Below, piece after piece: positions 1 through 64,000 of a DNA stretch of 64,000 bases. The notes beneath the pieces were generated by a model. The model was not told the DNA's origin. It saw only the letters and a list, made by a program, of their open reading frames with translations, and ran no database searches. Each line of letters starts with the position of its first letter. The stretch's first letter is position 1. This DNA comes from Thermoguttaceae bacterium (GTDB lineage: Bacteria > Planctomycetota > Planctomycetia > Pirellulales > Thermoguttaceae). The translations under genes were made by a program, and so were the position numbers. The DNA is taken from the NCBI GenBank assembly GCA_017447865.1, contig JAFSMO010000016.1, positions 124,001-188,000 of the forward strand, in the 5' to 3' direction.

Positions 1-76
1 TTTTGGCAGTCATTTTCGTATCGATCCTAAAAAAATGATTTATTGCTCGTTCAACGAACGGTCAGAACGACCAGGC

Positions 77-1120
77 TCAACGAACGACCGGAACCTCCGA
101 GATGGCCATGTCCTGCGTCTGCCACTTCCAGAAACGGACGGTGGAGTCAAAACCACAGGAGATCAGCGTCTGATTCACTTCATCCCACAAAAGATCGGCG
201 ACCGTTCCTTTGTGTTCGCTCAAAATGTACGTCGGCTGACTGTCCGCTGAACGCAGATTCCAGACACAAATCAGATTGCTTGCCGCACCTGCCGCGACCG
301 TATCCGAACCGCAGAAGGTCAGCGAGGTGACTTTTCCGGAGGGGAAATCCAGCTCACGAACGAACGAGAAGTCCTTCATGGACCAGATATAGATTTTCTT
401 GTCTTCGCCGCCCGTGGCGAGGTATTTGCCGTCTTCGCTGAATGCGATGGCCCAAACCCGGCGGGTGTGACGGCTCAGGTCAGTCCGAATACGACCCGTT
501 CCCATGTCGAACAGACGAACGTTTCCGTCACGGCCAGCGGCGGCGACGTAACGCGAATCGGAGCTGAACTGAACGCTGCGCTGGTCGGTGCAGGTCGTCG
601 GGAAGGGACGCGGCTGGCTCATAACACGACCCGTTGCGGTTTCGTAAATGAAGACCAACGCATCGTAACCAACGACCGCCATACGTGCGCTGCTCTTTGG
701 CTCAAACGCGATGGCACGGACCGCTGTACGGGCGCTTTCGAACTGCATGAGGCGCTCGTAAGTCTTCGCGTCGTAGCAGTAGAGCTGATTATCCATTCCG
801 CCCGTGACGAACGTCTCGCCGTCCGGGCTGAACTTCACCGCACGAACCCAGTCCCGCTGGTCGTTCAGTGTATGCTTGAGGTGACCATCAGCGACGTTCC
901 AAATCCGGGCCTTGTGGTCATCACCCACCGTCACGAGAGTCTGACCGTCTTTGCTGATTGAGAGGCCCGTCACGACCGGCGCGCGGCCCTCCGAAGTAAT
1001 GGGTTCCATCTGAATGGTTTTGTAAGATGAAACCAGCATCGGCTCCGCCGAAACAAAAGATGCAAACCCTAAAATCAATAGGGTCAAGAAGCAAACTCCA
1101 AAGGAACTGAATTTTCTCAT
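77..1120 (-). CDS. Secreted WD40-repeat beta-propeller protein
   Basis: The protein has about 347 residues. A Sec signal peptide begins MRKFSSFGV and ends near VSA-EP. The rest is a chain of roughly seven WD40 repeats with blades such as DGQTLVTVGDDHKARIWN and DGKYLATGGEDKKIYIWS, each closing on an [IVC]W/F dipeptide. An in-frame start 57 bases upstream exists, but the ATG at 1120 has AAGGAT just before it and places the signal peptide at the N-terminus, so it is preferred. WD40 proteins are scaffolds. An exported one is typical of planctomycetes and probably binds proteins at or beyond the cytoplasmic membrane; its partner is unknown. The gene is divergent from the metallopeptidase gene at 1483. 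Confidence 0.85.
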   Translation of the reverse strand: MRKFSSFGVCFLTLLILGFASFVSAEPMLVSSYKTIQMEPITSEGRAPVVTGLSISKDGQTLVTVGDDHKARIWNVADGHLKHTLNDQRDWVRAVKFSPDGETFVTGGMDNQLYCYDAKTYERLMQFESARTAVRAIAFEPKSSARMAVVGYDALVFIYETATGRVMSQPRPFPTTCTDQRSVQFSSDSRYVAAAGRDGNVRLFDMGTGRIRTDLSRHTRRVWAIAFSEDGKYLATGGEDKKIYIWSMKDFSFVRELDFPSGKVTSLTFCGSDTVAAGAASNLICVWNLRSADSQPTYILSEHKGTVADLLWDEVNQTLISCGFDSTVRFWKWQTQDMAISEVPVVR

Positions 1121-1482
1121 AATCGGAATCCTTGATTTCCACAAAATTATAAAGTCTCGCCTCTTTATCATCGTCAATTAACAGTTCCGGTCTTGAGCAA
1201 AAGTGGGATTTTTTACAATTTGCCGATTATGTGAACGTTGCACAGAGAAACTGGGGAAACTTTTTAAAAATATAGGAAATTTGAACAGAATGAATAAAGT
1301 TTAATAATTAATAAAAATTTGCGGGAAAGACTAAAGTCAAATTTTGTTTCAGCCCCTCCCGCTTGTTTTTTTTCTGCCATCGATTATAATTAAGGAATAT
1401 AGTGAATATTGAAAAGGTTTGACGATCGAATTAGTCCGGTGGTTTCTTTCAAAAATCCACTCCTTTCCTCAGAGGTGAAAAA
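1121..1482. promoter_or_regulatory. Divergent AT-rich intergenic region with promoter for the 1483 gene
   Basis: This spacer separates two divergent genes. On the plus strand TTGTTT at 1363-1368 and TATAAT at 1385-1390 are 16 bases apart and form a plausible sigma70-type promoter. The metallopeptidase start at 1483 follows an AGAGGTG ribosome-binding site. I see no further gene in this stretch. Confidence 0.5.
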
Positions 1483-2811
1483 ATGCGAACTCGCCCCGTT
1501 TTGAAAATCCTGGTTTTGCTGGCTTTTGGTTTTGGTTTTTTATGTTTGACCTCCTCCGTGACTTCCGTTCAGGCACAGTCCCGCTCGGGAAAGAATTCCG
1601 CGCGAAAACTGATGAACGAAATGTCCGAATCCGAAGACGATGGTTTTGAGTTTAATTTTGACTCGGATGACTCGGACGACTCGGACGACTCAAGCGACTC
1701 GATCGACTCGAGCGACTCGAAATCGAAAAAGAGCACAAAAAACAAAGAAGGGGCCAAATCGTCCAAGTCGTCAAAAAACTCCAAATCGTCAAAAAAATCC
1801 AAAACTTCCGAGAAGGCAGAGAAAGCCGAAAAGTCGAAAAAGTCGGCTCCCGTGAAGGAAAAGAACACGGCGGAGAAGAAGAACAGAGGAAAGAAAGTGG
1901 AACCGGTCGAGGAAGATACGCGAACGCCCGAGGAAAAAGAGCAGGAGCGGATGGCGTACTACAAAGAAACCGGCATTTGGCGCTGGCCCGAGTTGACCGA
2001 CGAGCAGTTCGAGGCTGAAATTCAACGTCAAAAAAACTACCTGGAGGAAATCAAAACAAAATTTCCCGGGACGGTTTATTACGAATCGGAACATTTCTTC
2101 TATCTGACGAACGCGCCCAAGCAGATCGCGGAGGAATGCCTGAAGTACCTTGAGGCGATGTTCGCCCGGCTCTGCCAAATGTTCGATTTTCCCAAAGACG
2201 CCAAGGTCTGGAAAGGGAAGTGCATCGTCTGCGCCTTCGCGACGCAGCAGCAGTTCCTCATGTTTGAGCAGGAATTCTTCCACTCCAATCAGTTCACCGG
2301 AGCGTGCGGACTGGCGCACACTTCGAGCGACGGCAGTGTCCTGATTTCCCTCTTTTACGGAGACATTTCCAAGATGGAAAAGCGCTGGCAGTTCATCGGC
2401 GTGCTGGTCCATGAAACGACGCACGGATTCGTTCATCGTTACCGTGCGCGGCAGGGCATTCCACTCTGGCTCAATGAAGGAATGGCCGACTTCATGGCCG
2501 GAGTCATCGTTCCGGCGGACAGTCAGTGCCGGCTGAAACAGCAAAGCGGCCTGAATAGGATGCGGCAAACCGGCTCCGTCGGCGGGCTGCTTCAGGCGGA
2601 TTCCCAGCTCGATGTGTGGCAGTACGGCGTCGCCAGCGGTCTGGTCGGGTTCATTTTCAAGAGCAAACCGCAAGGGTTCAAGAAATTTTTGGACGAGATC
2701 AAGGACGGCAAAGACTGGATCGACGCGCTGAAGGACAATTACAACTGCACGCCCGAGGAATTGCTCATCCAGTTCGGCCGGGCGAACCGCATCCCGATGC
2801 TGAGATTTTGA
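1483..2811 (+). CDS. Secreted gluzincin-type metallopeptidase with Asp/Ser and Lys/Ser tracts
   Basis: The protein has 442 residues. A signal peptide (about 1-32, ending VQAQS) is followed by a low-complexity stretch (about 45-150): first repeated acidic DDSDDS units, then Lys/Ser-rich KSSK units. The C-terminal half carries HETTH at 310-314, where both His and the Glu match the zinc-binding HExxH motif, and LNEG with Glu332 as the likely third ligand. This spacing fits the peptidase MA-like/DUF1570-like gluzincins common in planctomycetes. It is probably an exported protease tethered or spaced by its charged tail; the substrate is unknown. Start supported by AGAGGTG. Confidence 0.8.
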   Translation: MRTRPVLKILVLLAFGFGFLCLTSSVTSVQAQSRSGKNSARKLMNEMSESEDDGFEFNFDSDDSDDSDDSSDSIDSSDSKSKKSTKNKEGAKSSKSSKNSKSSKKSKTSEKAEKAEKSKKSAPVKEKNTAEKKNRGKKVEPVEEDTRTPEEKEQERMAYYKETGIWRWPELTDEQFEAEIQRQKNYLEEIKTKFPGTVYYESEHFFYLTNAPKQIAEECLKYLEAMFARLCQMFDFPKDAKVWKGKCIVCAFATQQQFLMFEQEFFHSNQFTGACGLAHTSSDGSVLISLFYGDISKMEKRWQFIGVLVHETTHGFVHRYRARQGIPLWLNEGMADFMAGVIVPADSQCRLKQQSGLNRMRQTGSVGGLLQADSQLDVWQYGVASGLVGFIFKSKPQGFKKFLDEIKDGKDWIDALKDNYNCTPEELLIQFGRANRIPMLRF

Positions 2812-2885
2812 AAAGCACCCAGTTCCTGCGTTTTTCCTTTTATTTACCCGACCGGCCGGATGCCGGACCTGCACATTAATATATT

Positions 2886-4019
2886 ATGGCCAAAAAATCA
2901 AGCACACGTTCGTTTTCATCCGTTCAGAAAATCGGGATCATCGGCGCGGGCCTCATGGGGCTGGAAATCACCGCTCTGAACGTCCGGAATGGTTTCCCCG
3001 TGACGATTTACGACTCGAACCCTTCGATGCTCCAGTCCGTTCAATCCCGGCTGAACGCGGAACTGGCGGACGTGCCCGAAACGCTGCGGCAGGAGATGCT
3101 CGATCTGGCCGAAGCGGGAACGCTTGAGAACTTGGGCGACTGCGACCTGATCATCGAAGCGATCGTCGAGAAAATCGAAGCCAAGTCGGCGCTGTACGAG
3201 GATTTCCGGCCCTACATGCGCCCGTCGATGATTTTCGTCACGAACACGTCCACGATCCCGATCGAGAAGCTGGCGGCGGTCTTTCCGCTTCCGAAAAACT
3301 TCGCGGGTTTCCACTTCCTGCACCCGGTCTGGAATCGCGAACTGGTCGAGATGATCCCCTCGTCGCAGACGTCGGAAGGGGTCCTTCAGCGTCTGAGCGA
3401 TTATGCGATCTCGCTCGAAAAAACGGCGCTTTGTGTCTGTGACTGCCCCGGTTTTGTCGTGAATCGTCTTCTGAATCCGTACCTGAACGAGGGGCTGAAA
3501 CTTCTGCTGGAAGGGGTCCCGATGGAGACGATCGAGAAAGCGGCCGTGAATTTCGGCATGACGTGGGGCCCCCTGCGCATCATGGACGAAATCGGGCTGG
3601 ACACGGTGATGAACGCCGGGAAGGTCCTGTACAATGCGTACCCGGACCGGACGGAGCTCTCGCCGGTGCTGGTCTATATGATGAAGCGGAAGCTGCTCGG
3701 CCGCAAGACCGGGATGGGGTTTTACCTCTGGGGCGACGACTGGCGCAAAAACGTCCATAATCACCGTTTCGAGCCGACCGGGTTCAACCCCGCGATCCGG
3801 GAAATCGTTTTCACCTGGCAGAAAGAGGAGCCGAAAAAACTCTCGCTTCAGGAAATCGGAAACCGGCTTGCGATGGCGATGGCGGACGAGGCCGAGCGCA
3901 TCCTGGAGGACGACGTGGTGAGCGAACAGGGCCAGGTCGATATGGCGGCGGTCATTGGCCTCGCGTTCCCGGAATCGAAGCACGGACCGCTGGCGTGGAA
4001 AGCGGAGATAGGGAAATAG
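2886..4019 (+). CDS. 3-hydroxyacyl-CoA dehydrogenase (3-hydroxybutyryl-CoA type)
   Basis: The protein has 377 residues. The N-terminus has a Rossmann NAD-binding motif (IGIIGAGLMG), followed by FAGFHFLHPVW, which matches the conserved GxHFFNP catalytic segment including the His. The segment CPGFVVNRLLNPYLNEG is the usual junction to the C-terminal dimerisation domain. The family oxidises 3-hydroxyacyl-CoA to 3-ketoacyl-CoA with NAD, in fatty-acid oxidation or butyrate-type metabolism. No thiolase or enoyl-CoA hydratase lies beside it, so the pathway cannot be fixed. The tail is somewhat longer than in typical 280-residue Hbd proteins. ispH follows 33 bases later, suggesting co-transcription. 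Confidence 0.85.
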   Translation: MAKKSSTRSFSSVQKIGIIGAGLMGLEITALNVRNGFPVTIYDSNPSMLQSVQSRLNAELADVPETLRQEMLDLAEAGTLENLGDCDLIIEAIVEKIEAKSALYEDFRPYMRPSMIFVTNTSTIPIEKLAAVFPLPKNFAGFHFLHPVWNRELVEMIPSSQTSEGVLQRLSDYAISLEKTALCVCDCPGFVVNRLLNPYLNEGLKLLLEGVPMETIEKAAVNFGMTWGPLRIMDEIGLDTVMNAGKVLYNAYPDRTELSPVLVYMMKRKLLGRKTGMGFYLWGDDWRKNVHNHRFEPTGFNPAIREIVFTWQKEEPKKLSLQEIGNRLAMAMADEAERILEDDVVSEQGQVDMAAVIGLAFPESKHGPLAWKAEIGK

Positions 4020-4052
4020 AAAAACGCTGAAAGTTTTAAGGAGCTCACGCCC

Positions 4053-4967
4053 ATGAAAATCCTTCTGGCTTCTCCGCGAGGCTTTTGCGCGGGGGTGAAT
4101 CGGGCGATCACGGCGCTGCACCGGGCCGTCGAGCGGTACGGCGCGCCGTTTTACGTCTTTCACGAGATCGTGCATAATACCTGGGTCGTGAAGGAATTTC
4201 AGGATCGGGGCGTTCATTTCGTCAATTCCGTAGAGGACGTGCCGGACGGCGCGCACCTGATGTTTTCGGCCCACGGAGTCTCCCCCCACGTACGGGAATG
4301 CTGCGCCCGGAAGCGGCTCCAGGTCATTGACGCCACGTGCCCGCTCGTCACGCGGATCCACACGCAGGCCGCGCGTCTGGCCGAGGCCGGGTTCCAGATC
4401 ATTCTGATCGGCCACGCCGGGCACGATGAGATCGTCGGGATCGTCGAGGAAGCGCCCGAAGCGACGCACGTCCTTTGCTCGGTCGAGGAGGCCGAGTCGG
4501 TCCAGCTGCTTCCGGACAAACCGGTGGCGTACCTGACGCAGACGACGCTTTCCATCACGGAGGCGGAGCGGATCGTAAGCGTTCTGACGCGGCGTTTCCC
4601 GGAGATCGTGAAGCCGCAGGTGAGTTGCATCTGCTTCGCGACGCAGAACCGCCAGCAGGCGATCCTTGAGCTGGCCCACGAGACCGACGCGGTGCTGATC
4701 GTGGGAAGCCCGACCAGCTCGAACAGTCAGCGCCTGCGTGAACTGGCGACGCGGCAAAACGTGCCGGCCTTTCTGGTGGACGGGCCGGAAGATGTGGATC
4801 TGACGTGGTTCACCCCGGACCAGACCATCCTGATCTCGGCAGGCGCGAGCGCCCCAGAAACGGTGGTTCAGAAGGTTCTAACCAAACTCCAGAGCGCGTT
4901 CCAGGCGGAAATCGAGCACCGGGAAGTGTGCCGCGAGACGCTTCAGTTTCGATTGCCGGAAATTTGA
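4053..4967 (+). CDS. ispH: 4-hydroxy-3-methylbut-2-enyl diphosphate reductase
   Basis: The protein has 304 residues, normal for IspH/LytB. This [4Fe-4S] enzyme makes IPP and DMAPP in the last step of the MEP isoprenoid pathway in the cytosol. Cluster cysteines are visible: Cys12 in SPRGFCAGVNRA, Cys96 in DATCPLV, and Cys194 in CICFATQNRQ. The substrate-binding SNSQRL motif is also present. The start follows AAGGAGCT. The gene lies 33 bases behind the dehydrogenase gene, and the promoter of the tRNA-Val gene begins only about 30 bases past its stop. Confidence 0.95.
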   Translation: MKILLASPRGFCAGVNRAITALHRAVERYGAPFYVFHEIVHNTWVVKEFQDRGVHFVNSVEDVPDGAHLMFSAHGVSPHVRECCARKRLQVIDATCPLVTRIHTQAARLAEAGFQIILIGHAGHDEIVGIVEEAPEATHVLCSVEEAESVQLLPDKPVAYLTQTTLSITEAERIVSVLTRRFPEIVKPQVSCICFATQNRQQAILELAHETDAVLIVGSPTSSNSQRLRELATRQNVPAFLVDGPEDVDLTWFTPDQTILISAGASAPETVVQKVLTKLQSAFQAEIEHREVCRETLQFRLPEI

Positions 4968-4997
4968 GATTCGACCCGAAAAAATTTCCACTGGTCC

Positions 4998-5025
4998 TTG
5001 ACAAACCGAAAATTTATGGCATAAT
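4998..5025 (+). promoter_or_regulatory. Sigma70-type promoter of tRNA-Val
   Basis: TTGACA at 4998-5003 and CATAAT at 5020-5025 are separated by 16 bases. The predicted start of transcription lies about 25 bases before the tRNA. Confidence 0.7.
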
Positions 5026-5055
5026 AACACTTACGATTTAACCATCACTCCGATC

Positions 5056-5129
5056 GGGCGATTGGCTCAGTTGGTTAGAGCGCCGCCCTTACAAGGCGGA
5101 TGTCACAGGTTCGAGTCCTGTATCGCCCA
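5056..5129 (+). tRNA. tRNA-Val (anticodon TAC)
   Basis: A full cloverleaf can be folded. The acceptor stem GGGCGAT pairs with ATCGCCC; the D-arm is GCTC/GAGC. The anticodon stem CCGCC/GGCGG encloses loop CTTACAA, with anticodon TAC reading GUA/GUG Val codons. The T-arm is ACAGG/CCTGT around TTCGAGT, and the discriminator is A. The CCA end is not encoded. Confidence 0.97.
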
Positions 5130-5131
5130 TA

Positions 5132-5172
5132 CGCGCTTCGCGTCGCAATTTGCGGCATGAGGCGCTTTTTTT
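5132..5172 (+). terminator. Probable terminator after tRNA-Val
   Basis: Nested inverted repeats (outer GCGCTT/AGGCGC, inner CGCAA/TTGCG) are followed by seven T residues. Confidence 0.55.
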
Positions 5173-5534
5173 ATGCTTGCCATTGGGTGAGGTCTTCTCT
5201 TGTCAAAGACCAACGTGCACCCGGAGCCGACCCGATTGGGAAACATTGGGCGCACTACAGGCACATCCGGAAAATGGCCTCGACATCAGTCAGGGCCTGG
5301 TCGTGAAGGATTTGTAAGTCCCTTTCTCACCGCAGACTTTCCTGCTCATGACCACGAAGTTTCTGCCTTCGATGCCGAGATCAGAAAGGCGGTGAAGCAC
5401 ATCTATCTCGTTCTTGCGGCTGAAATTTCAATCACCCCTGAAAAATTAAAATTTCCGTCATTTTTTTACTGCCCCCTGTTGTTTTTTTTTAAATTATCGT
5501 AAAATAGAAATAAAAAAATATAAGAGGACTGATC
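5173..5534. other. Intergenic region without a convincing gene, with promoter for the pseudopilin
   Basis: Short open frames occur here but none has a ribosome-binding site or recognisable family. The stretch at about 5200-5310 looks coding-like in composition and could be gene debris. TTGTTT at 5479-5484 and TAAAAT at 5500-5505 (15 bases apart) may be the promoter of the 5535 gene. Confidence 0.4.
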
Positions 5535-6548
5535 ATGAATAAAAGAGCCTTTACTCTCGTAGAGCTTTTGGTCGTCATCGCGATTATAGGGATGCTGATG
5601 GGGCTTTTGCTCCCGGCGGTACAGCAGGCACGTGAAGCTGCGCGTCAAATGCAGTGCAGTAACAACCTGAAACAGTTCGGCTCGGCGTCTCAAAACCACG
5701 TCGCGGTACATCTGTTTTATCCCGGAGGCGGGTGGTATTATTCTTTCGTGGTGGATCCGGACCGCGGCATGGGAGCGGACCAGCCGGGAGGGTGGATATG
5801 CTCGCTGATGCCGTATATGGACTTGAATAATTTGTTCATGCTTCCGAAGGACAACAACCCCGGTACGGTCACTGCGGATCAGAAAACCAAAGCCACTCAG
5901 GTCTGCCAGACCCCCGTTTCTTTTTTTCATTGCCCGTCCCGACGTACAACTAAGTTGTACCCCGTAACATCATCGCCTACTGCAAACTGCAATAAAATGA
6001 CTACCGGTACGAAAATCGACTACGCCGGAAACCATGGCGCTGTAACGGTAAAAAGCCGTGACTCGTGGAGCGGCAATTCCAATGTTTCGTCTCTTGGTTA
6101 TGGCGCCTCTGGTCAATATATCAAGGACGTCAAGAAAACGACGGATTCCGGCGGAATGTTCTTCATCACCAGCTGGGTGACCCCCGCGGAAATTTATGAT
6201 GGAGCCACCAATACCTACCTCGTGGGAGAGAAGTATCTTCAGACGGATTTCTATGAAACGGGAGGAGGCAGCGCTTTTGTTGATGATGATAACGTGTCCC
6301 TTGGCGGCTGTGACTGGGACTCTTTGCGCAATACCTGGTGCAGCGAAGACAATACACCCAGACTTCCGTATCAAGACCGTAAAGGGTGGAATGGTCAAAA
6401 ATATCTTTTCGGCAGCGCTCACGCAGGCGCACTGGGGATGACAATGGCCGACGGGTCCGTCCATCGAATCTCGTATTCGATCAATGCCGAAACGCACCGT
6501 TACCTTGGAGACCGGCGCGACGAAAAGGTCGTCAAACTTCCGTATTGA
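5535..6548 (+). CDS. DUF1559-family pseudopilin-like protein
   Basis: The protein has 337 residues. It starts with a type IV prepilin signature: a short charged leader, [20 protein letters not shown] (cleavage expected before FTLVE) and a hydrophobic helix. [18 protein letters not shown] follows, the hallmark of the very abundant planctomycete DUF1559 family. The C-terminus contains the family's [22 protein letters not shown] segment, here split by position rather than by sequence change. Such proteins are presumed surface or pseudopilus components matured by a prepilin peptidase; individual roles are unknown. The start follows AAGAGGACTG. It converges with the minus-strand gene at 6575. Confidence 0.9.
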
Positions 6549-6574
6549 TCGTTACGGGACGGCGTTGATCCGAT

Positions 6575-7042
6575 CTATTTTTCTTTCCGTTGGAACGTGA
6601 CCTCGCGGCCGTTTTCCAACGTGGTCTTTTCAACTCCGACGAGCAAGTGCGGGGAGAAAAACGCGGACTCAGATGGCTCGCCCTCGCGGGTGTACTGGAC
6701 GACCAGCCCGTTTTGGCCCGGCTTGACCGACTCGACCGTATAGTCCCACGGCGTATTTCCCCATTCGATCCAGTAAAGGATCACGTGGTCATTGAAGTAT
6801 TCCGGTTGGACGAATTTCTGTTTGGAAAACATGACGGCGGCGGGATGAAAGAGCGCTCCAAACTGCTCGTTGGTCGTACAAATGCCGAACTTGCAGTTTT
6901 GGCCCTTCTCTGGTTTGATCGTGTTCAAGACGAAATACGAGTCAAACGTTTCAAACGGAATGGCCGCGGAGGGTGCGTCCGCCAAAACGGAGGCCGTCAT
7001 TCCCAAAGCGATGGCCGAGGCGAGAAATTCTCTTCGATTCAT
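6575..7042 (-). CDS. Exported protein of unknown function, possibly PrcB-like fold
   Basis: The protein has 155 residues. The N-terminus NRREFLASAIALGMTAS is a signal peptide with a twin arginine, so export may use Tat. I recognise no family with confidence. The middle (YFNDHVILYWIEWG, then a short strand-rich region and a closing SPHLLVGVEK) vaguely resembles the small beta domain of PrcB-like proteins; this is a weak suggestion. A good promoter lies at 7097-7124. It is downstream of the NapH-like operon but has its own promoter. Confidence 0.6.
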   Translation of the reverse strand: MNRREFLASAIALGMTASVLADAPSAAIPFETFDSYFVLNTIKPEKGQNCKFGICTTNEQFGALFHPAAVMFSKQKFVQPEYFNDHVILYWIEWGNTPWDYTVESVKPGQNGLVVQYTREGEPSESAFFSPHLLVGVEKTTLENGREVTFQRKEK

Positions 7043-7096
7043 GGTTCAGTCTCCTGGAGGGTAAACTTTGACACTGAAAACAGGGTTTTACCCATA

Positions 7097-7124
7097 ATTA
7101 TAATCACGTTCAACACGGCGTCAA
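7097..7124 (-). promoter_or_regulatory. Promoter of the exported-protein gene at 7042
   Basis: On the minus strand TTGACG, 16 bases, then TATAAT. The -35 box is directly preceded by CCCC, as at several other promoters here. Confidence 0.7.
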
Positions 7125-7185
7125 GGGGTTTTCATGGGAACAAGATGAAAAAGACCGCTGACATTTTCAAGATGCGATTGTCTTC

Positions 7186-7785
7186 TCAGTCCCGCCGCCC
7201 CCGCGATTTCAACTGGCAGATCCCCTGTGTCATCGTTCCCATCGGGCAAAAGGCGCACCAGCTTCGCGGCTTCCAGAGAAGCATCACGACCAGGCCGATG
7301 ATCGTCGAGGTCAGCATCAGACTGTAAAACCCATACGCAAACTGCGCGACCCAGACGTATGATTCCGGCAGCAGGTCCGGCCTGTACGCCCATTTCCACG
7401 GGACCTGGAACGTCCAGAGGAGCGTGACCGCCTGATTCAGCGAATGGACGCCCGAGGCCACGAACCAGGTTTGGACCAGGATGCTCGAGAACATCGCCAG
7501 GAAGAACACGAGGAAACCGTACCGGAACCACCGCGACGAAAGAAACCTTGGGGTTGGTTGGTTGCGGCTCAGATGAAAGGTCGAGCCGATCAGGGTGAAG
7601 AGCTGCCCGCGGCCGCACATGTTGTTGCAGAACCACTTGTTTCCGAAGAAAATGGCAAAAACCAGCGGCAGGAGAAAATCGATCATGCCGAGCCAGGCGA
7701 ACAGGATGTTGAAAAACCCGAGCGTGAAGTAGAGGATCGCCCAGATCCAGAGGTAATGGTACCAGTGGCGTCGTTTTGCGTTCAT
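7186..7785 (-). CDS. NapH-like 4Fe-4S membrane protein
   Basis: The protein has 199 residues and about four hydrophobic segments. Two cysteine pairs, CNNMCGRGQLF and CAFCPMGTM, match the Fer4_5/NapH-type membrane redox proteins that hand electrons from quinol to periplasmic or cytoplasmic Fe-S partners. It is shorter than NapH (about 280 residues) and lacks the C-terminal ferredoxin domain, which is instead supplied by the separate ferredoxin encoded just upstream. Its ATG overlaps the ferredoxin stop by four bases (ATGA), indicating translational coupling. Confidence 0.8.
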   Translation of the reverse strand: MNAKRRHWYHYLWIWAILYFTLGFFNILFAWLGMIDFLLPLVFAIFFGNKWFCNNMCGRGQLFTLIGSTFHLSRNQPTPRFLSSRWFRYGFLVFFLAMFSSILVQTWFVASGVHSLNQAVTLLWTFQVPWKWAYRPDLLPESYVWVAQFAYGFYSLMLTSTIIGLVVMLLWKPRSWCAFCPMGTMTQGICQLKSRGRRD

Positions 7786-7994
7786 GGCTCACCCTCCAGC
7801 GTCTTGACCGTCACGGCCCCGGCAGGGCATACTTTCGTACAAAGCCCGCAGCCGACGCACTTCTCGGGATCGACCTGAGCATTGCAGCCGTGAACCACCC
7901 GGATCGCTTCTCTCGGGCAGACGTTCCCGCACGCGCCGCAGGCAACGCAGTGCGAAAGATCGACCCACGCCTGTTTTTTAGGTTTTTTCTGCAT
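7782..7994 (-). CDS. Two-cluster [4Fe-4S] ferredoxin
   Basis: The protein has 70 residues with two complete motifs, CVACGACGNVCP and CVGCGLCTKVCP, each binding a [4Fe-4S] cluster. It has no signal peptide and so is cytoplasmic. Its stop overlaps the start of the NapH-like gene, so the two are very likely one redox unit. It is 24 bases downstream of the C_GCAxxG_C_C protein gene. Confidence 0.92.
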   Translation of the reverse strand: MQKKPKKQAWVDLSHCVACGACGNVCPREAIRVVHGCNAQVDPEKCVGCGLCTKVCPAGAVTVKTLEGEP

Positions 7995-8018
7995 TCAGGA
8001 TTTCCTTTTCACTGTTGG

Positions 8019-8408
8019 TCACTCGTCTCCCAGCGCTTCTGAGGCCGCTTTGATGGCGTTCCTGACGCAGTTCTCGCACGAGCACAGGACCTTGCCCGTG
8101 CCGATCCCTTTGAGTTCGCGGCAGATGGTCGCTCCGCCGCAAAGTTCCTTGAATCGGGGCAGAACTTTGCGAGAAAGCGCCATTGCACCGCCAGCCGGAG
8201 CGCGCAGCGAGGTGACCATAACCGCGCCGACGAGTGCGCCGCAGGTTCCTTCGGTCGTGCCCATACCGGAGCCGAAGCCGCCGGCGATGCGGTGAAGCGT
8301 CGTGCCTTCCACGTCCACGGTATCAGCGAAGGCCGAAACGACCGCCTGACAGCAGTTCATCTCTCGTTTCAGTTTCGCACCAAGCTCCATTCTTTCGTCT
8401 GTATTCAT
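8019..8408 (-). CDS. C_GCAxxG_C_C family protein
   Basis: The protein has 129 residues. It carries the family signature: NCCQAVVSAF near the N-terminus, GGFGSGMGTTEGTCGALVGA in the middle, and C-terminal cysteines (ICRELKG, LCSCENCVRNA). The family is thought to bind a metal or cluster and is frequent in anaerobes; its reaction is unknown. An in-frame start 60 bases upstream is rejected because the ATG at 8408 has a perfect AAGGAGA site. It is first in an operon with ferredoxin and the NapH-like protein. Confidence 0.85.
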   Translation of the reverse strand: MNTDERMELGAKLKREMNCCQAVVSAFADTVDVEGTTLHRIAGGFGSGMGTTEGTCGALVGAVMVTSLRAPAGGAMALSRKVLPRFKELCGGATICRELKGIGTGKVLCSCENCVRNAIKAASEALGDE

Positions 8409-8439
8409 GTTTTTTCTCCTTATCAAAAAAGCAAAGCTT

Positions 8440-8468
8440 ATTATAATACAAGGGAAACACGCTGTCAA
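8440..8468 (-). promoter_or_regulatory. Consensus promoter of the C_GCAxxG-ferredoxin-NapH operon
   Basis: On the minus strand TTGACA, 17 bases, TATAAT: both boxes are perfect. CCCC precedes the -35 box. Confidence 0.8.
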
Positions 8469-8514
8469 GGGGTTTGGGGCAAGTCATTTGCTTGAACGGA
8501 TTTCAGGCCCTGTA

Positions 8515-8542
8515 TTGACAAATCATTTGCCCGGGTTATAAT
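8515..8542 (+). promoter_or_regulatory. Consensus promoter of the GH116 gene
   Basis: TTGACA at 8515-8520 and TATAAT at 8537-8542 are 16 bases apart. The gene starts at 8597 after AAAGGAGG. Confidence 0.8.
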
Positions 8543-8596
8543 TCATTAAAAAGAACCGTCCGTGAACACGCTCACCACCCCAAAGGAGGGCCCTCC

Positions 8597-11500
8597 ATGT
8601 CTTGTAAAGTGCTGCTGAGAAAAATCTGTTTGGCGATTGCCATGTCTTTGGCTCTCTGGAACTGTCAGGGGATCACGCAGGCAGAACACGAATTCAACCG
8701 GGATTATACAGGAACCAACCTGGACCAGATCGCGTTTCCCATCGGTGGGATCGGGGCGGGAATGTACTGTCTCGAGGGAACCGGAACGATTTCGCACGTC
8801 TCGGTAAAACATCATCTCGAGCGGTACCACGAACCGACGTGTTTTGCCGCCATCTGCATCCAGGGCGCCTCGGAAGCGGAAAATACAGCGCGAGTGGTTG
8901 AAGGGCCGGTGCCGGACTGGAAGTACTTCTCGATCGCCAACGGCGGGATGGGCTCGGGCGGACGGACTTACGGCCTGCCGCGGTTTCGGGAGTGCCGTTT
9001 TTCGGAGCGCTTTCCGTTCTGCAGCGTTGGACTGACGGACGAATCACTGCCGATTTCTGCGGTCGTGACGGGTTTCAGCCCCTTCATTCCGACCTGCGCC
9101 GACCGTTCCTCGCTGCCGGCCGGTTCCATCGACTACGCCTTCACCAACACGAGCGGCCGAAAAGTCGCGGCGGTTTTTTCGTTCCATTCCCGAAATTTCA
9201 TGGGTGACCAGGGCGTTGGGGCTTTTCCCGACGGTTTCCGGCTCAAAGGGGCTGAAGGCGAGTTTGCCTTTGCTGCCGAGTTGATTGCCAATGGCCCGAA
9301 CGAAAAGCAAGCGGTCGCGGTGGACCACTGCTGGTTCCGGGGCGGCTGGTTCGACAGTCTGACGGTGGCGTGGGATAACGTACTCAAAGGGCGCGTCGTC
9401 AGCAATCCGCCGGCCGAGGGAAACGCCCCCGGCGCCAGTCTGTTCGTGCCGCTGGATCTCGAGCCCGGCGAGACGAAAACCGTCCGGCTCTTTACGTGCT
9501 GGTACGTTCCCGAAAGCAGCCTGAAGATTCAGGGGTCGGCCAATTCCCAAGCGTCAGCCCCGTCGATCCCCATGACCAACGCGCCGGCCAAAGGGACGGC
9601 CAAATCCCAGCAGCCAGTGACCGGTTTTCAGGGGAACGGTCTGGTAAACACGTTCTACCCGAACGGCGACAGTCATACCGGCCTGATCCGTTCGCCGAAG
9701 TTCAAAATTGAGAAAAAGTTCATTCATTTCCTCGTCGGCGGTGGGGGCGGCGAGGAAGTTGGCGTCGCGCTGACCGTTCAGGGCCAACGGAAAAACGTCG
9801 CTCATGGTCTGGATCTGGAGCGTCTGCGCTGGGGCACGTGGAACGTCGAGGCGCTCAAAGGCCAGGAGGCGAACATCGAAATTTTCGACTCCAGCACCGG
9901 CCCGTGGGGGCACATCAACGCCGACTTTTTCCTGTTTTCGGACCAACCGCTCGACGCGATCGACACGAACGCCCCGGAAACGGACGCGCAGACCGTCGTT
10001 TTCGAGGATTTCGAGCGAGGCCAGTATGACCCCTGGACGGTCGAGCAGATCGAGCCGCCGAAACCGTCCGGGGAGCCGGCGGGTGGGGACGCTCCGGAAA
10101 CCTACGTTCCGTGGTACGCGACCCGATTCAAGTCGGTCGATGAGGTCATGGCGGCGTTTCGGGGCCAGTACGACTCCCTGCGCGCGGACAGCGAAACCTT
10201 CGCCCGCGTGATGGAAGAATCAACGCTCCCGCCGGAAATCATGGAAGCGGTGAAGGCCAACCTGACCATCCTCAAATCGACGACGATCCTGCGCCAGCAC
10301 GACGGACGTCTGTGGGGCTGGGAAGGAAATAACGACCACGGCGGGTCCTGCGAGGGAACGTGCACCCACGTGTGGAACTACTCGCAGGCCATCTGCCATC
10401 TTTTCCCGGACCTGGAGCGGTCGTTCCGGAAGACCGAGTTCAACGAGTCGCTGACGAAAAGCGGCCGGCAGGCGTTTCGGTCCAACCTGCCGACGGTCCC
10501 CGGCGGGCGGGCGTGGGACGCTTCGGACGGGCAGTTGGGGACGATCATCCGGATGTACCGCGAGTGGCGGATCTCCGGTGACGGCGAGTGGCTCAAGGAG
10601 TACTGGCCGAAGATCCTGCTGAGCCTGAACTACAGCATCGCGCGGTGGGACCCGGACGAGACGGGCCTGCTGCAAATCTCCCACCACAACACGTACGACA
10701 TTAACTACGAAGGGCCGGAACCGCACTGCAGTTCGTTCTACCTGGGCGCGCTGGCCGCCGTCATTCGGATGGGCGATTTTCTGGGCGAAGACGTGGACCG
10801 CTACCGGGTCATTCTCGACCGCGGCGTCCGGGCGATGAAGGACCAACTCTTCAACGGCGAATACTTCATCCAGATCGTCCCCACTCCGGGAACCGACGCC
10901 CGGCCTGAAATTCAGAGCGAATACTACCGCACTGTCGCGGAGACGATCAACCGCCAGGGCCCGAAATACCAGTACGGCACCGGGTGCCTTTCCGATGGCG
11001 TTCTGGGCTTCTGGATGACTCGGGCCGCCGGGATCGAAGAGCCAATCCTTGACCCGAGCCTGGTCCGTTCGCACCTGCGAAGCGTCTGGAAGTACAACCT
11101 GAAGCGGGACCTGAGCGGGCACTCGAACACGCAGCGGCCCAGTTACGCGTTTGGAAACGAGGGCGGGCTGCTGCTTTGCTCCTGGCCGAACGGCAATAAA
11201 CCGACGCTTCCGTTCCCGTATTCGGACGAAGTCTGGACCGGGATCGAATATCAGGTCGCCAGCCATTTGATGTTCATGGGCGAAAAGGAAAAGGGGCTCG
11301 AAATCGTCCGTCTTTGCCGTCAGCGGTACGACGGCCGCCGGCGCAACCCGTTCAACGAGTACGAGTGCGGCCACTGGTACGCGCGGGCCATGGCGAGCTT
11401 CGCCCTGATCCAGGGCTGGACGGGCGTCCGGTACGACGCGGTGGACCAGACGCTTCATTTCGACGCCACGTTAACCGAAACGGTTCCTTTATTCACGGCT

Positions 11501-11599
11501 TCAGGATTTGGCCTCGTGCACCTCCAAAACGGCCAGGCACGGCTTGAAACCCGGTTCGGCTCCATCCCGGTCAAGGAATATCGGGCCATAAGAAAATAA
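8597..11599 (+). CDS. GH116-family glycosidase (GBA2-like) with inserted beta-sandwich module
   Basis: The protein has 1000 residues with an N-terminal signal peptide (to about 29). Residues 35-300 match the GH116 N-terminal domain (FPIGGIGAGMYCLEGTG). The catalytic (alpha/alpha)6 barrel runs from about 510 to the end, with Glu576 in WGWEGNN as likely nucleophile and Asp701 in NTYDINYEGP as likely acid/base, by comparison with GBA2 and bacterial GH116 enzymes. Between the two domains, residues 343-455 form a separate module (GNGLVNTFYPNGDSHTG, FLVGGGGGEE, GPWGHINADF) that resembles the beta-sandwich found on GH32 enzymes. GH116 enzymes cleave beta-glucosides, beta-xylosides or glucosylceramide; the substrate here is unknown. 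Probably a secreted glycan-degrading enzyme. Confidence 0.88.
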   Translation: MSCKVLLRKICLAIAMSLALWNCQGITQAEHEFNRDYTGTNLDQIAFPIGGIGAGMYCLEGTGTISHVSVKHHLERYHEPTCFAAICIQGASEAENTARVVEGPVPDWKYFSIANGGMGSGGRTYGLPRFRECRFSERFPFCSVGLTDESLPISAVVTGFSPFIPTCADRSSLPAGSIDYAFTNTSGRKVAAVFSFHSRNFMGDQGVGAFPDGFRLKGAEGEFAFAAELIANGPNEKQAVAVDHCWFRGGWFDSLTVAWDNVLKGRVVSNPPAEGNAPGASLFVPLDLEPGETKTVRLFTCWYVPESSLKIQGSANSQASAPSIPMTNAPAKGTAKSQQPVTGFQGNGLVNTFYPNGDSHTGLIRSPKFKIEKKFIHFLVGGGGGEEVGVALTVQGQRKNVAHGLDLERLRWGTWNVEALKGQEANIEIFDSSTGPWGHINADFFLFSDQPLDAIDTNAPETDAQTVVFEDFERGQYDPWTVEQIEPPKPSGEPAGGDAPETYVPWYATRFKSVDEVMAAFRGQYDSLRADSETFARVMEESTLPPEIMEAVKANLTILKSTTILRQHDGRLWGWEGNNDHGGSCEGTCTHVWNYSQAICHLFPDLERSFRKTEFNESLTKSGRQAFRSNLPTVPGGRAWDASDGQLGTIIRMYREWRISGDGEWLKEYWPKILLSLNYSIARWDPDETGLLQISHHNTYDINYEGPEPHCSSFYLGALAAVIRMGDFLGEDVDRYRVILDRGVRAMKDQLFNGEYFIQIVPTPGTDARPEIQSEYYRTVAETINRQGPKYQYGTGCLSDGVLGFWMTRAAGIEEPILDPSLVRSHLRSVWKYNLKRDLSGHSNTQRPSYAFGNEGGLLLCSWPNGNKPTLPFPYSDEVWTGIEYQVASHLMFMGEKEKGLEIVRLCRQRYDGRRRNPFNEYECGHWYARAMASFALIQGWTGVRYDAVDQTLHFDATLTETVPLFTASGFGLVHLQNGQARLETRFGSIPVKEYRAIRK

Positions 11600-11788
11600 A
11601 TTTCGAAAGGGATTCAACGGAGAGATCAATCAGCGCAACAACGGATCCAGAGGTTGAATAGGCCAAGGAGTTTTCAGGGGTTGATTTTCTTGTGCTTTCA
11701 CCAGTAAAACAGCCCCGAAGCGCCGAGAAAGTATTTCAGAGTGAGAAGCACTCGGGCGCTTCTCACTTCTGATTTCGTTCTCACGGCG
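11600..11788. terminator. Hairpin between convergent GH116 and GH51 genes
   Basis: An inverted repeat GTGAGAAGC (11741-11749) / GCTTCTCAC (11758-11766) lies between two convergent genes and may end transcription from either side, although it lacks a clear T-run. Nothing else is seen in this gap. Confidence 0.4.
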
Positions 11789-13657
11789 TCAAGGCGCAAG
11801 TCGGACGCAGGCCTGGGAAGCCGGACCGACGACGATTTCGCAGAAATCCCCATCGATCTTCACCTCGCAAGGTTTCCGGGCGTAACGGCAGCCGGTCTCG
11901 AGACCGTCGGGAATCAACGCCTCGGCGGTGACGATTTTACCGCGGCCGCCCGTCGGAATGCGGAACGTCCGATTCTCCGTGGTCGAGAAATTGTAGGCCG
12001 TCAAGTACCGGGAGCCGTCCTTCGCATCGGTCACGAACGCATCGGCCGGAAGGTCGGGAACGTCCGCGGGTACGCCGCCCACGTGGCCCTTCCAAAGCCG
12101 CATCGCCTCGCCGACGGACGTGAGGTGGCTCTCGAACGGCCCGACGTCGATCGCGTGTTCATTCACGGGCTGGAAGTAGCAGACGCATTTCAGGCCCCAC
12201 GCCTCCCAGTTCCGCATCAGACCGTTGAGCATTTTGGCCGCATAAAGGCCCTCGACGATCCCCTCGTCGCGGTACCAGGCGTACCAGAGGTTCCATTCGT
12301 CGTAAGAGATCCCGATTTTTTCGGGGAGCTGGGCTCGGCAATTCTTCAGGGCTTCGAGCGCCCGGTCCGCGTCTCGGGCGACTTCTTCATAAAGCGCCGC
12401 GGTGGTTTCCTGCGTGGAGTAGTCGTAGAGGGCGTGCCAGTGGTCGTAGCGGTGGTAGGAAATGATCGGCGCAATGTCCACCAGCGCTTGAGCTGAATTT
12501 TCGATCCAGTTCTTGTTGGGGTACGGGCCGGACGAGGTGATTTTCAGCTCCGGATCCACCTTCAGCATCGCCTCGGCGTGCGGACGGACCCAGTTCGCGT
12601 ATTCCTTCGGCCCTTTCGGCCCTTCCATGTGCGCGTAGCCCATTTCGTTGCCCAGCGACCAGAGCTTCACGCGGCCGTGGCATTCTTTGACCCAGTCGGC
12701 CGAATCCTGCGGAGACTCCCACGCGGCGTTGATCGTGAAAAACGGCTCCGCGCCAATCTTCTCGCACAGCGCGATCACGTCTTCCATTCCGAGGTCGTTC
12801 GAGTCGTAGCCGAGAAAGTGCGGCTGGGTCTCGATCTCGGTGTACGATTCAAGCGGCGCGCGCTCGTCGGGGTCGGCGATCAGACCGTCCCGCCAGCGGT
12901 ACTCGCCCGCGAAGTTGCCGCCGGGCCAGCGGATGATCGACGCGCCGAGGTCGTGAAGGTTTTCCACGACGTCCGCCCGCATCCCGTGGAAATGGTCGAC
13001 CGGAAGAATCGAAACCGCACCGATCGCGCAGTAGCGGCGTCCTTTCACGCCGACGGAGATTTTCGCCATCGTGTTCTTTTCGATCGTGAAGTCGAACGCG
13101 ATGCGCGTCCAGGCCCGGGAGTTTTCCGTATTGACCGTGAATTCCCGCTCCGCCAGAACGCTTCCATCGGGATCGGAAACGCGCAGGACCATCACGGAGT
13201 CCTCCGGGTGAAACGTGCTCACGACCGCCTTGAAAGTGTGCGCCACGCCGCCGCGGATCCCGATTTCACGCTGGCAGATCCCCGCCTCGCCGTCCGGGTC
13301 CAGGCCGCCGACGATCTGACAGCCGATCTCGTTTCGGCGGGGCATAGCGTTTCTGACCGCGTGTCGGGTGCAGCCGTACGCCGCGTTATGGTAGAAGGCC
13401 CGGGAACCGTACGACTCCCACATCATGGCCACGCCGTGACGCGAGGGCTTGCCGGCAAACTTGCGGTTCCGCACCAGCTGCGCCGAGATCCCGGCCTGGA
13501 CTGCCGAGCGCGTGTGCTCGAGGTTCTGCCCGAAAAGGAACGCCGGGATCGGCTCTTTTTCGTTGGGGGTCGGATCCGCCCAGCCAATTTTCGCGGCTGC
13601 CGCAAGAACGAGGAAGGACAGCGCGAACAAAACGGTCGTTTTCAGTGTTTTCTTCAT
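11789..13657 (-). CDS. Secreted GH51 alpha-L-arabinofuranosidase
   Basis: The protein has 622 residues from the chosen start, which begins MKKTLKTTVLFALSF, a clear signal peptide. Upstream in-frame codons to 13714 would hide it, though neither start has a good ribosome-binding site. The GH51 (beta/alpha)8 barrel is recognisable from IRWPGGNFAGEYRW. Glu338 in SLGNEMGY is the likely acid/base and Glu454 in YDEWNLWY the likely nucleophile. A C-terminal beta-sandwich follows, ending near VRLAP. The enzyme releases arabinofuranosyl residues from arabinan or arabinoxylan in the periplasm or outside. It converges with the GH116 gene; together they suggest plant-type glycan use. Confidence 0.9.
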   Translation of the reverse strand: MKKTLKTTVLFALSFLVLAAAAKIGWADPTPNEKEPIPAFLFGQNLEHTRSAVQAGISAQLVRNRKFAGKPSRHGVAMMWESYGSRAFYHNAAYGCTRHAVRNAMPRRNEIGCQIVGGLDPDGEAGICQREIGIRGGVAHTFKAVVSTFHPEDSVMVLRVSDPDGSVLAEREFTVNTENSRAWTRIAFDFTIEKNTMAKISVGVKGRRYCAIGAVSILPVDHFHGMRADVVENLHDLGASIIRWPGGNFAGEYRWRDGLIADPDERAPLESYTEIETQPHFLGYDSNDLGMEDVIALCEKIGAEPFFTINAAWESPQDSADWVKECHGRVKLWSLGNEMGYAHMEGPKGPKEYANWVRPHAEAMLKVDPELKITSSGPYPNKNWIENSAQALVDIAPIISYHRYDHWHALYDYSTQETTAALYEEVARDADRALEALKNCRAQLPEKIGISYDEWNLWYAWYRDEGIVEGLYAAKMLNGLMRNWEAWGLKCVCYFQPVNEHAIDVGPFESHLTSVGEAMRLWKGHVGGVPADVPDLPADAFVTDAKDGSRYLTAYNFSTTENRTFRIPTGGRGKIVTAEALIPDGLETGCRYARKPCEVKIDGDFCEIVVGPASQACVRLAP

Positions 13658-13734
13658 ATTTTTCAAGTGGGTATTTGTAGAATTAATGAAATTATCGCCA
13701 GGCCAACCATTCATTTAAAGGAAAAGGAGCGAGA

Positions 13735-13778
13735 AGCCTCAACTTCCCACTCCTGACTCCAAACTGTTTACTCCTGAT
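13735..13778. repeat. ACTCCTGA-type intergenic short repeat
   Basis: The spacer before the PEP-CTERM gene contains degenerate copies of a (T/C)ACTCCTGA unit (CACTCCTGACTCC, then TTACTCCTGATTTAC). It resembles other short intergenic repeats in this window. Confidence 0.35.
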
Positions 13779-16700
13779 TTACTTCCGCTTCCTCCAGCAG
13801 AGCAGCCCGGCCGCGCCAAGCAGGAGCAGCGCCCATGTCGCCGGTTCCGGGATGGCGTTGCCGTCGAGCGTACCGGTGATGGCGTAGAGGCCCGATTCAA
13901 GCGGCGCGTAACTCAAATTGATGAAGTAGTCCGGCGCCTGAACGTACGTGTCAAGGAAAGTCTCCGCAAAGTCGTCGCTGTTGCCGGCCGAGAGGATCAT
14001 GGTGAAACTGTCACCCGGGTTCAGGTGGGAACCTTCCGCCATTTCCAGAACGATCTGGCCGTTGTTCAGCTCCAGATCGCCCGTGACGACCAGCTCGTCG
14101 TTATCGTCGGAGCTGCTGCCGCCGATTTCCATGATGATCGTCGCCAGATCGCCGCCGTCCAGTGCCTCACCAAGCGCAACGCTGCCGTCCACGTTCAGTT
14201 TCCCGATCGAGTTGCCGGGCGAGAACACCGCGCCGTTGTTGATCTCCAGCCGACCGGTGAGGTACGATTTCATATCCAGCCGGCCTTCCTTGACGGTCAG
14301 CGTCGTGGCGTTGAAACTGTTCTCCGCGGCATCGATCTTCAGCGTCCCGGCGCCGGTTTTGAGGACCGTGCCCGTGCTCGAGAACGGGGTGTCGGTGCCG
14401 AACTGGACGGCTTTCGTCTGGTCTTCGCCCAGAGCGTATTCCAGCGTGGCGCCTTCAGCGACCGTCATCGAGCCGTTGCTGCGAACCGCGTCGTCGGTGA
14501 GTTTGAGGTACCCGCCCAAAACGGTCGTTCCGCCGGTGTATTCGTTGGCGTACGTCAGTTCCATCGTTCCTGCGCCCGCCAGAGTCAGACCGCCGGCGCC
14601 GTGGATGTTGTTCGTGAGTTGGAGCGCAACGCCATTGGCAAGATCGAGCGTCCCGCCGTTATCCTGCAGTTCGATTGTACGGGCGATCCCCTCGTCGAAC
14701 GATTCGGTGATCTGGATCGTACCGCCGTTCATGTGAATGTTCGTGGACCCCTGGTTCGAGTAGGTCAGCCCGCCCAGAGACGCTTTTCCGGTCTCGGAAT
14801 AGCCGAAGTTGTTGAGCTTCAGAGTACCGCCTTCGTTGACGTAAACGTTGCCGCCGCTGACGTAAGTACCGCTGTACAGCTTGCCGTTCGTCAGGTCGAG
14901 GACGCCGCCGTTGACGGTGACGTTCTTGGCGAACGTGCTGGAGCCGGTCAGGACCAGTTCGCCCGCGCCGGCTTTCGTCATGTTCGCGCTGGAGTTGGAA
15001 TTAATGTTCGAAGAAATCGTCAATTTCGCCCCTTCAGCGACGTCGAACAAACCGGCGGAATCGCCAGAAATAAAAGTCGTACTGCCGAGGACACGAAGCA
15101 CGATGCTCAGCGCGGAAATTTCGTTCGCCGTCCCGCCAGTCACGTGGAAGGCGTTATCGAACAGGTAATTGCCGCTGGTTGAGCCGGTCGCTGCGCCCGT
15201 GATTTTACCGTTATTCATGTAAATCACGTTATTGACCGTCATGTGCCCACCACCTTCACTGTTGAGCGTGCCGCCGTTTTGTAAAGTCAGACGTCCAATC
15301 GCCCCATCGGTGTAACCCAGAACGTCGCCTTTGCCGGTGAGGATCGACGACGCGCCGTCCACCGTGACGGCCGATTTGGGAGCCAGAGTGGCCGTTCCGC
15401 CCGTTTTATTCAGTTTCAGCGTGCCGTTTTTGACCGTCGTTCCGCCGTAGTACGTATTATTGGCGGAAAGGGTCAACGTCCCCGCGCCGTCTTTGACGAG
15501 TTCGCCGGCGCCGCCGATCACGTTGCTGAACGTTCTGGTTTCATTCGCAGGGACCTCCACCGGCACCGTACCGGCAATGTTCCCGATATTCAAAGTCGAA
15601 TCCGCTGAAAATTTGATCATGGAATCTGCCGTGCCACAGATCAAATCCGCCGTAAGGGTAGAAGAATTCGTGAGATTGATCACGCCTTTATTATCAACAA
15701 ACGTCGCCTGAACCGTTGAATTGGTCAGGTTGAGCGCCTTCCCGTAGGCGTTGATCCTCGAAAACTTCGACCCGTCGTTGGTAACGTCCTGAACGTTCAA
15801 TGTGATCGTGCCTTCACTGTTGCCAACCTGGAGGGTTCCATAACCGGAAAGTTTCGTCGCGGTAAAGGTCAAATCCCCCCAACCACCGTTGTTGCCATTG
15901 TAAGTTTTGGAGGCAAGATCAAGCTCGGCGCCGCTGGCGACATAAAAATCCGTCGAGCGAATGGCCTCGCCGATCAGCAGTTTTCCTTCCAGCACGACCG
16001 TTTTTCCGGTATAGGTATTCGCGCTGGTTGCCCGGGTAATGGAAGCCATGCCGTTCCCCGTCTTGATCAGGTTGAGTTTTCCGTTGGGATTGTCAATGAT
16101 CGTGGATTTGTCGACGCGCATATCAATGGCCGTCCCCACCGCGCAGAGGTACAGATCGTACTCGCCGTCGGCGTTCTGGTACCCGGAGGTGATCGTACCG
16201 CCGCCCTGGACCCAGTGGTTACTGTTGTTAAGCAGCATCATGCCGGAGGTGATGGTCAGCGCCTGACTGTTTACATAGTCCGTAGAACTGGTCAGCGAAT
16301 TCAGCGTTCGGGTCGCGTTATCCGTGATTTTGGTGGAGACATTCAGATCCATTCCATCCACAGGCGCAGCCTGATAAGTCGGCACCACCGGGGCAAGAAC
16401 ACCGCCTTCAATTTTGGCGAAACTGACCGTGGTCCCATCGACATAATACGCGCCGGGAATACTCCCCTCGGTGGTCGGCGTTTCGGTGATCGTCACGTTC
16501 GGGCCGAATTTGACCACGCCCTGCGGAGCCACTTGCGCGACATTGGGAATGGTTACCGTCGTCGCCATTTGGGTCAGGTCCGTGACCGTATTCTTTTGTC
16601 CCATTTGGGTGACCGCACCGGTGAACGCGAGATTGGTCGCCGCGCCGATCAGTTTAATGTTGGGCAGATTGGTGGTACCGCTCAAATCGACCGTAAACGT

Positions 16701-17567
16701 TTCTTCCGTTCCGGTATAAAGGATCCTGTAACCGTAAGCGGACGTATTGAGACTCTCACCAGTCGCGCCAGTCAGGTCGTTCGTCCACACACCGTTCGCC
16801 AAAACCAGAGAATTCTCCGGCGTGGTCATCGACTGCGAGTTTGCCGTATTGACGATCTGCAAAGCCGCAAAACTGCCGCGGTGTTTTTGGCCATCATTTG
16901 AAGATCCTTGAACGGTAATTTGAGGATCTGTAGAAGAAACTCTCAAATAGTTCACGCCTTCCGTCAATGAGGCAATATTCCCAGCGACGCGTGTTCCCCA
17001 GTGGCTGGATCCCGTTACGGTCCCGTTGCTGCCGCCGGTGTAACTGGCCGAGTTGATCGTCACATACCGATGTGGAGTCGCCACGTCACTGTCTGTCGCG
17101 GCATAATAGTAAATATCGTAAGTGAAAAACGGCGACGTCATATTAAATCTTTGGTTCGCACCGCCGTCATCCAGGTAGCCGAAGTACAAAATCGCGTTGT
17201 TCGTCGTGGAGGGGCGGGCATTGGTGTACCGGTACGTATTATTGGCGTTCCACGTCCCGGAAACGCCCGTGGCTTCTCCGGTGTTGCTGACCAGATCCAT
17301 GGAGCCGGATTGGTTGATCATATCAGCGCTAGTAGTGTTGATCGTCGTATTCCTTCCGGTTCCTGCGTTGTTCCAGTACTGGTAATTGACGGGAACCGCC
17401 CCCAAATCGCCGCCGGTCGGTGCGCCGTATTGCGGAGCGAAGTTGATCGAAATGGAAACGGGAGCCGCCGCGGCGCCGGAAACCAGTCCGCCCCAAGCCG
17501 TCAATGCGGCTAATATAATATTAATAGTTGAAATGCTGGCAAGGATCCGGCCATTTGTGCGTTTCAT
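13779..17567 (-). CDS. Giant PEP-CTERM surface protein with autotransporter-type beta repeats
   Basis: The protein has 1262 residues. A signal peptide (to about residue 35) is followed by a long Gly/Thr/Asn/Ser-rich beta-helical region. Several autotransporter-associated strand repeats are visible, such as GAGTLTLSANNTYYGGTTV and GAGTMELTYANEYTGGTTV. The C-terminus IPEPATWALLLLGAAGLLCW followed by RKRK is a PEP-CTERM sorting signal: PEP motif, hydrophobic helix, basic tail. No autotransporter beta-barrel is present, so the repeats are displayed through the PEP-CTERM/exosortase route. Probably an adhesin or envelope-matrix protein; ligand unknown. Confidence 0.9.
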   Translation of the reverse strand: MKRTNGRILASISTINIILAALTAWGGLVSGAAAAPVSISINFAPQYGAPTGGDLGAVPVNYQYWNNAGTGRNTTINTTSADMINQSGSMDLVSNTGEATGVSGTWNANNTYRYTNARPSTTNNAILYFGYLDDGGANQRFNMTSPFFTYDIYYYAATDSDVATPHRYVTINSASYTGGSNGTVTGSSHWGTRVAGNIASLTEGVNYLRVSSTDPQITVQGSSNDGQKHRGSFAALQIVNTANSQSMTTPENSLVLANGVWTNDLTGATGESLNTSAYGYRILYTGTEETFTVDLSGTTNLPNIKLIGAATNLAFTGAVTQMGQKNTVTDLTQMATTVTIPNVAQVAPQGVVKFGPNVTITETPTTEGSIPGAYYVDGTTVSFAKIEGGVLAPVVPTYQAAPVDGMDLNVSTKITDNATRTLNSLTSSTDYVNSQALTITSGMMLLNNSNHWVQGGGTITSGYQNADGEYDLYLCAVGTAIDMRVDKSTIIDNPNGKLNLIKTGNGMASITRATSANTYTGKTVVLEGKLLIGEAIRSTDFYVASGAELDLASKTYNGNNGGWGDLTFTATKLSGYGTLQVGNSEGTITLNVQDVTNDGSKFSRINAYGKALNLTNSTVQATFVDNKGVINLTNSSTLTADLICGTADSMIKFSADSTLNIGNIAGTVPVEVPANETRTFSNVIGGAGELVKDGAGTLTLSANNTYYGGTTVKNGTLKLNKTGGTATLAPKSAVTVDGASSILTGKGDVLGYTDGAIGRLTLQNGGTLNSEGGGHMTVNNVIYMNNGKITGAATGSTSGNYLFDNAFHVTGGTANEISALSIVLRVLGSTTFISGDSAGLFDVAEGAKLTISSNINSNSSANMTKAGAGELVLTGSSTFAKNVTVNGGVLDLTNGKLYSGTYVSGGNVYVNEGGTLKLNNFGYSETGKASLGGLTYSNQGSTNIHMNGGTIQITESFDEGIARTIELQDNGGTLDLANGVALQLTNNIHGAGGLTLAGAGTMELTYANEYTGGTTVLGGYLKLTDDAVRSNGSMTVAEGATLEYALGEDQTKAVQFGTDTPFSSTGTVLKTGAGTLKIDAAENSFNATTLTVKEGRLDMKSYLTGRLEINNGAVFSPGNSIGKLNVDGSVALGEALDGGDLATIIMEIGGSSSDDNDELVVTGDLELNNGQIVLEMAEGSHLNPGDSFTMILSAGNSDDFAETFLDTYVQAPDYFINLSYAPLESGLYAITGTLDGNAIPEPATWALLLLGAAGLLCWRKRK

Positions 17568-17619
17568 TCTCTTTTACTCCTCAAAAGGACACGAAAATAG
17601 TTTATCTTATATACGAAGT

Positions 17620-17647
17620 ATTATACACCAGATTTGGAGATTCGCAA
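17620..17647 (-). promoter_or_regulatory. Promoter of the giant PEP-CTERM gene
   Basis: On the minus strand TTGCGA, 16 bases, TATAAT, about 55 bases before the start codon. Confidence 0.65.
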
Positions 17648-17733
17648 GAATTTACCGAAAAATATTGGAAAAAACAGGAAAAAATTTCAAATTTCAGACA
17701 AATTTTGACCATTTGCACAGATTAAAGAAGTTA

Positions 17734-17772
17734 TACGAGCCCGTTCCCCACAGATACGGGCCCGTTTTAAAA
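17734..17772 (-). terminator. Possible terminator after the second pseudopilin
   Basis: An inverted repeat built from ACGGGCCCGT and ACGGGCTCGT lies just past the pseudopilin stop. It lacks a long T-run, so the call is weak. Confidence 0.35.
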
Positions 17773-17777
17773 GCATA

Positions 17778-18749
17778 TTACTCCGGATACGTCACGGCCT
17801 GGCCGTCAGCCTTTTTGCCGAGGTATGCGTGCGTCTGCGGGTCGACCGAGTAGCTGAAACGATGAACCGAGCCGTCGCACAAAACCACGCCCCACGCACC
17901 GGCGTGCGAACTGCCGAAGATGGAGCCGGTGTCGTAATTCGAGCGGTCCTGACGCGGGCAGTACGAACCCGATTCGTTGTAGGCCGTCAGACGCACCGAG
18001 TCATTATCGATCCCGGACCACGTCGTCTGATTATCCCCCACTGCCGGGCCGGGGCTTGAGGAAACGAAGTAGCGCTCCGGCATCAGATACTTCTCGCCGA
18101 ACAAATACGTGTTGCTCGTTCCATCGCGGATCTCGCCGGTGGTCGTCGTGCTTTTGTAGAAGACCACCCCGGTACGGCCGGATGTGGTGGTATGCGCCTC
18201 CGCCTCGGCGTAGGTCGAAAGTTTGTCCGCGGAGGAGTAGCCGTCGGCAACGTTCGCGCTGTAGTCGAGCTTGTTGCAGACGCCGCCCAGCGAGTCGCAA
18301 TTATAGTACGCGTAGCCGTAGTAGTTCGCGGCAGGCCGGCGCGACGGGCAATAGAACATGCTGATCGGGGTCTGGCCGCGGGTTTTGTTGGCGCTTTTCA
18401 GGGCCGCGTCCACGCTGAATACTCCGTCGGCGCCGAGTTGGTACAGCGCGTTCTGCTCCACAAACGGCAGGATCGAGTAGGCCCAGCCGCCCGGCTGCTT
18501 GATGCCGAACCCGCCGTCCGGGTCGCCCTCCCACGCCCAGCTCCAGCCTCCAGAGGGGTAGGCCCTCGTCGTACTTTCGTGGTTCAGGGCCGCCAGACCC
18601 ATTTGCTTCAGATTGTTTCCGCACTGCATCTGCCGGGCCGCCTCGCGCGCCTGCTGGACGGCCGGGAGCAACAGCCCGACCAACATTCCGATGATGGCGA
18701 TGACGACCAAAAGTTCAACAAGCGTAAAAGCGCGATTCGGTTTCTTCAT
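17778..18749 (-). CDS. DUF1559-family pseudopilin-like protein
   Basis: The protein has 323 residues. The N-terminus [20 protein letters not shown] is a prepilin signal and helix, followed by [18 protein letters not shown], nearly identical to the protein at 5535. The C-terminal [20 protein letters not shown] segment is typical of the family. It lies between two PEP-CTERM proteins with beta repeats, and is upstream of one on the same strand. Function beyond presumed pseudopilus or surface assembly is unknown. Confidence 0.9.
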
Positions 18750-18806
18750 GGGACGAGTCCGGGGTTAAAGGTTTGGGAGACGGTCAGGAACCGCTTGGTT
18801 TCATTC

Positions 18807-18835
18807 ATTATACGCCAAAAATCTTTTGCGGTCAG
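18807..18835 (-). promoter_or_regulatory. Possible promoter of the second pseudopilin
   Basis: On the minus strand CTGACC, 17 bases, TATAAT. The -35 box is imperfect. A divergent TATAAT near 18918 on the plus strand may serve the gene at 18973. Confidence 0.45.
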
Positions 18836-18972
18836 CCCCTCCTTTAAAAAACTTTGAAAATTTTTTCTTTTTTTGGGAATTTTTTGATTTTTTCTGAAAC
18901 AAAAAAGACGTTCGGAGTATAATTACGTTAATGACTCAGTTTTTTATTTCCTGAAATTTAAAGATTAAAAAG

Positions 18973-21714
18973 ATGCGCCAGTTCAAAAAATATTCCTTGT
19001 GGGCCCTTGCGGTTCTTTCGGCTTTGCTGGCCGGGAACGCTTCCGCGGCGGATGTAACGCTGAACAGTACGTACAACACGAGCGGCTACTCGTGGGGCGT
19101 CGCCGGCGAGACGCTGAACGTCACGCTGGACTCCGCCGACAAATTTGCCGGGACGCTTACGATCACGGACGGAACCGCCAAATTCGCCTCGAACTACGCC
19201 ACGAGCACGCTCGGCTCCGGCGCGAAAATCGTCCTGGGGGCCGGCACGACGCTCAACATTAACGGCATGTACCTGAACCCGGCCTCGATCTCCACGACCG
19301 GCGCCGCGACGATCACGTCCTCGGTCCAGAACACCCAGAACGGCGTTTACACGATTTCCTCCCTCGGCGGCGACCTGACGATCGACACGCCCACGCGCTA
19401 CTGCATCACCGGCGCGGTAGACGCCAGCGGCTATGAAATCTATAAAACAGGCACGAGTGAAATGGTCGTGAAATCGAACATTTCCAACCTCAAGGCGCTG
19501 CACATCAACGCGGGAACGTGGGCCGTTGAAGCCAACGTGACCGGCTTCGGAACGGGCGACATTTACCTGGAATCCGGCGGTAAAATGAAGCTCTGGGGCA
19601 CGGGCCGCGACGTAACGTTCAGCACACTTCACCACAAGGGCGGGACGATCGATTGGTACTCAGACGGCTCCGGCGCGCAGGCGATCACCGGAAACATCAG
19701 TCTCGAGGTGGACAGCGCGGCGTTTCGGGTCTCCTCCACGCTGACGTTCACCGGAAGCATTTCCGGCGAAGGGAAAACGCTCGTCCACAGCGGGATCGTC
19801 AGCACGGCCACCAACGGCGACGGAAAGCCGCAGACCGGGCACTGGATCTTCAAAGGCACGTCCGCCGAGGCCAAAGGGGTCACGAAGGTGGCGAATTTCA
19901 ACCTTTCGACGAAGGATTCCGAAATCATTCTGGGTGATTACTCCGAGTGGAACATTTCCAACGCCGTCACGGGCCAATCGACCGGCCACATTTTGACCGT
20001 CGGCCCGAACGCCTCGCTGACCGCCGCCTCGATCTCCGGCATTCAGACCCTCACGCTGAACGGAACGACCGCCTTGGGAGCCATCACGATGAACCAGCCC
20101 GACGGTTCGCTGACCATCGGAACCGCCACGGAAGTCGGCGCGTTGAGCTTCACCCAGAACACGGCGCTGGAGACCAACGCGAACCTTTCGACGACGGACG
20201 CGACCAGCATCGCGGAAGGCGTGACCGTCACGAAAAGCGGCGCCGGAACGTTCATCCTCGGCGGAAATTTGACCGGAAAAGGGAACCTGATCGTTCAGGC
20301 CGGCACGCTGACGCAAACCACCGGCTCCAGCAAATTCAACTCGTTCACCGGCCAGATCACCCTCGGCAGCGGCGCGACGTTCGACCTCAACGGCCAGCAG
20401 GCGTACGAATGCCCCGCGATCATTTGCGAGGATGGTTCCTCCGTCGTGAACAAGGTCAGCAGCAGCGCAGTCAACTGGCAGGGCGCGAACCTGAAAATCG
20501 CTGACGGGGCAAACGTCACCATCGGCGGCAATCAGCGCATGGGGGTCAAGTTCGACGGCGGGAACGGAAACGGCGGGACGATCAACGTAACCAACTCGAA
20601 TTACGTGTTCATGAACACCAAACTGGAAAACGCGACCGTGAACGTGACCGGCGTGCTCGGGCTCGAGGCCGCCACCACGCTGACCGGCTCGGCCGGCAAG
20701 GAGGTTTACCTCAACTTTAACGGCGGAAAACTCAACTCCTGGACCGGGACCGGCACGTACACGCTGAACCCGACCACGACGACCGTCCAGAGCGGCGGCG
20801 CGACGTTCTGCGGCAGCGGAAACATGATCATGAAGAATCCCGTGACGCTCGAAGGAACGCTGAATCTGAACCTTCCGCAGTTCACCAGCACGAACATTTA
20901 CCTCGCCACGTTCCGCTTTGACGGAGAAGTCTCGGGCGATCAGGAAATCGTCTCCGGCGGCGAAGGGATCGCGACGTTCAACGCCGGCGCGGACGTTTCC
21001 AAGCTCACGCTGAACAACGGCGGGATCGTCATCAAAGACGGGACTTTTGAAGCCGACGAATTCGCCATTAATAAATCGTACGAAGTCAAAGAACTCTCCG
21101 GCGGCTCGTGGGAGCGCGGCCTGATCGTCGACGGCGGAACACTCGTAAGCAACGAATCCTTCACCAGCTCCGGCCAGACCGTCGTGATGAAAAGCGGGGC
21201 GATGAGCCTCGGCGGGACCGTCACCGATGACGCGGCCTCCGGCTGGAAAATCGACGGCGGAACGCTGACGCTGGACGACGGCGTGACCCTCAACGGAAAG
21301 GTCGAAATGGACGAAGACGCCACGCTCGTCGTGGGAACCGACTCGACGAAAGCCTCGACCATTCAGATCCTTTCCAACGAAAGCATCCTGAACGGGAGTT
21401 TCCTGTTCGACGTTTTCGCGGACGGATCCTCCGATGAGGTGATCCTCGGAAGCGGTACGAAGCTGGAAAACGCCTCCATCACGCTGAACCTCAGCGAGGG
21501 AACCAACCCGAACGACTTGGAACTCGTGAAACTCTTCCAGAGCGGCGACCTCGCTAACGCGTTGATCTCCATCACGAATCCGGGCTGGAACTACCTGCTT
21601 CAGGACGGCGGTTTGTATGCTCAGTACAACTCGGGGGCCATACCGGAACCCGCCACGTGGGTCCTGCTTGTTTTGGGTCTGGGGCTTTTCCGCCTCCGAA
21701 AGAAAAACGCTTAA
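18973..21714 (+). CDS. PEP-CTERM surface protein with beta-strand repeats
   Basis: The protein has 913 residues. A signal peptide ends at NASA-AD (about 24). The body is Gly/Thr/Ser-rich and beta-helical with repeats such as KSGAGTFILGGNLTGKGN. The last residues, IPEPATWVLLVLGLGLFRLR followed by KKNA, are a PEP-CTERM sorting signal. It is divergent from the pseudopilin gene at 18749, and its relative at 13779 lies on the other side of that gene. The ribosome-binding site is weak (AAAG). Probable envelope or adhesion protein with no recognisable enzymatic domain. Confidence 0.88.
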   Translation: MRQFKKYSLWALAVLSALLAGNASAADVTLNSTYNTSGYSWGVAGETLNVTLDSADKFAGTLTITDGTAKFASNYATSTLGSGAKIVLGAGTTLNINGMYLNPASISTTGAATITSSVQNTQNGVYTISSLGGDLTIDTPTRYCITGAVDASGYEIYKTGTSEMVVKSNISNLKALHINAGTWAVEANVTGFGTGDIYLESGGKMKLWGTGRDVTFSTLHHKGGTIDWYSDGSGAQAITGNISLEVDSAAFRVSSTLTFTGSISGEGKTLVHSGIVSTATNGDGKPQTGHWIFKGTSAEAKGVTKVANFNLSTKDSEIILGDYSEWNISNAVTGQSTGHILTVGPNASLTAASISGIQTLTLNGTTALGAITMNQPDGSLTIGTATEVGALSFTQNTALETNANLSTTDATSIAEGVTVTKSGAGTFILGGNLTGKGNLIVQAGTLTQTTGSSKFNSFTGQITLGSGATFDLNGQQAYECPAIICEDGSSVVNKVSSSAVNWQGANLKIADGANVTIGGNQRMGVKFDGGNGNGGTINVTNSNYVFMNTKLENATVNVTGVLGLEAATTLTGSAGKEVYLNFNGGKLNSWTGTGTYTLNPTTTTVQSGGATFCGSGNMIMKNPVTLEGTLNLNLPQFTSTNIYLATFRFDGEVSGDQEIVSGGEGIATFNAGADVSKLTLNNGGIVIKDGTFEADEFAINKSYEVKELSGGSWERGLIVDGGTLVSNESFTSSGQTVVMKSGAMSLGGTVTDDAASGWKIDGGTLTLDDGVTLNGKVEMDEDATLVVGTDSTKASTIQILSNESILNGSFLFDVFADGSSDEVILGSGTKLENASITLNLSEGTNPNDLELVKLFQSGDLANALISITNPGWNYLLQDGGLYAQYNSGAIPEPATWVLLVLGLGLFRLRKKNA

Positions 21715-21724
21715 ATCCTGACGG

Positions 21725-21760
21725 GGAGCGCGGGGATTTCTGACCGCGCTCCTTTTTTTC
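21725..21760 (+). terminator. Rho-independent terminator
   Basis: The GC-rich stem GGAGCGCGG / CCGCGCTCC (21725-21733 with 21744-21752) is followed by seven T residues, directly after the PEP-CTERM gene. Confidence 0.85.
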
Positions 21761-21805
21761 TGCCCATTTTCTCTGGAAAATTCCTCTTTTTTCCCGCTTC
21801 CACCC

Positions 21806-21833
21806 TTGCAAACTCCCGCAAGTTTGGTAAAAT
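21806..21833 (+). promoter_or_regulatory. Promoter of nadB
   Basis: TTGCAA at 21806-21811, 16 bases, TAAAAT at 21828-21833. Confidence 0.7.
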
Positions 21834-21874
21834 AGAAAGTTAGCATTAATTTTGTATCCACCCAGGCTTTAAAA

Positions 21875-23524
21875 ATGAACATTAATTCCCCGCGTTACTT
21901 AACCTCTTTCAATATTCGAGAGCTTCCCCATCGATTTACCGACATTTTGATCATAGGCTCCGGTTTGGCGGGTCTTCGGGCGGCTCTGGCCGTTTCCAAA
22001 GAACAGAGCGTCACGGTTCTGACCAAGGCGGAAGAGATTGAAGTTTCCAATAGTGACCGCGCTCAGGGAGGGATCGCCTCCGTGCTGGACCCAACCGACG
22101 CATTCAGCAAGCACATCGCGGACACGCTCGTCGCCGGTGCGGACCTTTGCGATGAGGAGGTCGTGACGCGAGTCGTGACGGAAGGCCCTGAAAGAATCCA
22201 GGAAATGATTCAGATGGGGACCCAGTTCGACCTCCAGAAAGATGGAACCCTGGAACTCGGCCGCGAGGGTGGACACGGAATGAACCGTGTCGCGCACGCC
22301 CACGGTGACGCCACCGGTCACGAACTGATGCGGACGTTGGTGGAAAACGTAAAAAAGGCTCCGAACATCCAGGTCCATACCCAGTGCTATACTCTGGACC
22401 TTTTGACCTTTGAAGGCCGATGCGTCGGCGCAATCGTAAACGATTCGGTCATCGGGCAGGTGATTTACTGGGCCCGCCAGACGATCGTCGCCACGGGCGG
22501 CATTGGTCAGCTTTACCGCGAAACGACCAACTCCCCAATCGCGACCGGCGACGGGATCGCCATGGCCCTGCGTGCCGGCGCGAAGATCAAAGACATGGAA
22601 TTCGTGCAGTTCCACCCGACCGTTTTGTACGTCGCGGGAAGCAGCCGCTCGCTGATCACGGAAGCGATCCGGGGCGAAGGTGCGTTCCTCATCGACAAAA
22701 ACGGGCACCGCTTCATGCCGGAATACGACGATCGGGCGGAACTGGCTCCGCGCGACATCGTGAGCCGTTCCATCGTCGCGCAGATGGTGAAAACCAACTC
22801 GACGACCGTTTTCCTGACGCTCGCGCACAAGGACCCGGAGCTGATCCTGCACCGTTTCCCGGGAATCGCGGCCATTTGCGCCCACTTCGGGATCGACATC
22901 ACCAAGGACCCCATCCCGGTCCGGCCCGGCGCGCACTACATGATGGGCGGGATCGAGGTCGATCTGGAAGGCCGCACGAACATTCCGGGCCTCTGGGCGA
23001 TTGGCGAGGTTTCCTGCACGGGTCTGCATGGCGCAAACCGGCTGGCCTCGAACAGTCTGCTGGAAGCGATCGTATATGGTGTAGCTGCGGGCATTGGTGC
23101 GTCCAAAGCCGCGGAAACGATTTCGGACGAACAGCACCTGCGCGTTCTGCCGATCTCAAACCAGATCAAAACGCCGCGCAATCCGGTGCTTCATCTGCAG
23201 GACATCAAAAACACCCTGAAGTCCGTCATGTGGCGCAGTGCCGGCGTAAAACGGAACGCGGAACTTTTGGCCGAAGGCCTGGAATCGCTGGCCCAGCTGA
23301 AACGTTTCATGCAAGGGGAGCAGATCGAATCAGAGGGCTGGGACCTCCAGAACATGCTGCAGATCGGCACGATCATCATGCAGGCGGCCCTTTTGCGTGA
23401 AGAAACCCGCGGCGGGCACACCCGCACGGAATTCCCTGAGCGCCTCCCCGAGTGGCGCAAGCACCTCACGTTCCAGCGTCAGGAAGATGGCAGCGTGACG
23501 GTGGAGACGGAGAATTTAAAGTAG
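21875..23524 (+). CDS. nadB: L-aspartate oxidase
   Basis: The protein has 549 residues, the usual NadB length. The N-terminal FAD-binding motif is DILIIGSGLAGLRAALAV. It is followed by the flavoprotein active-site region SDRAQGGIASVL and RVAHAHGDATGHELM, and GIEVDLEGRTNIPGLWAIGE with CTGLHGANRLASNSLLEA. NadB oxidises aspartate to iminoaspartate, the first step of de novo NAD synthesis, and can use fumarate as oxidant in anaerobes. nadA and nadC are not nearby. The stop codon TAG lies inside an intergenic repeat element that begins at 23521. Confidence 0.95.
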   Translation: MNINSPRYLTSFNIRELPHRFTDILIIGSGLAGLRAALAVSKEQSVTVLTKAEEIEVSNSDRAQGGIASVLDPTDAFSKHIADTLVAGADLCDEEVVTRVVTEGPERIQEMIQMGTQFDLQKDGTLELGREGGHGMNRVAHAHGDATGHELMRTLVENVKKAPNIQVHTQCYTLDLLTFEGRCVGAIVNDSVIGQVIYWARQTIVATGGIGQLYRETTNSPIATGDGIAMALRAGAKIKDMEFVQFHPTVLYVAGSSRSLITEAIRGEGAFLIDKNGHRFMPEYDDRAELAPRDIVSRSIVAQMVKTNSTTVFLTLAHKDPELILHRFPGIAAICAHFGIDITKDPIPVRPGAHYMMGGIEVDLEGRTNIPGLWAIGEVSCTGLHGANRLASNSLLEAIVYGVAAGIGASKAAETISDEQHLRVLPISNQIKTPRNPVLHLQDIKNTLKSVMWRSAGVKRNAELLAEGLESLAQLKRFMQGEQIESEGWDLQNMLQIGTIIMQAALLREETRGGHTRTEFPERLPEWRKHLTFQRQEDGSVTVETENLK

Positions 23525-23633
23525 TCAGTGGTCAGTAGTCAGTAGTCAGTATTTCGGCTGCGCCGAAATATTAATTAAATTGAATCCCATATTCTGCCGA
23601 AGGCAGAACGCTGACTACTGACTACTGACTACT
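23521..23633. repeat. Inverted GTAGTCAGTA repeat element with two internal hairpins
   Basis: The left arm (23521-23549) is made of GTAGTCAGTAGTCAG-like units and the right arm (23611-23633) is its inverse. Between them are a hairpin TATTTCGG/CCGAAATA (23550-23570) and a hairpin TTCTGCC/GGCAGAA (23592-23608). The whole can fold as a cruciform. It contains the nadB stop and ends before the rsfS ribosome-binding site. Confidence 0.85.
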
Positions 23634-23671
23634 AAAAAAGCAAACCATAAACCCACGAGGAGAGAATAAAA

Positions 23672-24091
23672 ATGACCGACCCCAAACACGACCCGATGGA
23701 CATTCCGAACGTCATCCTTCCGCGGGATGGAGCCGAATCTCTGAAGCGTGCCAAAATCGCCGCCCAGATCATCGCCGACAATCGCGGGACGGACATTGTG
23801 ATCCTGGATCTGCGCAAGTTGACCTACGCTTTTGACTATTTTGTCATCGCGACCGGGACGAGCAACCGCCAGCTCCACGCCTTGAGCGACGCCATCGACG
23901 AAGTTTTCGAAAAGGAACTTCACGAAAAGAAAGTCAGCACGGAAGGCTACCGCAACAGCCGCTGGATTCTGTGCGACTACGGCGACGTGGTGATTCATTT
24001 GTTCGACGGCGAGACCCGCGACTACTTCCGCCTTGAAGACCTCTGGGGCAGTGCCGAGCGAATCGAGTTCACGCCAACCACGCTGGAATAA
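23672..24091 (+). CDS. rsfS: Ribosomal silencing factor RsfS (Iojap family)
   Basis: The protein has 139 residues. The conserved core is clear: DIVILDLRKLTYAFDYFVIA, TGTSNRQLHALSD, WILCDYGDVVIHLFDGETRD and YFRLEDLWGSAERIEF. RsfS binds ribosomal protein L14 (uL14) and blocks subunit joining when nutrients are short. The start follows GAGGAGAG. A terminator follows directly, so it ends its transcript. Confidence 0.93.
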   Translation: MTDPKHDPMDIPNVILPRDGAESLKRAKIAAQIIADNRGTDIVILDLRKLTYAFDYFVIATGTSNRQLHALSDAIDEVFEKELHEKKVSTEGYRNSRWILCDYGDVVIHLFDGETRDYFRLEDLWGSAERIEFTPTTLE

Positions 24092-24126
24092 CTCCTAAAC
24101 AAATATTTTTCTGAAACCTTAATCAT

Positions 24127-24164
24127 AAAGAGCCGTGCTTTAGGTACGGCTCTTTCTTTTTCTT
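24127..24164 (+). terminator. Rho-independent terminator of rsfS
   Basis: The perfect 10-bp stem AAAGAGCCGT / ACGGCTCTTT (24127-24136 with 24046+100 region, i.e. 24146-24155) is followed by a T-rich run. Confidence 0.9.
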
Positions 24165-24289
24165 GTCGTTAAATTTATAATAATCGTTTTTTTCGGAAAA
24201 ATTGGAAAAATTTTCACAATTTGTATATTTTAACTTCTATAACTAAAAAATTTTACCGATTGATAAAAATACAAATAACCAATGGTTTG

Positions 24290-24309
24290 GTGTGTACCAT
24301 CATACACAC
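24290..24309. promoter_or_regulatory. Operator-like palindrome GTGTGTA-N6-TACACAC
   Basis: Perfect inverted repeat 33 bases before the start of the outer-membrane factor gene, in otherwise AT-rich DNA. It could be a regulator-binding site. Similar GTGTA/TACAC palindromes lie at 49262-49283 and 49988-50003. Confidence 0.4.
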
Positions 24310-24341
24310 TCATTTGTTTCAAACGTTGAAAGGTGACGAAT

Positions 24342-26288
24342 ATGCTCCGATTAAAAACGTCATGCTGGAAAACACCACGTTTTCTCCCGATCATTCCCGG
24401 GGCGGTTCTGTTAAGTACCGCTCTGGTTTTGGCCGTCGGCTGTAAAGTGGGCCCGGACTATGCTGGCCCTCCGTGTCCCAAAATCCAAAACAACTGGAGC
24501 GAGGTGACAAGCGAAAAGAAAACCGGTCAGGACGCGATTGTTCATAACGAACTCCCCGCACTGGACGACTGGTGGACGGTTTTCAATGATCCGACGATGA
24601 ACCTCCTCCTGAAGACCGTCAACGAGGAAAACCTCGACATTCAAATCGCGGCCCAACGTATTTACCAGGCGGAAATGGACTACCGCAAAGCCCACAGTGA
24701 ATTGTTCCCGACTATTGGCGGCGGTGCTTCCTTTACCAGAGCCATGGGAGCCGGCTCGCCTCATCCGTACGGTTCCGAGTGGGATCTGAACATTACCTCT
24801 GCCAGTTGGGTAATTGACGTTTTCGGCCAGATCCAACGTGCCATCGAATCCTCCACCGCAGCATGGCAGGCGACGGTTGAAGAGCGCAATAACACAAAAG
24901 TCCTGATGCTCGCCGAAACGGCCCAAACCTACATTAACGCCCGTCTGAATCAGGAACTGGAACGGATCGCCCAGGAGGACATTCGTGACCTGGAGACGTA
25001 CCTCGAAAAAATTCGTGCCCGTCATGACGCCGGTGCGGACTGCAACGTGGAACTGGTTCAGGCTCAGGCCAACCTGGCGACGGTCCGGGCGACTTTGCCG
25101 ACCATCCAGGCGCGGTACCTGGCCTGCACGACCCGCCTCGCCACGCTGATGGGTGCGACACCCGAACGCGTTGACGAAATTCTCCAGCAGGACGAAGGTC
25201 TCATTCCGAACGCACCGGACGCCCTGGCCGTCGGCATCCCCGCGGACATTTTGCGCCGCCGCCCCGATATTCGGGAACTGGAACGCAAGATCGCCCAGCA
25301 GACTGCTCTGATTGGAGTAGAACAGGCCGAGCTTTACCCCCATTTTTACGTCGATGGTGTTTTTGGTCTTCAGTCTGCGGAACTGGACGATCTGTTCCGG
25401 TCTGAAAGTCTGGCGGCATCGATCATGCCCAAAGTTTCATGGCGCATTTTCGAGTTTGGCCGCATTCGCGCCTCGATCGCCAAACAGGAAAGCGTCACGG
25501 AAGCAATGCGACTCGAGTACCAGAAGGCCGTTTTGAAAGCCTCCGAAGAGGTTAATAACGCGATCACGCAGTACGTCAAACTGCAGGCCCGGTACGAGGA
25601 GCAGCTGGAAGCCGTTCGGAACTACGACGAAGCCCTCAAACTTTCGCTGGCTCTGTATGAAGCTGGTAAACGTGAGTATATGGTGGTTCTGGACTCCCAG
25701 CGTTACCTGCTCTCCAACCGCCAGACGTTGGCAACGGTCCACGCGGAAGCCGCTTCTGCGGTCGTGACGTTGTACGCCGCACTGGGCGGTGGCTGGCAAG
25801 TAGCCCCGCAAGCCTCGTCCTCACTGACCGCCGAGTACCTCCGTTCCGATTTCGTTCCTAATGAAACGCTTGGATCGATCATTCCGGGCGAAGAGATCAA
25901 TCAGCAGGGACCGCTCTCCGGGCGTAACGTTCCGGAAAGCATTCACAAGAGTTCCATCAAGCAGAGTCATCCGATCTCACTTCCGCCGGAAGGCCAGGCC
26001 GATGTCCTTCCCCGCAGAAACAGTCGGCTCACAAATGCCACACCGTACTCGGAAGATCTTCAGCCTGAGCCAAGCGTTCCGGCAGAACAATTCCTTCAGG
26101 AAGAGGAAGGTACTCAGGACGATGAAAATACGACCAACATTGATCTTGATGTGATTGATGGAATCACGGACGATGTTTCAAAATTCCCGATTCCGGAACA
26201 GAGGAAGAGCATTATCCGCAGCGCCCCGGCCCGGGCAGAGAAATCCGAAATCGACCCGCTGCTTGCCGGACTCGCCTCAAAGAGATAA
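24342..26288 (+). CDS. TolC/NodT-family outer-membrane efflux lipoprotein with long C-terminal tail
   Basis: The protein has 648 residues. A lipoprotein signal ends in the lipobox LAVGC (Cys34), followed by KVGPDYAGP, the classic start of OprM/NodT-type proteins. Two TolC repeats of long helices follow (VNEENLDIQIAAQRIYQAEM; ADILRRRPDIRELERKIAQQ). The trimeric channel would span the outer membrane for RND or other efflux pumps, but no inner-membrane pump or adaptor gene is adjacent. Residues after about 480 form an extra acidic, Pro/Ser-rich tail of some 165 residues that is not part of the family. ATG at 24342 is preferred over GTG at 24333 because AAAGGTG precedes it. Confidence 0.88.
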   Translation: MLRLKTSCWKTPRFLPIIPGAVLLSTALVLAVGCKVGPDYAGPPCPKIQNNWSEVTSEKKTGQDAIVHNELPALDDWWTVFNDPTMNLLLKTVNEENLDIQIAAQRIYQAEMDYRKAHSELFPTIGGGASFTRAMGAGSPHPYGSEWDLNITSASWVIDVFGQIQRAIESSTAAWQATVEERNNTKVLMLAETAQTYINARLNQELERIAQEDIRDLETYLEKIRARHDAGADCNVELVQAQANLATVRATLPTIQARYLACTTRLATLMGATPERVDEILQQDEGLIPNAPDALAVGIPADILRRRPDIRELERKIAQQTALIGVEQAELYPHFYVDGVFGLQSAELDDLFRSESLAASIMPKVSWRIFEFGRIRASIAKQESVTEAMRLEYQKAVLKASEEVNNAITQYVKLQARYEEQLEAVRNYDEALKLSLALYEAGKREYMVVLDSQRYLLSNRQTLATVHAEAASAVVTLYAALGGGWQVAPQASSSLTAEYLRSDFVPNETLGSIIPGEEINQQGPLSGRNVPESIHKSSIKQSHPISLPPEGQADVLPRRNSRLTNATPYSEDLQPEPSVPAEQFLQEEEGTQDDENTTNIDLDVIDGITDDVSKFPIPEQRKSIIRSAPARAEKSEIDPLLAGLASKR

Positions 26289-26310
26289 GTCGAAACGGAC
26301 TTTAAAAAAC

Positions 26311-26370
26311 AAAATTTACCTGGTGAATGAAAGCGAATCGGAGCCGCTCGAGTTCATCAGGTAAATTTTT
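26311..26370. terminator. Bidirectional terminator between efflux gene and hisG
   Basis: Arms AAAATTTACCTGGTGAA (26311-26327) and TTCATCAGGTAAATTTTT (26353-26370) form a long stem with A- and T-runs on both sides, between convergent genes. Confidence 0.75.
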
Positions 26371-26404
26371 TGTATTACGACGTTTTAACGTCTAAAAGTC
26401 AAGC

Positions 26405-27277
26405 CTAGCCAACGATTTTCGTGATGGGCATTTCCACGATCCCCGTCGCGCCCGCCTCGATAAGCTGCGGGATCAGGTCTCGTACCGTCGCCGCCGGAAC
26501 CACCGTATTGATCGCGACCCACGACTCGTCCACAAGACTGCTGATGGTGGGCTTCTGAAGCGCCGGCAAAATGTCAATCACCTTCAGAAGATTGGAGCGT
26601 TCCACGTTCATCACGAGGTAAACCTTTTCCTCGGCTTCCATCGCACCCTGGAGCATCGTCACGATGTTCATGATCTTCTTCTGCTTCCACGGGTCTTTCC
26701 ACGCGTCGTGATTTGCGATGAACCGGGTCGTGCTCTGAAGGACTTCATCCACGATCCGGAGATTATTCGCGCGCAGGGAGCTCCCCGTCTCGGTAACTTC
26801 CACGATCGCATCAGCGAGCTTCGGCGGCTTCACTTCCGTGGCACCCCAACTGAACTCGACCTTGGCGGAAACGCCGTTTTTGGCGAGGTAATTGGTCGTC
26901 AGATTCATGACCTCGGTCGCGATGCGTTTTCCTTCAAGGTCTTTCACGGTCTTGACCGGCGAATCTTCCGGGACGCAGAGGACCCAGCGCACCGGCCGGC
27001 GGCTGACCTTCGAGAAAACCAGCTCAGCGACTTCGTGAACGTCCGCACCCGTTTCCACGATCCAGTCGTAACCGGTCAAACCAGCGTCCAAAACGCCATT
27101 TTCGACGTAACGGGCCATTTCCTGCGCGCGGATCGACATGCACTCGATTTCCATGTCGTCGATGGTCGGGTAGTAACTGCGGGTCTGGAACTTGATTTTC
27201 CAACCGGCACGAGCGAACAATTCAGCGGTAGCTTCCTGAAGACTTCCAGCCGGAATTCCTAATTTCAATACGGGCAT
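26405..27277 (-). CDS. hisG: ATP phosphoribosyltransferase (long form)
   Basis: The protein has 290 residues from MPVLKLGIP, the normal length for long-form HisG with the C-terminal regulatory (ACT-like) domain that binds histidine. The motif [20 protein letters not shown] is characteristic. It catalyses ATP + PRPP to phosphoribosyl-ATP, the first step of histidine synthesis. A start 45 bases upstream is rejected because AGAGGA precedes the ATG at 27277. It lies 75 bases behind hisI, separated by a short repeat array; the other his genes are not here. Confidence 0.93.
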
Positions 27278-27301
27278 TTTTTCCTCTTTTCTTTCTTTAA
27301 T

Positions 27302-27353
27302 TTTCAATTCCTCAATTCCCAACTGGCAACTGACAACTGAAAACTGACAACTT
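27302..27353. repeat. CAACTGACAACTG / AATTCCTC short repeat array
   Basis: The spacer between hisI and hisG consists of AATTCCTC units followed by about four degenerate copies of CAACTGACAACTGAAA. It has no coding potential. Confidence 0.7.
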
Positions 27354-27753
27354 ATTTCTTTCCATACACCTGGGACGGGTCGAAAACGCGCTCGCCGTCA
27401 ATGGTAAACGTTTGATCTGCCGGATTCACTTTGCGGAAGAAGCAGCTCTCGTAGCCTTCGTGGCAGGCGGAACCGCCGATCTGTTCGACTTTGAGCAGAA
27501 GCGCATCGCGGTCACAGTCGATGTAAATTTCTTTCACAAGCTGAACGTTTCCGCTTTCCTCACCTTTCCGCCAGAGTTTCTGTCGGCTGCGGCTGAAATA
27601 AACCGCGCGACCCGTAGCAAGCGTTTCGTCGTAGCTTTCTTCATTCATGTACGCCAGCATGAGGACCTTTCCGGTGGCGGCATCCTGCGCAATGGTGGTC
27701 AGCAAACCTCCGCATTTCGCGAAATCAGGCCGGATTGTGTTGGATTCTGTCAT
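27352..27753 (-). CDS. hisI: Phosphoribosyl-AMP cyclohydrolase
   Basis: The protein has 133 residues. The HisI core is present: [28 protein letters not shown], then [23 protein letters not shown] and [11 protein letters not shown], with the Cys residues that bind Zn. It lacks the HisE pyrophosphohydrolase domain, so this is the single-domain form. It opens the ring of phosphoribosyl-AMP in histidine synthesis. The start at 27753 follows GAGGTG; an upstream in-frame start at 27783 lacks one. Confidence 0.93.
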
Positions 27754-27895
27754 GGTTACACCTCGATAAAACAAGACAAGCATTTACTATCGTTTTTTAT
27801 TATATCATATTTCTGGCTTTTTGTTAGGGGTAGGGGGCGGGAATTTCAGGGATTTTTTTTATTTTTAACCAAAAGGAACTGCCGATTTTTCTCTC

Positions 27896-27924
27896 TTGAC
27901 TATTTCCGGAAAATTCGTTAAAAT
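27896..27924 (+). promoter_or_regulatory. Promoter of the flagellum-derived cassette
   Basis: TTGACT at 27896-27901, 17 bases, TAAAAT at 27919-27924. The next gene starts at 27975 and the four genes that follow are closely packed, so this is probably their common promoter. Confidence 0.65.
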
Positions 27925-27974
27925 TCCCGTGCATGAAACTGAAAACTCCGTGATTCGCAGAAATTCCTTTTTTT

Positions 27975-28799
27975 ATGATGAAAAAACACAAAAAAAACAA
28001 TTCAGGGATTGAATCCCTTTCAGAATCCAAACTCGAGGCCGCGCTGCGTTCTGCGTTCGCCAACATGAAGAAAATGGAAAATGATCAGGCCGAAACTCCG
28101 GTTTCCACCCGAAAAAAATCACTTCATGTGGACCAGGGCGTGTACCAGCCGCTGGAAACGACCCGGCCGACTGCGACGTTCGCGCCGCTGCATTACGAGC
28201 CGAATTACGCCTACCCGCTCATCATCTGGCTGCACACGCCCGGCGAAACCGAGCAGCAGATCATGCGCGTCATGCCGATGATGAGCCTGCGGAATTACGT
28301 CTCCGTCGCCGTTCGCGGAAACCTTTCGTTCGGTCCGAACGGTCTGCCGAAGAATGGGTTTTACTGGGACGCCACCACGTACGAAACCGCGTACGCATCC
28401 GTTCTGGAGGCCATGGCATCGATCCGCCAGCGATACAAAATCAACTCGAAACGGATCTATCTGGCGGGCTGCGAGGAGGGTGGAACCATGGCCCAGCGCC
28501 TGGCGTTCCGGAATCCGGAGTGCTTTAACGGCGTGATCTCCTTCGACGGCGCGGTTCCGGAAGACATTATGCTCCTGGAACGCTACAGGGAACTGCGTGA
28601 ACTGCGGTTTTTCTACGCCATTTCACGTGGTTCGAGGACCTGCCCGACCGAGGCGATGTGCAGCAATTTGCGCATCCTTCACTCTGCCGGATTATGCGTT
28701 TCCCTGAAGAGCTACCCGACTATGGGGTCGCTTCAGCTCGATATGCTGCGCGACGCCGACCGGTGGATCATGGGCGGAATCGAAACGGCATTGAAATAG
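27975..28799 (+). CDS. Esterase-fold protein lacking the catalytic triad (probable pseudoenzyme)
   Basis: The protein has 274 residues. It has the alpha/beta-hydrolase layout of phospholipase/carboxylesterase-type proteins: YAYPLIIWLHTPGETEQQIM, then RQRYKINSKRIYLAGCEEGG and a conserved helix. The nucleophile elbow is GCEEG where active relatives have G-x-S-x-G, so Glu replaces the catalytic Ser. The usual Asp and His regions (GSRTCPTEA; SYPTMGSLQ) also lack obvious catalytic residues. A hydrolase is therefore unlikely; a binding or structural role is inferred. A charged, signal-free N-terminus of about 60 residues precedes the domain. It sits 19 bases before the fliF-fliG gene, suggesting a job linked to that complex. 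Confidence 0.75.
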   Translation: MMKKHKKNNSGIESLSESKLEAALRSAFANMKKMENDQAETPVSTRKKSLHVDQGVYQPLETTRPTATFAPLHYEPNYAYPLIIWLHTPGETEQQIMRVMPMMSLRNYVSVAVRGNLSFGPNGLPKNGFYWDATTYETAYASVLEAMASIRQRYKINSKRIYLAGCEEGGTMAQRLAFRNPECFNGVISFDGAVPEDIMLLERYRELRELRFFYAISRGSRTCPTEAMCSNLRILHSAGLCVSLKSYPTMGSLQLDMLRDADRWIMGGIETALK

Positions 28800-28818
28800 A
28801 GTAAAGCGGGAGTTTTGA

Positions 28819-30756
28819 ATGAACCGTTCAGCGCGTTACATCCTCGTTTTATTGCTGGTCTTGGCCGCTTGCGCCGTCTCGCTGATTTTCTGCATTGATT
28901 TCGGGAAATCCTCGGGCGCTGAGGGGAAATACGCTCCGATTTTCTCGGGAAAACAGTTCACCGAAAGCGAGCTGATCCAGATCGAAATGGCCTTTGCCGA
29001 CGCGAAACTCTCCGACTACGTGATCTCCGAAGGATCGGTCCAGGTCCCGAAACGCCAAAAGACCGTATTCCTTCAGGCGCTGAAAAAAGTCGATTTCCTG
29101 ACGGCCGAAATTTCCGAAAAATCCGCTTCCTCCGGCGGTCTGTTCGTTTCTGAAAAAGAACGCGAAGCGGCGGCCCTGCGCGAAAAGCAGGCGGCTCTCG
29201 CGGCCCAGATCCGGACTTTCCACGGGATCGAGTCCGCGCGGATTCTGCTGGACGTTTCCGAGACCAAAACCGGTTTCACCCGTGAAAAGCACGCCTCTGC
29301 GGCCGTTTCCATCCGTTCCCGGGCCGGGTATGCCGTGACTCAGGACGACATTCAGTCGATCCTTCGTCTGGTGACCTGCTCCGTGTGCAACCTGAACGCC
29401 GCCAACGTGACGATCGTCGATACGCGGACGAACCAGTCGTGGCGCTTCGACGCTCCCCAAATCGAAGTCCTGCCGGACGCCCCGGCGGAAAACGCCCCCC
29501 AATCGACGGAATCGGCCAATCCGAATCAATCACGCAAAATCGTTTTGCAGGCGGAGCCGCTTCCCCAGCCTGAGCTTTGGAATTCCTCGTCCCGGGAAAT
29601 TCTTCAGGTTTCCACGGATGAGTCGCTTTTTGCCGCTCCATCCGCCTCCTCAGCTTCCCTGGGTCAAATCTCTCTGGCCAGTCATTCCGAGACCATGAAA
29701 ACCCCGGAAACGCTTCCGGAACTCACCTTTTCCGAAAATGGATCCATTCCGGATTTTCCAAACGGTCTAGGTGAAATAAAACTTCCAGGAGCGCGGACTC
29801 CCAATCATTCGAAGCAGGTCACGATTTTCCTGGGTTTTTTGGCCGCGCCGGTGATTCTGATTTGCATCTGGATCATTTACGTGACCCGAAAAGGGCTTTT
29901 CCGCTCGGAACGCAAGCGGCTCACCGCACAGGAGCAAAAACCGCAGGAATCCGAGGAAAAACCGGTCGAAAAAACCAGTCCCGTCTCTCAGGTCGACCTG
30001 ATGGCCACGCTGGTTTCTGAAATCGCAGACGAAGCCGAAAAAGATTTCGCCGCTGAAACGGTCCCTCAAACCGAACCTGAACCGGAGGCGGAACCAGAGC
30101 CGGAGCCTCCGCACATCATCCCGGCAGAACTTACCGCTTTGGAGCAGGCTGCGCCGGAACGTCTGGCGCTGGCGCTTCTGGAGGAACGTCCACAGACGGC
30201 CGCGATGCTTTTGGCGCAGATGAAGCCGGAAACCTCCGCGGCGGTTCTGGAGCACATTCCGACGAAACTCCGGGAGGGGATCGAGTCGCGAATGACCGGA
30301 AGTCAGGCCCCTGACGAAGAAATTTTGCGCAAAGCCACGCTGGTGATTCTGGAGCATTTGGACGAACTGGACGGAAAGCCCGCTGAGGAAGACGATTTCC
30401 TGGAAACGGTCGGGGCGATTCTGAAATCGAACGAAACGAAAAAGGCCAAAGCCCCTGAAAAACCGGTGATTCGTCCGCTCGCCGAGGCGATTCCGAAGGA
30501 GCGGGTCTTGCGTCGGTTTGAGGATTTGAAGTCGTGTTCCGACTCCGAACTGCGTGGGATCCTGAGCGAAACCCCGGTCCAGGACGTAAATCTGGCGCTT
30601 CTCGGGGCCGAGCCGGAACTGGTGGATCGGGTATTGAACGTCCTTCCAAAACCGGCCGCAAAGGAACTTCAGTTCCAGCTCACGCATCCGGGAAAAATCA
30701 AGCTGATGGAAGTCGAGGAGGCGCGCCAGAGGATGCTGGAACACGCGGGAGTTTAA
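28819..30756 (+). CDS. fliF: FliF-FliG fusion: MS-ring protein joined to switch-protein domains
   Basis: The protein has 645 residues. TM1 spans 7-26. Residues 35-215 are a FliF/YscJ ring domain: KYAPIFSGKQFTESEL, then LAAQIRTFHGIESARILLDV and VTQDDIQSILRLVTCSVCNL. Residues 215-332 are a Ser/Pro-rich linker where normal FliF has its third ring-building motif and collar. TM2 spans 333-355. After an acidic linker, residues 440-525 match the FliG middle domain (LALALLEERPQTAAMLLAQM; VLEHIPTKLREGIESRM), and 560-645 match the FliG C-terminal domain (RRFEDLKSCSDSELRGIL; EVEEARQRMLEHAG). The FliF C-tail and FliG N-domain that normally bind each other are absent, as expected if fusion replaces that contact. 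It sits in the cytoplasmic membrane, ring in the periplasm and FliG part in the cytosol. Confidence 0.85.
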   Translation: MNRSARYILVLLLVLAACAVSLIFCIDFGKSSGAEGKYAPIFSGKQFTESELIQIEMAFADAKLSDYVISEGSVQVPKRQKTVFLQALKKVDFLTAEISEKSASSGGLFVSEKEREAAALREKQAALAAQIRTFHGIESARILLDVSETKTGFTREKHASAAVSIRSRAGYAVTQDDIQSILRLVTCSVCNLNAANVTIVDTRTNQSWRFDAPQIEVLPDAPAENAPQSTESANPNQSRKIVLQAEPLPQPELWNSSSREILQVSTDESLFAAPSASSASLGQISLASHSETMKTPETLPELTFSENGSIPDFPNGLGEIKLPGARTPNHSKQVTIFLGFLAAPVILICIWIIYVTRKGLFRSERKRLTAQEQKPQESEEKPVEKTSPVSQVDLMATLVSEIADEAEKDFAAETVPQTEPEPEAEPEPEPPHIIPAELTALEQAAPERLALALLEERPQTAAMLLAQMKPETSAAVLEHIPTKLREGIESRMTGSQAPDEEILRKATLVILEHLDELDGKPAEEDDFLETVGAILKSNETKKAKAPEKPVIRPLAEAIPKERVLRRFEDLKSCSDSELRGILSETPVQDVNLALLGAEPELVDRVLNVLPKPAAKELQFQLTHPGKIKLMEVEEARQRMLEHAGV

Positions 30757-30786
30757 CGAAAAAATCATCCGGGCTGCATCATTAAT

Positions 30787-31440
30787 ATGAATTCTCACCT
30801 TTTTAATTTCGAAGACCTGGAGGCCCAGGCGGAAAAATATCTGGAAGCGGTCCGGGAAAAAGCCCGGGAAATCGTCGCGCAGGCCGCCCAAAACGCCCAG
30901 CAGATTCAGGAAGAAGCCCGGCAAAAGGGCTTTCAGGAAGGCTTGAAGCAGGGGAAAAATCAGGCGCTAGAGCTCGTTCAGGACGAAGTTCAGGAACGGG
31001 TCCAGACCGAGGTGGAAACCATTTCGGATCAGGTCATGACCCAAATGCACTCCATCGCCGGCCAGTGCGTCGAACTGCGCGAGGAACTGACCAAGAACTG
31101 GGAAAATGCTTTTTTGAGCCTCGCAACTCGGGTCGCTCGCGTGATTTTGAGGCGTGAGCTGGAAAAGGACCCGCAAATCGAAATCCAGTGGATCCGCGAA
31201 ATGCTCCAGCTCTGCGCCGGGGAAAATTCTTTGATCCTGACGCTGAATCCCCAAGACGCGGAACTTCTTCAGGGTCCGCTGGAACGTCTTGCCGGCGAGT
31301 TCGGGAAGATCGGCCAAATGACGATCAAAACTTCACCCGCCATGACACGCGGCGACTGCGTTCTGAAAACCGAAAACGGCCAGCTCGACCAGCGGCTTGA
31401 CGTTCAGCTCGCCAGAATCGCGGAGGAGCTCCGTTCATGA
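30787..31440 (+). CDS. fliH: FliH-like export-ATPase regulator
   Basis: The protein has 217 residues. The N-terminal half is a long charged coiled coil with the FliH hallmark KGFQEGLKQGKNQAL. The C-terminal half (FLSLATRVARVILRRELE; SPAMTRGDCVLKTENGQLDQ RLDVQL) matches the FliH/SctL domain that binds the N-terminus of the export ATPase. FliH holds FliI as an inactive heterotrimer and docks it at the export gate. Its stop overlaps the fliI start by four bases, so the two are made together. It follows the fusion gene by 30 bases. Confidence 0.88.
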   Translation: MNSHLFNFEDLEAQAEKYLEAVREKAREIVAQAAQNAQQIQEEARQKGFQEGLKQGKNQALELVQDEVQERVQTEVETISDQVMTQMHSIAGQCVELREELTKNWENAFLSLATRVARVILRRELEKDPQIEIQWIREMLQLCAGENSLILTLNPQDAELLQGPLERLAGEFGKIGQMTIKTSPAMTRGDCVLKTENGQLDQRLDVQLARIAEELRS

Positions 31441-32750
31441 ATCCTTTCTCCCTTCTGAATCAGCTTGATTCGGTCATTCCGACGGCCATCACCGGGACCG
31501 TGCTGGAAACGAGCGGCACGACGATCCGTGTCAGCGGTTTTCCCGCCCCGGTCGGCGCTCTGGCAGAGATCCGCCTCGGGGACCGCTCCACGCTCACGGC
31601 CGAAGTCATTGGTTTCCGGAACGAGCAGGCCATTCTGTACCCGCTTCATTCGACCCACGGGATCCGGCGCGGCGACCGAGTTCGGATGGTCCAGACCGCT
31701 CCGTGGCTCACGATCGGCGAGGGGATGCTCGGAAAAGTCCTCGACGCTCAGGGCCGGGTCCTTCAGGATTCGGTCGAGCCCGTTTCCACCGCCGCGGTTT
31801 TGAACACGGAACGGATCCCCTTCCATCGGGCGGCTCCGAAAGCGTTCCAGCGTCCCAGGATCACGAAGCCGATCTCGACCGGCGTGCGAGCGATCGACGC
31901 TTTGTTCACCCTCGGCGAGGGGCAGCGCGTCGGGATCTTCGCGGGCTCCGGCGTGGGGAAAAGCACCCTGCTCGGCATGATCGCCCGCTACACGAACGCC
32001 GACGTGATCGTGATCGGGCTCGTGGGCGAGCGCGGCCGCGAAGTGAACGATTTTCTGGAACGGGACCTGGGGCCCGAGGGCCGCCGGCGGAGCGTCGTGG
32101 TGGTCGCGACGGGGGACGAGTCGCCGATCCTGCGCGTGCGCGCCTCGCAGACGGCCACGGCCGTGGCGGAGTATTTCCGGGACCGCGGGAAAAACGTTTT
32201 GCTCCTGATGGACTCCCTGACCCGATTCGCCATGGCGCAGCGTGAAATCGGCCTGGCTCTTGGTGAACCGCCGGCGCGAAACGGTTACCCGCCGTCAGTT
32301 TTCGCCATGCTTCCGGCCTTGGTGGAGCGCACGGGCCGGACGCGTGAGGGAAGCATCACCGCAATGTACACGGTCCTGGTGGAAGGTGACGACGAAAACG
32401 AGCCGATCGCCGACACGGTGCGCGGCCTGCTGGACGGCCATTTGTGGCTTTCGCGCCGACTGGCCGAGAGCGGACACTACCCGGCGATCGACGTTCCGTC
32501 CAGCATCAGCCGATTAATGAACGACATTTGCGAGAAATCCCACGTTCAGACCGCGCTCCAGATCCGCTCCATGATCTCCCTCTGGCGTGAGTTCAAAGAC
32601 CTTCTGGCCATCAACGCCTACAAACGGGGAACCAACCCGGCGCTGGACGAAGCACTTGAAAAGAAACAGGCGATCATTAACTTCCTCCGCCAGAAAACCG
32701 ACGAGCCCTCCACGCTGGAAGACGCCGTCGCGGAGATGAAACGGATTTAG
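31437..32750 (+). CDS. fliI: FliI-type flagellar/type III export ATPase
   Basis: The protein has 437 residues, typical for FliI/SctN. The P-loop GSGVGKST is near residue 170, with GLVGERGREVNDFLERDLG, LLLMDSLTRFAMAQREIGLA and the ENEPIADTVRGLLDGH segment of F1-beta-like export ATPases. It forms a hexamer that unfolds and feeds substrates to a type III export gate. FlhA, FlhB, FliP/Q/R, rod, hook, flagellin and FliM/FliN genes are not in this window, so whether the system is flagellar cannot be settled here. The start overlaps the fliH stop (ATGA). Confidence 0.93.
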   Translation: MNPFSLLNQLDSVIPTAITGTVLETSGTTIRVSGFPAPVGALAEIRLGDRSTLTAEVIGFRNEQAILYPLHSTHGIRRGDRVRMVQTAPWLTIGEGMLGKVLDAQGRVLQDSVEPVSTAAVLNTERIPFHRAAPKAFQRPRITKPISTGVRAIDALFTLGEGQRVGIFAGSGVGKSTLLGMIARYTNADVIVIGLVGERGREVNDFLERDLGPEGRRRSVVVVATGDESPILRVRASQTATAVAEYFRDRGKNVLLLMDSLTRFAMAQREIGLALGEPPARNGYPPSVFAMLPALVERTGRTREGSITAMYTVLVEGDDENEPIADTVRGLLDGHLWLSRRLAESGHYPAIDVPSSISRLMNDICEKSHVQTALQIRSMISLWREFKDLLAINAYKRGTNPALDEALEKKQAIINFLRQKTDEPSTLEDAVAEMKRI

Positions 32751-32777
32751 AAGTTTCTAGTTTCCCAGCGCTCTTAC

Positions 32778-35594
32778 TCACTTAATGAATTCTTCGTCGT
32801 AGCTCCCGTAGTACGGCGCGTTGCAGTCGATCCAGTCGGAAAACGCGCGCCACTCGTCCGGCGTCAGGTCTTTGCCGCAGGGCGTTTCTTTCAGGCGTTT
32901 CATCAGCGGGCTGACGTACGAGCCGAAACTGCGCGGGGGCTGGAACGTTTTCAGACCGCGGGAGCCGGTGAGCTCGTAGTAGCGCACGTGCGGCAGGAGG
33001 TTCAAAAACGCTTCCGAAACCGTGTGCTGCGGTCCTTCGTCGTGGTCCTGGTGCGGAGCTTCCACGTGCTTGCGGCTCTTTAAATCCGGCCCGGGTTTTC
33101 CCTCGGTTCCATCGTGGCACTTGACGCACTTCGCGTCGAGGATCGGCTGAATGACGCGCTCAAACTGCATCGTTCCCGCGCCGTACGCTGGGGGCTGGAT
33201 CTTCACGGTAGCGTGGGGACCGCCCGAGTCACGGCTTACTGGCGAAACGTCCAGCGGGCTTTCGTGGCAGCCGACGCACCCCTGCACCTCACCGGGGCGG
33301 AGCGTCACGTAGTTGCGCATTCGCTGGACCTCCAGAAAGTTCTCGTCGAGCGCTTCGAGGAAAATCATTCGGTCCGACGGGACCTCGAACGACACGAAAC
33401 CGTCCGCCTCCACCGGCACGTAGCCCAGCACGCCGCGGGCGTCCCAGCCGCAGCTCACCCCCATATCGACCCGGTGGGGATTCGTGTGGCGGCATTTCGG
33501 GTACGTCTCGCAGACGCGCAGCCATTTGACCGTCCCGCGTTCGATCCCGTCCAGGCCGCGGTAAACGTCCTGAAGGACGAGCGTGCCGGGCGTCCCTTCC
33601 GGAAACTGCTCCATGTCGGCGACCACCGGCGCGGCGGGCCGGGGTTTCAGCGGGATCGGCGCGTAGCAGGAAGTCTCGTCGAAACGGAAGATCAGCTCCT
33701 TCATTCCGTAGTCGGTCAGGAGGTAAATCCCGTAAGAGTCCGTCAAATTGTTGGGCGCTGGCGAGAAGACGCACAGGAAAAGGCGCTCCGAAAGCGGCCA
33801 CGGGGACGTGAACCAGCCCGCCGCCAGCGGCTTCTGATTCAAATCGTTGAACGTTTTGTCGAGGCGCTCGTCCGTCTGCGAGTTCCAGACCTCGGCGTAA
33901 TGGATCTCCGGCGTGAGGTTTTTCATCCCCTCCGGACCGAGGCGGTTCAGGCTCATATTCGCAACGAGAATCGGCCCGACGCCGGAATTATGGTGCGCCG
34001 CGCCCGTTCCGACGAGTTTCCGCGTGCCGGGGATCTGGCGGACCTCCTGAAAAGCGAGCGGCCCACGGGAAAATTTGTACCAGTCGCCGTAGATCTTCAC
34101 CGAGCGCGTTCCGTCGGGGTTCATCGCCCAGACTTCCTGCAGCATGTTGTACGGCTTCATGACGTAGTCCCACCGCGTGAAGAGGAACCGGCCGTCCTCG
34201 AGCATCGACGGGTAGAACTCCGTGTCCTGCGGCTGGGAAATGGCGTGAACGTCCGAGCCGTCCGCGTTCATCACGTGCAGGCCGAAAACCGGGGACCAGT
34301 CGCCGCACTGCACGACCCGCCCGCCGCGCGTGGAGGTGAAAACGATCCGGCCGTCCGGGAGGAAACACGGCTCCGTGTCCTCGATGTCCGGCGTGTTCGT
34401 AAGATTTTTCAGGCCAGTCCCGTCCACGTTGATCTCGAAAATGTCGTACGGGATCACCGCGCCGCCGTGGTAGAACGTCATGTCGGTCGGGTTTTTCGGG
34501 TCGTAGTACGCATGACCCCTGGCCCACGGGTAAGGGGTGGGCTTCTCTCGCGGCCAGGCGAGCGGAAAGACGATTTTTTGCGCGTCGCTGGAAAGATCAG
34601 GCCGGCCGACGCCGCACTTGGCCGCAAGCTCCGGCGGGAGCAGACCGCGCACGGTTCCGTCGGGATGCAGGCCTTTCAGAATCATCAGGTCCGCGCCGGC
34701 GGTCTGGTTTTCGCCGACCCGATGGGCGCACTGGTGATTCCCCTGCGGCCAGTGGCGCTTCACGAACAGAATCTCATCGAAATCGATCTCGGGACTCGCA
34801 AAAAGGACTTTCCTCATGGCGGTCCGGAGCCGGATCCATTCCTCCTCAAACGGGGCCGCGGGGTTTTTCGGCAAACGACCCACGATTTCCGCTTCTTTCT
34901 CCGGTGGCGGTGGCGTTTCACTCAGGAGCGCGGCCTCGGCGACCGTCACGTTCGGGCCTTTCGTATAACGGATCTCCAGCACCGCGTCGGTCTTTCCCGG
35001 CGGCAGAGCGTACAAACGCTCGATCGGCTCGCAGCCCGGGACTTCTACGTCCTCGACTTTCTCCCCGTTGAGGAAAACCGGCTGGGTCCGCTCAAAGTCG
35101 GAGGTGAAAACGATCCGCAGCGTGTACTTTTCGTCGGGCTTCATCCCGTGCACGCGGTACACGACGGTCTGCCCGGTGCGGCACCAGGTTTCCGGGTACA
35201 GCTCGCCGTTCGGCCAGGGGTAAAAAGCACGAAAATCGAATTTCCCGCACGGGTCGGCCGTGATGTACGGCTCCAGCTTTTCCGGCTCGGCCAGCGGCGG
35301 GAGGATCGAGACGAAGTGGAGCGTTTCCGAGTACCGCGTCTGGCCCGGCAGAAAATCCACCGTCTCGCGTTTGAGCGCTTCCTCCGCGAGCCGGATCTCC
35401 GGTTCCAGCTGCGGGGCGTTCATCTTCCGCGCGGTTTCGATCAACGCCTCAAGAGACTGGCGTGACCCAAGCGTCCGAATGGCGGCGAGTTCCTGGCGTT
35501 TCCAGTCCTCCAGGATCTTGGAATGAACGTCCTCGGCGGCGGCCGTGAAGAGCGTGAAAAAAAGGACGAAAAAGGCTGGAATGATTTTCTGCAT
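32778..35594 (-). CDS. Secreted HzsA-like diheme beta-propeller protein
   Basis: The protein has 938 residues. A signal peptide of about 20 residues is followed by a domain with a carbohydrate-binding-like strand region. A TolB-like propeller comes next, with INVDGTGLKNLTNTPDIEDTEP, FLPDGRIVFTSTRGG and LHVMNADGSDVHAISQ blades. The C-terminal part has two heme-c sites, CVGCH at 773-777 and CVKCH at 823-827. This layout matches the planctomycete family related to hydrazine synthase alpha. The rest of hydrazine synthase is absent, so anammox chemistry is not implied; a periplasmic electron-transfer or oxidoreductase role is inferred. It lies 46 bases behind dnaE on the same strand and converges with fliI. 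Confidence 0.82.
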   Translation of the reverse strand: MQKIIPAFFVLFFTLFTAAAEDVHSKILEDWKRQELAAIRTLGSRQSLEALIETARKMNAPQLEPEIRLAEEALKRETVDFLPGQTRYSETLHFVSILPPLAEPEKLEPYITADPCGKFDFRAFYPWPNGELYPETWCRTGQTVVYRVHGMKPDEKYTLRIVFTSDFERTQPVFLNGEKVEDVEVPGCEPIERLYALPPGKTDAVLEIRYTKGPNVTVAEAALLSETPPPPEKEAEIVGRLPKNPAAPFEEEWIRLRTAMRKVLFASPEIDFDEILFVKRHWPQGNHQCAHRVGENQTAGADLMILKGLHPDGTVRGLLPPELAAKCGVGRPDLSSDAQKIVFPLAWPREKPTPYPWARGHAYYDPKNPTDMTFYHGGAVIPYDIFEINVDGTGLKNLTNTPDIEDTEPCFLPDGRIVFTSTRGGRVVQCGDWSPVFGLHVMNADGSDVHAISQPQDTEFYPSMLEDGRFLFTRWDYVMKPYNMLQEVWAMNPDGTRSVKIYGDWYKFSRGPLAFQEVRQIPGTRKLVGTGAAHHNSGVGPILVANMSLNRLGPEGMKNLTPEIHYAEVWNSQTDERLDKTFNDLNQKPLAAGWFTSPWPLSERLFLCVFSPAPNNLTDSYGIYLLTDYGMKELIFRFDETSCYAPIPLKPRPAAPVVADMEQFPEGTPGTLVLQDVYRGLDGIERGTVKWLRVCETYPKCRHTNPHRVDMGVSCGWDARGVLGYVPVEADGFVSFEVPSDRMIFLEALDENFLEVQRMRNYVTLRPGEVQGCVGCHESPLDVSPVSRDSGGPHATVKIQPPAYGAGTMQFERVIQPILDAKCVKCHDGTEGKPGPDLKSRKHVEAPHQDHDEGPQHTVSEAFLNLLPHVRYYELTGSRGLKTFQPPRSFGSYVSPLMKRLKETPCGKDLTPDEWRAFSDWIDCNAPYYGSYDEEFIK

Positions 35595-35640
35595 GGAACC
35601 GAAACCTTCCCTTGGGGGAGCTGATTGAACGAATCCGGTT

Positions 35641-38600
35641 TTATTGTTTTTGCCAGCGGGACCGCCGAGGCTCGGGCGTGATCTTGCGGATCAACTGCTT
35701 GACGTTTTCCTCGCCCAGAAGGCCTTTCATTCGATCCAGGATCTCATCGGTCGTGCGCAGCGAAAAGTCGCACTCCAACAGAATATTCTGCTGGTCGGTC
35801 GTGAGCACAAACTCGAGTTTCTCTTTCCCGGGCGACGAGCGCAAAATCTCCTTGATCGACTGGAGCGTCTGCGGCGTGTGAACGCCCTCGTAGATCCGCA
35901 GGCGCAGGCCGTCCGAGTAGTCCTTGCGCAGGCTTTCGATCGTCACCACTTTATCGATCAGGAAACTCACCGAGCTGACGCGGCCGGCGCTTTCCGAGGA
36001 ATCATCGTCGCCGCCGGAGTCGGAATCGCCGTCGCCAAAATCTTCCTCGTCGTCATCGTCATCGTCGTCCTCATCATCAAGCACGGGCTTGACCGGTTTG
36101 GCGGGTTTCGCCGGTTTCTGAGCGGCCTTTTGAGCGGCTTTCTTCGCGGCGGCCTGGGCGGCTTTTTCCTCTTCCTCCTGCTTTTTATTATCGATCGAGC
36201 CAACGCACAAAACCACCGCGTCGGGCGTGAGGAATGCGCCGTACTGCGCGTAACTGGACGGCCAGAGGACGCACGGGATGGTCCCCTCCTCGTCCTCCAG
36301 CTCGAAGCGGGCGTAAAGCTCGTTTTTCGTCTTGGTCGCGCGTTTATCCAGCTGGCTCACGATCCCGCCGAGCACGACCTGGGTGCGGTGCGGGAGCTGC
36401 TTCGCACTTGCCGTGTTGTGCGTGCAGTGGTACGCGAGGTCTTTGCGGAACTCCTTGAGCGGATGGCCGGACCGGTAGAACCCCAAAACCGCTTTTTCGC
36501 GGGCGAGTTTTTCCTTCTCGGGCCACTCCGGAATATTGGGGAGGTCAATATTTTCCTCTTCGGGAGCGGATTCCTCCTCGGCTCCGCCCATCATCATGTC
36601 GAAGAGGTTCATCTGGCCGGACTGTTTGTCCGCGATGGTCCCTTCCGCCGCCTGGATCGCACGATCGAGCACGGCCTCCAGCTGGGCGCGGTTTCCCTCG
36701 AAGCAGTCGAAGCAGCCGGCCTCAAGGAGCGAGAGCATCGTCGCCCGAGGAATACGCGCCGTGGCCAGACGCTCGCAGAAGTCAAAGAGGTTTTTGTACG
36801 GGCCGTTCTCTTCGCACTCTTTGCGGATCGAGCCGGCGAAAGTCTCGTTGACGCCGCTGATGGCGGTCATGGCGAAGTGGATCTTCCCGTCTTCGATGCG
36901 ATATTCCGCCCCCGAAGTGTTTACGCTCGGGAAAACGACTTCCACGCCCATGCGCGCGCAGTCCTCGATGTGCTCGACCGTTTTGTCCTTCTTTTTGAAG
37001 TTTCGCTGGTCAATGTCGCCGGTCAAAAGCGCAGCCATGAACTCCACCGGGAAGTGGCACTTCAGGTACGCCGTGATGTAGGCGATTTTCGCGTAGGCGG
37101 TCGAGTGACTTTTATTGAAGCCGTAGCCGGCGAACTGGATGATCAGGTCGAACAGATGCTCGGCGTCTTTCTGCGACAAATCGTTTTCCTTGCACCCATC
37201 GATGAACTGGCTCTGGTAGTGCGCGATCTTCTCGAATTTTTTCTTCGAAATAGCCTTAATGCATTTGTATGCGTCGGCCAGTTCGATCTTGCCGAGGCGG
37301 TTCAGGATGCGCATGACCTGCTCCTGGTAAACCATCACGCCGTGGGTTTCGGTCAGAACGTCCTCGAGCACCGGGTGAATGTACTCGGCCTTCTTGCGGC
37401 CGTGCTTCACGTCGATGTACTGATCGACCATCCCGCCGCCGAGCGGCCCGGGGCGGTAAAGCGCCAGCATGGCGATAATATCGCGGAAATTATCGGGTTC
37501 GAGACGCTGCAGAAGGTTTCGTATCCCTTCGCCTTCCAGCTGGAAAACGCCCTTCGTTTCGCCGCGGCAGAGCAGATCGTACGTCGGCTGGTCGTCGTGC
37601 GGGAACCGGTACGGGTCGATGTCTTTTCCGGTCGTCTGTTTGATGAAGCTCATCGTGCGGGAAAGGATCGAAAGGTTTCGCAGGCCGAGGAAGTCCATTT
37701 TCAGCAGGCCAGAGGCTTCGACTTCGGCGCCTTCCCACTGCGTCACCATGCCGGTTTTGTTCTTGATCGTGTGCATCGGGACGAAATCCACGACCGGTTT
37801 CGGCGTGATCAGCACGCCGCATGCGTGCGTCCCGGGCTGACGGGCGAGGCCCTCGCACCCTTTCGCCAGGTCGATGACTTCCTGAACTTCCGGGTTCGTG
37901 TCGTAAATTTCCTGAAACTCCGGATTCGCCTTCATCGCTTTGTCGATCGTGATTTTCGGCGTTTTGGGGACTTTCGCGGTGATTTCCTCAACGGCGGCGA
38001 CGGGGAAACCCAGGACGCGCCCCACGTCCTTGATCGCGGCTTTGGCGGCCATGGTGCCGAAGGTCCCGATCTGGGCGACGTGGTCGGCGCCGTACGTGTC
38101 GCGCACGTACTGGAGGACCTCTTCACGCCGCGCCTGCTCGAAGTCGATGTCGATATCGGGCGCCTCCTTACGGTTCACGTCGAGGAATCGCTCGAACAGA
38201 AGGTCGTACTCGAGCGGGCAAACGCGGCTCAGGCCCAACCCGAAGCAGACGAGCGAGCCGACGCCGGAACCACGAGCGGTGCAGGAAATCCCCTTTTCAC
38301 GGGCCGCGCGGACGAAATCCCATACGACGAGGAAGTAGTTCGGGAAACCCTGACGTTTGATGACGCTCAGCTCCGTTTCCAGCCGGGCGTAAACTTCCGG
38401 GGTGAAGTCCCCGCCGATCTTCCCATCGACCCACCGCTTCGGCATGTCGGCGTACCGGTCACGCAGGCCTTCCAGCGCGATTTCACGCAAATATTCCACC
38501 TCGTCTTTTCCGTCCGGCGGCGTGAAGACCGGGAAGAAACGCTTCCCCAGTTCCAGCTCGACGTTGCAGCGGTCGGCAATTTCCTGGGAGCGCGCGACGG

Positions 38601-39432
38601 CTTCTTCCTGGCCGGGAAACGCGGCGTACATTTCGTCCTGGGTCCGGAAGAAGAACTGGTCCGACCCCATTTTCATGCGGTTTTCGTCGGCGCGTTTCTT
38701 CCCGGTATTAATGCAGAGCAAAATGTCCTGGATCGGCGCGTCGGTTTTTTCGACGTAGTGCACGTCACTGGTCGCAACGAGCGGGATCCCGGTCTTTTCG
38801 GACATTTCGATCATGAACCGGGCGGCGCGGGCCTGCAGGTCGATCCCGTTGTTCTGGATCTCGAAGTAAAAACGGTCGCCGAACTCGTTTTTGAACCACT
38901 CAGCGGCTTCGTAGGCGGCCTTCCAGTTCGGCTCGTTCGCGTTGACCAGGTGCTGATTGATCTCGCCGCCAAGGCAGCCGGACAGAATGATCAGCCCCTC
39001 GCCGTACTGGTGCAGAAGGTCGCGGTCGATTCGGGGTTTGCGGTACATTCCCTCCGTGTAGGCCTGCGTCGCCATTTTCAGAAGATTTTTGAATCCTGCG
39101 TGGGTCTGGGCGAGAACAGTCAGGTGGTAGGCGGAATTGGCCCGGGCCGGGTACGTGCGATTGAACCGGCTGTCCGGCGCGAGGTACGCCTCGTAGCCGA
39201 GGATCGGCTTGATCCCGGCGTCTTTGGCGCGCTGGTAGAATTTCAGGATCCCGAACATGTTCCCGTGGTCGGTGAGCGCCAACGCGTTCATTTTGCACTC
39301 GACCGCCTTCGCAACGAGGCGTTTCAAAGAGCCGGCGCCGTCGAGCAGACTGTACTCGCTGTGGCAGTGCAGATGAACAAACGGACGCGGGTTGGATTCC
39401 TGAGCGGTAGAAGTTTCTGCCGGATTTTCCAT
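35641..39432 (-). CDS. dnaE: DNA polymerase III alpha subunit
   Basis: The protein has 1263 residues. It has the DnaE order: PHP domain at the N-terminus (HLHCHSEYSLLDGAGSLKRL), palm with EAPDIDIDFEQARREEVLQY carrying the catalytic Asp residues, then the fingers, helix-hairpin-helix and OB-fold domains. It is the replicative polymerase. Unusual is a low-complexity insertion near residues 1115-1190, Lys/Ala/Pro-rich and then a run of Asp/Glu (DDEDDDDDDDEEDFGDGDSD), between the OB fold and the C-terminal segment that ends in a tau/clamp-interaction type domain. It lies downstream of the Fe-S operon, 52 bases from the ferredoxin gene. Confidence 0.95.
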   Translation of the reverse strand: MENPAETSTAQESNPRPFVHLHCHSEYSLLDGAGSLKRLVAKAVECKMNALALTDHGNMFGILKFYQRAKDAGIKPILGYEAYLAPDSRFNRTYPARANSAYHLTVLAQTHAGFKNLLKMATQAYTEGMYRKPRIDRDLLHQYGEGLIILSGCLGGEINQHLVNANEPNWKAAYEAAEWFKNEFGDRFYFEIQNNGIDLQARAARFMIEMSEKTGIPLVATSDVHYVEKTDAPIQDILLCINTGKKRADENRMKMGSDQFFFRTQDEMYAAFPGQEEAVARSQEIADRCNVELELGKRFFPVFTPPDGKDEVEYLREIALEGLRDRYADMPKRWVDGKIGGDFTPEVYARLETELSVIKRQGFPNYFLVVWDFVRAAREKGISCTARGSGVGSLVCFGLGLSRVCPLEYDLLFERFLDVNRKEAPDIDIDFEQARREEVLQYVRDTYGADHVAQIGTFGTMAAKAAIKDVGRVLGFPVAAVEEITAKVPKTPKITIDKAMKANPEFQEIYDTNPEVQEVIDLAKGCEGLARQPGTHACGVLITPKPVVDFVPMHTIKNKTGMVTQWEGAEVEASGLLKMDFLGLRNLSILSRTMSFIKQTTGKDIDPYRFPHDDQPTYDLLCRGETKGVFQLEGEGIRNLLQRLEPDNFRDIIAMLALYRPGPLGGGMVDQYIDVKHGRKKAEYIHPVLEDVLTETHGVMVYQEQVMRILNRLGKIELADAYKCIKAISKKKFEKIAHYQSQFIDGCKENDLSQKDAEHLFDLIIQFAGYGFNKSHSTAYAKIAYITAYLKCHFPVEFMAALLTGDIDQRNFKKKDKTVEHIEDCARMGVEVVFPSVNTSGAEYRIEDGKIHFAMTAISGVNETFAGSIRKECEENGPYKNLFDFCERLATARIPRATMLSLLEAGCFDCFEGNRAQLEAVLDRAIQAAEGTIADKQSGQMNLFDMMMGGAEEESAPEEENIDLPNIPEWPEKEKLAREKAVLGFYRSGHPLKEFRKDLAYHCTHNTASAKQLPHRTQVVLGGIVSQLDKRATKTKNELYARFELEDEEGTIPCVLWPSSYAQYGAFLTPDAVVLCVGSIDNKKQEEEEKAAQAAAKKAAQKAAQKPAKPAKPVKPVLDDEDDDDDDDEEDFGDGDSDSGGDDDSSESAGRVSSVSFLIDKVVTIESLRKDYSDGLRLRIYEGVHTPQTLQSIKEILRSSPGKEKLEFVLTTDQQNILLECDFSLRTTDEILDRMKGLLGEENVKQLIRKITPEPRRSRWQKQ

Positions 39433-39437
39433 TTTCT

Positions 39438-39472
39438 AATTCCTCAAAATTCCTCTTAATTCCTCTTGATCC
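39438..39472. repeat. Three tandem 10-bp AATTCCTC units
   Basis: AATTCCTCAA, AATTCCTCTT and AATTCCTCTT lie in tandem between the ferredoxin and dnaE genes. The same unit opens the array between hisI and hisG. Confidence 0.75.
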
Positions 39473-39484
39473 TTCATTTGCCAA

Positions 39485-40174
39485 TTACCCGACGCGGTGC
39501 CGTTCCACGCCCTCAACGTAGATCGCGCTCACGGGGCGGGACGGGCACAAATTCTCGCAGGCCCCGCAGCCGAGGCACCGGTCCTCATCGACCGCCGGGA
39601 TTTTGACTTTGGGATTTTCTTTCTTTGGAACCATCTGGATCGCCTGGGCCGGGCAGTGGCGCGCGCAGTTTCCGCAGGGCACGCCGTCCGTATTCACGAC
39701 GCAGAGACTGGCCCGCCAGCGTGCGATCCCCACGTGCGTGGCGGCCTTCCGGGCCACGTCCAGAATCCGGATCGCCCCGGTCGGGCAGACCGACGAGCAG
39801 CGGACACACTCGGGCCGGCAGTAGCCGCGTTCAAACCCCATTTCCGGCATCATGAGCATTCCCGGGCGTTCGGACGGACGCAAAACCCCGTTCGGGCACG
39901 CCGAGATGCAAAGCTGGCACGTGGTGCAGTGCCGTTTCAGGTGCTTTAACCCCTCGGACCCCGGAGGCGTGACGGGCGTCACACGGTCCAGATCGCGTTT
40001 GGGCTGGATCGCTGCCACGCCGCCGTCGGCCGCCGATTCTTTCTCGATCCCCTGCGCCACCACGGAGTTCGCGACGGAATTCACGGTTCCAAGCGCCGCC
40101 AAAGTCAAAAAAGCCCGGCGCGTTTTCGGGGCCGATTCTGCCCCAGCGGGGGAGTTTTCACGTTTTTCAATCAT
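39485..40174 (-). CDS. NapG-like exported polyferredoxin
   Basis: The protein has 229 residues. The N-terminus has a Tat-type motif (KTRRAFLTLAALG) and about four [4Fe-4S] motifs: CTTCQLCISACP, CRPECVRCSSVCP, CGNCARHCP and CLGCGACENLCP. This matches NapG-type periplasmic ferredoxins. It probably takes electrons from the NapH-like membrane protein and passes them to a periplasmic reductase, for which the upstream aldo/keto reductase is a candidate. The start at 40174 overlaps the stop of the NapH-like gene (ATGA); an in-frame start 105 bases upstream is rejected. Confidence 0.88.
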   Translation of the reverse strand: MIEKRENSPAGAESAPKTRRAFLTLAALGTVNSVANSVVAQGIEKESAADGGVAAIQPKRDLDRVTPVTPPGSEGLKHLKRHCTTCQLCISACPNGVLRPSERPGMLMMPEMGFERGYCRPECVRCSSVCPTGAIRILDVARKAATHVGIARWRASLCVVNTDGVPCGNCARHCPAQAIQMVPKKENPKVKIPAVDEDRCLGCGACENLCPSRPVSAIYVEGVERHRVG

Positions 40175-41040
40175 TTCTCGGCCTCCTTGCTGGTTTCGGT
40201 TGGAACTTCCTGCGCCGTTTTGCTGTACAGGCCGATCGAAATCGCCTTCTGGCGGCAGGCCTCCACGCAGTCGTAGCACGCGACGCAGCGGCTCAGGTCG
40301 ATTTGATGGAGCGCCGGGTTAATGCACTCGGCCTTGCACTTCCTCGAGCAGATCCCGCACCCGTTGCACTTTTCCAGATCGAAAACCGGCTTGAAAAATG
40401 CGAAGCGGCTCACGAGTCCCAGCAGCGTGCCGATCGGGCAGACCGCGTTGCACCAGAGCCGGCCGTGATTGGCGGCGGAAAACGCCAGAATCATCAGCGT
40501 CAGCGACGCGACGAGCAGCGTAACCGTCCCTTTCACCCAGACGTCCACCCGGTAAAACGCGTAACTTCCCACTCGCTCGGCGAGGTACGCGAGGCAATTA
40601 TTCCCCCAGGCGTAAATCGGGTTCAGGAGCGTGCCGACGATTCGCCCAAATGTCGAGTACGGCGCGATCAACGCGGCGATCTGTCCAAATCCCGCCGCGA
40701 GCAGCACGATGAAAAGCACGAGAAAACTAAACCGCATCACCGTGTGCGCCTTCTGGAACCGGAAGCACGGTTTTTTCTGCCCCCGCCCCGCGAACCAGGA
40801 GATGAGGTCCTGCAAAATCCCGAGCGGGCAAATGACCGAGCAGTAAATTCTCCCGAAAAGGAGGGTCAAAAGGACCAGTGCCGCGACCACCCCGGCATTC
40901 ACCGCCAGCAGAGCCGGAAGAAACTGGATTTTCGCCATCCATCCGAGCCAAAGGTGGATCGTCCCGGTGAAATCCAGGAAAAGAAGCGTCAGCACGATGA
41001 ACGTGAACGCGGCGAGCAAAATTCGAATTTTTCTCAGCAT
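40171..41040 (-). CDS. NapH-like membrane 4Fe-4S protein
   Basis: The protein has 289 residues, as in NapH. About five membrane segments are present. Two CxxxCP pairs (CSVICPLGIL; CNAVCPIGTL) sit at membrane ends. A C-terminal two-cluster ferredoxin domain (CNGCGICSRKC; CVACYDCVEAC) follows. NapH-type proteins oxidise quinol and pass electrons outward. Its start overlaps the aldo/keto reductase stop by one base and its stop overlaps the NapG-like start, so all three are translationally coupled. Confidence 0.9.
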   Translation of the reverse strand: MLRKIRILLAAFTFIVLTLLFLDFTGTIHLWLGWMAKIQFLPALLAVNAGVVAALVLLTLLFGRIYCSVICPLGILQDLISWFAGRGQKKPCFRFQKAHTVMRFSFLVLFIVLLAAGFGQIAALIAPYSTFGRIVGTLLNPIYAWGNNCLAYLAERVGSYAFYRVDVWVKGTVTLLVASLTLMILAFSAANHGRLWCNAVCPIGTLLGLVSRFAFFKPVFDLEKCNGCGICSRKCKAECINPALHQIDLSRCVACYDCVEACRQKAISIGLYSKTAQEVPTETSKEAEK

Positions 41041-42452
41041 CAGATCCCCGCCTTTCCGCGCTCAAGCCTCAAATTTTCGGCAAACTGGTCGATCCGCTGC
41101 ATTTCGGCCGGAATGGCGATCGACTGCGGGCACTTGGGCCGGCAAAGCTCGCACCCGACGCAGTGATTCGCCTGCCGCAGGGCCGGAACGCTCCGGTCGA
41201 AACCGATGAGGTATTCCCGCCGGGCTTTTTTGTAGTTCGCGCTTTCCGGATTCTCGGGGAAATTCGCTTCGTTCAGGCATTTGTTGAAGTGCGTGAAGAT
41301 CCCCGGAATATCCAGTCCGTACGGGCACGGCATGCAGTACTCGCACCCGGTACAGTTCACCGTGTTGAACTGCTCCATCGTTTTGGCGGCTTCCGCGAGC
41401 ATTTCCAGCTCCGCGTCATTGAGCGGCTCAAACGGGCAGAACGTCCTCAAATTATCCTGCAGGTGCTCCATGTACGTCATGCCGCTGAGGATGGTCAAAA
41501 CGTTTGGCAAAGACCCGGCAAAACGGAACGCCCACGATGCGTAACTCGCCTCGGGGCGCATCTGCTTCATCAGCTCTTTCGCCTTGAAGTTCGGACTGGC
41601 CAGACGCCCGCCGAGGAGCGGCTCCATGATGATCGCCGGGATCTTCAGGTCCGCCAGTTTGTCGTACAGGTAGCGCGTCGTTACGTCGGCCCGCGCCTGA
41701 ATTCGCTCCCACTCGGCATAATTGAGCTGGATCTGAACGAAATCCCAGTCGATCCCGCACTCGGGCGACATCATGAAGTCGAAAAAGGCCTTTTCGCCGT
41801 GGAACGACCAGCCGAGCTGACGGATTCGGCCTGCTTCACGTTCCTTGAGGAGGAAATCCTTGATCCCATTATCGAGGTAGCGCTCTTTGTAAACGTCGAA
41901 TTTCCCGATGGAGTGGAAGAGGTAGTAGTCGAAATAGTCGGTCTGGAGTTTTTCGAGCGACTCCCGGTAAACCAGAAGCGACTCCTCGCGGCTGCGCATC
42001 GCCTGGTTGGACATTTTGGTCGCGAGGAAGTACGACTTGCGGTCGTGACGGGCGAGCGCGTTTCCGACGAATTCCTCCGAGAAACCCCGGCAGTAGCGCC
42101 GCGAAGTGTCGAAGTAGTTCACGCCGTGCGCGATCGCGTAGTCGAACAGGTCGTTCACCGCCTCCTGATCGATGGCGTATTCCGCCTCCCGCGACCCGAA
42201 TTTGGATTTGAGTGGAAGGCGCATGCAGCCGAAACCGAGGAGCGAGACGCGATCGCCATTTTTCGGATTGACGCGGTACTCCATTTTGTCGGTCGGGATC
42301 TCGCCGGAATTGACGCCGATGTCGGTCTCCGGGCCTTTTTTCGCGGGTTTGCAGCCGGTCAGGGTCAGCGACGCCGCGGCGGCCGTTCCGCCCAGGCCCC
42401 GCAGAAAGCGCCGGCGGGAAGTCGTGCGGTTTTGATTTTCTTTTTCGTTCAT
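41040..42452 (-). CDS. Tat-exported aldo/keto reductase with two C-terminal Fe-S motifs
   Basis: The protein has 470 residues from MNEKENQ. The signal TSRRRFLRGLGG has a twin arginine, and LTLTGC is a lipobox, so it is probably a Tat lipoprotein outside the cytoplasmic membrane. The AKR barrel shows the tetrad region NYFDTSRRYCRGFSEEFVG, FLATKMS and YLFHSIGKFDV. The C-terminal segment has CTGCEYCMPCPYGLDIP and CVGCELCRPKCPQS, two ferredoxin-type sites. Family members reduce carbonyls with NADPH in the cytosol; an exported form cannot rely on NADPH, and the coupled NapH/NapG genes suggest electrons come from quinol. That is inference; the substrate is unknown. Confidence 0.85.
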   Translation of the reverse strand: MNEKENQNRTTSRRRFLRGLGGTAAAASLTLTGCKPAKKGPETDIGVNSGEIPTDKMEYRVNPKNGDRVSLLGFGCMRLPLKSKFGSREAEYAIDQEAVNDLFDYAIAHGVNYFDTSRRYCRGFSEEFVGNALARHDRKSYFLATKMSNQAMRSREESLLVYRESLEKLQTDYFDYYLFHSIGKFDVYKERYLDNGIKDFLLKEREAGRIRQLGWSFHGEKAFFDFMMSPECGIDWDFVQIQLNYAEWERIQARADVTTRYLYDKLADLKIPAIIMEPLLGGRLASPNFKAKELMKQMRPEASYASWAFRFAGSLPNVLTILSGMTYMEHLQDNLRTFCPFEPLNDAELEMLAEAAKTMEQFNTVNCTGCEYCMPCPYGLDIPGIFTHFNKCLNEANFPENPESANYKKARREYLIGFDRSVPALRQANHCVGCELCRPKCPQSIAIPAEMQRIDQFAENLRLERGKAGI

Positions 42453-42596
42453 TTGCTTTAACGGATTCCTCTTTTGCAAAAAGGTTGATTCGTTTTTCTC
42501 CCGATTCTTTTGCCGTTCTTCAATGCAGTCCTTTAGTATAGCAGATTTTCCCGCCGCCGCCACCCCCCCCCAGCGGAAAAAAGCCCTTTTTTGGTC

Positions 42597-42625
42597 TTGC
42601 GTTTTTTTAAAAAATTCATTAAAAT
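42597..42625 (+). promoter_or_regulatory. Promoter of the lipoprotein genes at 42672 and 43356
   Basis: TTGCGT at 42597-42602, 17 bases, TAAAAT at 42620-42625. Confidence 0.65.
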
Positions 42626-42671
42626 CAGTGAGTTAACGTTTCAATATTTTCCCTGTTCATCGGTCCAGAAA

Positions 42672-43313
42672 ATGAAATCACTTTTAAAACTCACATTTTT
42701 AGCTTTTTTGGCCGCCTCGCTGGCCTTGATCCCCGCCTGCAAAACCCAGACCGGCACGCTTATGCGTCCTGGCACAAAACAGCTTTCCGGAAGCCACAAA
42801 GCCGGGCAGGAAGTTTACAAACCGCTCGTTGAAGAGTCCGTTGGACGTCTGCTGGCCGCCGACGCGCAAAACCCGGGCATGGGGCCGTTTCCAAAGAGGA
42901 TCTGCTTCGTCGGCGTGGAAAACTTCACGGCCGAGGAGCTGGCGGACTACAAAGAGCAGCTCTACGAAATGATCGACACTTCGATCAGCGCGAGCGGCCA
43001 GTACACGTCGATCAGCCGCCGCTACGTCGAGCCGGCCCTGCGCGCCGAGCGTTTCCGGATGGACGATCTTTTCATCCCGGAAAACCAGCGCAAACTTCAG
43101 ACCGCGCTCGAAAAAGACGGCCAGCCTTTCGAGTACCTGCTCTTCGCCAAGCTGACGAGCGGAACCACGACCGATAATCGGGACTCCCAGCGCGATTACA
43201 GGCTTTCGCTGGAACTCATTAACATTAATGACGGCTCATCGGTGAAGGAAGGCTGTGATCTGAGCAAGATGTACAACCGATCCCTGGCCGCGAAGATCCG
43301 AAACCACGAATAA
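42672..43313 (+). CDS. LpoB-like lipoprotein
   Basis: The protein has 213 residues. A lipoprotein signal ends at the lipobox LIPAC (Cys23). The mature part (KRICFVGVENFTAEELADYKEQLYEMIDTSI; EYLLFAKLTSG) resembles the LpoB/PBP-activator family, outer-membrane lipoproteins that stimulate peptidoglycan synthases in proteobacteria. Planctomycetes do have peptidoglycan in at least some lineages, but the partner here is unknown. The resemblance is moderate. The start at 42672 puts the signal first. It is followed 42 bases later by another lipoprotein gene, with a short repeat between. Confidence 0.7.
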   Translation: MKSLLKLTFLAFLAASLALIPACKTQTGTLMRPGTKQLSGSHKAGQEVYKPLVEESVGRLLAADAQNPGMGPFPKRICFVGVENFTAEELADYKEQLYEMIDTSISASGQYTSISRRYVEPALRAERFRMDDLFIPENQRKLQTALEKDGQPFEYLLFAKLTSGTTTDNRDSQRDYRLSLELININDGSSVKEGCDLSKMYNRSLAAKIRNHE

Positions 43314-43354
43314 ACCTGAATTCATAATTCATCATTCATAATTCATCATTAATT
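43314..43354. repeat. TTCATAATTCATCA short tandem repeat
   Basis: Two and a half copies of a TTCATAATTCATCA unit fill the spacer between the two lipoprotein genes. Confidence 0.75.
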
Positions 43355-43355
43355 T

Positions 43356-44912
43356 ATGCGTTTTCCCGTTTTTTTCCCGTTTGCTCTGCTCGTCCTTGCG
43401 TCTTTTTTGACCGGGTGCCACTCCTACATCGTGAGGGTGAACCAGGCGCGTGAGGCGTTTTACTGCAACAATCTGGACTCGGCGGCCGAGATGATCGTAA
43501 AGGAACGGGAAAAATCTTCCAACCGCAAAAATGCCGACGTGATGAAACTGGAAGAGGCGATGATGCGTCTGTGCCAGGGGGAATTCCGCCAGAGCGAAAC
43601 GCTCCTGCGTGAGGTCCGCGACTCGTTCGACGATCTGGAGGGCCGGAAAGCCAAATCAGCCGCGGAAAACGCCGCCTCGATGCTCACGGACGACTGCTCG
43701 ATCTCGTACAAAGGCGAGGATTACGAAAAAGTCCTGATCCGCGTCATGCTCGCCCTGAACAGTCTGATGCTCGACGGAAGCGACGTGCGCGCCTACGCCA
43801 ACCAGATCAACATGAAGCAGGAGGAAATCATCTCCCGAAGCGAGGAAGACCCCAAAACTCACGAAAAAGTCAAAAAGTCCTACAAAATGCTCGCCATCGG
43901 GCCGTACCTCTGCGGAATCCTCGACGATGGGAACGTTTCCGGCCAGCAGGACCAGATCCGCGAGTTCACGAAAGTCACCCAGTGGAGCCCCGGCTTCAAC
44001 GGTGGACGCCAGCAGCTCGCCCGCGCCCAGCAGGGAATTTCGACGCAAAAGGGGAACGGGGCGGTTTACGTTTTCGCCATGGTGGGACACGGCCCGTACA
44101 AAGTCGAGAAAAACGCCGAAGTCACGCAGGCCGCCCTCATGGTCACGGACATGATCGTCTCCGCGACTTCCAAACATTCCGTTCCGCCGACCATTGCGCC
44201 GGTTCCCATCCCCGAAATCAACCTCGCGCCGTGCCGCTACCGGGCCGCGAAGATCACGGTGGACAATTCGGGCGAGTCCGTTTTGACCGAGAAAATCACC
44301 GACGTGAACACGATGGCGCTCGAGCAGTTCGAGGTCAACAAACCGTGGATCATCGCCCGCGCCGCCGCCCGACGAATCATAAAGAAAGCCGGGATCTACG
44401 GGATCAAAGAGGCGGCTGGAACCCAATCAGCCGGCGCGGAAGTTCTGCTCGATCTGGCGGGAGTCCTCTGGGAAGCGTCCGAAGAAGCCGACACGCGGTG
44501 CTGGAACCTTCTCCCGGGGTCGATCCAGGTCGCCCGGCTTGAGCTCCCCGCGGGGGAACACGATTTGAATCTTGCCGCGACTTCGGAAGCGTTTGCAGGA
44601 AGCGACTGGCAGGTGGAAAACGCTCAACCTTACGGCTCGGCGATTCAGGTCTCGTTTGAAGTCGGCCCCGGCCCGGTTCCTCCGCCCGGCCCTCCGCATC
44701 ACCATGGCCCTCATCACGGCCCTCACCACGGTCCCGGGCCTGGTCCCGATCCCCACGTACACCGCGTCTGGAAGAAGGTCCTTCAGGAACCGGGCCTGAA
44801 TCCCTCGTCGTGCCGCGTGCACGTAAACGTGGAAGACGGCCGGAATACTTACGTGCTGGTTTACTTCGGCGATTACGGCCTGATCGGCTCCCCGCACGTG
44901 AACACGCCCTGA
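43356..44912 (+). CDS. Large lipoprotein of COG3014-like type
   Basis: The protein has 518 residues. The lipobox LTGC gives Cys21. The N-terminal half is helical (TPR-like; NNLDSAAEMIVKEREKSS). The middle (YKMLAIGPYLCG; GNGAVYVFAMVGHGPYKVEK) resembles the uncharacterised COG3014 lipoproteins, which often accompany LpoB-like proteins. Near residue 450 is a His/Gly/Pro repeat (HHGPHHGPHHGPGPGPDPH) that could bind metal or act as a hinge. Function unknown; likely an envelope complex with the LpoB-like lipoprotein upstream. Confidence 0.65.
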   Translation: MRFPVFFPFALLVLASFLTGCHSYIVRVNQAREAFYCNNLDSAAEMIVKEREKSSNRKNADVMKLEEAMMRLCQGEFRQSETLLREVRDSFDDLEGRKAKSAAENAASMLTDDCSISYKGEDYEKVLIRVMLALNSLMLDGSDVRAYANQINMKQEEIISRSEEDPKTHEKVKKSYKMLAIGPYLCGILDDGNVSGQQDQIREFTKVTQWSPGFNGGRQQLARAQQGISTQKGNGAVYVFAMVGHGPYKVEKNAEVTQAALMVTDMIVSATSKHSVPPTIAPVPIPEINLAPCRYRAAKITVDNSGESVLTEKITDVNTMALEQFEVNKPWIIARAAARRIIKKAGIYGIKEAAGTQSAGAEVLLDLAGVLWEASEEADTRCWNLLPGSIQVARLELPAGEHDLNLAATSEAFAGSDWQVENAQPYGSAIQVSFEVGPGPVPPPGPPHHHGPHHGPHHGPGPGPDPHVHRVWKKVLQEPGLNPSSCRVHVNVEDGRNTYVLVYFGDYGLIGSPHVNTP

Positions 44913-44941
44913 AAAATTTCCCAAGCCAAACAGGAGGTTTT

Positions 44942-46018
44942 ATGCTTCGTTTCCTCACCGCTTTCCTCTGCGCCTTCCTCACCGCTTCGACCCTTTTGGC
45001 CGTGGAAATTCCCGACTGGGCCAAAGACGAGATCGAAAAAACCCAAAAGCGCATCGACGCCTGGAAGGGCGACGACCTGTGCGTCATTTTCCCGTACATG
45101 ACCGACATTCACTCGCGCAGCGTGACGATCGCCGACCCGATCGACTGGTCCGATTCCAAGATGCACATTTACATCGGTCAGCAGGCCGCGCGCCAGCTCA
45201 AGGCCGACTTTTTCGCGGACCTGGGCGACATGGAGGTCGAAATGGTCCCGAAAAATCCGGAGGAAGTCGAGATGATGCTCGCCTCGAAGCAGACGATTTA
45301 CCGCGATTTCGAGCTTCCGGCCCTTTTCTCGATGGGGAACCATGACCACGGTAAAAACCGCATCGTTTCGAGCGACCGGTTCGGTGAAATGTTCAACGGG
45401 ATGACTGCCGCGAAGGGGTTCAAGCTCGTTTTCGGCGAGAGCCCTAGCTGGGGCTTTTACGACCTTCCCGAAAAGAAGACGCGCGTCTTCTTCACGAACA
45501 CTTCGGACGACGGCTACTACGGCCTTTCGGTCAGCCAGCTTCAATTCATCGCCGACCATCTGGCGGACCTTGAGGAAGGCTGGACCGCCCTGATCATGGA
45601 GCATTTCTGCGTTCAGGTCGTGATTGGTCACTGGAAATCCTACTCGAACTGCCACGCGAAGAACGAGGACGTTTTCATCAAGATCTGCGAGGACTTCGTT
45701 GCGAACCGCTCCGGCGAGATGAACGGCGTGAAGTGGGATTTCACCGCCAACAAGGACACGCGCCTGGCGGGCTGCTTCTACGGCGACAGTCATTTCGACC
45801 ACCATCTGCTTTCCAACGGCGTGCACTACTCCATCTCGCAGGGCTACGGCGGCGTGAATCCGAAGGAACTCCCGGACGATCAGGCGGTCTTCACGAATTT
45901 CAGCCGCGCGTCGGAGTGCCTCGTGGACGTGGTCGTGATCAAGCCCCAAAAGCGAGAGGTGAAGATTTTCCGCATTGGTGCTGGCGGCGAGGCGAGGGAC
46001 CGCGGATACACGTATTGA
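44942..46018 (+). CDS. Secreted calcineurin-type metallophosphoesterase
   Basis: The protein has 358 residues. A signal peptide (to about 20) is present. Metal-ligand motifs appear in family order: TDIHS, ADLGDMEVEM, MGNHDHGKN, MEHFC and GDSHFDHH, together matching the two-metal site of calcineurin-like phosphatases. It probably hydrolyses a phosphomonoester or diester outside the cytoplasmic membrane. The start is set by an ideal AGGAGG site; an upstream in-frame extension to 44810 lies inside the preceding gene. It follows that gene by 29 bases and may share its transcript. Confidence 0.85.
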   Translation: MLRFLTAFLCAFLTASTLLAVEIPDWAKDEIEKTQKRIDAWKGDDLCVIFPYMTDIHSRSVTIADPIDWSDSKMHIYIGQQAARQLKADFFADLGDMEVEMVPKNPEEVEMMLASKQTIYRDFELPALFSMGNHDHGKNRIVSSDRFGEMFNGMTAAKGFKLVFGESPSWGFYDLPEKKTRVFFTNTSDDGYYGLSVSQLQFIADHLADLEEGWTALIMEHFCVQVVIGHWKSYSNCHAKNEDVFIKICEDFVANRSGEMNGVKWDFTANKDTRLAGCFYGDSHFDHHLLSNGVHYSISQGYGGVNPKELPDDQAVFTNFSRASECLVDVVVIKPQKREVKIFRIGAGGEARDRGYTY

Positions 46019-46071
46019 TCAAAACCTCAAACCCGTTTTCAGGGTGCAAGTCCAGCCCGCTCGAGACTTTT

Positions 46072-46165
46072 ATTTAAACACGGATTTCCACGGATTGGAA
46101 GGATTTTCACGAATTCCACTTAAATCCTTTGAATCCCTTAAATCCGCGGAAATCCGTGTTTAAAT
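46072..46165. repeat. ACACGGATTTCC palindromic repeat element
   Basis: Arms of about 25 bp (46072-46096 and 46141-46165) carrying ACACGGATTTCCACGGATT and its inverse match with a single mismatch. The inner part contains more AAATCC-type units. It lies in the 370-base gap between the phosphoesterase gene and pgk. The rest of that gap (46019-46071, 46166-46262) holds no gene I can support. Confidence 0.85.
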
Positions 46166-46262
46166 GAAGGTTTGAAGCGCGCTGGGCTTTCTGGTTAAAA
46201 GGGAAGATTCCGGGATTTTGTCCGCCCGAAGAACATTTTTTCAAAAAGATTCCCCCTCCCCC

Positions 46263-46290
46263 TTGCAAAATTTTCAGATTATAGGATAAT
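46263..46290 (+). promoter_or_regulatory. Promoter of pgk
   Basis: TTGCAA at 46263-46268, 16 bases, GATAAT at 46285-46290. A run of five C residues immediately precedes the -35 box. The leader to the start codon is about 95 bases. Confidence 0.7.
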
Positions 46291-46389
46291 TTAATATCGA
46301 TTCGATTCAAAAGGGGGAGTCCGTTGGCGGCTTATGTTTCGGCCGACCGTTGCGCTCCCAGGACGCTTTTTACAGAGGAGTAAATTCTC

Positions 46390-47586
46390 ATGGCTAAAAA
46401 AACGATTGACGCAGTGGATGTTGCCGGCAAAACGGTCCTTATGCGCGTTGACTTCAACGTTCCGCTCGACGCGGAGCAGAACATCACCGACGATCGCCGC
46501 ATCGTTATGGCCCTTCCGTCGATTAAATCCGTCATTGACCGCGGCGGGAAGCTCGTACTCATGAGCCACCTTGGACGCCCCGACAAACTCAAGGAAGGCG
46601 AAACGAAAGAGAAGTACTCCCTGAAACCCTGCGCGGTCCGCCTGAGCGAGCTGCTTGGCAAACCGGTCGCTTTCGCCACCGATACGGTCGGCGATGACGC
46701 TGCCGCCAAAGTCGCCGCGCTGAAAGACGGTGACGTGGTCATTCTGGAAAACGTCCGCTTCGAAAAAGGCGAAAAGAAGGGCGACGCCGACTTCGCCGCC
46801 AAACTGGCCGCGTTCGGTGACGTTTACTGCAACAACGCGTTCGGCACGTGCCACCGCACGGACGCTTCGATGTACGCCGTTCCGCTCGCGATGGAAGGCA
46901 AACCGCGCGTCGTCGGTTCCCTCGTTGCGAAAGAGATCAAGTACCTGACCGACGTGATCGCCAACCCGACCCACCCGTTCGTCGCAATCCTCGGCGGCGC
47001 GAAAGTCTCCGACAAAATCAACGTCATTAATAATCTGCTCGGCATTTGCGACAAAGTCCTCATCGGCGGCGCCATGGCCTACACCTTCTCGCTGGCCAAG
47101 GGGCAGAAAGTCGGCGGCTCGCTGGTCGAAGCGGACAAAGTGGACCTCGCGAACGAACTGATGGAAAAGGGCGGCGACAAGCTGGTCCTCCCGATCGACA
47201 CGAACTGCGGCGACGCGTTCAGCGCCGACTGCAACAAAATGGTCGTCAAGGCCGGCGAAATCCCGGACGGCTTCGAAGGGCTTGACATTGGTCCGGAAAC
47301 CGCCAAGCTGTACGCCGACATCGTGAAGGCCGCCAAGACGGTCGTGTGGAACGGCCCGATGGGCGTCTGCGAGCTGGAACCGTTCGCGGTCGGAACGAAA
47401 GCCGTAGCGGACGCGATCGCGGAGAGCGACTCGGTGAGCATCATCGGCGGCGGCGACTCGGCAGCGGCCATCCAGAAACTTGGCTACGCCGACAAAGTCT
47501 CGCACGTCTCGACGGGCGGCGGCGCCTCGCTGGAAATGCTCGAAGGAAAGAAATTCGCCGCGGTCGAGATCCTCGACGAAGAGTGA
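46390..47586 (+). CDS. pgk: Phosphoglycerate kinase
   Basis: The protein has 398 residues, standard for bacterial Pgk. Signature regions are present: [42 protein letters not shown], and near the end [17 protein letters not shown] and [18 protein letters not shown]. It transfers phosphate from 1,3-bisphosphoglycerate to ADP in glycolysis. It has its own promoter and a terminator, so it is probably transcribed alone. The start follows AGAGGAG. Confidence 0.97.
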
Positions 47587-47607
47587 TCCTGAATCATTAA
47601 TACGGAG

Positions 47608-47626
47608 GGACGGCGGCTCGCCGTCC
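47608..47626 (+). terminator. Strong hairpin after pgk
   Basis: GGACGGCG / CGCCGTCC with a three-base loop begins about 20 bases after the pgk stop. It has no T-run and may protect the mRNA end or assist the next terminator. Confidence 0.55.
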
Positions 47627-47635
47627 TCGGCCGGT

Positions 47636-47693
47636 TAGAGAGTTTTCTGTTGGGAGTTTCTATTTTTACTCCCAGCTGAAAACTCTTTTTTTT
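47636..47693 (+). terminator. Rho-independent terminator of pgk
   Basis: Nested stems AGAGTTTTC/GAAAACTCT and GGGAGT/ACTCCC are followed by eight T residues. Confidence 0.85.
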
Positions 47694-47960
47694 ACCTATC
47701 AACTGAAAACGGTAAACTCCTGAGTCTTCTCAAAACTGATCGAATACTGTTCCCCAGCCAACCCCGTTTTTTTCTTAAAAATAATAGCCTGTTTTTCTGA
47801 ATCCAGCCACAGCCATGACCGTCTCTGCATTAACAGCCAAACAGCATGTCTTCTTCTGTATACTCGTCAGCATCAATGAACGTCACAAATGGTGAATTTG
47901 AATTTTCAGTGCCGCAGTTTCTCGACATTCCAGGGTGACGTAAAATTTTGCACGTTCATA
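47694..47960. other. Low-GC spacer with possible decayed or micro ORFs
   Basis: No established gene. On the minus strand, one base after the glycosyltransferase stop, an ATG at 47959 follows AAGGAG (inside the last codons of that gene) and opens 17 codons. A second frame, 47928-47830, encodes 32 residues with an acidic end (DADEYTEEDMLFGC). They may be two halves of a frameshifted small gene, or chance. Confidence 0.25.
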
Positions 47961-48962
47961 TTATTCTCCTTCTTTTACGGAAAAATCCTGGATTCTCAAT
48001 CCTTTTTTCAAGTCAAAAAACGCGGAGGCGAACGGCTTGGGCCAGTCGAAATAACGACCGGTGAGAAATTCCCAAACCGCCAGAGGAAAAAATTTGAAAG
48101 CATTACGCTGGATGCGTTCACGATTTGTAAAATGCTTTCGCTCACGCCGGATCTGTTTCAACAAACGTTTTTTCCCAGGAATCACCGGCAAAGTTTCAAG
48201 GAGGTTTTCAAACTTTTGAAATTTCGAATCCAGATAAAGAAAAGAACCAGGCGCTCTTTCATAGAAATAATCAGCACGTTTGTTACTCTTTCTGATCGAT
48301 TCTTCAGTAGCCTGAACACCAGACGTATTGGTCTCATGGATCCGGCAGCGAAGAAGTGGCTCGGAAAGAAATTGAACCCGACCTTCCGTTTGAGCCAACA
48401 GAAAGAACCAACCGTCATGAGATTCCCCTTCGGGAATTGAAGGAAGCTGCTTCAGGAAACTTTTACGATACGACGCACAACACCCGGAACATACCGGAAA
48501 TCGGTTTTCCGGCAGCCAAATAAAAAAACTTAAAAGTTGATTTGACCTCAACATTTCAGACCGTTTCCAAGGAAGAAGCTGGTTTTGCGAGTTCACTAAA
48601 AAAGCATCACTAATGACTCCTAAAACCTCGGAGTCTTTCTCATAAAAAGAAATCATCCGTTCCAGTTTTTCCGGAAGCCAAATATCATCTTGGTCAGAAA
48701 GAAAGACTACATCTTTTGTACAGAAGCCAGCGGCTTTTTCAAAATTCCTGGCAAAACCCAGATTCGTTTCGTTTTTTACAATTCGTACTTCAAAAGGAAC
48801 CGTCCTGGTCCAATCCTCCAGAATGTTCATCGTCTCGTCTGTTGAGCCATCGTCGCACACAACGACCTCGTCAGGAAGACGTGTCTGGGCAGTAAAACTT
48901 TCTAACTGTTCCCGCAAGTATTTTGCACCGTTATAGGTACACAATGCGATGGAAATTTTCAT
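47961..48962 (-). CDS. Family 2 glycosyltransferase
   Basis: The protein has 333 residues. A GT-A fold is clear: ISIALCTYNGAKYLREQLES at the start, VVVCDDGSTDETM, then LGFARNFEKAA and the DxD-type FLSDQDDIWLPEKLE. This resembles rhamnosyl- and other surface-sugar transferases. It uses a nucleotide sugar to build envelope glycan. The gene is visibly richer in A/T than its neighbours and stands alone between non-related genes, suggesting horizontal transfer. It has no clear ribosome-binding site; a promoter about 310 bases upstream gives a long leader. Confidence 0.88.
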   Translation of the reverse strand: MKISIALCTYNGAKYLREQLESFTAQTRLPDEVVVCDDGSTDETMNILEDWTRTVPFEVRIVKNETNLGFARNFEKAAGFCTKDVVFLSDQDDIWLPEKLERMISFYEKDSEVLGVISDAFLVNSQNQLLPWKRSEMLRSNQLLSFFIWLPENRFPVCSGCCASYRKSFLKQLPSIPEGESHDGWFFLLAQTEGRVQFLSEPLLRCRIHETNTSGVQATEESIRKSNKRADYFYERAPGSFLYLDSKFQKFENLLETLPVIPGKKRLLKQIRRERKHFTNRERIQRNAFKFFPLAVWEFLTGRYFDWPKPFASAFFDLKKGLRIQDFSVKEGE

Positions 48963-49433
48963 TTTTTCAAAAACAAAAAAAACGTCAATTTACAGAGAAT
49001 GATTCAGAGATTGTGAAAATAACCAGAGACGTACAAGAAAAAATGCACGATGGTCATGCCAACTCCGCCTGCTGCGAGAACACTCCTACCACAGAGTTTG
49101 AAAACAGCAAAACAGGGTCAGCACTCCCACCATGCATATACGTACACACAGACAGGAATGCTTCACCTGACAAACCAACTTTCAAAAAATCCAGCAGTGC
49201 TGGGTGGTAGTTTTGTTCTCGTTGATTTGTTTCAGTTAATCATTCGAAAATAATTATTCTTTAGTGTACATTAGTATACACTATTTTACAGGAAAAGTCA
49301 AGGGGCAGAAGAATTATTCCCGGTTTTTCTTCAAAAATTTTACGAAAGACCGTTCACGATCATAGAAGGAGACCACCATTGAACTAAGGGGGAAAGCCGA
49401 CCCGTCGACCATCCCCTTCATGACGCATTCCGG
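48963..49433. other. AT-rich region holding the long leader of the glycosyltransferase gene
   Basis: No gene of recognisable family is seen. On the minus strand short overlapping frames (for example one ending in FFLYVSGYFHNL) could be remnants of a membrane protein. The region contains the promoter and palindrome listed separately. Everything from 49302 to 49433 appears empty. Confidence 0.35.
49262..49301 (-). promoter_or_regulatory. Promoter with overlapping palindrome upstream of the glycosyltransferase
   Basis: On the minus strand TTGACT (49301-49296), 17 bases, TATACT (49278-49273), preceded by CCCC. The palindrome TAGTGTA-N8-TACACTA (49262-49283) covers the -10 box, the position of a repressor site. 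Confidence 0.5.
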
Positions 49434-49955
49434 TTAAAAACGATTGAAAACGATTCTTTCTTCCAGCGGCTTTTTGACCGGCAAAGGCCCTTCTTCAGCC
49501 GGGACGCCAAGCGGGAGGAGGATCAGCACGCTCTGACCTTCCGGAACGTTCAGCATTTTGTTCAGCGTCTCGCCGACGCCGTTGGCCATCAGGCCGCCCT
49601 GGACCCAGACCGAGGCGTAGCCCAGCGCGGTGGCGGCGAGGAGCATGTTCTGCACGGCAGCGGAAGCGTCCTCAACGTGGAACGAGCGCCCCATGAACAC
49701 CGGGTCCGGCTTGGCCACGACGGCGATCGCCGCCTTCGCGGTCTTCATGCAGGCCGGGCGGTCGAGCATCTCGCCGCATTTTTTGAGGATCTCGGGGTCG
49801 TCGATCAGGACGAAACTGCACGTCTGGGCGTTCTTTCCGGTTGGGGCGAGGCGGCCGGCCTCGGCAATTTTCAAAAGGTCTTCACGCGGAACCGGCGCGT
49901 CGGTGTACGGGCCACGGTAGCAGTGGCGGGCGTTGAGGGTTTCAAAAAGTTCCAT
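49434..49955 (-). CDS. Nitroreductase-family flavoprotein
   Basis: The protein has 173 residues, normal for small nitroreductases. LNARHCYRGPYTDAPVPRED, AGRLAPTGKNAQTCSFVLID, and ALGYASVWVQGGLMA followed by LLPLGVPAEEG are family segments for FMN binding. These dimeric enzymes reduce nitro compounds or quinones with NAD(P)H; the substrate is unknown. The start at 49955 follows AAAGGAT. A promoter (50014-50041) and a palindrome (49988-50003) in the leader suggest regulated expression. Confidence 0.88.
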   Translation of the reverse strand: MELFETLNARHCYRGPYTDAPVPREDLLKIAEAGRLAPTGKNAQTCSFVLIDDPEILKKCGEMLDRPACMKTAKAAIAVVAKPDPVFMGRSFHVEDASAAVQNMLLAATALGYASVWVQGGLMANGVGETLNKMLNVPEGQSVLILLPLGVPAEEGPLPVKKPLEERIVFNRF

Positions 49956-49987
49956 TTTTTTATCCTTTCTAAAGTACGTTTTCACCA

Positions 49988-50003
49988 CGTGTAAAAATAC
50001 ACG
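49988..50003. promoter_or_regulatory. Operator-like palindrome CGTGTA-AAAA-TACACG
   Basis: Perfect 6-bp arms located just downstream of the expected transcription start of the nitroreductase gene, a typical repressor position. Confidence 0.45.
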
Positions 50004-50013
50004 ACCTGGTTCT

Positions 50014-50041
50014 ATTGTACGCTTTATTCCAGAAATTTCAA
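50014..50041 (-). promoter_or_regulatory. Promoter of the nitroreductase gene
   Basis: On the minus strand TTGAAA, 16 bases, TACAAT. Confidence 0.55.
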
Positions 50042-50083
50042 GAGCGAGCCTCTGGTTTTTTTCAGGTTTTTCCCCGCTCCCCC

Positions 50084-50112
50084 TTGGCAGACCCGGGGAA
50101 AAGTCTTAAAAT
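50084..50112 (+). promoter_or_regulatory. Promoter of the YhaM-like gene
   Basis: TTGGCA at 50084-50089, 17 bases, TAAAAT at 50107-50112, preceded by a C-run. Confidence 0.65.
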
Positions 50113-50216
50113 AGTAATATTGGATGAAAGGGGGAATTGAGTTTTCACTTCATTCCCACCCGCATCCGCTTTTCTCCTTTTCCTTTTTGAGATTTTTTTA
50201 AGACCGATAAATCACC

Positions 50217-51179
50217 ATGACTCGTCAATACATTAATAGCCTCAAGGAGCAGGAAAACGTCAACGAAGTTTTCCGCGCCTCCAACAAACAGCTGCGCCCG
50301 AACCGGAACGGTGCGCTGTACCTCCAGATCGACCTTTCGGACAAAACGGGGACCCTGACCGCCCGGCTCTGGAACGCCAACGAAAACGTTTACCACCTTT
50401 TCGAAAACGGCGACTACATCCACGTCGAAGGAAAAGCCCAGGTCTTTCAGGGGGCCATGCAGCTGATCGTCAAGCGCTTTTACAAAGTGCCGGCCGAAGA
50501 GGTCGATCCCGAAGAATTCATCCAGACGAGCAGCCTCTGCGTCGAAAAACTCCTCGAGAAGATGAACGCCCTGCTCGACACGATCGAGCGCCCGGAACTT
50601 AAACTCCTGACCCAATGTTACACGGAGGACGGGTGGTTCATGAGCCGTCTTCAGACCCTTCCGGCCGGGATCAAGCACCACCACGCCTACCGCGGCGGGT
50701 TGCTCGAGCACGTCGTCACGATGATGGGACTCGCGAAGCAGATCGGCGACGCCTACGACTACCTCGACACGGAATTGCTTCTTTTCGGGACGTTCCTGCA
50801 CGACACGGGAAAGACCGTCGAGCTGGAATGCGAGCCGGAATTCGCCTACACGGACGAGGGCCAGCTTCTGGGGCACATCAATCTGGGCATTTCCATGCTT
50901 GAGGAGAAAATTCACCAGTACGAAGCGATTACCGGTGAGAAGTTCCCGGCCCGGCTTGCGCTGGAGCTGAAGCACATGATCGCGAGTCACCACGGCGAGT
51001 ACGAATTTGGAAGCCCCAAACTCCCGATGACCGTCGAAGCGATGGCGCTCCACTGCATCGACCTGCTCGACTCGAAGCTGGCGGCGTTTCATCAGCTCAT
51101 GGAGGAAGACCTGAACAGTTCAAGCCCCTGGACCACGTTCAACCCCGCGCTTCAAAGAAAACTTTTCAAGAAAAACTAG
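50217..51179 (+). CDS. YhaM-like 3'-5' exoribonuclease (OB fold plus HD domain)
   Basis: The protein has 320 residues, as in YhaM. Residues about 15-95 form an OB fold (LYLQIDLSDKTGTLTARLWN). An HD domain follows with HHHAYRGGLLEHVVTMM, FGTFLHDTGKTVEL containing the HD pair, and HMIASHHGEYEFGSP. YhaM degrades RNA (and DNA) from the 3' end with metal help. It is cytoplasmic, with its own promoter and terminator. Confidence 0.9.
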   Translation: MTRQYINSLKEQENVNEVFRASNKQLRPNRNGALYLQIDLSDKTGTLTARLWNANENVYHLFENGDYIHVEGKAQVFQGAMQLIVKRFYKVPAEEVDPEEFIQTSSLCVEKLLEKMNALLDTIERPELKLLTQCYTEDGWFMSRLQTLPAGIKHHHAYRGGLLEHVVTMMGLAKQIGDAYDYLDTELLLFGTFLHDTGKTVELECEPEFAYTDEGQLLGHINLGISMLEEKIHQYEAITGEKFPARLALELKHMIASHHGEYEFGSPKLPMTVEAMALHCIDLLDSKLAAFHQLMEEDLNSSSPWTTFNPALQRKLFKKN

Positions 51180-51191
51180 CGCAAAAGCAGC

Positions 51192-51234
51192 AAAAAACTC
51201 CGGTCCCACGAACAGGATCGGAGTTTTTTCTTTT
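51192..51234. terminator. Bidirectional terminator between YhaM-like gene and dnaA
   Basis: AAAAAACTCCG (51192-51202) pairs with CGGAGTTTTTT (51219-51229). A- and T-runs on both sides serve the two convergent genes. Confidence 0.85.
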
Positions 51235-51262
51235 TAAATCTTAAATCCGGGCTTTGTTACGC

Positions 51263-53302
51263 TCAAAGTGCGCGCTGGATCTGGCTTTCAAGCTGGAAGA
51301 GCAGATCGTTCACGCTCTGCACCGATTCGACGGTCTGGACCCGGAAATCCGTCGTCCGCCACGATTCCACTTTCTTCTGCGCGGAAATGACCGTGCTGTG
51401 ACTGCTGCACCCAAACGACTGGCTGATCTCGGAGAGTGGTTTGCGCGTGAATTTCCGGGCGAGCCACATCGCAAGCATGCGCGGCTGGGAAACGTTCCGC
51501 GTCCGTTTGCCCGAGGAAAGAAGCTGGACGTCGATCCCGAACTGGACCGCCACGTAGCGCTTGATCTCGTCGAGCGAAACCGTTCTGCCCGGCTGGTCCA
51601 CCAGGCCGTCCACGATCTGCTGAACGACGCTCGTCCGCTCTTGGGCCGAAATTTCCTCCTGCGCCACACGCCCGGGCTGGCTGAATTGCGCGCGGACCAT
51701 CATTTCCAGCGTGTTAAGTTTTCCCAGAAGCTCACGCACGTCGCCCGTGCACAAAACGGCAATTTTATGCTGCTGCTCGGCCGTAAGAGGCAAGTTGCGC
51801 AGTTTGCTCCCGCGTGAGAGGATTTCCAGCCGCACGTCGAAACTCGGCTCGTTCAACCGGCACTCGCAACCACCGCGCAGGAGCGAGCAAAGCTCCAGGC
51901 CAAGCCCTTCCAGTTCTTTCAGCTCCCGGTCTGAGGCGAGCACGATCTGCTTCCCGTGCCGCATCCGGTAGTTGAAAATATTGTGCAGCTCGGGGATCGT
52001 TCCCTTTTTATCGAGCATGAACTGCAAATTGTCGAGCAGAAGCACGTCGCACTGGCGATACGTCTCCTGGAATTCCGATTTCCGGCGCGGGTCCCGCAAG
52101 CTGGCGACGAAGTCGTTCATGAACTCCTCGCACGTTTTGTAAGCGACCGAGAAACCGTAGTTCAGCGCCTCACGGTAAATCGCATCGAGAAGATGGGTTT
52201 TTCCCACGCCCGTCGGCCCGGTGAATAGGATCGGCGAGACCAGGCCCAGATTCCGGTTCAGACTCCGCGCGGTCGTATACGCCACCCGGTTGGAACTCCC
52301 GCAAACGAACGAATCGAACGTCCCGGTGGAGTACCCGACGGTCCGCCGTTCACGCTCTTCAACCGGCACAAACGCCCGCGGCGCTGAATGACGCGGTACC
52401 AGCGACGATTCTTCCTTGGGCGCACCGGCTTCTTCCGCCTCGGAAAGCGCCATCACGTTCGCCATGAGAGCCTGGAGTTTCGTCCCGGCCAGGTCTTTTT
52501 TCGTTGCGGATTTCGGCGTTTCGGTCTTTGCCTTGGCTCTGGTTTTCGTGCTGGTTTTGGCTTTTACCGGCTCAGGGAGAACCGCTTCCACGACCGGTTC
52601 CGGCACGGAAATCGCAGGATTCAAAAGCGATTTGCGGATTTTTCCCTCGGCGGCCATTTGGTCCATCAGACTCACGAAATCGGCCATCGGGTCTTTAGTT
52701 TCCGCAGGAGCAGACTTTTGAACCGGTTCAGTCTCAGACTTCGGTGCAAATTTAACCTCTAATCCCGGCGCCTCGCCCCGCAAAAATTCCACCATTCCGG
52801 GAATATTCGCCTGCTCCGCGACCAGAATCGCTTCACGGGACTTGCGCCGACGCTCGGCAAGAAGCTCCGAACGGGTCGCCGGCGTTTTGGCCGGTTCCTG
52901 AACGGCTTCTTTTTCCGGTTTGGTGACGGTTTTAACCGCGTGGATCTGCGTCACGGCGCCGGATTTGGCCTGGGGGAACGTCTGAATGGCCGGAAGCACC
53001 GGATTCTCCCGTGCCAGCTCCGCGCTGTTCATCGCGTCCGCTTCCTCACGGGTGCAGTATTGGATCGTTCCGGTAAAAGTCGGGAAGAGTGCGCGGACCG
53101 CTTCACGGAAAAGCTTTTGGAAATTGCGCCGGTACCAGTCCAGAACAAACGGCGCCTCGGCTGAAATGTACAGCGTATCTGCAGTATCCCCGCACAAAAG
53201 CTGGAATTGACCTTCAAACCACATTGCAAAAGATTCATCCCCAAGTTTCTTCCTGATGAATTGCAAAAAGGCTTTCTGGAGGTTAATTATACCGCGTATC
53301 AC
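51263..53302 (-). CDS. dnaA: Chromosomal replication initiator DnaA, divergent form with very long linker
   Basis: The protein has 679 residues, far longer than the usual 440-470. Domain I (1-85) is recognisable (FIRKKLGDESFAMWFEGQF). A low-complexity domain II stretches from about 90 to 320. The AAA+ domain has Walker A GPTGVGKT (361-368), but Walker B reads LLLDNLQFM where most DnaA have DD. The C-terminal DnaA-box domain carries GCSSHSTV (about 631-638) in place of the usual GxRDHxTV. The start is GTG with a poor ribosome-binding site, so the N-terminus is uncertain. Neither dnaN nor a clear cluster of DnaA boxes is adjacent. It opens oriC DNA and loads the helicase. Confidence 0.88.
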   Translation of the reverse strand: MIRGIINLQKAFLQFIRKKLGDESFAMWFEGQFQLLCGDTADTLYISAEAPFVLDWYRRNFQKLFREAVRALFPTFTGTIQYCTREEADAMNSAELARENPVLPAIQTFPQAKSGAVTQIHAVKTVTKPEKEAVQEPAKTPATRSELLAERRRKSREAILVAEQANIPGMVEFLRGEAPGLEVKFAPKSETEPVQKSAPAETKDPMADFVSLMDQMAAEGKIRKSLLNPAISVPEPVVEAVLPEPVKAKTSTKTRAKAKTETPKSATKKDLAGTKLQALMANVMALSEAEEAGAPKEESSLVPRHSAPRAFVPVEERERRTVGYSTGTFDSFVCGSSNRVAYTTARSLNRNLGLVSPILFTGPTGVGKTHLLDAIYREALNYGFSVAYKTCEEFMNDFVASLRDPRRKSEFQETYRQCDVLLLDNLQFMLDKKGTIPELHNIFNYRMRHGKQIVLASDRELKELEGLGLELCSLLRGGCECRLNEPSFDVRLEILSRGSKLRNLPLTAEQQHKIAVLCTGDVRELLGKLNTLEMMVRAQFSQPGRVAQEEISAQERTSVVQQIVDGLVDQPGRTVSLDEIKRYVAVQFGIDVQLLSSGKRTRNVSQPRMLAMWLARKFTRKPLSEISQSFGCSSHSTVISAQKKVESWRTTDFRVQTVESVQSVNDLLFQLESQIQRAL

Positions 53303-53565
53303 TAAAACACCGAATCCTTCGATATATATGATGCCGATTTTAACTGGCTTTTTTATTTTATTTTACCAGCCCCGTCAACCCATTTTAACGGATTGAAATG
53401 CTATAAGCAGGGCCGGTGTGTAACCCCAATATTCGACATTATAGTATACATTTGGAAATAGTCAAAGCCCCCCTCCGGAAAAAATAATAAAATTTTTCAG
53501 AAACGTTAGAGAAGAGCTGGCATTAACGGGTAAAATCAGGTTTCTTTCCCCGGTTCAAGTTTTTG
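53303..53565. promoter_or_regulatory. dnaA upstream region with promoter
   Basis: On the minus strand TTGACT, 16 bases, TATAAT (boxes at 53460-53465 and 53438-53443) gives a good dnaA promoter with a leader of about 130 bases. The region is AT-rich, but I see no TTATCCACA-like DnaA boxes, so I do not call it an origin. Confidence 0.6.
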
Positions 53566-53600
53566 GAAAAAACGGCACAAATCACCATTGTGCCGTTTTC
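53566..53600 (-). terminator. Terminator of the SNase gene
   Basis: The 9-bp stem ACGGCACAA/TTGTGCCGT (53572-53580, 53588-53596) is followed on the minus strand by a T-run. Confidence 0.85.
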
Positions 53601-53623
53601 CAGTCCCCAAAAATTCATCAGAT

Positions 53624-54133
53624 TCAGCGAGTCCGCGGGTTCATCTGACGCCACTTCCACGGCGGAATAGAATCCGGGTTTGCCCAAAGTCCGCGCTTGG
53701 CATCCCGGGCTTTTTTCTGGGCAAGGCTGAGTTTTTTCTCATCATTGTATCTGGAAAAATGCCAGGCCATTCCCTCTTCGAGCATTTTTTCCTCAACGTC
53801 CAGAGGAGCCAGCCGTTCCTCTTCGCGGAGGAGCCAGATTCGACCGACGGTTCGTCCGAACTGGTCGATTTTTTCGACTTTGACCATCACTTTTTTGCCG
53901 CCGATGAGCGACTTGAGAAACTTGAACGAATCCATGCCAAACTCTTGGTGGAGTTCCGGCGCGTCGATCCCCTGAAACCTCACACGCCGCTGCTCTCCGT
54001 CAGCCGTCTGAAGTTCAATGGTATCGCCGTCGGCCACATGCACGACTTTCCCAGTCACCGTTTCAATTTCGGCAAACACCGAAGAAACCAAACTCAAAAC
54101 CGAAGCGAAAAATAGAATCAGGCAGTGCTTCAT
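53624..54133 (-). CDS. Secreted staphylococcal-nuclease-like (SNase) protein
   Basis: The protein has 169 residues. It has a signal peptide MKHCLILFFASVLSLVSS ending near FAE. The SNase OB fold follows: GKVVHVADGDTIELQ (with the catalytic-site Asp), VRFQGIDAPELHQEFG with an Arg before the Asp, and FGRTVGRIWLL. It probably cuts DNA or RNA outside the cytoplasm. The start at 54133 gives the signal peptide; upstream in-frame codons run into the tRNA-His gene and its terminator. Confidence 0.88.
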   Translation of the reverse strand: MKHCLILFFASVLSLVSSVFAEIETVTGKVVHVADGDTIELQTADGEQRRVRFQGIDAPELHQEFGMDSFKFLKSLIGGKKVMVKVEKIDQFGRTVGRIWLLREEERLAPLDVEEKMLEEGMAWHFSRYNDEKKLSLAQKKARDAKRGLWANPDSIPPWKWRQMNPRTR

Positions 54134-54186
54134 AATCAATCCCTTGGAGCTGAAATTTCCAAATTTACGAAAACCAAAGACACAAA

Positions 54187-54221
54187 AAAATCGAATGTTC
54201 AAAAAGCCAACATTCGATTTT
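54187..54221 (-). terminator. Terminator of tRNA-His
   Basis: Arms AAAATCGAATGTT and AACATTCGATTTT form a 13-bp stem; a T-run follows on the minus strand. It separates the tRNA from the SNase gene. Confidence 0.85.
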
Positions 54222-54228
54222 GGGGAAA

Positions 54229-54302
54229 TGTGGACGGTGGGATTCGAACCCACGACAACCAGAACCACAATCTGGTGCTCTAGCCAACTGAACTACGTCC
54301 AC
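54229..54302 (-). tRNA. tRNA-His (anticodon GTG)
   Basis: Acceptor GTGGACG pairs with CGTCCAC. The anticodon stem CCAGA/TCTGG encloses TTGTGGT, anticodon GTG. The T-arm GTGGG/CCCAC encloses TTCGAAT. The base before position 1 is G (54303), which could be an encoded G-1. The discriminator (54229) is A, not the C73 usual in bacterial tRNA-His. CCA is not encoded. Confidence 0.95.
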
Positions 54303-54340
54303 CATCTATAAACTGAAGGCTCAACCTTCAAGTAAACAGA

Positions 54341-54368
54341 ATTTTAGCAGGATTTGATTTTTTGTCAA
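54341..54368 (-). promoter_or_regulatory. Promoter of tRNA-His
   Basis: On the minus strand TTGACA, 16 bases, TAAAAT, beginning at the very end of the preceding gene and preceded by five C residues. Confidence 0.75.
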
Positions 54369-54826
54369 TGGGGGTGGGAAGAATTTTGACGGATTTTGCG
54401 CCGCTCCTCCACAAAACGCTGGAATTCACCGGAACGCACGTCTTTTTCAAGTTCCTCGACCGTGGCGTAAATCCGGTCACTCAGAAACTTGACGGCCCAG
54501 TTCCGGTTCAGCGGCGAAACCGTCACGACGACCGCCCCGTTCTGATTTCCTTCCCACATTTCGATCGCGGTCCCCATCGAGGCTTCCGGGACGAACGCCA
54601 GAATGACGTCCATTTCCCGGCACAAATAATTATGCCCGAGAAAAACTTTTTTCCCGACTTCATCGGTGTAACGAATGGAATCCGAATGCCCTTCAAAAGG
54701 GTCGAAAACGTCCACCCCGGGGATATTCGCTTCGAGGAGGTCCCTGAAATAAGAGCGGTAGTCCTGAGAATGCAGTTTCATCTCCCGAAAAGACCCCTGC
54801 ATAATACCGGCCAAAAAAACGCGCAT
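54365..54826 (-). CDS. Nucleoside 2-deoxyribosyltransferase-like protein
   Basis: The protein has 153 residues. MRVFLAGIMQGSFREMK at the start, DVFDPFEGHSDS and DVILAFVPEASMGTAIEMWE resemble the nucleoside 2-deoxyribosyltransferase superfamily, whose Glu-containing GT.xE segment is the catalytic region. Members swap or cleave bases from deoxynucleosides or nucleotides; the exact substrate is unknown. It starts six bases after the FHA gene stop, with GAGGGAA as ribosome-binding site, and is probably co-transcribed. Its 3' end overlaps the tRNA-His promoter. Confidence 0.75.
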   Translation of the reverse strand: MRVFLAGIMQGSFREMKLHSQDYRSYFRDLLEANIPGVDVFDPFEGHSDSIRYTDEVGKKVFLGHNYLCREMDVILAFVPEASMGTAIEMWEGNQNGAVVVTVSPLNRNWAVKFLSDRIYATVEELEKDVRSGEFQRFVEERRKIRQNSSHPH

Positions 54827-54832
54827 GTTCCC

Positions 54833-55525
54833 TCAATCTTCCGGTTGAATCAGTTGCTTGTAGTAATCCGTCAGACGGGAAAAAAGATCCATAAAACTCT
54901 GCCACTCACGCTGGTCCAGCAAAACCCGATCCGTAGTTTCGTTCAGTCGGGCTTTTTCAAGAATCATTTCCATCCTGAGCTGAACGTAGGACAAAAGCTC
55001 CGCGAGGCGTGCCGTTTGGGTGGGATTCAGCCCGGAAGGAAGTGCTGGAGGCGCAATACTATGCAGACGCTTCAGCGCATCCTGAACGTCGTAGGAATAG
55101 TGTTCCATCTCGTCAATAAGACTGGTGGGCAGAAACTCCGTCGAATTGTCCGCAACGAGCAGACGAAGTGCCACGTCCTCCATGGGAAGATCGTCCAGCA
55201 GCGCCAAGCGCTTGGCGATTTCTTTACGCTTCCCAACGATGATAAGCGTTTGCCCGACCACGATCAAATCGCCGGGGTGAATCAGAGCGATGTGGATCGG
55301 CTGGCCGTTCAGAAGCGTCCCATTGGTGCTTTCAATGTCGGTCAGAATAATTTCGCCGCCATCCTCCTGGATCTTGCAGTGGTAACGGCTCACCTTTTCA
55401 TCATGCAGCCTGATCGTGTTCTGTGCTTCACGCCCCAAACTGACCGGAAGAGGAAGATCCGTAAACTCTTTTCCTTTGTCCGTTCCGTCAATAATACGCA
55501 GTGTAATGGTCGGATTATCACTCAT
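54833..55525 (-). CDS. FHA-domain protein
   Basis: The protein has 230 residues. Residues 5-100 form a forkhead-associated domain: VSLGREAQNTIRLHDEKVSR YHCKI, then ESTNGTLLNGQPI, with the Arg, Ser, His and Asn that read phosphothreonine. The C-terminal half is helical with no family I recognise. It is probably a cytoplasmic signalling adaptor for Ser/Thr kinases, which are numerous in planctomycetes. It heads an operon with the deoxyribosyltransferase-like gene. Confidence 0.9.
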   Translation of the reverse strand: MSDNPTITLRIIDGTDKGKEFTDLPLPVSLGREAQNTIRLHDEKVSRYHCKIQEDGGEIILTDIESTNGTLLNGQPIHIALIHPGDLIVVGQTLIIVGKRKEIAKRLALLDDLPMEDVALRLLVADNSTEFLPTSLIDEMEHYSYDVQDALKRLHSIAPPALPSGLNPTQTARLAELLSYVQLRMEMILEKARLNETTDRVLLDQREWQSFMDLFSRLTDYYKQLIQPED

Positions 55526-55567
55526 GGTTTTTTCCTGGAAAGGCTCTGCTCTATTAATCTCTCTTAT

Positions 55568-55595
55568 AATATAATCCCCGCGCTTGTTTTGTCAA
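55568..55595 (-). promoter_or_regulatory. Promoter of the FHA operon
   Basis: On the minus strand TTGACA, 16 bases, TATATT. Confidence 0.6.
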
Positions 55596-55650
55596 CCATA
55601 TTTTCGTCGATTTTTCAATTTTTACCAAAAAAAGTGGGAAATGGAGGACT

Positions 55651-56409
55651 TCAGACCTCGTGCGCCACCCAAATGCTGGGCGCGGTGTACGTCCCAAGAT
55701 TCTTTTCTACGCAGACTTCCAGCGGGACGGCGCCGCCGGGGATCACGTAAGGGCCCGAGTCCGGGAAAACCAGGCCGGTCCACTCCCGCCACTGGTCGAG
55801 CGTCGCTTCGATCCGAATGGAATTTCGGGCCGTTCCGAGGATTTTCGCCCCCAGCCGTTTCTGGACCCGAAGCCACGCGTCAAAAGGCAGGCCGTCATCG
55901 CGGGTCCACTCAGCGTAGCGCTCGATCGGCGTGAGCGGGTACTGCTCCTTCTGGGTCGGCCGTAACGGGGCGATGTACCGCTGAAAACCGTGCGTCCGTG
56001 CGATTTCTTTCATCGCAAAAACGAGCCGCTCCGCCAGACCCCGGCCCCGAAAATCGGGATGGACCACCGCATTGGCCGCGCTCAGCGTATAGGGTTTCCG
56101 GCCGTTTCGGAAATCGTCGAGCGACTGCTGCAGAACCCAGTGCCAGCCGCGTGTCAGCAGCTCGGAGTACTCGCCGTTCCACGCCAGCGGGACGGTCATT
56201 CCCGCGGCCATGATCCGCCCTGAATCCGGGTCCAAAAAAGCGAAATGGAAGTCGGGAAAAGCCTTCAAAATCTCCGGCCAGAGCGGCCAGGAAACCGGGT
56301 CCTCAACGAGGAAACGGGTCCAGCCGGCCTGAAAAAGCTCCAGGATCTGAGGACCAAGCGACGGATTTTGTGCGGTGGTTTGCATAATAAAAGGGTTTTC
56401 CCAAATCAT
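55651..56409 (-). CDS. GNAT-type acetyltransferase-like protein
   Basis: The protein has about 252 residues. The segment ANAVVHPDFRGRGLAERLVFAM is the acetyl-CoA-binding signature (R/Q-x-x-G-x-G/A) of GNAT proteins, preceded by a strand with FAFLDPDSGRIMAAG. The C-terminal part (GAKILGTARNSIRIEATLDQ) is longer than in minimal GNATs. The acceptor is unknown. The start is uncertain: ATG at 56409 or 56385, or TTG at 56421; none has a strong ribosome-binding site. A good promoter lies at 56476-56503. Confidence 0.72.
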   Translation of the reverse strand: MIWENPFIMQTTAQNPSLGPQILELFQAGWTRFLVEDPVSWPLWPEILKAFPDFHFAFLDPDSGRIMAAGMTVPLAWNGEYSELLTRGWHWVLQQSLDDFRNGRKPYTLSAANAVVHPDFRGRGLAERLVFAMKEIARTHGFQRYIAPLRPTQKEQYPLTPIERYAEWTRDDGLPFDAWLRVQKRLGAKILGTARNSIRIEATLDQWREWTGLVFPDSGPYVIPGGAVPLEVCVEKNLGTYTAPSIWVAHEV

Positions 56410-56475
56410 TAAAATCTTCAAACTCTTTTCAGTGTAGGACCAACCCCGGCGGGTTCCCGGAGGATCAAGTGCTCA

Positions 56476-56503
56476 ATTATACCCGATTTTCCCAAAAAAT
56501 CAA
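56476..56503 (-). promoter_or_regulatory. Promoter of the acetyltransferase-like gene
   Basis: On the minus strand TTGATT, 16 bases, TATAAT. Confidence 0.6.
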
Positions 56504-56572
56504 CCCACCGCCTCCGGGGGGGCTTTTTATTTTTTCGTCTTCGACTATAATGGAGTTTTTGAGGAACCTTTC

Positions 56573-57331
56573 ATGCGTGACATTTACTACAGAACCAAAA
56601 AACTCGGCGATTTGACCGTCCGGGGAGCGTCGCGGGCGAGCATCCAGACGTTCTGGAACGTTCCTGAGTATGAATTGGGGCTGGACGCCGGTGCACATCC
56701 GAGCGATTTCACGGTCAAAACCCACCGGCTTTTCATCACCCACACGCACCGCGACCATATTACGGGCCTGTACCAGTACATCGCGCGGCGAAAGAAAACG
56801 AATTTGGCTCCGCCGGAGATTTACGTCCCGGAGTACTCGCTTGAGGCGGTGAGCCGATTCCTCGGCGCGTTTCAGGAACTCGACGAGGCGTGCTACCCTT
56901 ACACCGTGCACGGGATCAACGCGGGCGACCTGATCGAGTGGCAGACGAACGACGGCCGAACGCTTTGCGTCGAGGCGCTGGAAACGTTCCACCGGATCCC
57001 GTCGCTGGGCTACGCGGTTTACGAAAACTCCGTCCCGCGTTTGGCGTACACGGGCGACACGCTGCCGGACGCGCTCGACCTGAACCCGGTTTTTTACGAG
57101 GCGGAAATCCTCATCATGGAAATGACGGCCAGCGGGACCGGCTACACGCCCGACCTCATCCACCAGTACGAGCACACGCACCTGCAGGACGTTCTGGAGC
57201 GTCAAAACCGATTCAAAAACCGCTGGATCGTGGCCGCGCATTTCACGTGCAAGCAGGCCTTTCCCGAACTGTGCCGGAACGTCGCCGCCCATTTCCCCGA
57301 CCGGCTCGGGGGCAGATTAATCGTTTGGTGA
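56573..57331 (+). CDS. Metallo-beta-lactamase-fold hydrolase, RNase Z-like
   Basis: The protein has 252 residues. The MBL metal motif is THTHRDHITGL (HxHxDH). LAYTGDTLPDA supplies the Asp ligand, and EHTHLQDVLE and VAAHFTC supply later His residues. It has the compact layout of RNase Z-like hydrolases but lacks clear tRNA-binding arm features, so the substrate is uncertain. A TATAAT lies about 40 bases before the start. The ABC ATPase gene follows 16 bases after the stop. Confidence 0.82.
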   Translation: MRDIYYRTKKLGDLTVRGASRASIQTFWNVPEYELGLDAGAHPSDFTVKTHRLFITHTHRDHITGLYQYIARRKKTNLAPPEIYVPEYSLEAVSRFLGAFQELDEACYPYTVHGINAGDLIEWQTNDGRTLCVEALETFHRIPSLGYAVYENSVPRLAYTGDTLPDALDLNPVFYEAEILIMEMTASGTGYTPDLIHQYEHTHLQDVLERQNRFKNRWIVAAHFTCKQAFPELCRNVAAHFPDRLGGRLIVW

Positions 57332-57347
57332 ATTTTTGGTAAATTTT

Positions 57348-58067
57348 ATGTCTGACACTTCCATTTTGATCGAAGCCGACGGCCTGTGCAAGTACTACGG
57401 CCCGTTCACGGCCATTGAAAACGTTTCGTTTCAGATCCGCCGCGGCGAAGTCGTGGCCTTTCTCGGTCCGAACGGCGCCGGGAAAAGCACCACGATGAAG
57501 ATTTTAACGGGTTTTCTCGCTCCAAGCGCAGGCACGGCCCGCATCGCCGGGTTTAATATGAGTTCCGAGCGCATCGCCGGGGCGCGTCATCTCGGCTACT
57601 TGCCGGAAAACGGGCCGCTTTACCCGGACATGACGCCAAAAAGCCTGCTGGAATTCTTCGCCGACGCACGTGGAATGACGCGAAAAAGCCGCCAGCAGCG
57701 CATGGAATGGGTCATCGAAATGTGCAATTTGAGCTCCGTCCTCGGGAAGCCCATTGGAAAACTTTCCCGCGGTTTCCGGCAGCGCGTCGGAATGGCGCGG
57801 GTCCTGCTCCACGACCCGGACGTTCTCATCCTCGACGAGCCGACGTCGGGGCTGGACCCGATCCAGATCCACGAGGTGCGCAAAACGATCCGCGCGCTGG
57901 GAGAGACGAAAACGATCCTCCTCTCGACGCACATTTTGCAGGAGGTCGAGGCGATGACGAACCGGATCCTGTTCATCGCGGACGGCCGGCTCAAGTACGA
58001 CGGAAGCGTCTCCGATTTCGTCAAGGACCAGACGCTCGAAGAGCATTTTTGCGAGTTGGGAGCTTAG
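57348..58067 (+). CDS. ABC transporter ATP-binding protein
   Basis: The protein has 239 residues. Walker A is GPNGAGKSTTM, the signature loop is KLSRGFRQRVGMARVL and Walker B is VLILDEPTSGLDP. This fits the ATPase of ABC-2 exporters (GldA/NatA/CcmA type). No permease gene is adjacent; deformylase follows. The partner must be encoded elsewhere. ATG at 57348 is chosen over a GTG 12 bases earlier. Confidence 0.9.
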   Translation: MSDTSILIEADGLCKYYGPFTAIENVSFQIRRGEVVAFLGPNGAGKSTTMKILTGFLAPSAGTARIAGFNMSSERIAGARHLGYLPENGPLYPDMTPKSLLEFFADARGMTRKSRQQRMEWVIEMCNLSSVLGKPIGKLSRGFRQRVGMARVLLHDPDVLILDEPTSGLDPIQIHEVRKTIRALGETKTILLSTHILQEVEAMTNRILFIADGRLKYDGSVSDFVKDQTLEEHFCELGA

Positions 58068-58115
58068 GAGATTTCAGGGAATCCCACGATTTAATGAGAA
58101 AGGTTTAAGCAGAAA

Positions 58116-58685
58116 ATGGAAGTCGTAAAGTACCCGCACCCAGTTTTGAAAATGGTCTGCAAACCGCTGAAAAAAGTCGACGCGGAGCTGAAGGCGATCA
58201 TCACCGAGATGTTCCCGCTGATGTACGAAACCAAAGGAGTCGGCCTGGCCGCCAATCAGGTGGGTCTTCCGTACCGGTTTTTCATCATGAACGAAACCGG
58301 CGATCCGGCCCATAAAGAGAAGGAATTCGTTTTCATCAACCCGGAGGTCCAGCTCGGCGGCGGGCGTCCCGTGGCGGGCGAGGAAGGATGCTTGAGCTTC
58401 CCGAAAATTTACGCCGACGTGGTCCGCGCCCCGAAAGTCACGATCACGGGATTCAATCTGGACGGCGAGCCCGTAAAAATGGTCTTCAAGGGCTTCCCCG
58501 CCCGCATCGTTCAGCACGAGTTTGACCACTTGAACGGCATTTCCTTCGTGAACCGTCTGGACGAAGAAGAGTCCGATTTCGTCGAGGACGATCTGGCGGC
58601 TCTGGAGCGCAAGTACACGGACGCGAAAATGGACGAAGCCGCCATTCAGAAGGAAATCGACGAACTGCTCGCGCTTCGGACCTGA
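58116..58685 (+). CDS. def: Peptide deformylase
   Basis: The protein has 189 residues. The three Def motifs are present: GVGLAANQVG, EEGCLSFP (metal Cys) and QHEFDHLNG (metal His residues and catalytic Glu). It removes the formyl group from the N-terminal Met of new proteins. The C-terminal 25 residues are charged and helical. fmt is not adjacent. Confidence 0.96.
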   Translation: MEVVKYPHPVLKMVCKPLKKVDAELKAIITEMFPLMYETKGVGLAANQVGLPYRFFIMNETGDPAHKEKEFVFINPEVQLGGGRPVAGEEGCLSFPKIYADVVRAPKVTITGFNLDGEPVKMVFKGFPARIVQHEFDHLNGISFVNRLDEEESDFVEDDLAALERKYTDAKMDEAAIQKEIDELLALRT

Positions 58686-58718
58686 ACCTTTTTTCAATGA
58701 AATCCCCAGGAAAAACCG

Positions 58719-59606
58719 ATGCAGGACCGTCATGCTCATCTCCTTTTAAGCGCCGCCAGAGCCGATCTGGAACGGGAATTTAACGTTTCGCTCCCGGATT
58801 TTCGGACGTTCGATCTCCCGGCGCTTCAGGAGGGCGAAACGGAAACCTCCGCGCAGGCGATCGCTCGGCTGAATCGGTGGGTCCGGCAGTTTCTCGTTCC
58901 ACTGTGCCAACGCCCGAATTACCTCGAGGTTTCGGTCCGATCCGCGCTGGAGCAGGCGCAAAAAAGCGGCGTGACCCGCTTCGAGGTGAGTTTTGGCGCG
59001 GATTTTCCCAGGATTTACCATCTCAAGCCCGAAGATTGCGTTGAAAGAATCGCGTGGATTCATCAGGAATTCACTCCCGATCTGGACTTTCGGCTCGACC
59101 TGGGTTTCCCCCGAACTAAACCCATGGAGGACCTGGAAAAGTGGCTCGGCGACATCCTCCGCGTGAGGGACCGCCGCCCGGATCTGGCCGCGTATTTCGG
59201 GGGGATCGACCTTTACGACGTGGAAGACGCGCAGCCGCCCGAAACGTTCCGGAGTCTTTTCCGGACCGCCCAAAATGCCGGCCTGAAACTCAAAGCACAC
59301 GTGGGCGAGTTCGGCTCCGCGGAATCCGTCCGGCACACGGTCGAGGTCCTCGATCTGGCAGAGGTCCAGCACGGGATCCATGCCGTGGAGAGTCCCGACG
59401 TCCTGCGTTTTCTTGCCGACCGCGGTACGATTTTAAATGTTTCGCCCACCTCGAATCGGGTCCTTCACGCCTTCGACTGGGACCAGCGGCCCGATCCCGT
59501 CGAGCGGCTCCGCGAGGCCGGCGTCCAATTTTTGTTTTCGTCCGACGACTATTTGCTTTTCGGAGCAAGCGCCGCGGATGAAATGGAATTAATGCGTAAT
59601 TCGTAA
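58719..59606 (+). CDS. Adenosine deaminase-like protein, shortened at the C-terminus
   Basis: The protein has 295 residues where adenosine deaminases have about 330-350. DRHAHL near the N-terminus supplies the HxH zinc ligands. LKAHVGEFGSAESVRHTVEV is the HAGE-like catalytic segment, followed by VQHGIHAVESPDVLRF, LNVSPTSNRVL and FLFSSDDYLLFG with the conserved DD. After that the family has another 40-50 residues; here the frame ends in MELMRNS inside a GTAATGCGTAATT repeat. Active-site residues are present, so it may still work, but the tail helices are missing. Members deaminate adenosine or related purines. Confidence 0.75.
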   Translation: MQDRHAHLLLSAARADLEREFNVSLPDFRTFDLPALQEGETETSAQAIARLNRWVRQFLVPLCQRPNYLEVSVRSALEQAQKSGVTRFEVSFGADFPRIYHLKPEDCVERIAWIHQEFTPDLDFRLDLGFPRTKPMEDLEKWLGDILRVRDRRPDLAAYFGGIDLYDVEDAQPPETFRSLFRTAQNAGLKLKAHVGEFGSAESVRHTVEVLDLAEVQHGIHAVESPDVLRFLADRGTILNVSPTSNRVLHAFDWDQRPDPVERLREAGVQFLFSSDDYLLFGASAADEMELMRNS

Positions 59607-59615
59607 TGCGTAATT
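59588..59615. repeat. GTAATGCGTAATTC short tandem repeat
   Basis: ATTAATGCGTAATTCGTAAT and a further GCGTAATT form a short direct repeat. It contains the stop codon of the adenosine deaminase-like gene and ends nine bases before mtnA. Confidence 0.8.
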
Positions 59616-59623
59616 AAAAAGAA

Positions 59624-60706
59624 ATGAGCAAACCTGAAACGATTCACTGGGAAGGCGGCGCCGACGGCTCGCTTTTTATGATCGACCAAACCCTTCTGCC
59701 GACCGAGTTCATCGAGCGCGAGTACTCGAAAGGCTGCGTCGAAAAGGTCTGGGAAGCCATTCACTCCCTGCGCGTTCGCGGCGCGCCGGCCATCGGGATC
59801 GCCGCCGCCTACGGCGTTTGCATTGGGCTTCAGCCCGTGCTTGAGGAAATGGACCCGGCCAAATTCTTCGCCAAATTCGACGAAGTCGTCGCGTATCTGG
59901 CGAGCAGCAGACCGACGGCGGTCAATCTCTTCTGGGCGCTGGACCGCATGAAGGAGGTCGCGTACCAGGTCAAAGAGCTGATGGACTGCACGCAGACGTT
60001 CCACCCGCGCGAGGTGGCCAACCGCCTGCTGATGGAAGCCCGTGCGATCCACGAAGAGGACCGGACGATTTGCCGGGCCATCGGGAAGTACGGTGCGGAA
60101 CTCCTTCCAGACGGGGCGGGAGTTTTGACCCACTGCAACGCCGGGGGACTCGCGACGGCCGACTACGGAACCGCCCTGGCGACGTTTTTCTGGGCGACCG
60201 AGCACGGGAAAAAACTCCACATTTACGCGGACGAAACCCGGCCGCTGCTCCAGGGGGCGCGCCTGACCGCCTGGGAGCTCATGCAGCACGAAATCCCCGT
60301 GACGCTCATCTGCGACAATATGGCGGCGCAGGTCATGCGTGAGGGAAAGGTTCAGGCCGTCGTCGTGGGGGCAGACCGCATCACCGCAAACGGCGACACG
60401 GCAAACAAAATCGGGACGTACTCCGTCGCGTGCCTGGCCCGCGTGCACAATATTCCGTTCTACGTGGCGGCCCCGAAAAGCACGTTCGACCTGACGCTCG
60501 CGACCGGCGATCAGATCCCGATCGAGCAGCGCGATCCGCGCGAGGTCACGCACGGCTTCGGCCGTCAAACCGGCCCGGACGGCGTGGACGTTTACAATCC
60601 GGCCTTTGACGTCACTCCGGCCAAACACATCGCCGGGATCATCACGGAACTCGGCGTCATTTCGCCGGTCACGGAAGAAAATATTCGGAAAGTGCTTGAA
60701 AATTAA
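59624..60706 (+). CDS. mtnA: S-methyl-5-thioribose-1-phosphate isomerase
   Basis: The protein has 360 residues, standard for MtnA. VRGAPAIGIAAAYG, VLTHCNAGGLATADYGTALA (with the catalytic Cys), VVVGADRITANGDTANKIGT (with the catalytic Asp) and FYVAAPKSTFD are family motifs. It isomerises methylthioribose-1-phosphate in the methionine salvage pathway. The upstream adenosine deaminase-like gene is also in purine or methylthioadenosine metabolism, so the pair may be functionally linked. No other mtn genes are nearby. Confidence 0.95.
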   Translation: MSKPETIHWEGGADGSLFMIDQTLLPTEFIEREYSKGCVEKVWEAIHSLRVRGAPAIGIAAAYGVCIGLQPVLEEMDPAKFFAKFDEVVAYLASSRPTAVNLFWALDRMKEVAYQVKELMDCTQTFHPREVANRLLMEARAIHEEDRTICRAIGKYGAELLPDGAGVLTHCNAGGLATADYGTALATFFWATEHGKKLHIYADETRPLLQGARLTAWELMQHEIPVTLICDNMAAQVMREGKVQAVVVGADRITANGDTANKIGTYSVACLARVHNIPFYVAAPKSTFDLTLATGDQIPIEQRDPREVTHGFGRQTGPDGVDVYNPAFDVTPAKHIAGIITELGVISPVTEENIRKVLEN

Positions 60707-60724
60707 CCCAAGGAGACCTGAATC

Positions 60725-61507
60725 ATGAAAAACTCCCTCCATTTCCTCTTCGCGCTGAGCCTCGTTTTGTGCTGCGCGTTCATCGCTGGCTGCCCACAGA
60801 AACCAAATTCGCCAGCAGCTCCGCAGGGCCCACTTGAAAAAGCGGTAATCGGCGGAACGTTCATCGATGGAACCGCCTACAATCCCGAAGAATACGCCGG
60901 GAAAGTGGTCCTTTTGGACTTCTGGGCGACCTGGTGCCCACCGTGCCGTCGTGAAATCGCGGAGACCGTCATTCCGATGTACGCCAAGTACCACGACGCC
61001 GGTCTGGAAATCATCGGAATTTCGTGCGACCAGGATGCGGAAACCGTTCAGAAGTACGCCCAGGAAAATGGGATCACGTGGAAGCAGATGCTCGACCCGG
61101 AAGCCAAAACCTCGGACGGCATGGCTTTGTCCACGCACTACGGCGTTGAGTACATTCCGTACCCGATCCTGATCAACCGGAAAGGGGAGATCGTCGCCAA
61201 AGACCTTCGCGGCGACGATCTGGTTGCGGCCGTAAAAGCGGAACTTGGAAAATCTGAAGACGCCGCGGAAACGGAGATCGAGAAAAACGAAGCCATAGTC
61301 GAGACGAAGGCCGAGGAAAAGGAAGCCGAAGCGGAGACGAAAGCCGGAGAAGACGAAACTCCGGAAGAAACGGAAATCGAGGAACTTGAAATCCCGGAAG
61401 CTGAGGAAATTGAAGCCCCCGCGGTAATGGAATCCGAGGAAATCGAAGACCCGGCGGATACGGTAGTCGAGGAAATCGAAGACCCGACCGAAACGGAAGC
61501 CAAGTAA
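60725..61507 (+). CDS. TlpA-type thioredoxin lipoprotein with Glu-rich tail
   Basis: The protein has 260 residues. The lipobox IAGC gives Cys23. The thioredoxin fold has the active site WATWCPPCR and the cis-Pro region VEYIPYPILINRKG. It is a membrane-anchored periplasmic reductase for disulfides, for example in cytochrome c maturation; CcdA or ResB partners are not adjacent. The last 80 residues are a Glu/Ala/Lys/Thr repeat (ETKAEEKEAEAETKAGEDET, then EEIEDP units) that is disordered and probably not catalytic. The gene follows mtnA by 18 bases and ends at a terminator. Confidence 0.9.
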   Translation: MKNSLHFLFALSLVLCCAFIAGCPQKPNSPAAPQGPLEKAVIGGTFIDGTAYNPEEYAGKVVLLDFWATWCPPCRREIAETVIPMYAKYHDAGLEIIGISCDQDAETVQKYAQENGITWKQMLDPEAKTSDGMALSTHYGVEYIPYPILINRKGEIVAKDLRGDDLVAAVKAELGKSEDAAETEIEKNEAIVETKAEEKEAEAETKAGEDETPEETEIEELEIPEAEEIEAPAVMESEEIEDPADTVVEEIEDPTETEAK

Positions 61508-61529
61508 AAAGCGGACGGATTTAACGATC

Positions 61530-61597
61530 AAAGTCTTTGAGGAAAGACCCCGGCGAATCTTTTCACCATCGGTTTTCCTCAAAGACTTCTTTTTCTC
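61530..61597. terminator. Terminator between the TlpA gene and the hydrolase gene
   Basis: AAAGTCTTTGAGGAAA pairs with TTTTCCTCAAAGACTT across a 27-base loop, followed by T-rich sequence. It lies between convergent genes. Confidence 0.8.
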
Positions 61598-61618
61598 ACG
61601 AAATCATTTTGACGGTCT

Positions 61619-62503
61619 TCAGGAAATAAACTCCCGCAAGATCGGGACCATTTCTTCCCACTTTTCCTCGACGACGTAATGCCCCGCGTCGGGGAACGGG
61701 TGCGTCTGAGCCTGAGGGAAGAATTCCTGAAATTTCTCCATAAACGCCGGCGTGAAGCACCAGTCTTTCATCCCCCACATCAGGCAGACGGGCCGGTCTT
61801 TCAAAAGCGCCAGATTTTTCTCGACCTCGCAGAGCGTTTCCCAGCTCCGGTCGCGCGGCCCCATCGGAATGTCGTGTACGAACTCGCACGTCGCCAGCCG
61901 GTTTTTCCACGAATCGTACGGCGCGAGAAGCCCCGCCTTCACTTCAGGCGCAAGCGGTTTTTCCACGGCCATGAACGTCGCAGTCCACGCAAAAAGATTG
62001 AACCCCTGAATTCCCACGCGCCCGAAAATCGGGATCCGGCACGACGCGATGCGGGCGGGGATCCGATTGAACCGGAACGCCCCGGTATTGCAAAGGGCAA
62101 ACCGCGCAAAACGCTCAGGGTTTCGACCGGCGGTCCCCATGCCGATCGCTCCGCCCCAATCGTGCACCAGGAGCGTAATGTTCCGCAGATCCAGGTGCTG
62201 GATCAGCGCCGTCACGTCCTGAATCCGCTGGTCAAGCGTAAAAGGATACTCCCCCCGGCCCGGTTTTGAAGAAAGGCCGCAGCCAATATGATCCGGCACG
62301 ATGATACGAAAATCACCGCGCAGCGCCTTCACCAGGTTCCGCCAATAGAACGACCACGTCGGATTCCCATGCAGCATAAGAATCGACGGCGCGTCCTTCG
62401 GCCCCTCATCCAGAAAGTGAAGGCGGAGATTTGGGCCAAGTTCTAAAAAATGCGATTCAAATGGATAAAGGGCGCGCCAGCCATCCGAGGAACTGCTGCT
62501 CAT
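61619..62503 (-). CDS. Alpha/beta hydrolase, haloalkane-dehalogenase-like
   Basis: The protein has 294 residues. The oxyanion region is LMLHGNPTWSFYWRN, and the nucleophile elbow LVHDWGGAIG has Asp, as in haloalkane dehalogenases and OleB-type enzymes. The acid is probably in MKDWCF and the His in PDAGHYVVEE. It could cleave C-halogen bonds or a beta-lactone; the substrate is unknown. The ATG at 62503 overlaps the stop of the STAS gene (ATGA), which fixes the start and implies coupled translation. Confidence 0.83.
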   Translation of the reverse strand: MSSSSSDGWRALYPFESHFLELGPNLRLHFLDEGPKDAPSILMLHGNPTWSFYWRNLVKALRGDFRIIVPDHIGCGLSSKPGRGEYPFTLDQRIQDVTALIQHLDLRNITLLVHDWGGAIGMGTAGRNPERFARFALCNTGAFRFNRIPARIASCRIPIFGRVGIQGFNLFAWTATFMAVEKPLAPEVKAGLLAPYDSWKNRLATCEFVHDIPMGPRDRSWETLCEVEKNLALLKDRPVCLMWGMKDWCFTPAFMEKFQEFFPQAQTHPFPDAGHYVVEEKWEEMVPILREFIS

Positions 62504-62847
62504 GCGATCGCTTCGCCTTCTGTGCCGCAAATCGTGAAAATACGGTCCAGATTCATCATTGTGAACAGCTCACGAATGTCAGGAGAAATGCAGCAGAGCT
62601 TCAGGGAACCGTTGCGCACCGCGACCTTTTTGTAGAGCATGATCAGCTTGCCAAGCGCCGCGCTGGAAAGAAAACCGACGTTGGTGAAATTGAGCACGAT
62701 TTTTTTGTAACCACTCTGTTCAACCAGCGCGAAAAGTTCCTGACCGAGTTCGTAGATATTCATATCGTCCACGATTCGATTATCCAAAAGCGTGGCGATG
62801 CAAAAGTCCTCAACGGTCTTGACGGTGATGTGCCGAACGTCCGACAT
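62500..62847 (-). CDS. STAS-domain anti-sigma-factor antagonist
   Basis: The protein has 115 residues. It has the SpoIIAA/RsbV fold, with VDDMNIYELGQELFALVEQS and NFTNVGFLSSAALGKLIMLY, where one of the Ser pair is the likely phosphorylation site. It binds an RsbW-type kinase; a candidate lies just upstream. The start follows AAGGAGA. A TATAAT close to the start may be its own promoter. Confidence 0.9.
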   Translation of the reverse strand: MSDVRHITVKTVEDFCIATLLDNRIVDDMNIYELGQELFALVEQSGYKKIVLNFTNVGFLSSAALGKLIMLYKKVAVRNGSLKLCCISPDIRELFTMMNLDRIFTICGTEGEAIA

Positions 62848-62914
62848 GGAATTTCTCCTTGATTATAATTAAGTTGACGGGTTTTCGTATTTCCTTCTAA
62901 TCATTAAAATTAAA

Positions 62915-63538
62915 TTAATGGACCGGGATCTCAGTCTGCGTCTGATCAGGTTGCGCCGTACACTCCGGCTGAACCGGCGGCGCAGCCTCCTGAGCCTCTT
63001 GGACCTCCTGTGCCTTTTGAACCTCCTGTGCGTCCTGAGCGTCCTGAACCTCTGGGCTTTCCGGAGTCTCCTGCACGTCCTGAGCTTCCTGAACCAGGAA
63101 CTTTTCCGGAACGGGCGTGGAACGGTACTTCTCCAGCGTCACCGCATTGCCCGTCGGGTTGAAATGAACCGACGTCATAAAAGCACGCATCAGTTTCACC
63201 CCACGGCCGCACGGACGATCCAGAAAATCCTCCAACGTGGGATCGGGCAAACTGTCCGGATTAAAACCTGGGCCTTCATCTTCAACTCTCGCAAGAAAAC
63301 GTTCCGGCGTGATTTCCAGATGAACACGGACTCCAAGCCGATTATTCGACTGGTTCCCGTGACGAATTGCATTCACGATCGCCTCTTCGAATGAAAGCTG
63401 AATGGCAAAAACGTCTTTTTGCTCCCATTCGAAGTCCTGAAGCTGAAGCAGCACACCATCCAGGATGGCGTGTCCCGCGTCCGTTCGGCTCGGAATACAA
63501 AAATCTTTTACCCAGCAAAAGCAGGCTGCAACTTTCAT
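62915..63538 (-). CDS. RsbW-like anti-sigma/serine-kinase ATPase with Gln/Glu repeat tail
   Basis: The protein has 207 residues. Residues up to about 130 are a GHKL ATPase like RsbW/SpoIIAB: LSFEEAIVNAIRHGNQSNN (N-box), VEDEGPGFNPDSLPDP (G1) and RPCGRGVKLMRAFMTSV. The last 70 residues are a repeat of VQEAQ-like units with no resemblance to the family. With the STAS protein downstream it forms a likely partner-switching module that controls a sigma factor or another output; no sigma gene is beside it. The exact start is uncertain (63538 or 63550). Confidence 0.82.
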   Translation of the reverse strand: MKVAACFCWVKDFCIPSRTDAGHAILDGVLLQLQDFEWEQKDVFAIQLSFEEAIVNAIRHGNQSNNRLGVRVHLEITPERFLARVEDEGPGFNPDSLPDPTLEDFLDRPCGRGVKLMRAFMTSVHFNPTGNAVTLEKYRSTPVPEKFLVQEAQDVQETPESPEVQDAQDAQEVQKAQEVQEAQEAAPPVQPECTAQPDQTQTEIPVH

Positions 63539-63751
63539 AGGGACCACCATTAATTTTCTGTTTACCAAAATCGGGAGACTGGCCTCCCTTTCAATTTTCG
63601 GTAAAAAAATGATTAATCTTCAATATACCCCTAAAGTGGCGATTGCGGAAGTAGGGGGTAGGAGATTTTTTAGAATTTTTTAGAACTTTTCCGGTTTCAT
63701 CTTCAGGTTTGAGACTTTAAAGCCCGCAGTTTGTTCATTTTGTTTAGACCA
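63539..63751. other. Intergenic region without a gene
   Basis: AT-rich stretch upstream of the RsbW-like gene. I see no convincing promoter, coding frame or RNA gene. Confidence 0.4.
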
Positions 63752-63786
63752 TAGAAAACGGGGACGACGTTGAAGCGCCGCCCCCC
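63752..63786 (-). terminator. Terminator of the PEP-CTERM gene at the window end
   Basis: A GC-rich stem of about nine to ten pairs with two G-U pairs and a six-base loop (arms 63760-63769 and 63776-63785) is followed on the minus strand by GTTTTCT. Confidence 0.6.
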
Positions 63787-63798
63787 GTGTATGCCCGA

Positions 63799-64000
63799 TT
63801 AGCGCTTTCCGGCCCGGCGCAGGAAAAACACGCCAAGCAGAAGCAAAAGCCACGCCGTGGGTTCCGGGACCGTATTCCCGTCAACCGCCGCGAAGAGCGT
63901 GTCACCGTTCGCGTACAAGTACCAGTTCTGGCGGCTTTCGTCGGAAAGAAGACTCGTCCAGTCGTCAAACTCCGGAAGTCCGCCGGCCGATTTCAGGATC
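63799..64000 (-). CDS. C-terminal end of a third PEP-CTERM protein (partial)
   Basis: Only the last 67 codons lie in the window. They encode NGDTLFAAVDGNTVPEPTAW followed by LLLLLGVFFLRRAGKR and the stop: a VPEP motif, a short hydrophobic helix and an Arg-rich end, the PEP-CTERM sorting signal. The gene continues beyond 64000. Confidence 0.85.
   Translation of the reverse strand, partial: ILKSAGGLPEFDDWTSLLSDESRQNWYLYANGDTLFAAVDGNTVPEPTAWLLLLLGVFFLRRAGKR

Follow-up and report, generated by a model that had tools for sequence, protein, structure and literature searches.

Our analysis suggests that four genes lying together in a 64,000-nucleotide stretch of a Thermoguttaceae draft genome (the window) belong to a flagellar-type apparatus that, judging from its sequence, is likely a proton-driven exporter of other proteins and not a motility organelle. 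The cassette would provide the predicted inner-membrane ring and the ATPase of this export apparatus. An engine that moves other proteins is likely because neither the rod domain (Flg_bb_rod) nor flagellin (Flagellin_N) had a match in the draft genome and the hallmarks of both cargo docks are gone. The preliminary description had proposed a flagellum-derived machine with a role other than motility, in agreement with these searches; a full flagellar gene set elsewhere in the genome, which it had named as counter-evidence, did not appear.

The cassette and its partner genes

Table 1. Genes of the cassette and the convergent gene next to it.
Feature	Coordinates	Strand	Remarks
Pseudo-esterase (alpha/beta-hydrolase relative without catalytic Ser)	27975..28799	+	upstream of the FliF-FliG fusion gene
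FliF-FliG fusion	28819..30756	+	one ORF: YscJ_FliF 1.6e-21, FliG_M 2e-9, FliG_C 3e-13 (Pfam)
FliH, ATPase regulator	30787..31440	+	PF02108 7.7e-20
FliI, export ATPase, catalytic residues intact	31437..32750	+	FliI/SctN-type ATPase, Pfam 4e-88
Convergent neighbour with HZS_alpha domain	32778..35594	-	PF18582 3e-22

Open reading frames and Pfam matches agree with the preliminary description on the four genes, which all lie on the plus strand (Table 1), and on their tight packing, with gaps of 19 and 30 bases followed by a 4-base overlap of fliH and fliI. The flanks are also as it had them, with HisG and PRA-CH (HisI) genes adjoining the cassette on one side and the convergent gene, which carries an HZS_alpha domain, on the other. 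This convergent gene is not considered a component of the machine, and an LptD-like neighbour was likewise set aside. A single promoter had been proposed for the cassette, but two promoter-like sites were found where 1.1 ± 1.1 were expected, which is not above chance. Among the flagellar queries, the window was matched only by the pseudo-esterase, FliF, FliG, FliH and FliI.

The first gene has weak esterase matches in Pfam and NCBIfam (best NCBIfam match 4e-10, with a score of 39.5 bits where the cut-off is 150), and its GxSxG elbow reads GCEEG. The catalytic serine is missing in 120 of 120 homologues among the matches listed, so "degenerate esterase" was an apt name for it. The gene occupies an equivalent position at six other related loci (L094-L097, L024, L026), lies near fliF in L103 (g18) and, in g34, is found upstream of fliP (L184) and of fliN (L185). 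Large esterase-domain proteins encoded next to fliP in the same genome and next to flhA in G048 are related to each other, but they do not clearly belong to the machine.

The fusion protein of 645 aa appears to be arranged as TM1, RBM1-RBM2 (SctJ-like), a disordered stretch in the place of RBM3 and the collar, TM2, FliG_M and FliG_C, with RBM and collar used as what we take to be the names of these FliF regions; the presence of RBM1-RBM2 without RBM3 comes from a structure model of modest confidence. The YscJ_FliF_C model matched both of the rod-bearing FliF tested versus none of the 13 rodless FliF that match YscJ_FliF, counts which exclude the FliF of G037 (L099), without a Pfam match at 0.01 although matched in the genome search. 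The alignment of g17-20 FliF persists over part of the collar region. Similar FliF-FliG fusions occur in the same genus (L094, L096, L097) and in g32 (L106, L107), and rodless G081 (L113) has FliF fused to FliG_M alone in a protein of 683 aa.

FliI scored 564 bits with the NCBIfam model FliI_clade2 and 536 with SctN, both under their own cut-offs. The Walker lysine, catalytic glutamate and arginine finger, whose roles we assume, are present in 18 of 18 aligned planctomycete FliI. The genome has four further FliI matches, all much weaker (best 1.7e-46), which we take to be other ATPases.

The preliminary description noted that gate genes and FliM/FliN are absent, which holds for the window and fails for the genome, where FlhA, FlhB, FliO (a match just below the cut-off), FliP, FliQ, FliR, FliN and a FliM-like protein are all encoded on other contigs. 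The genes of the apparatus are dispersed over at least five contigs, those outside the window being grouped as FliN-FliO-FliP, FliQ-FliR, FlhB, FlhA and FliM-like, and with them the genome has genes for the MS ring, the C ring, the ATPase and the export gate. A missing FliQ, or one fused to FliR, was ruled out, as a separate 89-aa ORF (L017:11222-11488) lies in another frame of an over-long FliR call; the start of FliR is probably close to 11488. No FliJ was seen in the parts of this genome that were read, and MotA/MotB were absent from the stretches read in this genome and at related loci.

Apparent loss of the rod, the FlhB switch domain and the FlhA chaperone dock

In the family, 64 of 119 genomes had a Flg_bb_rod match and 55 did not, the rodless set being all genomes not listed as rod-matching (35 of them are not itemised). 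The same search of 14 control genomes matched four (E. coli, B. subtilis, C. vibrioides, T. maritima). Most or all of the family's genomes are MAG-like drafts; among those with a completeness of 90% or more and a contamination of 5% or less, the rod was matched in 25 of 43 and FlhA in 42 of 43. Rodless genomes keep FlhA in 53 of 55 cases and FliF in 47 of 55. G008 gave no rod match in the search, but its FlhB is full and its sister G009 bears a rod; the counts of FlhA and FlhB presence treat it as rodless, and those of FlhA residues place it in the rod-bearing set.

The FlhB of this genome has 245 aa and stops just before the autocleaving NPTH domain. Among 47 rodless FlhB, 43 are short, without the switch domain, and four are full (G008, G034, G042, G091), versus no short and 56 full proteins in rod-bearing genomes; partial matches at contig edges were retained and classed by the position at which the match ends. 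In Salmonella, deletion of a loop in the FlhB cytoplasmic domain is reported (PMC3640470) to abolish secretion, so an FlhB without this domain may not export by the known route.

In FlhA, the proton path is intact and the chaperone-dimple residues are not. All 22 rodless sequences and all 23 of the rod-bearing set have the same residues at eleven proton-path or channel positions, ten of which agree with E. coli; the exception is position 137, with Q in place of N. Of the genomes with FlhA, these residue counts draw on 22 of 53 rodless and 22 of 62 rod-bearing ones, with G008 added to the latter. F459 is found in 22 of 23 rod-bearing sequences, in one of 16 of the larger rodless clade and in none of five from g17-20, and T490 in 23 of 23, one of 16 and one of five, respectively. 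In the g17-20 proteins, a gap of 44-45 residues falls between positions 433 and 482 of the E. coli protein. The chaperone dock was deleted in one rodless lineage and substituted in another; rodless G034 is an exception and retains the dimple residues. Within residues 1-327, none of 157 near-invariant positions was lost in both rodless clades, loss meaning that a residue is kept in at most one of five and at most two of 16 sequences. The domain limits used inside FlhA (327, 361, 500 and 583) are our assumption.

If the apparatus exports, its FliF ring would have a simpler, SctJ-like shape, and FliG with the FliM/FliN proteins would form a cargo-sorting platform and not a rotor. FliH and FliI would deliver the cargo, and FlhA, FlhB and FliPQR would drive one fixed cargo class over the inner membrane. 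Without a rod, the product might reach the periplasm or feed an axial part that is not recognisable.

Origin of the machine and alternative explanations

The machine seems, on sequence comparison, to have arisen inside the Thermoguttaceae family, given the FlhA tree, the gene order in common with rod-bearing relatives and the unfused FliF and FliG of sister genera. Rodless FlhA group with rod-bearing FlhA of the same family, with g17-20 nested among the latter; once G008 is removed, g1, g32, g27, g33 and g34 form one clade (99.7 SH-aLRT). Gene order in rod-bearing G088 is fliF-G-H-I-J ... fliN-O-P-Q-R-flhB-flhA-flhF, and rodless G024 and G023 have this order minus the fliK-flgE-motA-fliL stretch. 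A normal flagellar set would have lost fliK, hook, stator and rod genes, probably more than once. Rodless FlhA fall into separate groups in the best tree, which has long branches, but their joint grouping under a single origin was not rejected (AU p 0.085; 0.055 without G034).

These same lines of evidence speak against the earlier proposal of a non-motility machine common to the PVC superphylum, by descent shared with the chlamydial FliF-FlhA-FliI set. Chlamydiaceae do have a FliF-FliG fusion, according to passages of PMC4768692, and are described in passages of PMC2830194 as having FliF, FliI and FlhA without flagella; rodless G081 even has the same FliF-FliG_M layout. However, the fusions arose within the family, since FliF and FliG are unfused in sister genera, and the FliG_M-only fusion of G081 means that such fusions arise repeatedly. 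Repeated fusion and, on a tree without chlamydial sequences, an origin in the family make the likeness to Chlamydiae look convergent, and common descent is very improbable.

Decay is another reading to consider. A non-functional flagellar relic in slow decay would be consistent with the longer branches of rodless FlhA, the dispersal of the genes in this genome and the loss of FlhB and FliG domains, and a 2025 survey (PMC12199754) points out that remnants do occur and that retaining a few rotor proteins costs little. Yet FlhA persists in nearly all rodless genomes, its proton path and the FliI catalytic residues are unchanged, and the reading frames in this genome are intact. dN/dS was 0.06-0.39 for FlhA in six rodless pairs (one pair at 0.39), 0.08 for FliI in one unsaturated pair and 0.22 for FliF-FliG in one g32 pair, and the rod-bearing pairs include G009/G008; the FlhA sequences indicate purifying selection. 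We consider a relic unlikely. It is also improbable that the MS ring, the C ring and proton flow serve as a rotary or ring machine in a role other than export, such as envelope organisation. FliG, FliN and FliM-like genes are retained, and proton flow likely rotates FlhA, according to passages of a 2026 preprint (PMC13308203), but the C-terminal torque part of FliG is missing in those genomes of g27, g33 and g34 that were inspected (four plus G081), motA lies within the stretch absent from the rodless cluster, and the full gate and ATPase are retained, as export requires. The loss of this FliG part is a better sign than the residues that we take to be responsible for torque in E. coli (K264, R281, D288, D289, R297), which are uninformative because they are not E. 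coli-like even in two rod-bearing planctomycetes.

A device resembling a type III injectisome, in which the rod has given way to needle or inner-rod proteins that escape recognition and to a pore recruited in the outer membrane, with export going outside or into neighbours, is conceivable, if doubtful. The modelled ring would be SctJ-like, two of the five relatives that have names are of animal-gut origin (goat colon, water deer rectum), and non-flagellar type III systems (NF-T3SS) recruited secretins at least three times, according to passages of PMC3459982. On the other side, each of the five core proteins tested has a higher score with its flagellar model than with the Sct counterpart: FlhA 718 bits versus 535 with SctV, FlhB 164 versus 137, FliR 137 versus 76, FliP 232 versus 156, and FliI as given above. 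Of their equivalog models, FliP alone exceeds its own cut-off. The compact g17-20 clusters also hold no further recurring gene among the ORFs listed (at least 60-75 aa).

Proton-driven export of other proteins is thus the reading that we favour, and we advance tentatively a fuller version of it. Within this one planctomycete family the flagellum may have become a new type III exporter apart from the injectisome lineage, probably through at least two parallel conversions, with the proton engine and ATPase unchanged, the rod, switch domain and both cargo docks discarded, a pseudo-esterase added in some genera, and rod-bearing, partly and fully reduced relatives coexisting. The route from flagellum to secretion machine has long been debated, mostly on the basis of the single ancient event that gave rise to the injectisome. 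Here this step seems to have taken place within one family in which rod-bearing members survive, so that genome comparison can show in which order parts were lost. It would also be a case in nature of the FlhA proton engine being separated from the cargo docks of FlhB and FlhA and, if the machines still export, the engine works without either dock.

Comparison with known systems

Among titles and the starts of abstracts in the open-licence PMC literature, no description of such a planctomycete system was found. Of the digester planctomycete genomes studied in PMC11929135, 70% are stated to encode a core set of flagellar proteins; the same paper shows that Thermoguttaceae isolates are in culture. 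A close comparison is with the rod-bearing family members G088 and G002, which share the common FlhA tree and, in G088, the gene order. These relatives keep fliK, flgE, motA, fliL, the rod genes, a full FlhB (360 aa in G088) and the FlhA dimple, whereas the system described here lacks these features or has them in altered form, and its FliF and FliG make up a single protein. With the Salmonella gate (FlhA/FlhB/FliPQR) it has in common the FlhA proton-path residues and the FlhB membrane domain, but it has no FlhBC and its chaperone-dimple residues are replaced.

The NF-T3SS of Myxococcales also combines an export core and ATPase without FlgBCDEK and has long been conserved; passages of Abby and Rocha 2012 (PMC3459982) describe it as being without MotAB, secretin, needle subunit and FliG and as rooting the NF-T3SS tree. 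Unlike it, the present system has FliG_M and FliG_C and its proteins score as flagellar, and its origin looks separate. Chlamydiae likewise have a shortened FliF fused to FliG and no flagella known, as described in passages of Bergeron 2016 (PMC4768692) and Stone 2010 (PMC2830194). The chlamydial fusion has about 330 aa and FliG_M only (PMC4768692, in the passages concerned), compared with 645 aa and both FliG domains here, and Chlamydiae also own an injectisome, whereas the system described here has a full gate of its own.

The cassette and its dispersed partners

The preliminary description had proposed four tightly packed open reading frames, and all of them are present and closely spaced in the window. 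Searches of the same assembly (4.83 Mb in 110 contigs, 92% complete, 2.5% contaminated, with the window on contig C110) found FliF as a single copy, the one inside the window, and the window FliI as the sole strong match, four others being far weaker. The named relatives are MAGs of Thermoguttaceae, Planctomycetaceae or Planctomycetia, and two of the five named related loci come from animal gut.

The export-gate and FliM/FliN genes that had been thought missing do exist in this genome, on other contigs or far from the window: FlhA on C105, FliP on C37, FlhB on C12, and FliMN_C proteins on C37, C56 and C110, the last >100 kb away. On C37 the order is fliN-fliO-fliP, adjoining a DacZ-type diadenylate cyclase gene; on C12 fliQ-fliR faces flhB; and the C56 protein is FliM-like, its match to FliM proper being weak (E 0.03). 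No FliJ was found in the stretches read of this genome, and in three relatives of the same genus it directly follows fliI (on a Pfam basis for locus L094). As the description had expected, a full flagellar set did not emerge, since the genome gave no rod-domain and no flagellin match while four control genomes were positive.

Several neighbors were also recorded. The DacZ-type gene stands immediately before fliN here and in two same-genus relatives, a possible link to c-di-AMP. An LptD-like outer-membrane protein gene adjoins flhB, with members of its BLAST cluster near flhA in two genomes of genus g34, a proximity that may be chance. HZS_alpha-type proteins or their phmmer relatives are encoded close to several of this genome's dispersed export-gene loci.

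Coordinates of the cassette and of neighboring or related features (L, fetched locus; g, genus within the family)
Feature	Location	Remarks
Pseudo-esterase	window 27975-28799	weak esterase likeness
FliF-FliG fusion	window 28819-30756	single 645-aa ORF; YscJ_FliF, FliG_M and FliG_C domains
FliH	window 30787-31440	
FliI	window 31437-32750	
HZS_alpha-type proteins or relatives	window 32778-35594; L002:13051-17733; L003:6853-10557; L019:990-4373; L021:13786-16725	own genome
DacZ-type diadenylate cyclase	L015:16158-17093	own genome, Pfam
DacZ-type diadenylate cyclase	L176:4449-5381; L177:11673-12608	same genus, BLAST cluster
LptD-like outer-membrane protein	L017:13028-16516	own genome
LptD-like outer-membrane protein	L131:2-2161; L132:3532-6498	g34, BLAST cluster
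HATPase_c protein before fliF, or homologue	L104:12885-13367; L103:1272-1754; L135:19346-19999	
Trypsin-domain protein	L127:5402-7423	g33, Pfam
Trypsin-domain protein	L128:5495-7480; L129:4083-6278	g33, BLAST cluster
FliF-FliG fusion, other type	L113:8164-10212	G081 (g34), FliG_M only
FlhB of G034	L189:7747-8805	

Rod loss and the cargo docks

Among 119 genomes from 40 genera of the family, 64 have rod-domain matches and 55 do not, whereas FlhA is kept in 62/64 rod-bearing and 53/55 rodless genomes and FliF in 55/64 and 47/55; the eight members of the window's own genus all lack rod matches, and each carries FlhA. When only genomes with completeness of ≥90% and contamination of ≤5% are considered (43), FlhA is present in 42 and a rod match in 25, so the pattern goes beyond incompleteness alone.

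The extent of FlhB was judged by its Pfam Bac_export_2 match (335 positions), which runs to the end in all 56 rod-bearing genomes with FlhB and ends at position 222-248 in 43 of the 47 rodless ones. The four exceptions are G008, probably a rod-bearing genome with pieces missing, G042 (68% complete), G091 (partial) and G034. The last keeps the cytoplasmic domain, but with APD for the NPT motif, together with the FlhA dimple residues D, F and T, and is a possible intermediate. In the window's genome FlhB ends in ...DPNVKQRIRERMR, just short of the NPTH domain, which passages of published work describe as the docking place of early substrates (PMC8983047) and assign a role in specificity switching (PMC7911332).

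In FlhA, R85, R94, 137, R147, R154, D158, P161, D199, D208, D249 and Q254, which a 2026 preprint (PMC13308203) assigns to the proton path, to the channel ring or to its kink, are identical in 22/22 rodless sequences and in 23/23 of the rod-bearing set; ten equal E. coli, and 137 is Q, not N. The chaperone dimple, given as D456, F459 and T490 in PMC8166844, fares differently. F459 is kept in 22/23 rod-bearing sequences, 1/16 of the g1/g32/g27/g33/g34 clade and 0/5 of g17-20, and T490 in 23/23, 1/16 and 1/5, respectively; even within the rod-bearing set D456 varies, being D in 17 sequences and E in 6. At the three positions the window's genome has E, Q and R. In g17-20 the dimple is lost because 44-45 residues are deleted within E. 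coli positions 433-482, and this deletion also shows as a split Pfam FlhA match in all six g17-20 genomes. The rod-bearing set has 288 near-invariant positions; in a post hoc comparison, designed with the data already seen, both rodless groups lose six of them (S442, F459, T480, V482, T490 and Y564; kept in at most 1/5 of g17-20 and 2/16 of the other clade) and none of the 157 within residues 1-327. A trypsin-domain protein gene adjoins flhA in three g33 genomes.

Origin, constraint and function

Rod-bearing G088 carries fliF-G-H-I-J, FliK (PF02120, 1.5e-19), FlgE, MotA and FliL, then fliN-O-P-Q-R-flhB-flhA-flhF, and rodless G024 and G023 carry fliF-G-H-I-J-N-O-P-Q-R-flhB; in G024 this contig also includes flhA, and in G023 flhA-flhF-flhG are found on a different contig. 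The rodless cluster thus equals the flagellar cluster minus the FliK-FlgE-MotA-FliL stretch. In the FlhA tree g17-20 are nested with the rod-bearing genomes, and the remaining rodless genera apart from G034 form a single clade; two or more origins of the rodless state fit best, a single origin being less probable. In rodless g17-20 a HATPase_c protein precedes fliF; in rod-bearing G002 a homologue is followed by a response-regulator-like gene (by eye), which is not adjacent in rodless clusters. The FliF-FliG fusion of G081 has the FliG_M-only layout reported in Chlamydiaceae.

The pseudo-esterase gene lies upstream of fliF in those own-genus loci that extend far enough, and L103 (g18) has it two genes upstream of fliF. 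In the g34 loci L184 and L185 it precedes fliP or fliN. None of the fetched loci from g17, g19, g20, g27, g32 and g33 showed it, and therefore it is not universal. The nucleophile is missing in all 120 homologues among the matches listed, of 286 found, and the protein probably has a binding role.

For FlhA, six rodless pairs span dN/dS values of 0.061-0.385, against 0.045-0.183 for four rod-bearing pairs (G009/G008 among them; a fifth is saturated), so that constraint is somewhat weaker in rodless genomes. One FliI pair gives 0.081, the others being near or at saturation, one g32 pair of FliF-FliG gives 0.224, and FliH gives 0.251 and 0.159, with a third pair saturated; both pseudo-esterase pairs are dS-saturated. 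The FliI catalytic residues are retained in 18/18 sequences, and together with the dN/dS values this pattern is unlike decay.

The most economical reading is a putative exporter with changed cargo, since the engine is kept, the rod and both cargo docks (the FlhB cytoplasmic domain, FlhBC, and the FlhA dimple) are gone, and purifying selection acts across many genera. The main objection to this reading comes from Salmonella, where FlhBC is important for export (PMC3640470). The closest published parallel is the Myxococcales system, for which PMC3459982 argues that it functions in the absence of outer components of either the flagellar or the injectisome kind.
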